Virus record (IMG/VR): IMGVR_UViG_3300046009_006182
Span: 1-34,162 of that record
Reading direction: 5' to 3' (one strand)
From: a virus
Length of the DNA stretch: 34,162 nt
Numbering within the stretch: position 1 is the stretch's first letter; every line of letters starts with the position of its first letter. Below the pieces are notes generated by a model. It saw only the letters and a list, made by a program, of their open reading frames with translations, ran no database searches and was not told the origin of the DNA. Positions 1 through 34,162 of this stretch are shown here, piece by piece. The position numbers were made by a program, and so were the translations under genes.

Positions 1-1181
1 TTGTTACCCAATGTCTGGAACCAGGTGCTCTTGACATAAGCAGTGCGGTTAGCAGCTGTGTCAGCGAACAATCCGGTTGTAGCATTGTATTCCTGACCGA
101 TACGAGCGGACCAGAATTCAGTTGTAGCAGCTGGAGCATTGACGAGCAACATATCGAGGATTTCTAGATCGATTTCCATCGAAACATACTCAGATAGAAG
201 AGCAGTTAGCTCTGCTTCTGCGTCAATCGAGTGGTAAGCGTTCAAGTCTTGAGCCAATTCTGGTGTCCAGACGGCCTTTAGCTTACGAGTCTTCGCGACG
301 ATAGCTTCGGACTTGAGTTCTAGGTTGACTTCCGGAATACCAACATCGGCATATAGACCTGAAGTACCTGCGCCTGCGGAGGCTGCTGTATCTTCGAAGT
401 CGCCACGGCTGGTGTCGGCTGGCTGCTTGTGATAAGCAACCAATACGGTACCACTGATACCAGAACCGGATACGTAGAAGGTTACGTTGTTGCCAGAGAC
501 AGTTGTGAATGCTGGATAGAAATCAGCGATACCAGAACCAGAAACAGTGAAAGCACGAGCGCCATTGGCGTCGAAGTTTGTGCTGCTTAGGTCAACGGTT
601 AATCCAAAGATCTTTCCTGCGGACAATGATGCACTGAGATCGGTGTTGAAGTTGATTTCTTCCCAATTGGCAGAAGCTGTTGTCTGCGCCTTGGTTGTTG
701 TCTGGTCATTGATGGTATAACCAAAGCGGCCTTGGCCATATAGACCATTGACTGCGCTGTCGGTTGAACCCAACTTTGTTCCAGTACCACCGAATAGCGA
801 GTTACCGCTGAATGATGGCTTACCAGCCTGATCAGAGCCGTACTTGAAGTCTAGATAAAATACTAGACCGCTTGGTAGGTTCATTGGCTGAACGCTTACG
901 AATTCCTTCGCGGCGATTTCAGCGAATACACGACGAACTAGTGGTAGAGCAACGCCCGCCCACTGTTCAGAACTGCTTGATGTACCTGTGCGGGTAGCTT
1001 CGTCGATCAGTTGTTTTGCTTGATTTTCCAGAAGGATGGACATGTGTGACTTTTCCATGTCGCTCTTGATGCCTTCTAGGAGACCAGTCTTTTCCCACTT
1101 GGAGACAAGACCGCGAGTTTCAGACATGAGCTTGGCCATTGGATTGGTTGTCTCAGTCAATAGTGATTTGATACTTGACAT
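1..1181 (-). CDS. 23: Major capsid protein, T4 gp23-like (3' end beyond window)
   Basis: This gene encodes the main shell subunit of the phage head. The frame opens with ATG at 1181 (MSSIKSLLTETTNPMAKLMS) and stays open to the left edge, giving about 393 residues; T4 gp23 has 521, so the C-terminus is missing. The N-terminal part has the gp23 pattern: a helical segment with SILLENQAKQLIDE, then EQWAGVALPLVRRVFAE and the hallmark QPMNLPSGLVFYLDFKYGS near residues 100-120. A Shine-Dalgarno-like AAGG lies 7 nt before the ATG. It directly follows the scaffold gene with a 36-nt gap, the T4 order 21-22-23. In T4, gp21 removes the N-terminal propeptide of gp23; the exact site here cannot be fixed by eye. 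The family call is firm. Confidence 0.93.
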   Translation of the reverse strand, partial: MSSIKSLLTETTNPMAKLMSETRGLVSKWEKTGLLEGIKSDMEKSHMSILLENQAKQLIDEATRTGTSSSSEQWAGVALPLVRRVFAEIAAKEFVSVQPMNLPSGLVFYLDFKYGSDQAGKPSFSGNSLFGGTGTKLGSTDSAVNGLYGQGRFGYTINDQTTTKAQTTASANWEEINFNTDLSASLSAGKIFGLTVDLSSTNFDANGARAFTVSGSGIADFYPAFTTVSGNNVTFYVSGSGISGTVLVAYHKQPADTSRGDFEDTAASAGAGTSGLYADVGIPEVNLELKSEAIVAKTRKLKAVWTPELAQDLNAYHSIDAEAELTALLSEYVSMEIDLEILDMLLVNAPAATTEFWSARIGQEYNATTGLFADTAANRTAYVKSTWFQTLGN

Positions 1182-1217
1182 ATATTTTCCTTATTTAAGG
1201 TTTGTTGTTGATTGTTA

Positions 1218-2552
1218 TTAACTACGAATACCGGCTAGTTTCTTGAAGCGGTTTGCCATGTCGGCTCCTTCTGCAATAACTGCTGGTTTTGTTGGTTTGG
1301 TTGATGCAACCGATTTGCTGGCGAGACCTTCGGTGATAGTCTTGACGGTTGTTGATGCTGGCTTTTTGGCTGGCACAACTTCCTTCTTGGCACCGAAACT
1401 AAATGATTCTGCCAATGTTGCGTAAACGAGTTTTGCCTCACGAACAGACTTCGTTAGGTCAAATGATTCGATTACCTTTAGTTTCTGCTCGTTATTCAAG
1501 CTGGCTGCTTTGAACAATTTGTTCGTATACAGCAACTTGGCATTGAGCAGGTTTACTTCATTGATGCGGTCCCGTAGATATGTAACAGCGCTACGGTATT
1601 CTGCTAGTTCCTTCTTCAACGAAAGATTTTCTTTGATGATTGACTCGTTGGCTTCTTCCTTCTCGTCATCATGTTTTTCAGCTTTTTCGGCTTTTTCTTT
1701 TTGGTACTTTTTGAGGTGTTCGATGCCTTCATTGGCTTCTTCTTTTTCTTCTTCCTTTTCTTCCTCATCTTCACCTTCGGATAGAAGTTCGTCGAGGTTG
1801 ATCTCTTCGTCTTCTCCGTTACCAGCAGCAGCTTCCATTGGAGCGGACATTTCTTCCATTCCAACTTCATTTACGCTATTTTCCAGTTCTTTTAGGATTT
1901 CATCCAATGATTCTTCGTCGATTTCTTCGCCATCTCCTTCTTCAAGGGCGACTAATTCGTTTGAAGCACCTTGTGGATCTTCTGTGTGGTGACCGGCGGT
2001 GGTCTTGGTATAATCGGCAGAAGCTTTGCCATCTTTCTTAGTTGCTGGCAATGATCCTTTTGTACCACCAATTGATGAAGCGGCTGATTTGACCATGTTC
2101 TTACCTGGATCTTCGGTCTTGTGTCCAGCAGTGGTCTTTTTATAGTCAGGAGATGCTTTGTCACCTTCCTGAATATTTGAAGTAGCTAGTGTTGGATCTA
2201 GTTCTGCACCGATTGTTCCACGAATTGCTTCTTCGTCCATTTCTTCTTCTTCTGCCATTGGCATTTCTTCTGTAGGAGCAGCTTCTGGTGCGGGAGCAGC
2301 TGGTGCAGCTGGTGCAGCTGGAGCAGCTGCTTGTGCCATCATTGCTGCGTCTTGAGCAGCATCGGCGTGAACTTCTGGAGCAGGAGCAACTGGCAATGGT
2401 TCATCGCCTTCTACTTCTTGCTTTAGTTTTTCTGCGAGCATGCTTTGGATTTTTGGCGTAAAAGCTTCTTCCAAAGCAGCTTTGGCATTGGCGAGGGCGG
2501 TAGCACGTACTGCCTTAGCGTCTGCGATAGCTTGTTTTAATAGGTCTGACAT
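1218..2552 (-). CDS. 22: Prohead core scaffolding protein, T4 gp22-like
   Basis: The 444-aa product is the likely internal scaffold on which the capsid assembles and which the prohead protease then degrades. It is longer than T4 gp22 (269 aa). In order it has an N-terminal Ala-rich helix (1-45), an Ala/Pro stretch (52-93), an acidic segment, two copies of a KAS-x-DY-x-KTTAGH-x-TEDP repeat (132-150 and 176-194), a Glu/Asp/Lys-rich region (205-300), and a helical/coiled-coil region (302-384) containing NEVNLLNAKLLYTNKLF and VREAKLVYATLAES. I recognise that last region from scaffold proteins of marine T4-like phages. The C-terminus is MANRFKKLAGIRS. Its position between gp21 and gp23 supports the call. 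No clear Shine-Dalgarno precedes the ATG; the 150-nt leader is structured. Confidence 0.85.
   Translation of the reverse strand: MSDLLKQAIADAKAVRATALANAKAALEEAFTPKIQSMLAEKLKQEVEGDEPLPVAPAPEVHADAAQDAAMMAQAAAPAAPAAPAAPAPEAAPTEEMPMAEEEEMDEEAIRGTIGAELDPTLATSNIQEGDKASPDYKKTTAGHKTEDPGKNMVKSAASSIGGTKGSLPATKKDGKASADYTKTTAGHHTEDPQGASNELVALEEGDGEEIDEESLDEILKELENSVNEVGMEEMSAPMEAAAGNGEDEEINLDELLSEGEDEEEKEEEKEEANEGIEHLKKYQKEKAEKAEKHDDEKEEANESIIKENLSLKKELAEYRSAVTYLRDRINEVNLLNAKLLYTNKLFKAASLNNEQKLKVIESFDLTKSVREAKLVYATLAESFSFGAKKEVVPAKKPASTTVKTITEGLASKSVASTKPTKPAVIAEGADMANRFKKLAGIRS
1971..2159 (-). repeat. Two-copy direct repeat inside the scaffold gene
   Basis: Codons 132-150 (2103-2159) and 176-194 (1971-2027) of the scaffold gene encode near-identical 19-residue units, KASPDYKKTTAGHKTEDPG and KASADYTKTTAGHHTEDPQ. 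The unit period is 44 codons. The DNA is similar but not identical, so this is an older intragenic duplication. The units may be a binding patch presented twice; their function is unknown. Confidence 0.8.
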
Positions 2553-2578
2553 AATAATAGTTTTATCTTTGTTGTTGA

Positions 2579-2598
2579 TGAAACTATTAAGAGTTTCA
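2579..2598 (-). other. Hairpin in the scaffold-gene leader (7-bp stem)
   Basis: TGAAACT and AGTTTCA flank a 6-nt loop, giving a perfect 7-bp stem that ends 26 nt upstream of the scaffold ATG at 2552. No T-run follows it on the minus strand, so it is not a standard terminator. It may affect translation or stability of the scaffold-capsid mRNA. Confidence 0.45.
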
Positions 2599-2618
2599 AG
2601 ATGTTAATATGTTGCTTC

Positions 2619-2635
2619 GCATCAAAGAATGATGC
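2619..2635 (-). other. Second leader hairpin (6-bp stem)
   Basis: GCATCA and TGATGC (read on the minus strand) flank a 5-nt loop, in the same 150-nt gap upstream of the scaffold gene as the hairpin at 2579-2598. No T-tract follows on the minus strand. On the plus strand the stem is followed by ATTTTAT, so it could only be a weak terminator for plus-strand transcription. Confidence 0.4.
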
Positions 2636-2646
2636 ATTTTATAATA

Positions 2647-2658
2647 AATAAATATATA
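2647..2658 (-). promoter_or_regulatory. Variant of the recurrent A/T element, upstream of scaffold gene
   Basis: AATAAATATATA on the plus strand, followed by CG, differs by one base from the element found just ahead of five other gene starts in this window. It lies 94 nt upstream of the scaffold ATG, in the largest gap of the head module, a sensible place for a late promoter serving scaffold and capsid. Promoter function is inferred only. Confidence 0.35.
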
Positions 2659-2660
2659 CG

Positions 2661-2693
2661 AAAAGTAAAAAAATATAAAATATTTTTACTTTT
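2661..2693. repeat. A/T-rich inverted repeat, possible terminator
   Basis: AAAAGTAAAAA and TTTTTACTTTT form a perfect 11-bp stem around an 11-nt A/T loop, just downstream of the 152-aa gene and upstream of the scaffold leader. Each arm ends in an A or T run, so it could act as a weak bidirectional terminator or an mRNA 3'-end stabiliser. The stem has only one G-C pair, so strength is doubtful. Confidence 0.35.
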
Positions 2694-2702
2694 TATAATT
2701 TA

Positions 2703-3161
2703 TTACAACTTTGAAACTGCTGGTGAAACACCTTCTTGTAGATCTTTGATTTCAAAATAACGATTTAGGTTGGTGCCCATTTGTTCGTATAATGCCTGCA
2801 TACGCTGTTCAAGAACGTGTGCTTCCATAGCATATTTTTCGAACTCGTCACTGCACTTGGATAGTTCTTTCATATTACGTTCCGGCATAACACCATCAAA
2901 CCATGCACCGTCGTTTGTCTTTTTTCTACCTTCCAACTCTTCTGACAGAAACTTTTGAGCATGCTTGGCTACTTCACTAAGACTATGGGCAATTTCCATG
3001 AGACTTGCTTCGCGAGCCAACATACGACCATATTCGTTATAGCGACCGATGGCTTCTAAAGCAACTTTCTTTTCTTCATTGGTCCAAGATTCCGCTTGAA
3101 CGGAAGAAGGATTCTGCGTTTCAATGCCCTCTAATAATTTTCTTAATTTTAGTACATTCAT
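2703..3161 (-). CDS. Head-module protein of unknown function, 152 aa
   Basis: I do not recognise this protein. It is mostly helical and charged, with no membrane segment or signal peptide. It opens with MNVLKLRKLLEGIE, a short basic-hydrophobic helix like those opening neighbouring head genes, and ends LQEGVSPAVSKL. A central stretch (SLSEVAKHAQKFLSEELEGR) contains LSE, which fits the (I/L)-x-E consensus cut by T4 gp21, although such a short motif is common. It lies 6 nt after the stop of the 235-aa gene and 150 nt before the scaffold gene, so a core or assembly role is plausible but unproven. The ATG at 3161 lacks a strong Shine-Dalgarno. Confidence 0.75.
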   Translation of the reverse strand: MNVLKLRKLLEGIETQNPSSVQAESWTNEEKKVALEAIGRYNEYGRMLAREASLMEIAHSLSEVAKHAQKFLSEELEGRKKTNDGAWFDGVMPERNMKELSKCSDEFEKYAMEAHVLEQRMQALYEQMGTNLNRYFEIKDLQEGVSPAVSKL

Positions 3162-3167
3162 AATATT

Positions 3168-3875
3168 TTAAGCGGTTGGTTCTTCGGGTGTTTCTGGTTC
3201 TTTATTAGCCAAAGTCTTCATACTTGAAAGTAGTTCTGGCATACCAGGTATATTCATGTATGTAACAACATCTTCGGAAAAATTGCTTAAATCTTTTGGA
3301 GTATTGATCTTGAGCGTATTCACCATTTCTCCAGCAAGTGCGTCAATCGTATTTGTTTTAAATGCATGATCTAATACTTTACCAAGCAAGAACTGGGTTC
3401 CAGAAGACGAACCAATGCTGATATATGCATGTTTTTTGATTTCTTTTTCTGCCTGCTCTTTTTCCGCTTTCGCCTTTTCTAGCTCTGCTTTTGCCTTGGC
3501 GGCATCTGCTTTTGCCTGGTCGGCTTCGTCTTCTCCGGTATCTTCTGTACCGGCGTCGGCACCTGCTTCAGGCGCAGCGTCTGCTTTATCGGCTGGTTTT
3601 GCTCCTGCCGCTGGCGCTGGTTTAGCCGCACCAGTATCTTTTGGCTTTTCATCTGCTCCTCCTAACGGTGGCAAATCTCCACCAGTTTCGTCTGCTGCTG
3701 GTTCTTCTGCTGGAGCGTCTTTTTTCTTTTCGTCTTGTTCTTTTTTGACACTCTTCTTTTTTCTTGCTTCGTATATAGTTTCCCAACTCAAATCATTCAA
3801 TCTATATTTGTTGGCGTTACTTGATATTTCAGACAATATCTTCTTGAGATGCGGATTGGTGATTTTGTTGTTCAT
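3168..3875 (-). CDS. Probable prohead core/internal head protein, 235 aa, Lys/Ala/Glu-rich
   Basis: The protein has an N-terminal segment (1-40) with HLKKILSE followed by LNDLSWETIYEAR, a low-complexity Lys/Ala/Pro/Asp/Glu-rich middle (40-145), which includes an Ala/Lys/Glu helix, and a compact C-terminal domain (148-225: YISIGSSSGTQFLLGKVLDH to MPELLSSMKTL). ILSE fits the (I/L)-x-E cleavage consensus of T4 gp21. Composition and place between protease and scaffold resemble the accessory core proteins (gp67/gp68 position) of T4, though I see no sequence match to those. The ATG at 3875 lies 4 nt downstream of a recurrent A/T element. The role is inferred from position. Confidence 0.75.
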   Translation of the reverse strand: MNNKITNPHLKKILSEISSNANKYRLNDLSWETIYEARKKKSVKKEQDEKKKDAPAEEPAADETGGDLPPLGGADEKPKDTGAAKPAPAAGAKPADKADAAPEAGADAGTEDTGEDEADQAKADAAKAKAELEKAKAEKEQAEKEIKKHAYISIGSSSGTQFLLGKVLDHAFKTNTIDALAGEMVNTLKINTPKDLSNFSEDVVTYMNIPGMPELLSSMKTLANKEPETPEEPTA

Positions 3876-3879
3876 ATAT

Positions 3880-3891
3880 TATAAATATATA
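3880..3891 (-). promoter_or_regulatory. Recurrent A/T element (candidate late promoter)
   Basis: The plus strand reads TATAAATATATA; the coding strand reads TATATATTTATA. It sits 4 nt before the ATG of the 235-aa head gene. T4-type late promoters have the consensus TATAAATA, which appears here on the opposite strand to the genes. The same block precedes four other genes. A regulatory role is inferred from recurrence and position. Confidence 0.4.
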
Positions 3892-3908
3892 CGAGTAGTT
3901 ATAAAATG

Positions 3909-4715
3909 TTATTGTTTTTGCTTAGTTTTGTTGGCAATCTCATTCAGCTTGTTTTCAAGCATATCATCATATTCATCTTCGGACCCATACTTCTTTTTCA
4001 ATACCGCTACAACTTTATCGTACAAATCTTCTTGTTGAGGGGACTTCATTGAATTCCAAATATTTTTAATTTTTGGATTCTTTATATTGTCTATAACATC
4101 TTCAATTTGGTGAAATTCTATATATTCTGGAGAATCAAGTCCCAGGTTATTCATATAATTCTCTGATTCTTTGGCAAGATATTTTACCAATTTATCCATG
4201 CCACCAGTAGTTCCGCCTGCTGGAGCTTTTGTTTTCTGAGAAAGTTTGTAAACTATCTTTTGCGGGGTTTCGCCATCAAAAGAGTCTGGATCTGCTTTTA
4301 TTGCCTTGTTGTACAAATATGTAGTTACCATACTATGCAACTCATTTTGCTGCTTTGAGCTTAGATTTTTCCAGAACTGAGTAATCTCTGGATTCTTTAA
4401 ACTTTCTATTTCTGACTGAAGTGTATCAATGCCAGCATCATGTGGAGCATCAAGGCCAACGTAGTTTTGAAAATCTTCTACTTTCTTGGCTAATAACTTG
4501 ACGAGTTTTTCCAGTTGAGACGGATCTGACATATTAGTTGCTGGTTTTTTCACGATGTTTCTTTCTTTTATAGTTGATAAGTTGTTTTCAGTTTTAGCGT
4601 CCGGAACATTTGCGTATAGTGCGGCTAGATATTTACTTACTGGACCTTTTGTACATCCTACTTTTTTTCCAGTATCTGCTTTATATACGCATTTTCCTTT
4701 CGTTTTGTACGGCAT
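3909..4715 (-). CDS. Head-module protein with duplicated helical domain, 268 aa
   Basis: The function is not recognised. Residues 1-36 form a small module, KGKCVYKADTGKKVGCTKG followed by PVSKYLAALYANV, with Cys9 and Cys21; I have seen similar N-termini in marine phage proteins but know no function. Residues 68-138 and 174-243 are an internal duplication. Both start (L/M)-x-KLVK-x-LAK, then a GLD(A/S)P turn, then a LKNP/IKNP helix with FWKNL or IWNSM and a final helix. The two copies are joined by a Gly/Thr linker (AGGTTGGMDK). The start at 4715 is 4 nt after the stop of the prohead protease gene, in the same transcription unit. It may be a structural or core component. Confidence 0.78.
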   Translation of the reverse strand: MPYKTKGKCVYKADTGKKVGCTKGPVSKYLAALYANVPDAKTENNLSTIKERNIVKKPATNMSDPSQLEKLVKLLAKKVEDFQNYVGLDAPHDAGIDTLQSEIESLKNPEITQFWKNLSSKQQNELHSMVTTYLYNKAIKADPDSFDGETPQKIVYKLSQKTKAPAGGTTGGMDKLVKYLAKESENYMNNLGLDSPEYIEFHQIEDVIDNIKNPKIKNIWNSMKSPQQEDLYDKVVAVLKKKYGSEDEYDDMLENKLNEIANKTKQKQ

Positions 4716-4719
4716 GAGT

Positions 4720-5349
4720 TTATCTTACTTCTGATAGAATATTACGGATAATATTTTCTATCTTTAGATATTTGTTGATGTCATTGGCTCCTACTGAAGC
4801 GATGACTTGACCACGATTTACACCCTCATTGATTGCACCCGGAGACATATAAGCACCGCGTGTTGATGGAGAACTTACAAGGTCAAAACAAAGTAGTTCA
4901 AAATCATCCTGAACTTCCACTGTATTTTCATTCATTTGGCGAACACTGCCAAGACCACGGCTGCTGATGCCAAGACGGACATTGTTCTTGATGAGTTCTC
5001 TAGCAATATTACCAGATGGTGTTGTCAATAGTTCAATCTTACCAACAACAGTATCGCCTTCCCAATGGCATTCTACTACGTTGTGGGATACGTTCTTTAG
5101 ATTGATAATAGAACTATCTGGATGGTCAAGTTCTCCAAGAGCACGACGTTCGCTTATGATTTGTTTATACTTTTCTATTTCGCGAGAAAGCACTTCTTTT
5201 GGATATACACGACCGTTGTGATTCTTTTCTCCTGCTTTTTGGAGTGGTCCAGACAATACAAGAGGTGCGTTTGGATTTGAACGTGCTTCGTTGAGCATCT
5301 GTGGCGAGATGTCAAATGGTATAAAATCTACTAGTAGTTGCTTGCTCAT
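4720..5349 (-). CDS. 21: Prohead maturation serine protease, T4 gp21-like
   Basis: The 209-aa product (T4 gp21 is 212 aa) is the core protease that cuts scaffold, internal and capsid proteins during head maturation. It shows the family pattern. The opening MSKQLLVDFIPFDI is followed by GPLQKAGEKNHNGRVYP (35-50), the His motif LGELDHPDS with His76, the Ser motif GISSRGLGS with Ser129/130 (127-135), and LLCFDLVSSPS with Asp156, giving a plausible His-Ser-Asp set. The C-terminus carries IIRNILSEVR, which fits the enzyme's own (I/L)-x-E cleavage consensus and may be a self-processing site. An AAGGAT Shine-Dalgarno lies before ATG 5349. It is 3 nt downstream of the 180-aa gene. Confidence 0.93.
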   Translation of the reverse strand: MSKQLLVDFIPFDISPQMLNEARSNPNAPLVLSGPLQKAGEKNHNGRVYPKEVLSREIEKYKQIISERRALGELDHPDSSIINLKNVSHNVVECHWEGDTVVGKIELLTTPSGNIARELIKNNVRLGISSRGLGSVRQMNENTVEVQDDFELLCFDLVSSPSTRGAYMSPGAINEGVNRGQVIASVGANDINKYLKIENIIRNILSEVR

Positions 5350-5352
5350 ATT

Positions 5353-5895
5353 TTATCCTTGTGGAAGTATATTCTTGGCAACAGGTGAACCTGCTGGTGT
5401 TGGCTTCATTGGTACAATACCGCCAACATTTCTTAAACCAGACTGTTGTGTAGAAGATGCTGTTGTGGCTGGATTTACTTGTATCTGAGAGTCATCTAGA
5501 TAATAATCAGATTGAGACGCATTACCTTCTTTACCGGAAAATACAACATAATATTTGTCTTTCATATAGCGGACTTGCACGTCGCTGACAGCTATTGTAT
5601 AATCTTTTTCAATCTGTCCGATGCTGCCTTTTGAAGCATTGGCAGTAACAGTCTTTTTCAAGAACTGCTTTTTTAGTTCTTCAACAAACTTCTTTACAAT
5701 AGCGTCTTCGCTTTTTTCAAGATTTAGCTTGAAGTTTCTGAATGACTGAGAAATGTCTACAACATTGCCACTTTGTGCCGGTGGAGGAGTTGTAGCAGTA
5801 GGAGCGCGACCAGGCGACATACCGCCAGCAGCAGATGGGTTTGTGCCCCAACTATCTTCTTTTAATACTTGTTTTGCTATGTTGGTTAGGTTCAT
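5353..5895 (-). CDS. Probable head/core protein, 180 aa
   Basis: The protein is of unknown function but clearly part of the head operon, 3 nt after the 165-aa gene and 3 nt before the protease gene. It starts MNLTNIAKQVLKED, a short helix with VLKE fitting the gp21 (I/L)-x-E consensus. A Gly/Ala/Pro-rich linker (16-43) and an alpha/beta core (45-135) follow. The core has a helix EDAIVKKFVEELKKQFLKK and beta strands DYTIAVSDVQVRYMKDKYYVVF. The tail is Ser/Thr/Gln/Pro-rich. No membrane segment is seen. The ATG at 5895 has GGGAAAA about 7 nt upstream. It could be a protease-processed core protein. Confidence 0.75.
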   Translation of the reverse strand: MNLTNIAKQVLKEDSWGTNPSAAGGMSPGRAPTATTPPPAQSGNVVDISQSFRNFKLNLEKSEDAIVKKFVEELKKQFLKKTVTANASKGSIGQIEKDYTIAVSDVQVRYMKDKYYVVFSGKEGNASQSDYYLDDSQIQVNPATTASSTQQSGLRNVGGIVPMKPTPAGSPVAKNILPQG

Positions 5896-5898
5896 ATT

Positions 5899-6396
5899 TT
5901 ATTTTCCCATTCTGTTGATTCTTTTGGCAATCTCTTTTAGACGGTTATGTATTTCCTTCATGTCTGGCTGAGTTCTTGCCCATAAGTTTTCATTGGTATA
6001 TCCACATTCTGTCTTTAGGCGTTCACAAATGTTTATAAGATATTCAACTTCACCAAGCATTTTCTTGGCTTGACTGATGCCATAAGAAATCTTGGCGTGA
6101 TTTTTCATCATATCACTTTCCTTGAAATTTCTATAGCGGCTGCGAGCTTCCATTATATTTAAATCACGACGTACTGTTGGTAGGCTTTCATTTTCTGATT
6201 CACCAATCGTTGTGTCATCTGTATCTTCTTTACCAACAACTTTGCCACCAGGCATACTGCGTTCTGCCGATTTCTTTTTGCTCTTTTTACCACGAAATGC
6301 TGCTGGGGTCATATATCCCGCAACAGCACCAGTAGTTGTCATTTCTTCAATGACTTCTTCAACAAGTTCGCGGATTAGTTGTTTGGCGTCTTTCAT
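5899..6396 (-). CDS. Probable head/core protein, 165 aa, with KQLIRE N-terminus
   Basis: The N-terminus MKDAKQLIRELVEEVIEEM closely resembles that of the upstream 89-aa protein (KQLIRETIEEVMEQ). This suggests a shared targeting or propeptide helix with LIRE as a candidate gp21-type cut. A Gly/Ala/Lys stretch (GAVAGYMTPAAFRGKKSKKK) and acidic linker (50-70) follow. The C-terminal helical domain (75-160) has SRYRNFKESDMMKNHAKIS and a cysteine pair near INICERLKTECGYT. Its start codon overlaps the upstream stop by one base (TAATG), with GAGGGTGA as a probable Shine-Dalgarno, so translation is coupled. The biochemical function is unknown. Confidence 0.75.
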   Translation of the reverse strand: MKDAKQLIRELVEEVIEEMTTTGAVAGYMTPAAFRGKKSKKKSAERSMPGGKVVGKEDTDDTTIGESENESLPTVRRDLNIMEARSRYRNFKESDMMKNHAKISYGISQAKKMLGEVEYLINICERLKTECGYTNENLWARTQPDMKEIHNRLKEIAKRINRMGK

Positions 6397-6665
6397 TATA
6401 CGTCACCCTCAATGGCCTTTTGAGCGATCCAGTCGCCTGCCATACTGTTCAGTTGGTCAAGTTCTTTGTCATTCAACTCAACGCCATTTGTAAATGTTGC
6501 CGAAGAAATGTGTGCATCAGAATAATCACCGGCACGAACGCCGTCGATTTGAATGCTTTGTACATCAACTTGTTTGCCATTGACTACAAAGTTTTCAGTA
6601 GCTTGTTGTTCCATTACTTCTTCAATAGTTTCTCTGATCAGTTGTTTTAGCTGTTTGCGTGTCAT
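6396..6665 (-). CDS. Small head-operon protein, 89 aa, with KQLIRE N-terminus
   Basis: The product begins MTRKQLKQLIRETIEEVMEQ, an amphipathic helix of the kind found on several gene products here. A compact domain follows: FVVNGKQVDVQSIQIDGVRA, then ELNDKELDQLNSMAGDWIAQ. ATG 6665 is preceded by AAGGA at a good distance. Its stop overlaps the start of the 165-aa gene by one base. By analogy with T4 internal proteins, whose short N-terminal targeting peptides are cut by gp21, this could be a protein packaged in the prohead core. No closer identification is possible by eye. Confidence 0.72.
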   Translation of the reverse strand: MTRKQLKQLIRETIEEVMEQQATENFVVNGKQVDVQSIQIDGVRAGDYSDAHISSATFTNGVELNDKELDQLNSMAGDWIAQKAIEGDV

Positions 6666-6678
6666 ATTATTCCTTTTA

Positions 6679-6882
6679 TTATTTTACATTTACTTTTTGA
6701 GCGACATATACTTCATTGAAATCTACGCCATATTCATATGCATTTACACCGTCGCTGGTATGTACAGTTTCTTCTCCATTTTCATTTTCTTGCATGAAAA
6801 AACCGTCGTCCTCTGACACCGCAACCATTTGTGCTTGATATTCAGTTTTGATGAATACTACAGTTTTTCCACTCTTGACCAA
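6679..6882 (-). CDS. Small protein, 67 aa from a TTG start; possible frame-broken 3' part of the upstream gene
   Basis: The frame reads like a real protein (KSGKTVVFIKTEYQAQMVAV, then an acidic segment ending DFNEVYVAQKVNVK), but no ATG lies near its beginning. The usable starts are TTG at 6882 and an internal ATG 18 codons in. The same frame stays open upstream through codons for GPAYTFNQLNRLVKSG, which also look coding and overlap the 3' end of the 185-aa gene in the -1 frame. Either the gene starts at TTG with no Shine-Dalgarno, or it belongs to the 185-aa gene through a frameshift or a one-base indel near 6900-6930. The function is unknown. Confidence 0.55.
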   Translation of the reverse strand: MVKSGKTVVFIKTEYQAQMVAVSEDDGFFMQENENGEETVHTSDGVNAYEYGVDFNEVYVAQKVNVK

Positions 6883-6887
6883 TCTGT

Positions 6888-7445
6888 TTAGTTGATTGAA
6901 TGTATATGCAGGACCGGCGGCTTCGGATTGACCAGATCTTTCTTTTCTTCTTCGGATATTACTCTTGTTGGCGTCTTGGAAGCAACAATGCTTTCAACAA
7001 TACAACTTCTTGCCTTGAACATTTCACGAGGGTCGCTTTCAACTTCATTGACGGTATCTTCAAAAACCTTGTATATACTAGCAAGCAACTTGTAGTTTGA
7101 TATACTGCCCTTTAGAAAATCATCAAGTGGATAATGTTGCTTGATTTCCTTGATAAGTTCATATTTCTGAAGATTCAATGAACGCTCATTCAACTTCTTT
7201 CGTGTACGCAATACAGTATCTAACAATCTATCAGCAGAAACTTGGTCTTTTGTTTTTTCTTCAAGTATCACTCTATACAACGCATTCTCTCTTCCTAATT
7301 CTGTATTTTCCGAAAAATACTTACGTAGCATATTGTTCGCTTTTGAGTCATCTTTTCCATTTAGTATGTCGGCGGTGACTTGACGAACAAGCAGTTCAAA
7401 TAATATACCCGCATTTTTATACTTGGAGTGTTTCAGTTTCTTCAT
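6888..7445 (-). CDS. Conserved-type head-operon protein, 185 aa, unknown function
   Basis: It opens MKKLKHSKYKNAGILFELLV, a pattern I associate with a protein located just after the portal gene in marine T4-like phages; its function is not known to me. The rest is almost wholly helical and charged (residues 20-165), without membrane segments. The C-terminus in this frame is NPKPPVLHIHSIN, while the -1 frame continues as a convincing protein sequence into the 67-aa frame, so the true C-terminus may differ. It lies 48 nt after the portal gene, with a recurrent A/T element 13 nt before ATG 7445. A role in head or connector assembly is inferred from position. Confidence 0.75.
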   Translation of the reverse strand: MKKLKHSKYKNAGILFELLVRQVTADILNGKDDSKANNMLRKYFSENTELGRENALYRVILEEKTKDQVSADRLLDTVLRTRKKLNERSLNLQKYELIKEIKQHYPLDDFLKGSISNYKLLASIYKVFEDTVNEVESDPREMFKARSCIVESIVASKTPTRVISEEEKKDLVNPKPPVLHIHSIN

Positions 7446-7458
7446 ACATTTTTATTAT

Positions 7459-7470
7459 TATAAATATATT
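7459..7470 (-). promoter_or_regulatory. Recurrent A/T element (candidate late promoter)
   Basis: The plus strand reads TATAAATATATT, 13 nt upstream of the 185-aa gene and inside the 48-nt gap after the portal gene. It is near-identical to the elements at 3880, 9411, 30477 and 30752. Function is inferred. Confidence 0.4.
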
Positions 7471-7493
7471 CCTTATTGATAAAAACTACATAT

Positions 7494-9383
7494 TTACTGC
7501 TGTTTGTCTTCTTCTATAAGGTTAGACTCGTCTAATATAGACTTTTCTTCAGTTATTACTCGTTTGTGCTTATTATTATATCTGGATTGCAGTGCTTTTT
7601 TTATACTTTTCAGGTCTTCATCCATAGAAAGTGCGCCGCCTCTGTATATATGACGGGTAGTACGATCACTCTTTGATTTTTCTTTGTTTTCTTTATTTCC
7701 AAGAACATCTTCGCCAAAGTTCTTGGTATGAGTAGATGTATACTTTTCTTTGTTTCCCGTTTGATCGCGTTTACCGCGCTCACGATCTTTTCGTGTTTCT
7801 TCTTCGAGCGGAGGAAGACCTGGCAACTCACTTTCGCCTCCACCCCCTTCACCACCACCCCCACCGACGGGTTCTTCGCCTCCACCACCAAAATCGCTGA
7901 CAGCACCGCCTTCAGATTTTTGCTTACTTGCGGCAGGATCATTGCCTTCCGATGATATCTGCTCCATTCTCCAAGATTCTTTTTGGTCTTTAATAACTTC
8001 TTGCTGAACTTCTTCGATCTCATCTTCGGACATATTAAATATCTGATTATACATCCATTTCTTACTAAACATCTTGCTTTCTGCCATATCCGACGCAAGG
8101 CTGATCTTGTTGGACCATATTTCTAGTTTTTCCTGCTCAAAGATTGTGCTTGGGTTACTTAGTTCAAGTTCAAAATCAACAAGCGAAGCGTCTTGATAGC
8201 CTTGAACATACAAATGCACGATAGCAATCTTAGTTAGTTCAGATACTATAATACGTTGTATACGACCAATAGTACGAGAGAATCTTACATCTTCGGCAGC
8301 GAGTGTAGCCTTACCGGACAGTCCTTCTTCATATCCCAAAAATGCTTTTGGAATCTTTAATGCGGCCATCATCTTATTACGAATATATTCAAGATCATCA
8401 ATGCCTGTAAAGTCCATACCAGGTAACGTATCAATCTTGGTGCCGCTATCACTTCCACGAACGGGTAGATAAAAATCTTCCACCATGTTATTCAAGTTGA
8501 AACGTAAGTTATAATCGCCACTTCGTTCATCAATATATGGTACTTTCTTTACTTGATTCATAACCTTTTGCATTGCCGCATCAATATCGGCGGGAGGAAT
8601 ATTACCAACATCAACGGAGAATATACGCTTTTCTGGCGCACGCATGATGCGATGAATAAGCATCGCGTCTTCCATCAAACTTAGCTGCTTCCATACACGG
8701 CGAGCAGGCTCTACCATGCTTTTACCGTATGGTAAAAAGTTACTGTCGCTCAACAGTCTAAAATGCGCGATCTCAAAGTTTTCATATTCCATACCACCAC
8801 CCATACCATCGTGTTGATATTTTACATAGTTAATATTTTGTGGATCGCTACCTTCTATGCGTGTGATTTCATACGGACTGATTGGATGAACCACAAACAC
8901 ACCATATTCTGGTGATATTTCCATACGCAAAAAGAAATCGCCATATTTGCACATATTACGTGTCCAACTCCACATATTAAACTCGACGTTTAGTATGTCA
9001 TAGAAAAGATTTTCAAGTATCTTCTTTATGTTTTCGTTGTTGCTACGAATAGTAAGAACTTTTCCAAACTCACTTGGCACAAGGCACTCGTCGCTATAGA
9101 TGTCCAACGCAGATGCGATGATAGGATCCATATCCATAACGTCATAATCTCTAAACAACTCAAGACGGCTTGCTTGATAAGCCATGCTCATGTCGCGATT
9201 ATGTAAGTTAAATGTACTGCTTCTTAAACGATTAAAACGATCACGCAAACTGTTTCTGTCTGTTGCGTATTGTATTTCATCCGTGTCTACAATCTTGAGT
9301 TTTTTACCGCCCACATTACGAACGATTACGTCCGTACTGAACATCTTTTTCAATCTGCTAAATAGATCTTTTGTTTCTGCCAT
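7494..9383 (-). CDS. 20: Portal vertex protein, T4 gp20-like
   Basis: The 629-aa product (T4 gp20 has 524) should form the dodecameric portal through which DNA is packaged and which nucleates the prohead. Family features are the N-terminal region with DRNSLRDRFNRLR (42-54), LDIYSDECLV near 93-102, and the clearest block, VEDFYLPVRGSDSGTKIDTL followed by PGMDFTGIDDLEYIRNKM (301-338) and ALKIPKAFLGYEEGLSGKAT. The extra length is C-terminal: a Gly/Glu-rich linker (491-520), then a charged Lys/Arg/Glu tail (525-629) ending SILDESNLIEEDKQQ. The tail contains repeated (I/L)-x-E-like triplets but is not clearly processed. It lies 63 nt downstream of the terminase gene, the T4 17-to-20 order with 18 and 19 absent between them. 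Confidence 0.94.
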   Translation of the reverse strand: MAETKDLFSRLKKMFSTDVIVRNVGGKKLKIVDTDEIQYATDRNSLRDRFNRLRSSTFNLHNRDMSMAYQASRLELFRDYDVMDMDPIIASALDIYSDECLVPSEFGKVLTIRSNNENIKKILENLFYDILNVEFNMWSWTRNMCKYGDFFLRMEISPEYGVFVVHPISPYEITRIEGSDPQNINYVKYQHDGMGGGMEYENFEIAHFRLLSDSNFLPYGKSMVEPARRVWKQLSLMEDAMLIHRIMRAPEKRIFSVDVGNIPPADIDAAMQKVMNQVKKVPYIDERSGDYNLRFNLNNMVEDFYLPVRGSDSGTKIDTLPGMDFTGIDDLEYIRNKMMAALKIPKAFLGYEEGLSGKATLAAEDVRFSRTIGRIQRIIVSELTKIAIVHLYVQGYQDASLVDFELELSNPSTIFEQEKLEIWSNKISLASDMAESKMFSKKWMYNQIFNMSEDEIEEVQQEVIKDQKESWRMEQISSEGNDPAASKQKSEGGAVSDFGGGGEEPVGGGGGEGGGGESELPGLPPLEEETRKDRERGKRDQTGNKEKYTSTHTKNFGEDVLGNKENKEKSKSDRTTRHIYRGGALSMDEDLKSIKKALQSRYNNKHKRVITEEKSILDESNLIEEDKQQ

Positions 9384-9410
9384 AGTGTGTATATATATGA
9401 GCGCTTACTA

Positions 9411-9422
9411 TATAAATATATA
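9411..9422 (-). promoter_or_regulatory. Recurrent A/T element (candidate late promoter)
   Basis: The plus strand reads TATAAATATATA, 27 nt upstream of the portal ATG in the 63-nt gap after terminase. It is identical over 12 bases to the copies at 3880 and 30752. A regulatory role is inferred from recurrence. Confidence 0.4.
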
Positions 9423-9446
9423 CTAGAGGTATTTTTATAAAATATA

Positions 9447-11096
9447 TTATCGCAGTAGCCAAGTAAGATCTTCTGATTTATTACCGTGCATACCAGGTCC
9501 ACCGACGTGCATTTGCCAAGGATTGTTATATACACCAAATGGATTAACTCCTTTACCTGTACTCAACAAGTTTACATTGTTTTGTATTTGTTGAGCAGAT
9601 GTTGATCCTATTCTATCTATAATCGTTTTCGTAACACTGTCCGACTCTTTTCTCAAACGCAATGCTACATCTCTTATCCATAATCCTATACCAATAGACA
9701 TTACAAGATCGTCATTATAGCCTTCCATTGCTTCTGCCCTTGCTGACACGGCCCCGCTTTTCCATATAAAAACCTGTAGTTCTTCTATTAGCCGCTTGCT
9801 ATGAACTATAACTTCTTTGTTTCTAAAATAACTTTCCAATTTTGATATAACCAGCGGTCTCGTTTTGTTAGATGTTGTAAAGCCTGGCGTCATCTTTTTC
9901 TCTTGAGCGTGTATTTTGTTGGTCATCTGATTCTCGACATCAACATACTGTAAATCGGATGAACTATAAAAAAGATTAGGATAGTTGTTGTCTAATACTT
10001 CTTGTATGACCGCCCATCCCACATTAGCATTTTCTACAACAAGCAATGCGTTGTTATATTCTGTTGCCATTGTCATAAGACCTCTGGCGTATTCTTTAGT
10101 TGGTAGTTTGCCTTTATATTCGGCAACTTGCTCCATAGTTTCTATCTCTAGTATTTGAGCAGCACTATAATCGGAAGCATCGCCACGCGCAACGTCAGCT
10201 GCGACCATATATGATTTACCGGGTTCCGGATATTTGAATATCCAATATCCTTTGTCTACTCCGCGCTTTTCTATTGGCTCAGTTACATGAGTTTTACTAT
10301 ACCATTCCAAAACTGGAATATCTATCACTGTATTACCAGATGTGCTAAACTCACAATCGCATTCTTGTGCAGCGCCTCTTTCGCCAGACAGTTTGGTTTG
10401 TTCATTGCGCCATTTTTGATCACGCTCTGGGTGTAGGTGCCAAGGAAGGCTAATGCGGTTCATGTTATTCAGTCCCTGCTCACTTTCCATCCACATCTTA
10501 TGGAACCAGTTTCCTACACCGTTAGGAGTTGATAGTATGATTGCTTTACCACCCGTAGACAATGTGTATTGAGCAGATAGCCATATTTCTTCTATGTTGT
10601 CAATAAATGCGGCTTCGTCTACTACGAGCAATGACAACGCACTTGAACGACCGGATGTACCTGCACTGCTCGCAGCCTTGATTTCAGAACCGTTCTTTAG
10701 TTTTAATGAAAGTCTATTGTCTTCTACGGCAGGAACTTTAAGCCAGCTTGGTAAGTTGTCGTTGGCAAATCTTACTTTGGTTACGATTGCTTTGGACGTT
10801 TCTTGTGTAATACTCAAGCAAAGTATCTGCTTGTCTGTATGAAATGTCATCAGCCATATTGCATATCCTGATACAAGAGTTGTAATACCCATCTGGCGAC
10901 TTTTTAATATGATATTCTGATCGTGCTTTACAAAGTCTTCTAATGCTTTGTCCTGAAATGGATATGTAAGAAATGGCAGTGTACCGCGAGTAGGATGCTG
11001 AATCTTAACATACTTCTTCATGAAGTATATAGGATCCTTGGCACATTTGACGTATTCTTCCTTGATTACGTCTTTTAGGTTTTTAGTTGTGGCCAT
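9447..11096 (-). CDS. 17: Terminase large subunit, T4 gp17-like
   Basis: The 549-aa product is the ATP-driven DNA packaging motor with headful nuclease. The ATPase domain has Walker A SRQMGIT (66-72), Walker B LLVVDEA (156-162) with the catalytic Glu after the Asp, and a coupling motif LSTPNG (188-193). The nuclease domain (about 290-480) has VAADVARGDASDY with Asp301, LLVVENANVGW with Glu355, and YNDDLVMSIGI with Asp462/463, a normal RNase H-like acidic set. The C-terminal tail after about 500 is Asn/Gly-rich. ATG 11096 overlaps the 126-aa gene by 14 nt, suggesting coupled translation. No small terminase was recognised in the window. Confidence 0.95.
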   Translation of the reverse strand: MATTKNLKDVIKEEYVKCAKDPIYFMKKYVKIQHPTRGTLPFLTYPFQDKALEDFVKHDQNIILKSRQMGITTLVSGYAIWLMTFHTDKQILCLSITQETSKAIVTKVRFANDNLPSWLKVPAVEDNRLSLKLKNGSEIKAASSAGTSGRSSALSLLVVDEAAFIDNIEEIWLSAQYTLSTGGKAIILSTPNGVGNWFHKMWMESEQGLNNMNRISLPWHLHPERDQKWRNEQTKLSGERGAAQECDCEFSTSGNTVIDIPVLEWYSKTHVTEPIEKRGVDKGYWIFKYPEPGKSYMVAADVARGDASDYSAAQILEIETMEQVAEYKGKLPTKEYARGLMTMATEYNNALLVVENANVGWAVIQEVLDNNYPNLFYSSSDLQYVDVENQMTNKIHAQEKKMTPGFTTSNKTRPLVISKLESYFRNKEVIVHSKRLIEELQVFIWKSGAVSARAEAMEGYNDDLVMSIGIGLWIRDVALRLRKESDSVTKTIIDRIGSTSAQQIQNNVNLLSTGKGVNPFGVYNNPWQMHVGGPGMHGNKSEDLTWLLR

Positions 11097-11463
11097 AATG
11101 TTTGTATCTCACATATAACGGTGAGCGAAATCCTATATAAACTACATCTGGTATATTCTCGTGCACGCTTTTGCGAAACATCTTGGTGGATATATCAAGT
11201 ATTTTGCCTTCTATATTGATCCAATCATGCGGCACTTCATATTCATCGTCGTATTGTGTAATGAACTTTCCGGCATTTGGTTCATCGAGTACGAATAGTC
11301 CTTCAACGATGTTGGCGTTTATGTTGTATTTTTTAAGAGCAGACAATAGATCTTTGCACATAGGTGCACAGTATCCTTGTGGATTTTGCGGATACTTGTT
11401 TTGTATTCTTTCCGCCAAACCCAGTATAATATCATCTTTAGATAACATCCCTACTAAATCCAT
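11083..11463 (-). CDS. 126-aa protein with a candidate Cys-His-Asp (papain/transglutaminase-like) triad
   Basis: The protein has GYCAPMCKDLLSALKKYNI (30-48) with Cys32/Cys36 at the start of a helix, then a variable segment, PHDWINIEGKILDIS with His79 and Asp90, and a C-terminal strand region. A Cys on a helix, followed by H-x-W in one strand and ILD in the next, is the layout of small papain-like or transglutaminase-like domains. I infer such a fold; which Cys would be catalytic and what the substrate is are unknown. It lies directly upstream of terminase and overlaps it by 14 nt. It might be a head or packaging accessory factor or a lone peptidase or amidase-like enzyme. No signal peptide is seen. 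Confidence 0.72.
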   Translation of the reverse strand: MDLVGMLSKDDIILGLAERIQNKYPQNPQGYCAPMCKDLLSALKKYNINANIVEGLFVLDEPNAGKFITQYDDEYEVPHDWINIEGKILDISTKMFRKSVHENIPDVVYIGFRSPLYVRYKHYGHN

Positions 11464-11483
11464 ATGTTATATATATCTGCATA

Positions 11484-13601
11484 CTATATGATTTTGTCTA
11501 TCATTTTTATAACATCTTCGGCGTAGATCTGCTTGGTGCATTCAAAGTCCTTCTTGCGAGGACACCATCTCCAATCCCCCTTATCAAATGTACAAGATGG
11601 ATCGTTCCAGCATCCGTGGCACACATTTTTATTGATTACTCTGTATGGTGTATTGAATTCCGCAAACTCCATACTAAATCCGCTGATGAGTACAACGGGC
11701 TTTCCAACAGCCCACGCCAACCAACTCAGACCAGAACCGAGGCCAATAAAAAACTCAGCATGTTCCAATTGGGCCATTCTTTGCTCAAGAGAAAAATCTC
11801 CAGTTTTATCAACTACACCATTTGGAATATAGTTCATATTTACTCCGTTTCCAAACGAATTATAACGGTCTATGTCCCAAACTTCATACCCCTTGGATTT
11901 TATATATTTTACAACTTTATTCCACCCTTCTGGATTATTCCAGTATTTAGATTGTGCCGTGCTATGTGTTCCTATACATACATATTTGCTATTTGGTTTT
12001 TTTAAATTTGACGAAAACTTTAGCTTTGGCTTGATCTCGATTGGAGGTAAACCAAGTATTCCTTGTGCGACAAACGTCAACGATATCTTTTTTGGATCGG
12101 AAGGCGCGTTTCCTTGCCAGTTGTTTTGATCAAAATATCCTATTATATATGTGGCATAGAAATCATCATTGCTACCATTTTGTTTTATGAACTTTATGTT
12201 TTCATAACTCTTTGAAAATAATTGCATCAATTCTTCTTGAAAGACAACGCAAGTTAAATCGCATTCATGTTTTTTTTGGAATTCGTCAACCGATCCTATA
12301 TATGCCATCAAATCCCCCAAACTCTGTGTATCAAGTACTATTTTTACTTTCTTGTCTTTTAAATTTAACTCTTGCGATTCTATCAAAGTCGTCCAATTTT
12401 CTCCAACAACTTCATACAATTCTGTTTTCCATTTCACAAAATATTTTATACTAGCCATAGTCCACATATTGTTGCCTATGTCTCCTTCATAAACAGTGTG
12501 TCCATTATTTGTATCTATGAATTTTACTTTATACTTCTTTGAAACGGGTCCAAGTATTTCGACTTTTGGTCCATTTGTATAACTTATGTGTATTGTATTT
12601 TTTGCTTCAACGTGTTTGATTTTAGCGTCGCTATAATGTGCGATAAGTCTATCTCCAAATATCTTCTCTCTATATTCGCTATATATCGCTGCTAAATCGT
12701 GTACTCTGTTGGAGTATGAATTTTTCTGAGCACATTTTAATGCGTTTTCTTGGTATTCTTTATAGTTTAGGTATACTTCTTTTATACCTTCTACGACCTC
12801 GCTAAAATCTCTTTTAACCACACGCATTCCTTTGTATTTATCTTCTTCAAACGTACCAACAATAGGCAATCCACATGCCATAGCCTCAAGTAAAGTTAGA
12901 TTGGGGTGCCCTGCTTCAAGTTCTGAAAGATGTATGAATACATCATGTTTGTTGTATAACTCAATCAAAGAGCACTCGTCCAGATCAAACAACTTAGTGA
13001 GTTTTTCATAATTGTTAAGTTCTGGTTCCAACGTACCGAAAAAGTTTTGGTTATTTTTTGGACCAGCAATTGTAATAGGCATATTCAACGACATTGCCGC
13101 TTGTATAGCGATCTTGAAGCCTTTTCTATCTTTGCTTTGATCATAAGCATAGCCATTATTAGCTACGCAAAGCAATCCGTTTCTAGACTTGCTATGATTT
13201 ACAAACAAATTGGTATTAACGGCGTGGCTAAAGTATCGCAGTTTCTTGCTACCAAAATATGGAATGAGATACTTGCACGGTGACAATGAAATAACACTAT
13301 TCTCGATAGCTTTTAAGTTTTCCTTGAATACGGGAGAGTCTTTGCCATACAAATATGCATGATGGTCGTGAATAGTAAAAATATACGGTATATTTCTTTC
13401 ATGAAGCATGTTGGCAAGATTTGCAACGTGAACATGTACTACCACACTATCGTCATACTTTACTTCGTCTGTATATTTAATCTCACTTCGTATTCCAAGA
13501 TTTATCATTTCTTGGTGATAGTCCCATATTATTTTTTCAATGGCACCCCATCCATTCGGTGGTATGGGTAATAGTCCTGGATTTACGTTGATAACTTTCA
13601 T
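11484..13601 (-). CDS. GT4 glycosyltransferase fused to an autotransporter-heptosyltransferase-like (GT9/TibC) domain
   Basis: This is a 705-aa two-enzyme protein. Residues 1-315 are a GT-B, GT4-type glycosyltransferase: PPNGWGAIEKIIWDYH near the N-terminus, HVHVANLANML, FTIHDHHAYLYG, and the donor-site ELEAGHPNLTLLEAMACGLP (227-246) with its E-x(n)-E pair. Residues 335-400 form a small beta domain with VYEGDIGNNMWTMASIKYFV. Residues 418-705 are GT9-like: IVLDTQSLGDLMAYIG, GTHSTAQSKYWNNPEGW, and GLGSGLSWLAWAVGKPVVLI. A Cys-rich loop follows with Cys661, 664, 670, 680 and 688. The beta segment, GT9 core and Cys loop resemble bacterial autotransporter heptosyltransferases such as TibC, whose iron-binding finger uses four Cys. 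Substrates here are unknown. It has no clear Shine-Dalgarno. Confidence 0.85.
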   Translation of the reverse strand: MKVINVNPGLLPIPPNGWGAIEKIIWDYHQEMINLGIRSEIKYTDEVKYDDSVVVHVHVANLANMLHERNIPYIFTIHDHHAYLYGKDSPVFKENLKAIENSVISLSPCKYLIPYFGSKKLRYFSHAVNTNLFVNHSKSRNGLLCVANNGYAYDQSKDRKGFKIAIQAAMSLNMPITIAGPKNNQNFFGTLEPELNNYEKLTKLFDLDECSLIELYNKHDVFIHLSELEAGHPNLTLLEAMACGLPIVGTFEEDKYKGMRVVKRDFSEVVEGIKEVYLNYKEYQENALKCAQKNSYSNRVHDLAAIYSEYREKIFGDRLIAHYSDAKIKHVEAKNTIHISYTNGPKVEILGPVSKKYKVKFIDTNNGHTVYEGDIGNNMWTMASIKYFVKWKTELYEVVGENWTTLIESQELNLKDKKVKIVLDTQSLGDLMAYIGSVDEFQKKHECDLTCVVFQEELMQLFSKSYENIKFIKQNGSNDDFYATYIIGYFDQNNWQGNAPSDPKKISLTFVAQGILGLPPIEIKPKLKFSSNLKKPNSKYVCIGTHSTAQSKYWNNPEGWNKVVKYIKSKGYEVWDIDRYNSFGNGVNMNYIPNGVVDKTGDFSLEQRMAQLEHAEFFIGLGSGLSWLAWAVGKPVVLISGFSMEFAEFNTPYRVINKNVCHGCWNDPSCTFDKGDWRWCPRKKDFECTKQIYAEDVIKMIDKII

Positions 13602-13621
13602 ATTATTTATATCTTATAAAA
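13581..13621. repeat. 41-bp repeat, copy A (start of GT4-heptosyltransferase gene and end of upstream gene)
   Basis: This copy spans the last codon and stop of the 326-aa gene, and the gap plus first seven codons (MKVINVN) of the 705-aa gene. Copy B at 14589-14629 matches it with only about four mismatches. See the matching finding: the pair marks a tandem duplication. Confidence 0.85.
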
Positions 13622-14583
13622 CTTTTGCTAGATTCGCTCAATATATGATCCTTGTCAAATGAAAATTTGTTCTTTCCAAGAGTTAATGTAAATTTATTAT
13701 TTTTTGGATATATTTTAAATGTGGACATATGATGTGTTGCTGGAAAATTTTTTATAAACTCGTCATCTACATAAAATGGATAATGTTCTACCAAACTTTC
13801 CGACGAATGATTTAGATACAACACCGCAATTTCGTTGGTGTTTTCAACTTTCATAATTTCGAACACATATGGTGTCATCTCGGAACTTCCTTTTCCGTTA
13901 TTTCTATTCAGGTCAATCTTGCTTGTAGGAAACATAGAAGGCATTCCGTCTCCTTTTATGATATGTATCTCGTCCAGTAAATTTTGATGATGAGCAGACA
14001 TATACAAATAATTTTCAAGGTCGCCATAACTTCCCACGGCTCTGCATCTTTCCAAAAATTCGTCCGAGTTTTTAAACATCAAAAATGCTTTTTTTACAAA
14101 ATCCATCTTGGAATAAAAGAACATCGTGGACAATAAATTACCATATAATACAAAATATGCCTGTTTATTATTTTCGTTGGCGATGGTCTTGAATGTTTTC
14201 AGTTTAGCTATATCTTCTTGGCTATATAAGGAATCTCCTTCAATGTATGTAAACGAATCATATTCCGCAGATAACAATTTAACCGCATTTGTTAAAGATC
14301 TATACATAGCAAACGAGTGATAACCTCTGGTACCAGTAGGGTGAATTTCATAATAAAAATTTTCATAATCTCCCCAATACACTGTTCCTGTGTCCTTGTA
14401 CATTATTTCATTTCTAGCGTCATATATAAAATATTTGACTAATTTCTGTATTCTTTCGCTCGCTGGTGTGTGTGCCACCAACGCTATGTCAAAATGGGGA
14501 GAAATCTGAACCAATCCATCATATACGATCTGCTCTATTTCCGGACAATTGATATACGCTCCCACAATTAATAAGTCGTTCAT
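13603..14583 (-). CDS. GT-A-like glycosyltransferase paralog, 326 aa (tandem copy 2)
   Basis: This is a putative glycosyltransferase of a family I cannot name. The N-terminal domain (1-215) has MNDLLIVGAYINCPE, FDIALVAHTPASERIQ, the motif YFIYDARNEIMYKD (51-64), YRSLTNAVKLLSAEYDSFTY and the acidic YIEGD (113-117) in the place of a GT-A metal-binding motif. The C-terminal part (230-326) is a beta-rich domain ending STFKIYPKNNKF, LGKNKFSFDKD and SFIRYK. The whole protein is paralogous to the next gene upstream (327 aa), with highest similarity in the first 120 residues and the last 40. The YD-x-RN domain also recurs inside the 588-aa glycosyltransferase. Neighbours are all carbohydrate genes. 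Catalytic activity and sugar are unknown. Confidence 0.72.
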   Translation of the reverse strand: MNDLLIVGAYINCPEIEQIVYDGLVQISPHFDIALVAHTPASERIQKLVKYFIYDARNEIMYKDTGTVYWGDYENFYYEIHPTGTRGYHSFAMYRSLTNAVKLLSAEYDSFTYIEGDSLYSQEDIAKLKTFKTIANENNKQAYFVLYGNLLSTMFFYSKMDFVKKAFLMFKNSDEFLERCRAVGSYGDLENYLYMSAHHQNLLDEIHIIKGDGMPSMFPTSKIDLNRNNGKGSSEMTPYVFEIMKVENTNEIAVLYLNHSSESLVEHYPFYVDDEFIKNFPATHHMSTFKIYPKNNKFTLTLGKNKFSFDKDHILSESSKSFIRYK

Positions 14584-14588
14584 ATGTT

Positions 14589-14629
14589 ATTTACGTTGAT
14601 AACTTTAATATTATTTTAATCTTATAAAG
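14589..14629. repeat. 41-bp repeat, copy B (relic of a gene start between paralogs)
   Basis: This block runs from the end of the 327-aa gene across the 27-nt gap before the 326-aa gene. Read on the minus strand it contains ATTAAAGTTATCAACGTAAA, the same as the first codons of the 705-aa gene (ATGAAAGTTATCAACGTAAA) except that ATG has become ATT. It is a duplication scar, not a gene. Confidence 0.85.
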
Positions 14630-15594
14630 CTCGTATTGTTTGGAGACAAAATCTCATTTTTGTCATAATAGAACGTGTTTGTTCCAATTTCAATTATAAA
14701 CTTATCATTTTTTGGATTTATTTTAAATGCGGTAGAAAATGAATTCGTAGACAAAATTGTTACGTGTTCGCCATCCAATTTCATTTCCAACGATTCTGGA
14801 GCATTGTACATTTTTTCATAAACGATGTACATGAATGTCAACTCATCTGTACCGGATAGACGGAATACATCAGTGGTAAAGTTCATGGGGATGCTATCAT
14901 TCTTTCCAGTAGAAAGACTTAGATTACCTATTGAAGATTGAAAATAACTAGGTTTTCCACTTAAATCCAATACGTGTGATTTATCGAGGGCGTTATTAAA
15001 TACAACCGATCTGTAAAAAAAATTCTCTAATTGACCGTGTCCTCCTATTTGTTCGCATCTCTTTATATACTCGTCAGAATTTTTAAAATAACCAAATGTA
15101 TTTTTAAAAAACTCCATGGACGAGAAAAAAAAGTTTGAGCAGTAATGATCCCCGTATGATATAAACATAGACTCTTTTCCATTTTCTCTGGACACTCTTT
15201 TCATATCCCTCAACTTGACTGCGTCTTCTGGAGAAAAATGTGCATCGCCTTCAATATAAATAAATGAATCGTATTCATTACTCAACATTTTCACGGCATT
15301 AGTCAATGACCGATATATTGCAAACGAGTAATATTTTCTGGTTCCATTAGGATGTATTTCATAATAGAATGTTGGAAAATCTCCCCAATATATTGTACTA
15401 ATATTTTTGGTTATAACTTCATTTCTATGATCGTATATAAAATACTTTACTTTATCTTGTATTCTTTCGCTGACTGGGCTGTGAGTAACCAGTGCAATGT
15501 CAAAATATGGAACAAGACGACGCACCGACTCGTATATCATCTCTTCGCTTTCCTTAGAAGCAATATATGCACCCATTATTAGTAGATCGTTCAT
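14611..15594 (-). CDS. GT-A-like glycosyltransferase paralog, 327 aa (tandem copy 1)
   Basis: This is a paralog of the 326-aa gene, with the same order: MNDLLIMGAYIASKE, FDIALVTHSPVSERIQ, YFIYDHRNEVITKN, YYEIHPNGTRKYYSF, YRSLTNAVKMLSNEYDSFIY and YIEGD, then a diverged middle, then a beta-rich C-terminus with FKINPKNDKF and SFIRLK. I place the start at ATG 15594 because it matches the paralog's MNDLL start; the longer frame begins with TTG at 15606. The stop of the 588-aa gene lies 8 nt upstream. YIEGD may serve as the acidic metal/sugar-nucleotide motif. Enzyme class, donor and acceptor are unknown. Confidence 0.72.
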   Translation of the reverse strand: MNDLLIMGAYIASKESEEMIYESVRRLVPYFDIALVTHSPVSERIQDKVKYFIYDHRNEVITKNISTIYWGDFPTFYYEIHPNGTRKYYSFAIYRSLTNAVKMLSNEYDSFIYIEGDAHFSPEDAVKLRDMKRVSRENGKESMFISYGDHYCSNFFFSSMEFFKNTFGYFKNSDEYIKRCEQIGGHGQLENFFYRSVVFNNALDKSHVLDLSGKPSYFQSSIGNLSLSTGKNDSIPMNFTTDVFRLSGTDELTFMYIVYEKMYNAPESLEMKLDGEHVTILSTNSFSTAFKINPKNDKFIIEIGTNTFYYDKNEILSPNNTSFIRLK

Positions 15595-15602
15595 ATGGTT
15601 TA

Positions 15603-17369
15603 TCAATTTGAATTTATATAAGATACACAGTCTGAAGCATATTCTTTGTATAGAAATTTCTCTCCTTCATATACTGATATCGATTTTGTATCCGACGGGA
15701 TTTCATTCCAAGACCAACCATTTGCTGAGTATGTCGTGTGTATAATGTCAAATGTTTCCCCGTTCGATCTTTCCACTTGGATTCTTCTGGTCGTTAAGTC
15801 GGAATGATAGGAATGAGTATATAGAATATATGAATTTGTTCTTACGTGCGTCTTGGTGTTTTCGTCGTATTTGTTTAGATGATAAATACGTGTAGTACAC
15901 TTTCCGTACTTTGGATCAAAACTGCTTATAGAGGTTTCTGTATTCCATTGTGTGTCCGAAAAATCCATATTCATTTCTTTTCCTGGTTTTATCAACATCG
16001 ATGAATCTCCGTTTCTTTTTAAATTCTCATGAACATATACTTCTACAATTTTAAACTTTTTATTATTGTAGTATTTTTTGAGATAATTTATATAGTCTCG
16101 TTCGTTTGATATATTTGGTACCTTTGATAAAAAATCGTCTATATTACAATAAAAATAATGAAATGATATATCTGGAGGATAATTGTTTTCATTATAATAA
16201 AATAATCCATTTTTATTTTCTTTAACACAAATGCGTGGAACGTTTTTGATATATTCTCTGGATTTTTCTCCGAATAGATCATCGACTTCCATTCTTTGAA
16301 AATGGGTATATCCTTGTTGTTTAGCATATCTAATCGCATTGAACAAATTTATCATCACTGATAGACCATGCTTCTGGGATACTGGGACTAAATCGTGTAC
16401 ATAAAATCCGTTTGATAAATATTTCCAAAAATCTACTAAATCTAAATCTTCGTACTTGTCTTGGAAAAGTTGATTTCTACTGTCATATAAATAAAACTTT
16501 ACGTTTTTTAATATTTCTTTATCAACCATAGTGTTTGACACAAGTAAAATTTCGTGTCCATCATTTTTCATCCAGTCGATTGCGTTCAATAATTTGCTTT
16601 TTATTGTATCATTATAAACAAAACTGTCTATTATTGTGATGACTCTTTGTTGAAATGTATTATATATATTAGTTAATTCTTCCCTCATTTTTTCTTTTTG
16701 TTCCAACTTAGAATTATTTGATGTAGTCGAATATATACCAGAACTATGAATTCTATATATTCCACAACAATAACTTGTGTTGCAATAAGATTTTCCGTGC
16801 TTCATCAACTCAAACAGAAATGCCCAATCCGGATATGGTTCGGATTTTATTAAATCCAAATTTATTTTAATATTTCTGTATACTCTACCAAGTGATACAT
16901 AATTTTCTATCAACATATCTTTCAACTCCGCGTCTGGATTCATTGACTGCATCCATCCGCCTTGTGGATGAATAACACCATTTTCCAGATACCTATATCC
17001 ACCGCTATATACTACATAATTTTTATTTGCATCCAAGAAATCTATAGCACTCTGGTAATGATTATCGGCTATCAAATAATCGTCTCCATCCATATATGCT
17101 ATATATTCTCCTCTACATTCGTTCTCAATTGTTTCAAAGTTTTTTTTACTTCCAAAATTTATTTCAGAATTTAATATTTTTATTCTAGAATCATTCTCGT
17201 ACTTTTCTAGCAGAAGTTCATAAGTACCGTCGTTGGTTCCGTCATCTCGTATAATTACTTCCATGTCGTAATTAATTTTTTGAGATAAAATCGAATCCAC
17301 ACACTGTGTTATATATTCTTTATGCTTATAACACATCACTATTACACTCAACTTTTTTTCAAATTTCAT
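15603..17369 (-). CDS. GT2 glycosyltransferase with second YDSRN-type domain, 588 aa
   Basis: Residues 1-230 are a clear GT2 (GT-A) domain: KLSVIVMCYKHKEYITQCVD, then VIIRDDGTNDGTYELL with its first Asp pair near 42, and YMDGDDYLI with the DxD motif at 94-97; W182 in DWAFLFELMKHG fits the acceptor region. Residues about 262-450 resemble the two downstream paralogs: DGHEILLVSNTMVDKE, FYLYDSRNQLFQDK (292-305), LFNAIRYAKQQGYTHF, and the acidic MEVDD (360-364). The C-terminal 100 residues are beta-rich (RIYHLNKYDENTKTHV to SISVYEGEKFLYKEY). I chose ATG 17369, which gives the canonical GT2 start 4 nt after the upstream stop; ATG 17405 is an alternative. It is likely bifunctional. Confidence 0.82.
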   Translation of the reverse strand: MKFEKKLSVIVMCYKHKEYITQCVDSILSQKINYDMEVIIRDDGTNDGTYELLLEKYENDSRIKILNSEINFGSKKNFETIENECRGEYIAYMDGDDYLIADNHYQSAIDFLDANKNYVVYSGGYRYLENGVIHPQGGWMQSMNPDAELKDMLIENYVSLGRVYRNIKINLDLIKSEPYPDWAFLFELMKHGKSYCNTSYCCGIYRIHSSGIYSTTSNNSKLEQKEKMREELTNIYNTFQQRVITIIDSFVYNDTIKSKLLNAIDWMKNDGHEILLVSNTMVDKEILKNVKFYLYDSRNQLFQDKYEDLDLVDFWKYLSNGFYVHDLVPVSQKHGLSVMINLFNAIRYAKQQGYTHFQRMEVDDLFGEKSREYIKNVPRICVKENKNGLFYYNENNYPPDISFHYFYCNIDDFLSKVPNISNERDYINYLKKYYNNKKFKIVEVYVHENLKRNGDSSMLIKPGKEMNMDFSDTQWNTETSISSFDPKYGKCTTRIYHLNKYDENTKTHVRTNSYILYTHSYHSDLTTRRIQVERSNGETFDIIHTTYSANGWSWNEIPSDTKSISVYEGEKFLYKEYASDCVSYINSN

Positions 17370-17373
17370 AGTA

Positions 17374-18177
17374 TTATCTTGCAGAATTATTGATTGCATA
17401 TGCACTTAATTCTGGAGAAAGACCTCCGGTATGCAAGGAAGTGAAATTTTTACACGACAATGATTTGTAACCCATGTTTCTCCATCTAATAGCAAATTCC
17501 AATTCAACGCTCATTGAATTTCTATCATATGTTGTGGAAAATTCGCCAACCGATAATAATTTTTTTGCATGGTGTACACCGGGTCTGAGAGAAAACTCTG
17601 GCCAATTAATACAATACATCCATATATCCGGAGAAATTTGCATTGCTCCAACGTCGTCTAAAAATAAAAGATCATTAACTGGTCTGTCTGGAAAATATAC
17701 CGCTTCAAAAAAATCTCCGATTTCTCGTTTTGGTTTCATATTTTCTGGAAAATTTCTATAATTAAAGCAGTACCCAACATATGCATACTCTGGGTATTGT
17801 TCCATAAGATCGATAGGTTTTCCGATTGTAAAAAGATTATAAAACTGGTGGTCATCTTCTAAATGAAAAACATAATCGGCGTTTGAGTCTAAGATAGCTT
17901 TTCTCCAAAAGTTTAGTACTCTTGCGTGACGATAGTTGTCCGGAAAGGTTTCTTTTTCAAAAAATCTATAAAATACTGGGACATTTGGTATATGGGTGTG
18001 ATAATATTCCAATCCCATCCGTCTTTCTTCTGGAGTAGATGAATCGTCAAAATAGTAAATTTCGTCTATGATATTTTTATCTTGGCAAAATACTCCAAAA
18101 CTTTTTATTGCTCTATGAAGTAATTTTATCCGTTTACATGCGGTCGTTGTGAGTATAACTTTTTTTCCTTTATACAT
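17374..18177 (-). CDS. GT-A-type glycosyltransferase, 267 aa
   Basis: This is a single-domain nucleotide-sugar transferase of GT-A type. MYKGKKVILTTTACKRIKLL opens the first strand, EIYYFDDSSTPEERRMG (39-55) gives the first acidic loop, and DYVFHLEDDHQFY (101-113) carries the DxD-like LEDD. GAMQISPDIW and RPGVHHAKKLLSVGE follow, then ELEFAIRWRNMGYKSL and a terminal LHTGGLSPELSAYAIN. ATG 18177 immediately abuts the stop of the methyltransferase gene (TAAATG), and its own stop is 4 nt from the 588-aa gene, so these are one translational unit. Donor and acceptor are unknown. No membrane segments are seen, so it probably acts in the cytoplasm. Confidence 0.8.
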   Translation of the reverse strand: MYKGKKVILTTTACKRIKLLHRAIKSFGVFCQDKNIIDEIYYFDDSSTPEERRMGLEYYHTHIPNVPVFYRFFEKETFPDNYRHARVLNFWRKAILDSNADYVFHLEDDHQFYNLFTIGKPIDLMEQYPEYAYVGYCFNYRNFPENMKPKREIGDFFEAVYFPDRPVNDLLFLDDVGAMQISPDIWMYCINWPEFSLRPGVHHAKKLLSVGEFSTTYDRNSMSVELEFAIRWRNMGYKSLSCKNFTSLHTGGLSPELSAYAINNSAR

Positions 18178-18789
18178 TTAATTTGGCCTCCATAATCCTA
18201 TACCACCAAAGCCTTGAGAATGGACACCATTTAGTTTCACTCTTCCCGTTGACTTTGTGCATACAATGTTTGTTTTTGAACCTTCATTCAAATCTTGCCA
18301 AAATTTGTACACTTGACCAGCGTAAGTATTTGCGAACATATGGTTGGGGTCTATATCGTGAAATGCGATATATCCTCTATCAGACAATAGAGTCTTATAC
18401 AAATTGAAGTCTCTTTTTACTCCGTCATACGTGTGGTCGCCGTCTATGAATATAAGGTCATATTTATCCGACTGTGATCTAATATTCTCGTACATTTCAG
18501 GAGTCTGAGAATTTCCACAAAAAAATTTCCAATCTTCTCCCCACATAAAATGATGTATAATAGATTCTCTTGGTTCTATATCCAATGATATTTTTTTACC
18601 GGATGATAGTTTTGACATTATCCAAAATGTACTTCCCATAGTACCTATCTCAAGAATATTGTTTGGAGCAAATCCTTTCATCCAATATGAGAATGTAAGA
18701 AATTCCTCATATACTTGCATGAATATACATTTGTGCATTAGTTCTGGGTTTACGCAGTAGTCTACAAGTTTTTTAGGATCGTCGTTCAT
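18178..18789 (-). CDS. Class I SAM-dependent methyltransferase, 203 aa, possibly frame-truncated at the N-terminus
   Basis: This is a sugar O-methyltransferase-like enzyme. The SAM-binding motif I is NILEIGTMGSTFWIM (44-58), the acidic end of strand 2 is ISLDIEP, and YDLIFIDGDHTYDGVKRDF (110-128) followed by GYIAFHDID (139-147) matches the Methyltransferase_24 type. The C-terminus RVKLNGVHSQGFGGIGLWRP is Gly-rich. The first ATG is at 18789; the longer frame uses TTG at 18795. Upstream, a coding-looking sequence (18773-18874) in another frame would extend this protein by about 28 residues if one base were removed near 18790, so the annotated start may be a truncated version. The substrate is inferred from context as the island's glycan. 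Confidence 0.85.
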   Translation of the reverse strand: MNDDPKKLVDYCVNPELMHKCIFMQVYEEFLTFSYWMKGFAPNNILEIGTMGSTFWIMSKLSSGKKISLDIEPRESIIHHFMWGEDWKFFCGNSQTPEMYENIRSQSDKYDLIFIDGDHTYDGVKRDFNLYKTLLSDRGYIAFHDIDPNHMFANTYAGQVYKFWQDLNEGSKTNIVCTKSTGRVKLNGVHSQGFGGIGLWRPN

Positions 18790-18874
18790 TTTCAATAAAA
18801 TTTTTTAAATCTTTTTCGGAATTAAATTCGCTCGGAAGAACTGCGCTCAGTGTGAATTTACTTAATTGGGGCAT
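18773..18874 (-). pseudogene. 33-codon leader frame, likely the out-of-frame N-terminus of the methyltransferase
   Basis: ATG 18874 opens MPQLSKFTLSAVLPSEFN, continues SEKDLKNFIEN, and stops at TAA 18773. It overlaps the end of the ATP-grasp gene by 17 nt and the start of the methyltransferase by 17 nt. Its composition is protein-like and it fills an otherwise odd 62-nt gap in a cluster where genes abut. Loss of one base in the GAAAATG run would fuse FIE to NDDPKKLVDY of the methyltransferase. It may be a frameshift relic, a programmed shift site or a small leader peptide; I favour the first. Confidence 0.4.
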
Positions 18875-20006
18875 ATAGTCGTCTTTTGATTGCTTGTTTG
18901 TATATTTCTTTCATATTCTTATATGATTTACATTTTAGGAACATAAGTCCTATTCTTCCAAATGGACTCTGCAAAATTTCATCGCCGGTTTTTGATAGTG
19001 GAATAAATAAATCTATATTAGTAGAATGATTATATTTTATACCAAGAAAAGGAGATGCTTCGGGCAAAGATAACGTGTGGCGAAGTATGTAATTTTTATT
19101 CAGTTCTTGTATGTCTGTATTAAGTGTTTCTCCAAGAAATGGTGCCGCATAATATTCCGCGTACTTAAACCCAGTAGATTTTTCTATAAGTAAACTATAC
19201 AAATCACCCGGACATCTGCGAGTTATTTCTATGAGTTTAAATGATTCCTTTGTTTTGATAAACTGTGTATGAACGAGTCCATCTTCCAAATTCAATTTTT
19301 CTGCCATTTTTTGTATTTCTTTTCGTATAAGATTTAATGTCTTTTTTGGAAAATCGTACACTACGTGACTTGTATCCACGGTAAACTTATTAGCACTACC
19401 ATCTTCTATTACAACAAAGTCGATAAATATTTTTTTATCTTTTATAAAACATGAATGACTATATAATTGACCTTCTATATATTCTTCTATTATAAAGTTT
19501 TTTGATGTAGAGAAATGTATCGCAGATTCTATCGCAACATTTATGTTTTCCGTGTTTGCATCTTTTACTACGGTTGTTCCTCTACCACTATAAGCATCCA
19601 CTGGTTTAATTATTATAGGACATTTTGAAAAATACGCTTCTTCTTTTGATAAAGTTTGTGGAACAGACAGTCCATGTTTTTTTGCAAAACTTCTGAACTT
19701 TGCTTTATTATTTATTGTTTCTGTGGTTTCCGTACTATCGAGTCCAAATTTTTTAATACTTGTTTTCGTTGCGGTCAAATAAGATAAGTCGTTTGATCCA
19801 GGCACAACCAGATCAAAGGACTGTTCTTTTAACAATTTATCTAAAGCGCATACATCGGAATAGTTGCAGTTTATATATTTTTTTATATGCTTAGAAAGGC
19901 AGTCGTCTGGCTTAGAGCCAATTACATATACATCATGTCCTTTGCTGACAAGAGAGTTATATATAGGAAACGATGATACGTTTGTATCCAAAAGAAGTAT
20001 TTTCAT
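18858..20006 (-). CDS. ATP-grasp carboxylate-amine ligase, 382 aa
   Basis: The product is likely to form an amide or peptide-like bond between a carboxylate and an amine through an acyl phosphate. The N-terminal Rossmann-like part is MKILLLDTNVSSFPIYNSLV to DLVVPGSNDLSYL. The ATP-grasp core has NNKAKFRSFAKKHGLSVP (99-116), the ATP-binding Lys in IIIKPVDAYSGRGTTVV (131-147), FIIEEYIEGQLYS (171-183), and the Mg-binding LIEITRRCPGDLYSLL (258-273). The length fits carbamoyl-phosphate-synthase-like/D-Ala-D-Ala-like single-chain ligases. I use ATG 20006, whose ATGA overlaps the stop of the oxidoreductase gene; ATG 20021 gives five more residues. In context it could add an amino acid or acyl amide to the sugar made by the neighbouring genes. 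The exact substrate is unknown. Confidence 0.85.
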   Translation of the reverse strand: MKILLLDTNVSSFPIYNSLVSKGHDVYVIGSKPDDCLSKHIKKYINCNYSDVCALDKLLKEQSFDLVVPGSNDLSYLTATKTSIKKFGLDSTETTETINNKAKFRSFAKKHGLSVPQTLSKEEAYFSKCPIIIKPVDAYSGRGTTVVKDANTENINVAIESAIHFSTSKNFIIEEYIEGQLYSHSCFIKDKKIFIDFVVIEDGSANKFTVDTSHVVYDFPKKTLNLIRKEIQKMAEKLNLEDGLVHTQFIKTKESFKLIEITRRCPGDLYSLLIEKSTGFKYAEYYAAPFLGETLNTDIQELNKNYILRHTLSLPEASPFLGIKYNHSTNIDLFIPLSKTGDEILQSPFGRIGLMFLKCKSYKNMKEIYKQAIKRRLYAPIK

Positions 20007-21127
20007 GTTATTTTTTCCCATTTGTTGGTTTTTGCTGATCTTGACGCAGCCTCAAAAAGAAGAATGCACTCTTCCGATTCTTGGGAACCAAAAGTTTTTC
20101 TTGGTATATTTTCATTTTTTCTGCAAATTATATCGTCGTAAGCGTCTTCATAGAAGTTTGCGAGAGCTTCTATATATCCAGCGGGATGGCCAACTTTGAA
20201 TCTGTTATATCTGCTGTCCGTAGCAACAATAGACGTTTCCGAACTTCTATCAACTATTGTTGTTTTACCTGTATTATCCGACATTTTTAAATATTCTGGT
20301 TCTGCTTGGTACCATTCGGCACTTCCTTTGGTTCCATACACACGTACACGTAGTCCGTTTCTACTTCCAAGAGCGGTTTTGCTAAACCACATATTGCACA
20401 TCATTCCGTTGGTGTATCGTACCAAGCAATTTACATCATCGACCACTCCTGAAAAATTGCCAAAATTATTTTCTGTCGCTACAATCTCGACGGGAGTTTC
20501 ATTGGTCAATGTTTTGATTATAGAATATACGTGAACACCCAGATCTAGCGAAATAGTAGGAACTATCCCATCAACAAGCCTCCAACTTTGTGGTTTCATC
20601 GGTTGTCCGTTTCTTAAACGCAAAAATCCTTCCTGCTGCATCTCGGCTTGAATCTGGGTAATTTTGCCTAGATCTCCACGCTTAATAATTTCCTTTAACT
20701 CTTTAATCATAGGATAGCAAATGTAGTTATACACCACAGAAAGAAAAGATTTATCTTCATATTCTTTTACCTTTTGCATTTCGGAAGCGTTGCACGTCAA
20801 AGATTTTTCACAAATCACCGGTATACCATGCTGCATAGCATATGCAACTTGATTAGCATGCTGGTCGCTTGGAGTAAGTATAACAACTGCTTCTATAGCT
20901 TCTTTTTCTATTATCAACATATTTCTATAGTTGTCATATAAACGAAAATCTTCAATACCATATGTTTCGGCGGTTTTATTGTTGATTTCTTTATTTCTGC
21001 TAAATGTACCGGCTACTATTTCAAATTTATTAGACAAGTTTATTGCACAATAATGAGCATAGCCAACAGCGGAGTTTAATCCGCCCCCAATAATTGCTAT
21101 TGGTGTTTTATTTCTCTTGGTTTTCAT
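20003..21127 (-). CDS. Gfo/Idh/MocA-family NAD(P)-dependent sugar oxidoreductase, 374 aa
   Basis: The product oxidises or reduces a sugar or nucleotide-sugar with a nicotinamide cofactor. The Rossmann fold opens PIAIIGGGLNSAVGYAHY (9-26), VVILTPSDQHANQV (81-94) follows, and the family motif CEKSL (106-110) supplies the conserved Glu-Lys (EKP in most members). The C-terminal substrate domain includes SLDLGVHVYSI, with the Asp-x-Gly-x-His of the active site, and VYGTKGSAEWYQ. ATG 21127 overlaps the upstream stop as ATGA; a longer frame from 21217 would overlap the radical SAM gene by 94 nt and adds nothing to the fold. With the DegT-like aminotransferase gene nearby, a 3-keto or amino-sugar route is plausible. 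Confidence 0.9.
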   Translation of the reverse strand: MKTKRNKTPIAIIGGGLNSAVGYAHYCAINLSNKFEIVAGTFSRNKEINNKTAETYGIEDFRLYDNYRNMLIIEKEAIEAVVILTPSDQHANQVAYAMQHGIPVICEKSLTCNASEMQKVKEYEDKSFLSVVYNYICYPMIKELKEIIKRGDLGKITQIQAEMQQEGFLRLRNGQPMKPQSWRLVDGIVPTISLDLGVHVYSIIKTLTNETPVEIVATENNFGNFSGVVDDVNCLVRYTNGMMCNMWFSKTALGSRNGLRVRVYGTKGSAEWYQAEPEYLKMSDNTGKTTIVDRSSETSIVATDSRYNRFKVGHPAGYIEALANFYEDAYDDIICRKNENIPRKTFGSQESEECILLFEAASRSAKTNKWEKIT

Positions 21128-23295
21128 AAAAAGATGTAAAATTTGGTATTGTTTAAAACTTTGGACTTTTTGATTTGCTTGTATATGTCGGGCAAACTCT
21201 GAACCGCTGAGGGACATATTACAACATTTTCAATAAAATCTTTGTCTGTCAATTCGGAGTCATTGGCTATTATTTTTAATATTCCTCCGGCTTTTCCAAA
21301 GTTTGTACCTGTTTTCATCCACTCGGACTGATAACCCCTTCCCCAAAGTATAACTTTATCATTTGACTTTCTGCTCACTATGTTCGGATGATAAATTCCA
21401 TTGTTATTCAAATAATTCAATATCTTATCTTCAATTTCCTCGTTTATCTCAAGCCTGTCTCTGATCAAATCGTCTAAAAATACAAAGTTAAAACCGGAGT
21501 TGAACAATCTACCAGCCAATTCGTATATAGCATATGTCATTTCTATAGTTGGAGTTTCAAGCTTGAAGTTACAACTTATTTGTATGAAATTTTCTTCAAA
21601 TCCATATTGCTTCAATAGTTTCACAAACTCTATAAGTTCGTTTGAATGATAATTGTCTTCTGTAAGAATATACTTGATAGTAAGATTTTCTTTCTCTGAC
21701 ATCAGGTTACTATATTTTTTCAGATGATCAAGAACCTTGGTTATTTCTCCTTTACCACGTATTTCCTTGAACGTACTTTGAGTTCCGGCGTCAATACTGG
21801 TCACAAGACGAATTTTGCTGTGACCTATCATTTTTTCCAGACCGTTCGAATATCTTAGGCTATTGGAAAGGACTCTGACGATAGATACATTTTCATTATC
21901 CAATAGCTCTTGAGTTATTTCGGCAAACTTTGGACTTAATGTAGGTTCTCCTCCTCCCCACACAATATGTGTGTTCTTACCAAGATGCTTTCCTTTAGTA
22001 AGGTCGGCAACGATACCATAAGTGTCATACAGAGATTCTCTTCCACCATAATATTTAGGGGAACAATATGAACATTTCATATTGCAGTATGTATAATTCT
22101 CCAGAGATATGTAATTTACCTTTTCTTCTGTGGGTTTTTCAAATCTTTCTATGTATGGACAACCCTCGCACTCCTCAAATCTTTCGGCGTTGATAGCGTT
22201 TTCTACTTCAAGCTTTCTGTCTAATATCTTCTGTAAAGTGATGTCCTTTGAATCTGGCATCAATACGATGTCGCCTTTCATCTTACCGTCGTGAAAGAAA
22301 CGCTTGCAGCACCCTATAATTTCGCGTGGACCAAAGAATATAGAATTCTTGAGGTCTTTGCAGGACAAATAAGAACGGAAACAATAGTCGAGCTTTTCAA
22401 TTAACTCGTCTTTGTTTTCTGTATGCAAGAACAGTGAAGCGGCATACTTAAAACTTGTATTCTTTTTATTATACTTTTTCTGGACCAACGATCTCATATA
22501 AGTTGGGAAGTTGGACAACAGATAATCCAAAAGATCGGACTTGTTATCCGATTTGTTTATAAGATACAAGATTGTACCCAAACATTGGCAGACGATTTCC
22601 TCTTTATTGGAAATAATCAAAGGGTTGTCTATATACAACATTTCCTTGGTTGCTTGAATATAACCATCTATTCGTTGAGTATTCAACGATTTTGTGATGG
22701 AATCTTCGCTCTGAATCTTATCGTATATCTTTGAATCAATAATTTTGATATTATTAGCTGCCAAAAGCAACTGAACTACATATCGTATATCTTCGTGAAC
22801 CCCATCCGAAAACTTTGATGTTTTAGACAGAAGATTTCGTTGGAATACGTAATTGAAAACCTCTTGTTTTTCCTTGAAAGAAAAGACATTTTTTGTGAGG
22901 CTTTCTCTTATGTTATTCTCGTATTTGAATTTTAATGAATGAGCAATAACATCTATTTCCGAATTATTCCGGATAATTTCTATTAAACTCTTCATATGCT
23001 CCGGAACTATATGGTCGTCGTCATCAACAAACCATATCCATCGAGAATTTGATTTTTCCACACCTACGTTGCGGGCTATTCCTGGATACATTTTTTCCGC
23101 AAAATTGTATATTTTTACTCTACTTTCAACTCCTACACAAGAATGTATTTCGTTATTATCTTCTCCGCTATTTATCGCAATAATTTCATAATCATGGAAG
23201 TTTTGATTCTCTATTGTTTTCACCAACGAAAGTATATTTTTTAACAATAGAGTTTTCCGACGATATGAAGGAATTATAATCGACAATAGATTCAT
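21124..23295 (-). CDS. GT2 glycosyltransferase fused to a radical SAM enzyme, 723 aa
   Basis: Residues 1-220 are GT2: LLSIIIPSYRRKTLLLKNIL, an Asn-Ser-Gly-Glu loop near 42, and WFVDDDDHIVPEHM with the acidic DDDD at 91-94. Residues 230-320 are a helical linker. Residues 325-630 are a radical SAM domain: a preceding Cys set (Cys329/330, and CEGCP at 376-380), the cluster motif CNMKCSYC (Cys404, 408, 411), the SAM-binding WGGGEPTLSP (446-455), then SNSLRYSNGLE and VTSIDAGTQSTFKEIRGKG. Residues 645-723 form a small Rossmann-like end (KVILWGRGYQSEWMK, ENVVICPSAVQSLPDI). The extra cysteines could bind a second cluster. It overlaps both neighbours by ATGA. Chemistry and substrate are unknown; sugar modification is inferred. 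Confidence 0.88.
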   Translation of the reverse strand: MNLLSIIIPSYRRKTLLLKNILSLVKTIENQNFHDYEIIAINSGEDNNEIHSCVGVESRVKIYNFAEKMYPGIARNVGVEKSNSRWIWFVDDDDHIVPEHMKSLIEIIRNNSEIDVIAHSLKFKYENNIRESLTKNVFSFKEKQEVFNYVFQRNLLSKTSKFSDGVHEDIRYVVQLLLAANNIKIIDSKIYDKIQSEDSITKSLNTQRIDGYIQATKEMLYIDNPLIISNKEEIVCQCLGTILYLINKSDNKSDLLDYLLSNFPTYMRSLVQKKYNKKNTSFKYAASLFLHTENKDELIEKLDYCFRSYLSCKDLKNSIFFGPREIIGCCKRFFHDGKMKGDIVLMPDSKDITLQKILDRKLEVENAINAERFEECEGCPYIERFEKPTEEKVNYISLENYTYCNMKCSYCSPKYYGGRESLYDTYGIVADLTKGKHLGKNTHIVWGGGEPTLSPKFAEITQELLDNENVSIVRVLSNSLRYSNGLEKMIGHSKIRLVTSIDAGTQSTFKEIRGKGEITKVLDHLKKYSNLMSEKENLTIKYILTEDNYHSNELIEFVKLLKQYGFEENFIQISCNFKLETPTIEMTYAIYELAGRLFNSGFNFVFLDDLIRDRLEINEEIEDKILNYLNNNGIYHPNIVSRKSNDKVILWGRGYQSEWMKTGTNFGKAGGILKIIANDSELTDKDFIENVVICPSAVQSLPDIYKQIKKSKVLNNTKFYIFL

Positions 23296-23921
23296 TGCTT
23301 ATATATCTCGAATTTGGATAAATCTGGATAAGGCAGTTCAAGATCATCATTTTGCTTGGGAGTGCCGTCCATGTTATAAAATTGAGCCATCGTTAATAGC
23401 CCTCTGGCAGCAAGTTCTGGCATCATATAATAATTCCACCCAATCATATCAAAGTTGTCGTCGTGATAAGAACATTCTCTGCGTCCACTATATCTAGCTC
23501 TCTTAAACCAATTGTGTGCAACAAAATCATCGGTTAATATCGCACCACCTTTGCTCAATTTGAAATGCTTGTATGGTCCAGTAAACGATATGCACATAAA
23601 CGATCCCGGTATATACATGTTGTGTGTAAATCTCAATGCGCTGTCCCAGGTACGAGTCGGTTTTAGCTGGTATGCTCCCTTGATTGTTTTTCCATTTACC
23701 GGCTCAAAATCAACCTTCCCTCCAGCATGTATGATCTCACAAGGAACGCTTGGATATGTCCTTGAAGGTATGGTTATAACTTTGCCTTTGACGTTTTGAT
23801 AATAAAGTGTCAAAAACAAAGCATTACTTTGGTTATCTACAGTTACAACATATGGTGCACCGGTATATTTAGCGAGTTTTTCTTCAAACTCTTCCGTTAT
23901 TTTATATACGCCGTTTGCCAT
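23292..23921 (-). CDS. Short DegT/DnrJ/EryC1/StrS-type PLP aminotransferase, 209 aa
   Basis: This is a PLP-dependent sugar aminotransferase-like protein, about half the usual 370 aa. It keeps the large-domain signature: FEEKLAKYTGAPYVVTVDNQ (12-31), ITIPSRTYPSVPCEIIHAGG (49-68), the Asp of TWDSALRFTH (91-100) where the PLP-ring Asp lies, and ISFTGPYKHFKLSKGGAI, where Lys118 aligns with the Schiff-base lysine by its spacing to Gly125-Gly126. After that only about 85 residues remain (NWFKRARYSGRRE, GWNYYMMPELAARGLL), so the C-terminal small domain is almost absent. It may be a compact working variant or a degenerate one. Its stop overlaps the GT2-radical SAM start (ATGA). Confidence 0.8.
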   Translation of the reverse strand: MANGVYKITEEFEEKLAKYTGAPYVVTVDNQSNALFLTLYYQNVKGKVITIPSRTYPSVPCEIIHAGGKVDFEPVNGKTIKGAYQLKPTRTWDSALRFTHNMYIPGSFMCISFTGPYKHFKLSKGGAILTDDFVAHNWFKRARYSGRRECSYHDDNFDMIGWNYYMMPELAARGLLTMAQFYNMDGTPKQNDDLELPYPDLSKFEIYKQ

Positions 23922-23927
23922 AATATT

Positions 23928-25862
23928 TTATCTTTTTGCTAATATAAATCCGCCCGCAATATGCTCTTGATGTGTGGAACACTTAAACCCCGCACCTCGA
24001 AACAACGCGAGCAATATGGCTACTTCTTTGTCCAACGTTTGCCCCCCGTGTCTATGATATTCGATCAACATCATTCCTATTTTGTCCAAGTCCTCTTTAT
24101 GCATACTATCAAAGAATGGATATTCTCCACCTTCTATGTCCATCTTAAACAGATCTATATAGTCAATATTATTTTCTTTCATGAAAGTACGAAAAGATAC
24201 GCCTTTTATTTTATGCGATATAGTTAGACTATCCTGGTGGTTTTTCTTTATGGATCCAATTGTAGAATTATTAGGATCCACATAAAACTCTAACTCTCCG
24301 TCTTTATCACACAATGCTTTATCTATTATAGTTATTTCGTTATTGGTATATGTATTTCTAAGAGTTTCGAGTGCCTGTAGATTCGGTTCTATTGCATATA
24401 TTTTTTCATATTTTGTTACATATTTTACATATTCAACCCAAATACCAGCATTGGCACCAACATCCACTATCGTGTTGAAAGTTTTTCCTTTCAAAAACTC
24501 GTCATATACACCGTGTACAAAAAATTCCATATAATTATTGTAAGTGGGAGTAATGTGATTTTTGGTATTTAGTACGGGTTTGTTTACACTGACGTTTCTT
24601 ATTCTAAACTCCTTGGAGTATACGAGTTTTTCACCACTGTATATCTCCACTAGCATGCCACCAAACAACGTGTCAGTTTCAAAATCTCTGTGCTGCTTGG
24701 GTACTGGAATAATCCAAAAATTTATATTCCCATTTAAAACTTCATGCTGTGCGGCATACAATACTGTTTTTGAATCTATGTCTTTTACCGAAACAATTGC
24801 ATTTGGTATATCATACTTAGATGTATAATCTATTTTGTTTGCGGAACGATCATATGAAATCTTAATATCTTCTTCTTTTTCTATTGTTTGTATCATCGGT
24901 TTGTCTGGGTTTATTTTTAGTCTATCTAAAATTTTGTTACAGTTGTCTTCTAAATTTTCAAAATTTAAATACTTTATGTTTTCATATTTATCATACATAC
25001 CAAGATATACAGGAAGATTGTATATTAGCGATGATAGATTGAACGATATTGCCTCTCGGATGACAAGCGGGCTGGTTTCTTTGTCGCTATTATTGCCACG
25101 GGAAGTAAAAAGGAACAAATCCGCTGCCTGATAAAAGTTTTCTACATCTTTTCTCTCGTTCCACCAAGTGCAGTTAAGTGGAAAGTCTTTCATTATTGGC
25201 TCCCAATAATGCTTGAAATTATCCGCTTGATTTCCAATGAAATGAAATTGAATTGGATAGTTTATAAGTTTCTTGGCATACTCAACTATTTCTGCCTGAT
25301 TTTTTCGTGGAGTAAACAGACCAACGTTTATTACATGTTTTTTATTTGGGTCTAATCCGAGAAGTTTGAGTGCTTCTTCGCGAGGCTTTCTTGGTTTAAT
25401 AGTGATTGGATATTCTGTTACATCCATATCTACCCCCAATGGCCTTAAAGTTTCCAGCTGATATTTGCTAACAAATAATATTTTATCTGGAAAAAACTTT
25501 TTATTTTTATAATCAAAACTGCTGTCGTGTGAGGTTTCTATCAGTTTGTATTTTCTATCTTTGCCATATAACTTTATAGCAACATCTCCATCCATGAAGT
25601 ACTCTGGCATTTCTTCAAGATGTACAATTTCTGGTTGGATCTTGTTTATAATATTCAATATTTTTGATTTATCTTCCGCCAAATCAAAAAACTTGTTTCC
25701 CAGTATTTGTTTTATTTGATTTCGTTGAACCGTGAATACGCCTACATTAGCATACTCTATACAGTATATTTCATGCTCTTTGTGCAACACCTGTATCTTT
25801 TTCAGCAAATACTGAGGACAGCCGCCAGTTGACAAGTGAGGAGCAATATAAACAATTTTCAT
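23928..25862 (-). CDS. GT4 glycosyltransferase - beta domain - FkbM methyltransferase, 644 aa
   Basis: This is a bifunctional protein. Residues 1-315 are a GT-B, GT4-like transferase: MKIVYIAPHLSTGGCPQYLL, HLEEMPEYFMDGD, ILFVSKYQLETLRPLGV, VINVGLFTPRKNQAEIVEYA, and AADLFLFTSRGNNSDKETSP with Glu262 and Glu270 in the donor-site region. Residues 330-430 are a beta-rich linker domain. Residues 455-644 are an FkbM-family SAM methyltransferase: TIVDVGANAGIWVEYVKYV (464-482), IYAIEPNLQALETLR, YIDLFKMDIEGGEYPFFDSM (568-587), and MMLIEYHRHGG. It is the first gene of the carbohydrate island, 21 nt after the 211-aa gene. It may add a sugar and methylate it, for example to cap a chain. No membrane anchor is seen. 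Confidence 0.87.
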   Translation of the reverse strand: MKIVYIAPHLSTGGCPQYLLKKIQVLHKEHEIYCIEYANVGVFTVQRNQIKQILGNKFFDLAEDKSKILNIINKIQPEIVHLEEMPEYFMDGDVAIKLYGKDRKYKLIETSHDSSFDYKNKKFFPDKILFVSKYQLETLRPLGVDMDVTEYPITIKPRKPREEALKLLGLDPNKKHVINVGLFTPRKNQAEIVEYAKKLINYPIQFHFIGNQADNFKHYWEPIMKDFPLNCTWWNERKDVENFYQAADLFLFTSRGNNSDKETSPLVIREAISFNLSSLIYNLPVYLGMYDKYENIKYLNFENLEDNCNKILDRLKINPDKPMIQTIEKEEDIKISYDRSANKIDYTSKYDIPNAIVSVKDIDSKTVLYAAQHEVLNGNINFWIIPVPKQHRDFETDTLFGGMLVEIYSGEKLVYSKEFRIRNVSVNKPVLNTKNHITPTYNNYMEFFVHGVYDEFLKGKTFNTIVDVGANAGIWVEYVKYVTKYEKIYAIEPNLQALETLRNTYTNNEITIIDKALCDKDGELEFYVDPNNSTIGSIKKNHQDSLTISHKIKGVSFRTFMKENNIDYIDLFKMDIEGGEYPFFDSMHKEDLDKIGMMLIEYHRHGGQTLDKEVAILLALFRGAGFKCSTHQEHIAGGFILAKR

Positions 25863-25883
25863 AAATAAAATAAAACAAATATT

Positions 25884-26519
25884 TTACTTCTTGTCAATGA
25901 TTTTATTTATTTCAGTATTTATTTTTTTTAGTTCCTTTTCGGCAGATTTTATTTTCTTGAGGCAAGTAACCCAATCTTTTTGTATATTCTTCTTAAGTTC
26001 TCCACGAGCCTCGTTGCTCCATTCTTCCACCATACCCGTAGAATTTGCCCAAGTTAATGTTTTAGAGTCTTCGCTTTCAAGATAGTCTTTGCTTTCACGC
26101 AACTTTTGTTTGATATCCAGCAAATATGATAGCTCATTCTCGATAATCTTTCTGGTCTCATACAACTTATACTGACCCTTGATTCGCAATGTAGTTTCTT
26201 CCGTTGCAACACAATCAAGGCACTTTTTTGTGCGATAAAACATCTTGCGATCCTGTTTTGTGCCCCAACGTATTTCTCTGTTGCAGCATTCGCATTTATC
26301 ATTCATCTCTTCGCGGATAATATCCATTACGCGAGTAACTGCCTGTGGGCCACCCTTGGTCTGTATCCATTGTTTACCGCTAGAGTCTGTCCAAGTTTCG
26401 TTTTCTTGGCGTATGATGTACTTTTCATCTCCTGTATACCCTACTTGTAGGAAAGGGCGTTGACCCTCCAAATATCCTTTAACGATGTCAATATTGCTTT
26501 TACCTTGTGCTTTTTTCAT
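25884..26519 (-). CDS. Putative zinc-binding protein, 211 aa, unknown function
   Basis: It begins MKKAQGKSNIDIVKGYLEGQ and RPFLQVGYTG, a start I associate with a T4-like phage protein of unknown function. Four cysteines form two CxxC knuckles (Cys76/Cys79 within KCECCNREI, and Cys100/Cys103 in KKCLDC), 20 residues apart, a probable structural zinc site. Residues 110-211 are a long charged helical region, likely coiled coil, ending KKINTEINKIIDKK. ATG 26519 has AAAAGG six bases upstream, preceded by a hairpin (26533-26564). It follows the 1297-aa gene and precedes the carbohydrate island. It could bind nucleic acid or act as a scaffold; nothing in the sequence decides. Confidence 0.78.
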   Translation of the reverse strand: MKKAQGKSNIDIVKGYLEGQRPFLQVGYTGDEKYIIRQENETWTDSSGKQWIQTKGGPQAVTRVMDIIREEMNDKCECCNREIRWGTKQDRKMFYRTKKCLDCVATEETTLRIKGQYKLYETRKIIENELSYLLDIKQKLRESKDYLESEDSKTLTWANSTGMVEEWSNEARGELKKNIQKDWVTCLKKIKSAEKELKKINTEINKIIDKK

Positions 26520-26532
26520 AATAACCTTTTAT

Positions 26533-26564
26533 GATATATATTCGGAAATAATGGAATATGTATC
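26533..26564 (-). other. Imperfect hairpin before the 211-aa gene
   Basis: GATACATATTC and GAATATATATC (minus strand) pair at 10 of 11 positions around a 10-nt loop in the 56-nt gap after the 1297-aa gene. It ends 4 nt before the AAAAGG ribosome site. It lacks a trailing T-run on the coding strand, so it looks more like a translation or processing element than a terminator. Confidence 0.4.
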
Positions 26565-26575
26565 AAAAAGTATTA

Positions 26576-29500
26576 TTATATGGATATTCCGAGAATGTCA
26601 TTTGTTGCCGTTTTTATAGCATCGTATTCTTTAGGATTTAATCCTTCACCGGCTAATATTTCAGTAAAACGGCCCATAGCAATACCTATAGTCTTTTTAT
26701 CAAGATATTTTTTCATCAACCTAAGTAGTCCTTGATAACTGCGAAACTCTGCTCGTTCTTGAGGTGATGCCTTTTTACCAAATAATATTTCAAATATTTG
26801 ACCCACATCGATAATTCTATCTTCAGGTCTTGTCTCTTTTGCTTCGACAAATCTGTATGCATCCACCATTTTTCCGTTGTATGGCATAGTTTTTACAAAT
26901 TCATATGCACGACGGATGCCAGTACCACCACCGCCCGTGTTTAATGTATAAGCGGATGGAACGGCGTGTTGCGCCGCCTTTGTTATTTCTTTGTCAGTAA
27001 GTTCCTTTACTGCACCAGATTTAACTTTTTCTGCCGATTTAGGAGTGAGAACGACTGCATTGTCTAGCATGGTTGTTGCTCTTGCAAGAGACCGAAGCAT
27101 TAACGCACCGGCCAGCCCTTTGATTCCTTTTGTTAAATCTTCCCACGGAGAATCTTTGCTGAATTTTGTCCATTCGCTTGGTTTTTCGTATCCTTTAGAA
27201 TCTACAAACATATCATCCCCTTCAAAGTCTACTTGAACGACTTGACTCATTGGTGTATAATACCACAGTGTAACAAGTTGATCTGGAATTGAGGCGTAAC
27301 TTTTTGTTCGACCGACATAGTGAAATTTACTGGATAGTCTGTTTTGAGTCGTTGGTTTCCAATCGGCGTTATTGTCGTCAATACCGTCCAAGAATGCTTC
27401 CAATGCATCCAACTTTGATTTTGGAATAATAACATCGATATCGCCAAAAGAATCCTTGTATTTGCTTAATACGCCAAATTTGTCTGGATCCATGAGAAAT
27501 TGGGAACTGCCATTAAAAATAAATCCGTTTTCGATGTATGGATTATTCTTTTTCCAAAACCCAACTTTAGTATTCAACGCATATACAAGATCCTTGATGT
27601 CTCTTGATACTGCCGAATGAACGTCTTTACCTTGTGGATCAACGATTTTGAGTTTGGTGGTTGCTTGTGCAGGCTGTCCATTAACCATCTTTGGAGTTTT
27701 TGGGTCCACTGCGGCGACTGATTTTCCAGACTCGACCAAAATAGAGTAATATTCTTTTAAGATCTGTTTGGCTAATTCTGTACCTAAATCTGCATCTTTT
27801 TTTATTTTATCTACTGTTTTCATAGCGCTTGGTGTTTGTGCTTTTTCAAGTTTTTTTGCTGTTTTTGCGCGTTCCATCATATCAATATATGTGTCTCTTA
27901 CGCGATCAATAAATTGTTTTCTACTATTCATCACTTCGCCATCTTTTGAAGATATCACTCCAGATTTAAATATACCATTTTTTTCTAATGCATTTGCAAG
28001 TGCAATCACAGTCTCTAGTTTCTTTTTGAGAGACGGATCGTTGGCGTCAATACCCATATGACCAGATAATGATGACACATCAACATTATCTATTCCGGCT
28101 TTCTTTCCATAAAATCTTACTATTTCAGCAAACACTTCGTTTGGATTCAAAAACACTTGCTGTACGTTCTTTTTCACCAAAGATGATACAACATTACCAT
28201 TCAATGTATTTATATATGGGTTTGTGCTAGAACCAAGAACAACATTTAATGTATCAGCCAAAGAACTTAACACCATACCAGTAACAAATCCTTTCAATCC
28301 CCTTTGAGGGGTTGTTCTGGTAGATGTCCAATCTTCTGACACAGTGTATGAAAGTACAAGATCTACTTGTATCTTTTTACCATCGACGTTAAAAATCAAA
28401 TATCCAATACCAAATTCTGGATCAATAGACCCATCGTGAATATAACTTGGTTTCTTGAGTTTTATAAACTCACGTATTTTATTACCAAATGTATTATTAG
28501 ATTCTAGTTGGTCTTTTCTTTGATTGCTCTCTACTGGCAGCACCATCTGCATATCAACATCGCCATATACTACAGAAGGATCATTCAAATCTTCTTTATA
28601 ATACTTCCCGCTACCGGTTGGACCTTTTGTTTTTAACACGGGTAATCCAGACCATAAATTAAATTCTGACAGAAATTTTTCCATTTCACCTACAATTTTT
28701 GCTACAACTTTTGGCGTAACTTCCCATTCTTGTGTATCCTGATTTCTCCAACCGCCCTCATTAAACATTTCTTTTGCCAATTCATTGATGACTTCTTCAG
28801 CAAATTTCTTGTATGGATTTTCTTGTATCGGTTTTCTGGACATAAGAATATTCCATATTTCTTCTTTGTCGCGGTTTAATACTGGAGGAAGATATTTCAT
28901 AAACGAGTCTTTATCGTCGTTTGCTAAAAATTCGCGCATCTTTGTTCCACTGATATTAACGGTACTTGTTCTTTCTACGCCAACCTTTTCTATTTTGTTG
29001 CCAGCAAGTAACTCTGGAAATTTTTTCAAATCCTCGTCTTTGAAATTTACATCAACGTCGTCTTTATCTGAATATAATTTTACTGTCGGTACATTTGCCG
29101 AATCCTGTGTCAAAGATTGCTCTAACCAACCAAGCTCGTGCATGGCAGATCTTACTGGAGAATCTACAAATTTTACCTTTACATTTTTTGGTAACGCTGG
29201 AATTAAAATATCACTCCATATGGTAATAAAATCTTCACCATATATTGGAAATTCTCCTTTTTTAATACGGTCACTCAATGAAGTATATACAACCACATTA
29301 TCATTTTCTGACGCCGCCTTTTCTATTAGCTTCCAGTGTCCTATATGCAAAGGCTTTCCAGCGATTGGAATTAGTCCAATAGTTTTTGTAGTCCTTCCAA
29401 GTGTTTTTTCTTTTCCTACAAGAAGTCTGACTGTGTCATGGATGTCATCCATTATTTGTACTTTATTCTTTTTTCCGCCGACAATTTTGGATAACTCACT

Positions 29501-30469
29501 AAAAAATTTGCTCAACTTTTTCTCGTTCTTGGCAATATAAAAGTTGGTATCAGAAATAATATCTTCTTCCGACTTTTTGCCTGTTCCGATTTCAGCAAAT
29601 ACTTTCTGAATCAACGCACGTATTTGTTGAAAATATGCAGTAGCCGCTTCTGGATCTAATTTATAAAGTGCTTTCTTTTCTCCTCTAACTTCGGTATCAT
29701 ACTGATCGGGTTGTACAACTTTGTAAAATTCTCCATTTTCAAGTTTCATCACCACGCCTTCAGTTTTTCCACCAAGGCTAGACTCTACTGACAATATTGC
29801 GTCCGAAAATTTCTCCAATACATCCAAAGGATTATTCCAATTAACACTATTCAATTTTGGAGCAAGCAATCTATTTCCCATTAAACTTGACTGACTTAAA
29901 TCGCCGGAATGGAAAATAGGAAATGGAGATATCTGTAATAACTTTGCCATCTTTTCTACTTCACTGTATTCCGTTATTTCTTTCTCTGGCCTTGTAAACA
30001 AACTGCCACCAACAACTCTATACGCAACTTTGCTATAACTTCTCAAGAACATGCCGCCTTTATTTACATATGTTCTTGTCAGAGTATCTTTATTTTGAGC
30101 AAATTCCACGCTAAACTCCGTGGACTTTGGTATAGATTGTATTTGACCATTTATTTTATTCAAATGATCAAAAACAAGCACATATTGGCTTATTCCCACT
30201 GACGCTTGGGTTATGCCTTCTTTTTCTTTATCTCCAATATACGCGAATTCTTTAGGGTATAATACAGTTCCTTTATACGCAACTATCCAGTTCTTTGTAT
30301 AATCATTAGGATCATTTTCATTTGTTCTTACTAAAGTTAGTTTTGTACCATCAACTTTTTCTGTTACCACCATATTCTGACCAACAATATCGGTTGCTCT
30401 CTTTAAACGTAAAGACTCTGTTTTTGGTTCAAAAACGTGCTTCTTCAGATTTTTTATAGAAATGTCCAT
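26576..30469 (-). CDS. Four-domain nucleotidyl-transfer protein: RNA/DNA ligase-like, NMNAT-like (HIGH) and two pol-beta-type NTase domains, 1297 aa
   Basis: Domain 1 (1-270) is an ATP-dependent ligase-type adenylyltransferase: motif I EKVDG with Lys38, a motif III-like SVEFAQ with Glu122, motif IV EGVVMKL (237-243), and motif V YKVVQP with Lys250. Domain 2 (362-545) is a HIGH-superfamily nucleotidyltransferase: IGLIPIAGKPLHIGHWKLIE with HIGH 375-378, and NISGTKMREFL (505-515) matching the ISxTxxR motif. Domain 3 (580-870) has GPTGSGKYY, GDVDM with Asp637/639, and IQVDLVLS with Asp703. Domain 4 (960-1297) has NGSSQF, GDIDV with Asp1010/1012, and VVQVDFEGD with Asp1081. Domains 3 and 4 share a following helix (GLKGFVTGMVLSSLA and GIKGLAGALMLRSLA), so they look like a duplication. 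A role in RNA end repair or nucleotide/cofactor metabolism is inference. Confidence 0.85.
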   Translation of the reverse strand: MDISIKNLKKHVFEPKTESLRLKRATDIVGQNMVVTEKVDGTKLTLVRTNENDPNDYTKNWIVAYKGTVLYPKEFAYIGDKEKEGITQASVGISQYVLVFDHLNKINGQIQSIPKSTEFSVEFAQNKDTLTRTYVNKGGMFLRSYSKVAYRVVGGSLFTRPEKEITEYSEVEKMAKLLQISPFPIFHSGDLSQSSLMGNRLLAPKLNSVNWNNPLDVLEKFSDAILSVESSLGGKTEGVVMKLENGEFYKVVQPDQYDTEVRGEKKALYKLDPEAATAYFQQIRALIQKVFAEIGTGKKSEEDIISDTNFYIAKNEKKLSKFFSELSKIVGGKKNKVQIMDDIHDTVRLLVGKEKTLGRTTKTIGLIPIAGKPLHIGHWKLIEKAASENDNVVVYTSLSDRIKKGEFPIYGEDFITIWSDILIPALPKNVKVKFVDSPVRSAMHELGWLEQSLTQDSANVPTVKLYSDKDDVDVNFKDEDLKKFPELLAGNKIEKVGVERTSTVNISGTKMREFLANDDKDSFMKYLPPVLNRDKEEIWNILMSRKPIQENPYKKFAEEVINELAKEMFNEGGWRNQDTQEWEVTPKVVAKIVGEMEKFLSEFNLWSGLPVLKTKGPTGSGKYYKEDLNDPSVVYGDVDMQMVLPVESNQRKDQLESNNTFGNKIREFIKLKKPSYIHDGSIDPEFGIGYLIFNVDGKKIQVDLVLSYTVSEDWTSTRTTPQRGLKGFVTGMVLSSLADTLNVVLGSSTNPYINTLNGNVVSSLVKKNVQQVFLNPNEVFAEIVRFYGKKAGIDNVDVSSLSGHMGIDANDPSLKKKLETVIALANALEKNGIFKSGVISSKDGEVMNSRKQFIDRVRDTYIDMMERAKTAKKLEKAQTPSAMKTVDKIKKDADLGTELAKQILKEYYSILVESGKSVAAVDPKTPKMVNGQPAQATTKLKIVDPQGKDVHSAVSRDIKDLVYALNTKVGFWKKNNPYIENGFIFNGSSQFLMDPDKFGVLSKYKDSFGDIDVIIPKSKLDALEAFLDGIDDNNADWKPTTQNRLSSKFHYVGRTKSYASIPDQLVTLWYYTPMSQVVQVDFEGDDMFVDSKGYEKPSEWTKFSKDSPWEDLTKGIKGLAGALMLRSLARATTMLDNAVVLTPKSAEKVKSGAVKELTDKEITKAAQHAVPSAYTLNTGGGGTGIRRAYEFVKTMPYNGKMVDAYRFVEAKETRPEDRIIDVGQIFEILFGKKASPQERAEFRSYQGLLRLMKKYLDKKTIGIAMGRFTEILAGEGLNPKEYDAIKTATNDILGISI

Positions 30470-30476
30470 ATTATAT

Positions 30477-30488
30477 TATAAATATAAA
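30477..30488 (-). promoter_or_regulatory. Recurrent A/T element (candidate late promoter)
   Basis: The plus strand reads TATAAATATAAA, 7 nt upstream of the 1297-aa gene and directly after the stop of the 82-aa gene. It shares the TATAAATATA core with four other intergenic copies. Function is inferred. Confidence 0.38.
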
Positions 30489-30737
30489 CTATACTACCGT
30501 AGTAACACCCAAATATGCAGCCGCAATATTTTCTATATAATTATTATCTGGACCAGCAGGCCAATTTTCCCATTGATCCATTTGCATCTGAAATTCACCA
30601 GATTCAAGAACATATCCAACTTCTGTAACAATTTGCCATTTTACATTGATGGCAGGATTACCATATACCATAGGTACTTCTAATCCTGTTCCTATGCCTG
30701 CTCTGTATGTCAAAGGTTGTATTTGTATTCTGCTCAT
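30489..30737 (-). CDS. Small protein, 82 aa, between fibres and the nucleotidyl-transfer gene
   Basis: The product is of unknown function. The sequence MSRIQIQPLTYRAGIGTGLE, then WQIVTEVGYVLESGEFQMQM and DQWENWPAGPDNNYIENIAA, suggests a small beta-rich domain with Trp/Gly turns. It has no signal peptide, membrane segment or cysteine motif. A recurrent A/T element lies 14 nt before ATG 30737. Position directly after three fibre genes suggests a virion or fibre-assembly role, but this is not shown by the sequence. Confidence 0.7.
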   Translation of the reverse strand: MSRIQIQPLTYRAGIGTGLEVPMVYGNPAINVKWQIVTEVGYVLESGEFQMQMDQWENWPAGPDNNYIENIAAAYLGVTTVV

Positions 30738-30751
30738 AGTATTTTATTATT

Positions 30752-30763
30752 TATAAATATATA
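30752..30763 (-). promoter_or_regulatory. Recurrent A/T element (candidate late promoter)
   Basis: The plus strand reads TATAAATATATA, directly after the stop of the first fibre gene and 14 nt upstream of the 82-aa gene. Here the coding strand also contains TTTATAAATAATAAA, so TATAAATA is present in both orientations, the best fit to a T4-type late promoter in this set. Confidence 0.45.
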
Positions 30764-31729
30764 TCACCAAGAAGTAATAATAACCATACCCGGTCCACCA
30801 TTGCCGCCACGACCAACAGTATCTCCACCGCCACCACCGCCACCACCAGAGCCTATACCACCGTTTCCGCCCGCACCACCTACACCACCATCTCGGCCAC
30901 CACCACCTGCGCCACCAGAACTCAAGAATGGATATAGAAAATTTACGCCACTACTACCGGGATTAGATCCTGCGGCACCGCCCGCTGCAACAGCACCAGC
31001 GGTAGTAGGCCAGTTTATATATGTATAATTTATGGCAGACGCCGCAGTGACCGCTCCACCGGCAGTATTTGCGTCGTCTGATGCCCCTCCACCGGCCCCT
31101 CCAGATAGTGGTATAGATGCCCATGCAGTTGTTGATGGACCGGCGTTATTTCCAGAACCATTTCCGCCAGCCGCACCGACTTGTCCAGCAATTCCACCAA
31201 GAGCAATTCCCAGAGTACTGCCAAACATGGTATCAGATGCCGCCGTAGCAGCAACACCAGCCGTTCCAGCAGCATTGCTCGGTCCACCTCCACCACCACC
31301 CGCCGCCGCAGCATTTGACTGTATAAGTATACTTCGTGCCAGTGATGTGCTTGGTGTAAACGACACATATGATATACCACCAGCACTGCCATTGGCTCCA
31401 CCAGTCAGTCCACCTTGGCCACCGTCTCCTGCCAAAACATATAATATTTCTGGTAAAAAAAATGAAGGCACTATTAATCTATTTATTCCGGCACTGCCGC
31501 CTCCGCCACCGCCTCCTCTTTCTCTATCATCAACGCGACCAGCACCTCCACCTCCACCACCACCAATAGCGACGATGTATGTCATTGTTGATCCTTTTGG
31601 CTTGTTCCAAATTTTCCAATTATTATTTGAACCGCCTGTGCCTATACCACCAATAAATACATTTACATCATTTTTTAATGGATATGGTAAGTTGTAAAGG
31701 TCTGTTGGAGTTGATGGATGATTTATCAT
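30764..31729 (-). CDS. Glycine-rich tail fibre/adhesin protein, 321 aa (fibre paralog 3)
   Basis: This is the last and most diverged of three tandem paralogs. It starts with PSTPTDLYNLPYPLKNDVNV, then WKIWNKPKGSTMTYIVAIGG. Many poly-Gly tracts follow (60-75, 139-147, 277-310), separated by LIVPSFFLPEILYVLAGDGG and AASAINYTYINW. The C-terminus is GRGGNGGPGMVIITSW, shared in form with its paralogs. Gly runs of this density recall the polyglycine-II sandwich of T4-like adhesins (gp38 of phage S16), which binds the host receptor at the fibre tip. That comparison is by composition only; I see no direct alignment. It starts 3 nt after the stop of paralog 2. Confidence 0.8.
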   Translation of the reverse strand: MINHPSTPTDLYNLPYPLKNDVNVFIGGIGTGGSNNNWKIWNKPKGSTMTYIVAIGGGGGGGAGRVDDRERGGGGGGGSAGINRLIVPSFFLPEILYVLAGDGGQGGLTGGANGSAGGISYVSFTPSTSLARSILIQSNAAAAGGGGGGPSNAAGTAGVAATAASDTMFGSTLGIALGGIAGQVGAAGGNGSGNNAGPSTTAWASIPLSGGAGGGASDDANTAGGAVTAASAINYTYINWPTTAGAVAAGGAAGSNPGSSGVNFLYPFLSSGGAGGGGRDGGVGGAGGNGGIGSGGGGGGGGDTVGRGGNGGPGMVIITSW

Positions 31730-31731
31730 AA

Positions 31732-31759
31732 TTTACCAAGAAAATATAGCGACCATTCC
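31732..31759. repeat. 28-bp block shared by fibre genes 2 and 1 (3' ends)
   Basis: These 28 bases, covering the last codons and stop of fibre paralog 2, are identical to 32704-32731 at the end of paralog 1. With the shared 5' blocks it gives near-identical gene ends around diverged centres, a substrate for recombination between the fibre genes. Confidence 0.8.
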
Positions 31760-32698
31760 GTTGCCACCGTTGCCGCCACGACCTCCGGTAGTGCCTGCGC
31801 CTCCGCCGCCCCCGCCGCAACCTATACCACCTTTACCGCCATTTCCCGCAGTGGAAAGAGCGGCACTGCCTCCCCCAGCACCACCAGATTGTAAAAATGG
31901 ACCGTCAATAAAGTTAATACCTGCATCTCCATTTAAGTTTGGGTTAAAGACTCCACCACCGGCTGCGACTGAATTAACTGTAGTAAAGTTCATTTTTGGA
32001 AAATTAAAATCAGACACTGATGCTATACTTCCACCTTGAAAATCAGCGGGCAACGCGCCAACTGAGGGAGAGGCACCACCCGCACCGGATGATATTGGTC
32101 TTATACTCCAAGCAGTAATAGATGTACCATTGTTACCTGTTATCGCACCACCGGCACCACCCGCTTGACCTACTACTCCGGAGTATATTCCAAGCGTGCT
32201 GTGTACTGACCCAGCTGCTCCATCGGCGGCTGTACCAGCAGCACCTGCTGCGCCAACTAACCCAGCACCACCTCCGCCAGCGGGAGTAGATTCTGAAGAA
32301 ATCAAAGAATTTTGAGCGGCATATGCTAATGGACTAAACAATACATGAGATGTTGTAGCAGCACCACCAGCTGTACTAACATTGCCGCCCAATCCTCCAA
32401 CACCAACTCTGATATATAAACTATTTGGTAAAAGAAATGATGGTATAATTAATTTTGTTATTGAACCACTACCACCTCCTCCACCACCGCCGCCGTTAGT
32501 GGTGGATGGTTTTTGATGCCCACCGCCTCCACCGCCCCCGCCGCCAACAAGAAAAAAATAAGTCATGCTTGTACCACGAGGTTTGATCCATTGTTGATAG
32601 TTTATAGTAGATTGGTTATTAGCATGAAATATCTGAACATCTCCTTTAAAATTTGAAGGAAAGTTAAATACATCCGATGGTGTTGCTGGAAAATTCAT
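31733..32698 (-). CDS. Glycine-rich tail fibre/adhesin protein, 321 aa (fibre paralog 2)
   Basis: This is the middle copy of the fibre triplet. The N-terminal 45 residues (MNFPATPSDVFNFPSNF, then GDVQIFHANNQSTINYQQWI) and the C-terminal block (GRGGNGGNGMVAIFSW) are nearly identical to paralog 1, while the central 200 residues differ. The centre has Gly-rich tracts at about 52-60, 70-76, 139-144 and 295-303, with repeating strands such as LIIPSFLLPNSLYIRVGVGG and TTVNSVAAGGG. The repeated GG-x-GG pattern fits a polyglycine-type adhesin head on a conserved attachment end. ATG 32698 is 6 nt after the previous stop. Receptor specificity cannot be told from the sequence. Confidence 0.8.
   Translation of the reverse strand: MNFPATPSDVFNFPSNFKGDVQIFHANNQSTINYQQWIKPRGTSMTYFFLVGGGGGGGGGHQKPSTTNGGGGGGGGSGSITKLIIPSFLLPNSLYIRVGVGGLGGNVSTAGGAATTSHVLFSPLAYAAQNSLISSESTPAGGGGAGLVGAAGAAGTAADGAAGSVHSTLGIYSGVVGQAGGAGGAITGNNGTSITAWSIRPISSGAGGASPSVGALPADFQGGSIASVSDFNFPKMNFTTVNSVAAGGGVFNPNLNGDAGINFIDGPFLQSGGAGGGSAALSTAGNGGKGGIGCGGGGGGAGTTGGRGGNGGNGMVAIFSW
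32601..32635. repeat. 35-bp block shared by fibre genes 2 and 1 (5' ends)
   Basis: The sequence at 32601-32635 matches 33579-33613 with a single mismatch. It encodes the FHANNQSTIN region of both proteins. Sequence similarity drops further into the genes. Confidence 0.8.
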
Positions 32699-32704
32699 AA
32701 AAGT

Positions 32705-33676
32705 TTACCAAGAAAATATAGCGACCATTCCATTGCCTCCATTACCACCCCTACCGGCAGTAACTCCCGCACCCCCTCCGCCACCCCCGCAACCTATACC
32801 ACCTTTGCCACCAGTTCCAGCAGATGTAGCACCTGTACCCGCAGCGTTACTGCCGCCCCCCGCACCACCAGATTGCAAAAATGGAATATCAAGAAAATTA
32901 ATACCAGCACTACCATTGTTTGCGGATGTTGTACCACCTGTACCACCGGCAGCAACACCGCCAGTACTGTTTGTAAAATTTATACGAGTAAAATTAATCG
33001 CAGACGCCGCAGTTACTCCTCCGCCGTTGAAATTTGTACTGGTACAACCAGCACCACCGGCACCGGAAGATATTGGTCTGGCAGCAAAAGCAGTTACTCC
33101 TCCACCGTTTGCTCCAGTTTGCGCACCGCCCGCGATGCCTGCTTGGCCAACCACAGTAGTAAATAATCCAAAACTGGATTGCACAGTTTGCGTCGCTACT
33201 GTTGGAATAGTACCAGCGGCACCGGCTGCACCAAGAGTACCGCCACCTCCACCACCGGGAGCATTTGTGTTTGATGAAAGTAACGAGTTTTGAGCAACAA
33301 ACGAAAGCGGTGAAAGCATTATATATGAATTTGTACCCGCACCACCGTTAGTGCTTGCTCCTCCACCCAACCCACCAACACCAACTTGAATATATAAACT
33401 GTCTGGTAAAAGAAATGTAGGCACAATTAACGTCGATATACCAGAGCACGCACCACCACCTCCACCTCCACCTGCTGTACCAGACGCTTTTTGATGCCCA
33501 CCACCGCCTCCGCCCCCGCCGCCAATAGCAATCATATATACCATACTTGTGCCTCTAGGCTTTATCCACTGTTGAAAATTTATAGTAGATTGGTTATTGG
33601 CATGAAATATCTGTACATCCGCATTTAAATCGGAAGGTATGTTAAATAGATCTGATGGCGTGGCTGGAAAATTCAT
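32705..33676 (-). CDS. Glycine-rich tail fibre/adhesin protein, 323 aa (fibre paralog 1)
   Basis: This is the first copy of the triplet in transcription order. I start it at ATG 33676 (MNFPATPSDLFNIP), which matches paralog 2; the longer frame begins with TTG at 33697. It has the same plan: a conserved N-terminus to about residue 45, poly-Gly near 52-76 (GGGGGGGGGHQK, then a second run), LIVPTFLLPDSLYIQVGVGG, many Gly/Ala/Thr turns, then a C-terminal GGKGGIGCGGGGGGAG followed by GRGGNGGNGMVAIFSW. It carries single Cys residues near turns, not a clear motif. It is probably a receptor-binding fibre tip or a fibre domain, judged by composition and tandem copies. Confidence 0.82.
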   Translation of the reverse strand: MNFPATPSDLFNIPSDLNADVQIFHANNQSTINFQQWIKPRGTSMVYMIAIGGGGGGGGGHQKASGTAGGGGGGGACSGISTLIVPTFLLPDSLYIQVGVGGLGGGASTNGGAGTNSYIMLSPLSFVAQNSLLSSNTNAPGGGGGGTLGAAGAAGTIPTVATQTVQSSFGLFTTVVGQAGIAGGAQTGANGGGVTAFAARPISSGAGGAGCTSTNFNGGGVTAASAINFTRINFTNSTGGVAAGGTGGTTSANNGSAGINFLDIPFLQSGGAGGGSNAAGTGATSAGTGGKGGIGCGGGGGGAGVTAGRGGNGGNGMVAIFSW

Positions 33677-33693
33677 AACAATTTTTAATATCG

Positions 33694-34143
33694 TCAATAA
33701 TCACTGCCTATCACAAGTGCTTCCCAGTTTTGATTGGTTGTTTGTTGCGCGTGCTGAGATACAAGTAGATATGTATTTGCTGGCATAGCAAAGTTTAATG
33801 GCAGTTCATAAAAGTTTGTTGCGTTAGTAGCGTTGGCACTTGCTAATGCACCAACAGATATTTCTCCTAGCAAAAATGACTGACCGGTAGTTGGTGTACC
33901 TGTATTTACTGTGCTATAATGACAACGAAGTACTGTTGCTACACCTGTTGTTGGTGTAGTTGCTATGCTCATAAATCTTATCTTTTGAACATAACTACCA
34001 GAAGGTCCAGAAGTAAAAGCAACAAACTGATTGGTACCAATAGCAACACCCGCATCACTACGTGCTGCTGCTGCGGTGGTTGTTATATCTATTCCGTTTA
34101 ATCTTGGTGTTAGTCCGAATATTGGTGATGTATTTTGTGGCAT
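33694..34143 (-). CDS. Probable virion-associated beta-rich protein, 149 aa
   Basis: The sequence begins MPQNTSPIFGLTPRLNGIDI, has strand-like segments (FVAFTSGPSGSYVQKIRFMS, VATVLRCHYSTVN, FLLGEISVGALA) and ends NWEALVIGSDY. I associate the pattern of an N-terminal NTSPIF and a C-terminal (G/S)DY, with a Thr/Ala-rich beta sandwich between them, with small structural proteins common in tailed phages. No enzyme motif is visible. It lies 17 nt upstream of the first fibre gene and likely shares its transcription. A tail, fibre or capsid decoration role is inferred from context. Confidence 0.72.
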   Translation of the reverse strand: MPQNTSPIFGLTPRLNGIDITTTAAAARSDAGVAIGTNQFVAFTSGPSGSYVQKIRFMSIATTPTTGVATVLRCHYSTVNTGTPTTGQSFLLGEISVGALASANATNATNFYELPLNFAMPANTYLLVSQHAQQTTNQNWEALVIGSDY

Positions 34144-34162
34144 AATATTTTATAAATTTAAT

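Follow-up and report, generated by a model that had tools for sequence, protein, structure and literature searches.

A conserved ligase and nucleotidyltransferase module of T4-like phages with putative prohead-protease sites between its fused domains

Results

A Fused Form of a Conserved Phage Module

A ligase domain joined to a HIGH-superfamily nucleotidyltransferase (LIG-NT), together with a pol-beta-type domain (PB2), is a conserved, previously unnamed module of T4-like phages, and a 1,297-residue open reading frame (ORF) in a 34,162-nucleotide viral sequence (IMG/VR record IMGVR_UViG_3300046009_006182; herein the window) is its fused form. The ORF (26576..30469, minus strand) starts with ATG, has no internal stops, and encodes LIG-NT-PB1-PB2, where PB1 is a further pol-beta-type domain. 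The original prediction, made from the DNA letters, was of one polypeptide carrying four separate nucleotidyl-transfer domains. The ORF is real and single, and the four domains are confirmed, the fold of PB2 mainly by its motifs; two details are corrected, in that the gene lies on the minus strand and that the ligase unit, first placed at residues 1 through 270, extends with its helical tail to approximately residue 357. Intact full-length homologs with 64 to 77% identity are found on many IMG/VR contigs. The source of the window is a large T4-like virus of bacteria; a cellular origin was rejected, the single match being to a Cloacimonadota MAG, where it lies on a contig of 5.8 kb.

All four sets of catalytic residues had been expected to be intact and not to vary freely. 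In the window protein all four are intact. Among relatives the catalytic residues of LIG and PB2 are invariant down to ∼26% identity, but the expectation fails in part for NT, whose motifs are lost in some of the relatives (see below). The structure jobs behind the fold results left out rows from annotated phage records.

The Ligase Domain

LIG (residues 1 through 357; 29399..30469, minus strand) is an Rnl2-like covalent nucleotidyltransferase/ligase with a helical tail. Its motif residues K38/D40/G41 (motif I), E122 (III), E237/G238 (IV), and K250 (V) are the same in all 44 representative homologs; motif V has one lysine in LIG, compared with the canonical KxK. The domain matches phrog_27149 (E = 2e-33) and scores below the cut-off of the Rnl2-type family PF09414 (27 bits), reaching 25.4 bits with residues 1 through 560 and 23.1 bits with the whole ORF; half of the relatives (21 of 42) match this family at E ≤ 0.01. 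The structure of LIG-NT was predicted with a pLDDT of 94, and the LIG model is matched by T4 Rnl2 (2hvr; Foldseek E = 1.6e-7) and by the Naegleria RNA ligase (Z = 12.2 over 187 residues, 3.7 Å). As modeled, the fold is nearest to RNA ligases, not DNA ligases. LIG thus shares with T4 RNA ligase 2 its fold, motifs I, III, and IV, and a helical C-terminal unit; it differs in falling under the Pfam cut-off and in being permanently linked to a HIGH nucleotidyltransferase. Weak matches of residues 221 through 282 to Enterotoxin-B and cholera toxin lie within the ligase motif IV-V fold and were rejected as chance.

A Probably Accessory HIGH Domain with Motifs Decayed in Some Relatives

NT (residues 361 through 548; 28826..29389, minus strand) has a Rossmann-like fold, with HxGH at residues 375 through 378 and ISGTKMR at 506 through 512; in the window protein H375/H378 and S507/T509/R512 are all present. 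It matches phrog_395 and phrog_3041 and, by profile, the archaeal NMNAT 1f9a (E = 1.6e-7), and its fold matches NadD, PPAT, and NMNAT (VIA Z ∼12). This likeness of fold and of the HxGH and ISGTxxR motifs would suit salvage of a cofactor (NAD or a CDP-compound), or synthesis of NDP-sugars tied to the glycosyltransferases whose genes adjoin the ORF in the window. Against such a role, NT falls well short of all the NCBIfam equivalog cut-offs (20.7 bits, compared with 341 for the NMNAT/NadR equivalog TIGR01526), and glycosyltransferases are absent from the annotated recurrent neighbor families. Among the 44 representative homologs, H378 is kept in all 44, H375 in 32, and R512 in 36; unlike in the NMNAT/NadD/PPAT enzymes, the HxGH/ISxTxxR motifs have decayed in 12 (about a quarter), with the ligase still intact. 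Because NT decays while LIG does not, NAD salvage, which had been among the functions first suggested, was rejected as the core job, and we judge the wider cofactor or NDP-sugar explanation very improbable. By the same sequence comparison, NT would be dispensable in some lineages and accessory to the module.

Two Pol-Beta-Type Domains

PB1 (residues 572 through 890; 27800..28756, minus strand) is a pol-beta/mu-like nucleotidyltransferase with GS, DxD, and D motifs, and GS 619-620, D637, D639, and D703 are invariant across seven PB1-clade sequences. The model matches Pol beta and Pol mu (VIA Z ∼8), and the domain shares with the DNA polymerase X family and the TUTases a palm with GS...DxD...D; by sequence, its PDB matches at E ≤ 5 are chance hits alone. 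PB1 is confined to the clade of the window, being absent from L027, L046, and L049-L051, and a search of the cultured phages gave no match to it; it is an optional addition to the module.

That the best structural matches of PB1 are DNA polymerases, and that the module is placed with packaging and head genes, would be consistent with an injected kit for DNA ends, which would fill gaps and seal nicks or ends in the phage genome, whether incoming or packaged, in the manner of base-excision or end-joining repair. We consider this improbable, as LIG is nearest to RNA ligases and PB1 is missing from most lineages; the PB1 match itself leaves the substrate unfixed, because the PDB contains a great many entries for Pol beta and Pol mu.

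PB2 (residues 914 through 1297; 26579..27730, minus strand) matches phrog_19290 (E = 2e-29), and its residues G987, S988, D1010, D1012, and D1081 are invariant in 57 to 61 diverse sequences. Its structural match is weak, with PB1 dominating the result rows and the PB2 region barely covered; motifs, the order of secondary-structure elements, and these weaker matches point to the pol-beta superfamily. Comparison of PB1 with PB2 by hhalign is likewise weak (probability 1.7%, E = 0.03); both begin E|(G/S)G (the bar marks the putative cut), which raises the question of a duplication. A sequence search among 57 members gave no match of PB1 or PB2 to the RlaP Pfam family at E ≤ 1, and, as far as sequence goes, membership in that family was set aside.

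Organization of the Module across Phages

The module is found fused in the orders LIG-NT-PB1-PB2, LIG-NT-PB2, and, in the opposite order, PB2-LIG-NT. Unfused forms are adjacent genes or PB2/X/LIG/NT operons, often amid head and neck genes. For 26 of the 46 non-redundant LIG copies PB2 lies immediately upstream, at a gap of −81 to +52 nt, a further 9 are fused to it, and 6 have it within 3 kb; PB2 is present in 23 of the 24 module-bearing records. Carriers include Vibrio phage Va1, Stenotrophomonas phage Mendera, and Campylobacter phage IBB_35, as well as X1. In X1 and Mendera the protein encoded between PB2 and LIG, called X, has no family match, and neither a 3'-phosphatase nor a kinase is a member of the module. 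One coherent enzyme module is thereby assembled from families annotated as hypothetical (phrog_27149 and phrog_19290) and “cytidyltransferase” families, and its members are new candidates for RNA ligases and for terminal nucleotidyltransferases. The original prediction spoke of a machine self-contained on one polypeptide; the fusion stands, but relatives have the parts as separate adjacent genes and the fusion carries protease-type sites between its domains, so that the single polypeptide is probably the form of the gene alone.

A pairing of an RNA ligase with a pol-beta enzyme (RlaP) is described for RNA repair in phages (PMC7824862). There, as here, a pol-beta nucleotidyltransferase is partnered with an ATP-grasp-type RNA ligase, whereas the present module lacks an RlaP family match, includes a HIGH domain, is directly fused in either of two orders, and bears head-protease sites. 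In a literature search, no title or abstract among those retrieved dealt with a packaged or fused ligase-HIGH-pol-beta module.

Prohead-Protease-Type Sites and Targeting-Like Peptides

Two putative prohead-protease sites separate the domains of the window protein. FNE|GG (E571/G572; 28751..28765, minus strand) precedes PB1; EGGWR is invariant in the PB1 alignment, and the junction reads LNE|GGW or LGE|GGW in relatives. LVE|SG (E913/S914; 27725..27739, minus strand) precedes PB2, is the one place in the entire protein that fits [LI]xE[AGS], and falls in a low-confidence linker of the model. The cleavage motif of gp21 is L/I-X-E, and the processing positions of internal proteins have been described (PMC9026906). 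An LxE-type site stands before PB2 in all nine non-redundant fusions. In 18 fusions, which are homologous proteins so that their sites are not independent events and the p-value is overstated, sites are 9.8-fold enriched at linkers and N termini; five control motifs range there from 0.17- to 1.2-fold.

N-terminal extensions show the same pattern. All 30 of those on PB2 end in (L/I/V/F)-x-E before a conserved GGN (P3 being L in 21, I in 7, V in 1, and F in 1), and all 11 on LIG hold a hydrophobic-x-E site, for example MMTFKTFVKRNDFITE|AAKN. Several PB2 extensions resemble T4 capsid-targeting peptides (IPIII, MKTYQEFIAE|A; IPI, MKTFKEF...TITE|A), and in several lineages targeting-like N termini occur on LIG as well as on PB2. 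Relatives thus have in common with T4 IPI-IPIII and Alt an N-terminal MKTFxxF...(I/L)xE|A/G peptide, a gp21-type protease, and a late head gene setting; they differ in that the cargo is a ligase and nucleotidyltransferase set, the fusion sites lie between enzyme domains, and packaging is putative.

Eighteen of 54 PB2 copies start M-GGN, and a GGN N terminus is therefore possible by Met removal alone. About a quarter of the relatives have neither a targeting peptide nor E|GGN (PB2 starting M-GGN, LIG starting DISI), and an N-terminal targeting peptide was not found in the window protein or its clade. The M-GGN starts, the lack of the peptide in the window clade, and the known phage pairs of RNA ligase and pol-beta enzyme would fit late cytoplasmic repair of RNA (tRNA) by unpackaged enzymes made during infection, with E|GGN answering a need of PB2 for a free N-terminal glycine. 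We hold this to be rather unlikely, since targeting-like N termini recur on PB2 and LIG and the module is repeatedly placed amid head genes. Rnl1 is moreover encoded in 8 of the 24 records, all four cultured phages among them, so a second cytoplasmic ligase would often be redundant.

Proposed Maturation and Role

Our tentative proposal, which could well hold, is that the ORF encodes a polyprotein that the prohead protease cuts to its mature form, that probably enters the head and is injected, and that acts on RNA ends; motif and context are its basis, with RNA as the presumed substrate. The gp21-type protease would probably cleave its (L/I/F)-x-E motifs behind E571 and E913, giving LIG-NT, PB1, and PB2, and these products would probably travel in the head and enter the cell together with the DNA. 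Packing is probable because parts of the module bear, in many relatives, N-terminal peptides like the T4 capsid-targeting sequences. Once in the host, PB2 (and PB1) would extend RNA 3' ends or rebuild them with nucleotides; LIG, after self-adenylation at K38, would seal 5'-phosphate/3'-OH breaks in RNA, and NT may have an accessory part, transferring an adenylyl or cytidylyl group; RNA damage by host defenses would be undone or pre-empted ahead of phage gene expression. RNA repair, also part of the original prediction, is retained as the most economical function, for which we infer both the RNA substrate and the biological role; the probable maturation and packaging in the head were no part of that prediction. 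Points that weigh against the proposal are the window protein's start without a targeting peptide, the quarter of relatives with neither peptide nor E|GGN, the records in which S77 was not found, a module with no 3'-phosphatase or kinase, the weak fold match of PB2, and the single lysine in motif V of LIG.

Internal proteins that T4 carries in its head and injects act on the host upon entry (PMC9026906), and among the protein modifiers named for phage polyvalent proteins are pol-beta-type enzymes (PMC5512222). Both would accord with covalent modification of a host target, in which NT or a PB domain would transfer a nucleotide to a host protein or RNA, by a logic like that of T4 Alt, while LIG joins or charges a carrier. 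The catalytic motifs of LIG are, however, of the polynucleotide ligase type and direct evidence of a protein target is lacking, and we find this quite improbable.

If the repair module is packaged, RNA (or DNA) could be repaired ahead of gene expression, which would shift the timing of the phage answer to host RNA-cleaving defenses. It is possible, though doubtful, that such a head-carried, protease-matured end-repair complex (an RNA ligase, one or two terminal nucleotidyltransferases, and a HIGH enzyme), injected before gene expression, represents an undescribed class of counter-defense. E|GGN may offer a rule for spotting packaged enzymes in phage genomes.

Protease, Neighboring Genes, and Virion Proteins

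The proposed processing enzyme is a prohead core serine protease of the T4 gp21 type, encoded in the window at 4720..5349 (minus strand; PF03420, E = 8.8e-25, 87.8 bits with a cut-off of 27; phrog_207). The S77 protease was found in 19 of the 24 module-bearing records and not in the other 5, which may be fragments and include two with E|GGN. The ORF sits amid late head and tail genes, and recurrent neighbors of the module are the major head protein, neck adaptor, and tail sheath genes.

The module as we read it predicts specific cut N termini in purified virions. The IBB_35 virion study reports 38 virion proteins, 25 of them without homology, and the CP220 gel bands in the passages covered name neither module protein. 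One CP220 band, CPT_0103 (57.2 kDa, approximately the expected mass of LIG-NT), was considered as possible evidence of packaging and rejected; judged by gene number, size, and position, it is a tail fiber gene. Also on the minus strand of the window (1218..2552), a 444-residue protein without a family match contains seven [LI]xE[AGS] sites and is, by this pattern and its position, a gp22-like candidate scaffold.

Domain composition of the ORF

The ORF at 26576-30469 (minus strand, ATG start) encodes a protein of 1297 aa. Library scans gave an RNA-ligase match slightly below the Pfam cut-off for residues 33 through 246, "cytidyltransferase" PHROGs for residues 362 through 557, and two unnamed PHROGs (phrog_27149, residues 2 through 400; phrog_19290, residues 970 through 1275). 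An AlphaFold model of residues 1 through 560, built on an alignment of 42 phage homologues, has a pLDDT of 93.7 and a pTM of 0.89. In fold searches its first part resembles T4 RNA ligase 2 in complex with an adenylated nick (E = 1.6e-7) as well as Naegleria RNA ligase (Z of 12.2 over 187 residues, 3.7 Å), and its second part NadD, PPAT and NMNAT (Z about 12); we call these the Rnl2-like ligase (LIG) and HIGH-superfamily nucleotidyltransferase (NT) domains. The model of residues 545 through 1297 (pLDDT 81.8, pTM 0.53) contains a Pol beta/mu palm (Z about 8) in the first pol-beta-type domain, PB1. The fold search did not resolve the second, PB2, separately; its predicted pol-beta-type assignment rests on invariant GS, DxD and D residues and on the well-predicted strands that bear them.

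Ligase residues K38, D40, G41, E122, E237, G238 and K250 do not vary in 44 representative LIG-NT proteins, among which NT H375 is kept in 32 and R512 in 36; the PB2 GS, DxD and D residues are invariant across 57 to 61 sequences. PADLOC returned an oligonucleotide cyclase match in the PB1 region (residues 536 through 716; 28322-28864, minus strand) which, though weak and not significant (E = 0.03), is consistent with the CD-NTase/OAS-like fold class. Four sequences of the PB2 alignment (A7) show weak similarity to family PF25650, the auxiliary capsid protein of crAss001 (best E = 0.0015), and BFVD has a 1096-aa protein, annotated ParB/Sulfiredoxin, that matches the PB model.

Architectures and genomic setting of the module

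Homologues from IMG/VR and cultured phages carry LIG-NT and PB2 (herein the module) in several arrangements. All four domains are fused as LIG-NT-PB1-PB2 in the window clade, to which PB1, an add-on with no match found in cultured phages, is restricted; other loci (e.g., L027, L046 and L049-L051) encode a LIG-NT-PB2 fusion. PB2 is followed immediately by LIG-NT for 26 of the 46 non-redundant LIG copies and lies nearby for another 6. Loci L140-L154 encode a single protein of opposite order, PB2-LIG-NT, with NT detected by HMM in most members; its LIG gives a profile match that is modest (31.6% probability) but colinear, motif I falling on motif I and IV-V on IV-V, and it matches the ligase ORFs of Xanthomonas phage X1 and Stenotrophomonas phage Mendera strongly (99%). 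In these two phages PB2, a protein X, LIG and NT are four consecutive genes near a baseplate hub gene; protein X (L032:8840-9844 in X1, L159:8872-9816 in Mendera) had no match in family searches. In Campylobacter phages, LIG-NT and PB2 lie far apart within one genome. The module looks phage-specific, since a bacterial and archaeal genome collection yielded a single hit, on a short contig.

PB2 was found in 23 of 24 module-bearing records, S77 (T4-type) prohead proteases in 19 and a separate RNA ligase of the Rnl1 type in 8; each of the four cultured phages has both the protease and the Rnl1-type ligase. Given these Rnl1-type enzymes, the module is not merely the phage's sole RNA ligase. Recurrent neighbours include the major head protein (13 loci, mostly upstream), a head-tail adaptor (17 loci, downstream) and the tail sheath gene (14 loci). 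In the window, a 34 kb viral contig, T4-like head genes (portal, large terminase and gp21-type prohead protease) share the minus strand with the ORF. Genes of QueC/QueE or queuine-transferase type are a recurrent feature of the module's flanks in X1, Mendera and CPt10 (L032, L159 and L031). Two genes past NT in Mendera (L159:11248-11649), a sequence without a Pfam match appears ParB/sulfiredoxin-like by eye (DGHHRW).

Prohead protease-type sites at domain boundaries

T4 gp21 cleaves after L/I-X-E, and targeting of IPIII needs residues 4 and 7 of its first ten (PMC9026906). In the T4 record, IPIII begins MKTYQEFIAE|A and IPI MKTFKEFTSTTTPVSTITE|A (bar, putative cut position, placed by consensus). 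Motifs of this type recur in the module. PB2 starts M-GGN in 18 of 54 non-redundant copies; in the 30 with an N-terminal extension, the residue preceding GGN is always Glu, and two residues ahead of it stands L (21), I (7), V (1) or F (1). The 6 fused copies of this set have LxE|SG(Q/K) or LSE|AEG at the equivalent position. All 11 LIG N-terminal extensions carry a hydrophobic-x-E site, several in peptides like MMTFKTFVKRNDFITE|AAKN.

Across 18 fusions, [LIF]xE[AGS] occurs 42 times in 3563 linker or N-terminal residues versus 18 times in 14905 domain-core residues, a 9.8-fold enrichment (binomial p = 2e-17, uncorrected for the shared ancestry of the fusions); the corresponding ratio ranged from 0.17- to 1.2-fold for five control motifs. 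Of all ORFs in representative loci, module genes included, 17% have [LI]xE[AGS] in their first 45 residues. About a quarter of the relatives show no packaging sign of any kind. Major head proteins of L059, L060, L064-L066 and other loci share this protease-type motif with the module, their own sequences starting MSK(S/T)F(S/T)LxxLxE|G.

The window protein lacks a targeting peptide. It has one [LI]xE[AGS] match, LVE|SG at E913, within a linker modelled at low confidence, and FNE|GG at E571, ahead of PB1. Seven [LI]xE[AGS]-type sites occur in a 444-aa protein (1218-2552) and one near each end of the window's prohead protease, a pattern that scaffold and protease substrates would be expected to show.

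Proposed working of the module

The simplest reading is probably a packaged, protease-cut set of RNA-end enzymes. The set would be expressed together with the head genes and cut by the prohead protease; the cut enzymes would travel in the head, reach the cell and work on RNA ends that are broken or modified, PB2 as a terminal nucleotidyltransferase and LIG as the sealing enzyme. The domains and their linkage are established, and so, at the level of motifs, are the protease sites. Cutting and packaging appear rather likely for the module family and stand at even chances for the window protein; the ligase fold tips the balance slightly toward RNA as the substrate. T4 internal proteins have been described as injected defence proteins (PMC3012670). 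Phages are also described as teaming RNA ligases with RlaP, a pol-beta enzyme, so that lost nucleotides are restored before ligation (PMC7824862).

Other genes of the window

The gene directly downstream (25884-26519, minus strand) encodes a zinc-ribbon-like protein of 211 aa that has CxxC pairs and no match in Pfam or PHROG; its family adjoins the module in 8 of the representative loci (e.g., at 3833-4432 in L050). The window also encodes glycosyltransferases and glycine-rich tail proteins; three glycine-rich paralogues resembling tail fibres (321, 321 and 330 aa) stand in tandem at 30764-33697 (minus strand).
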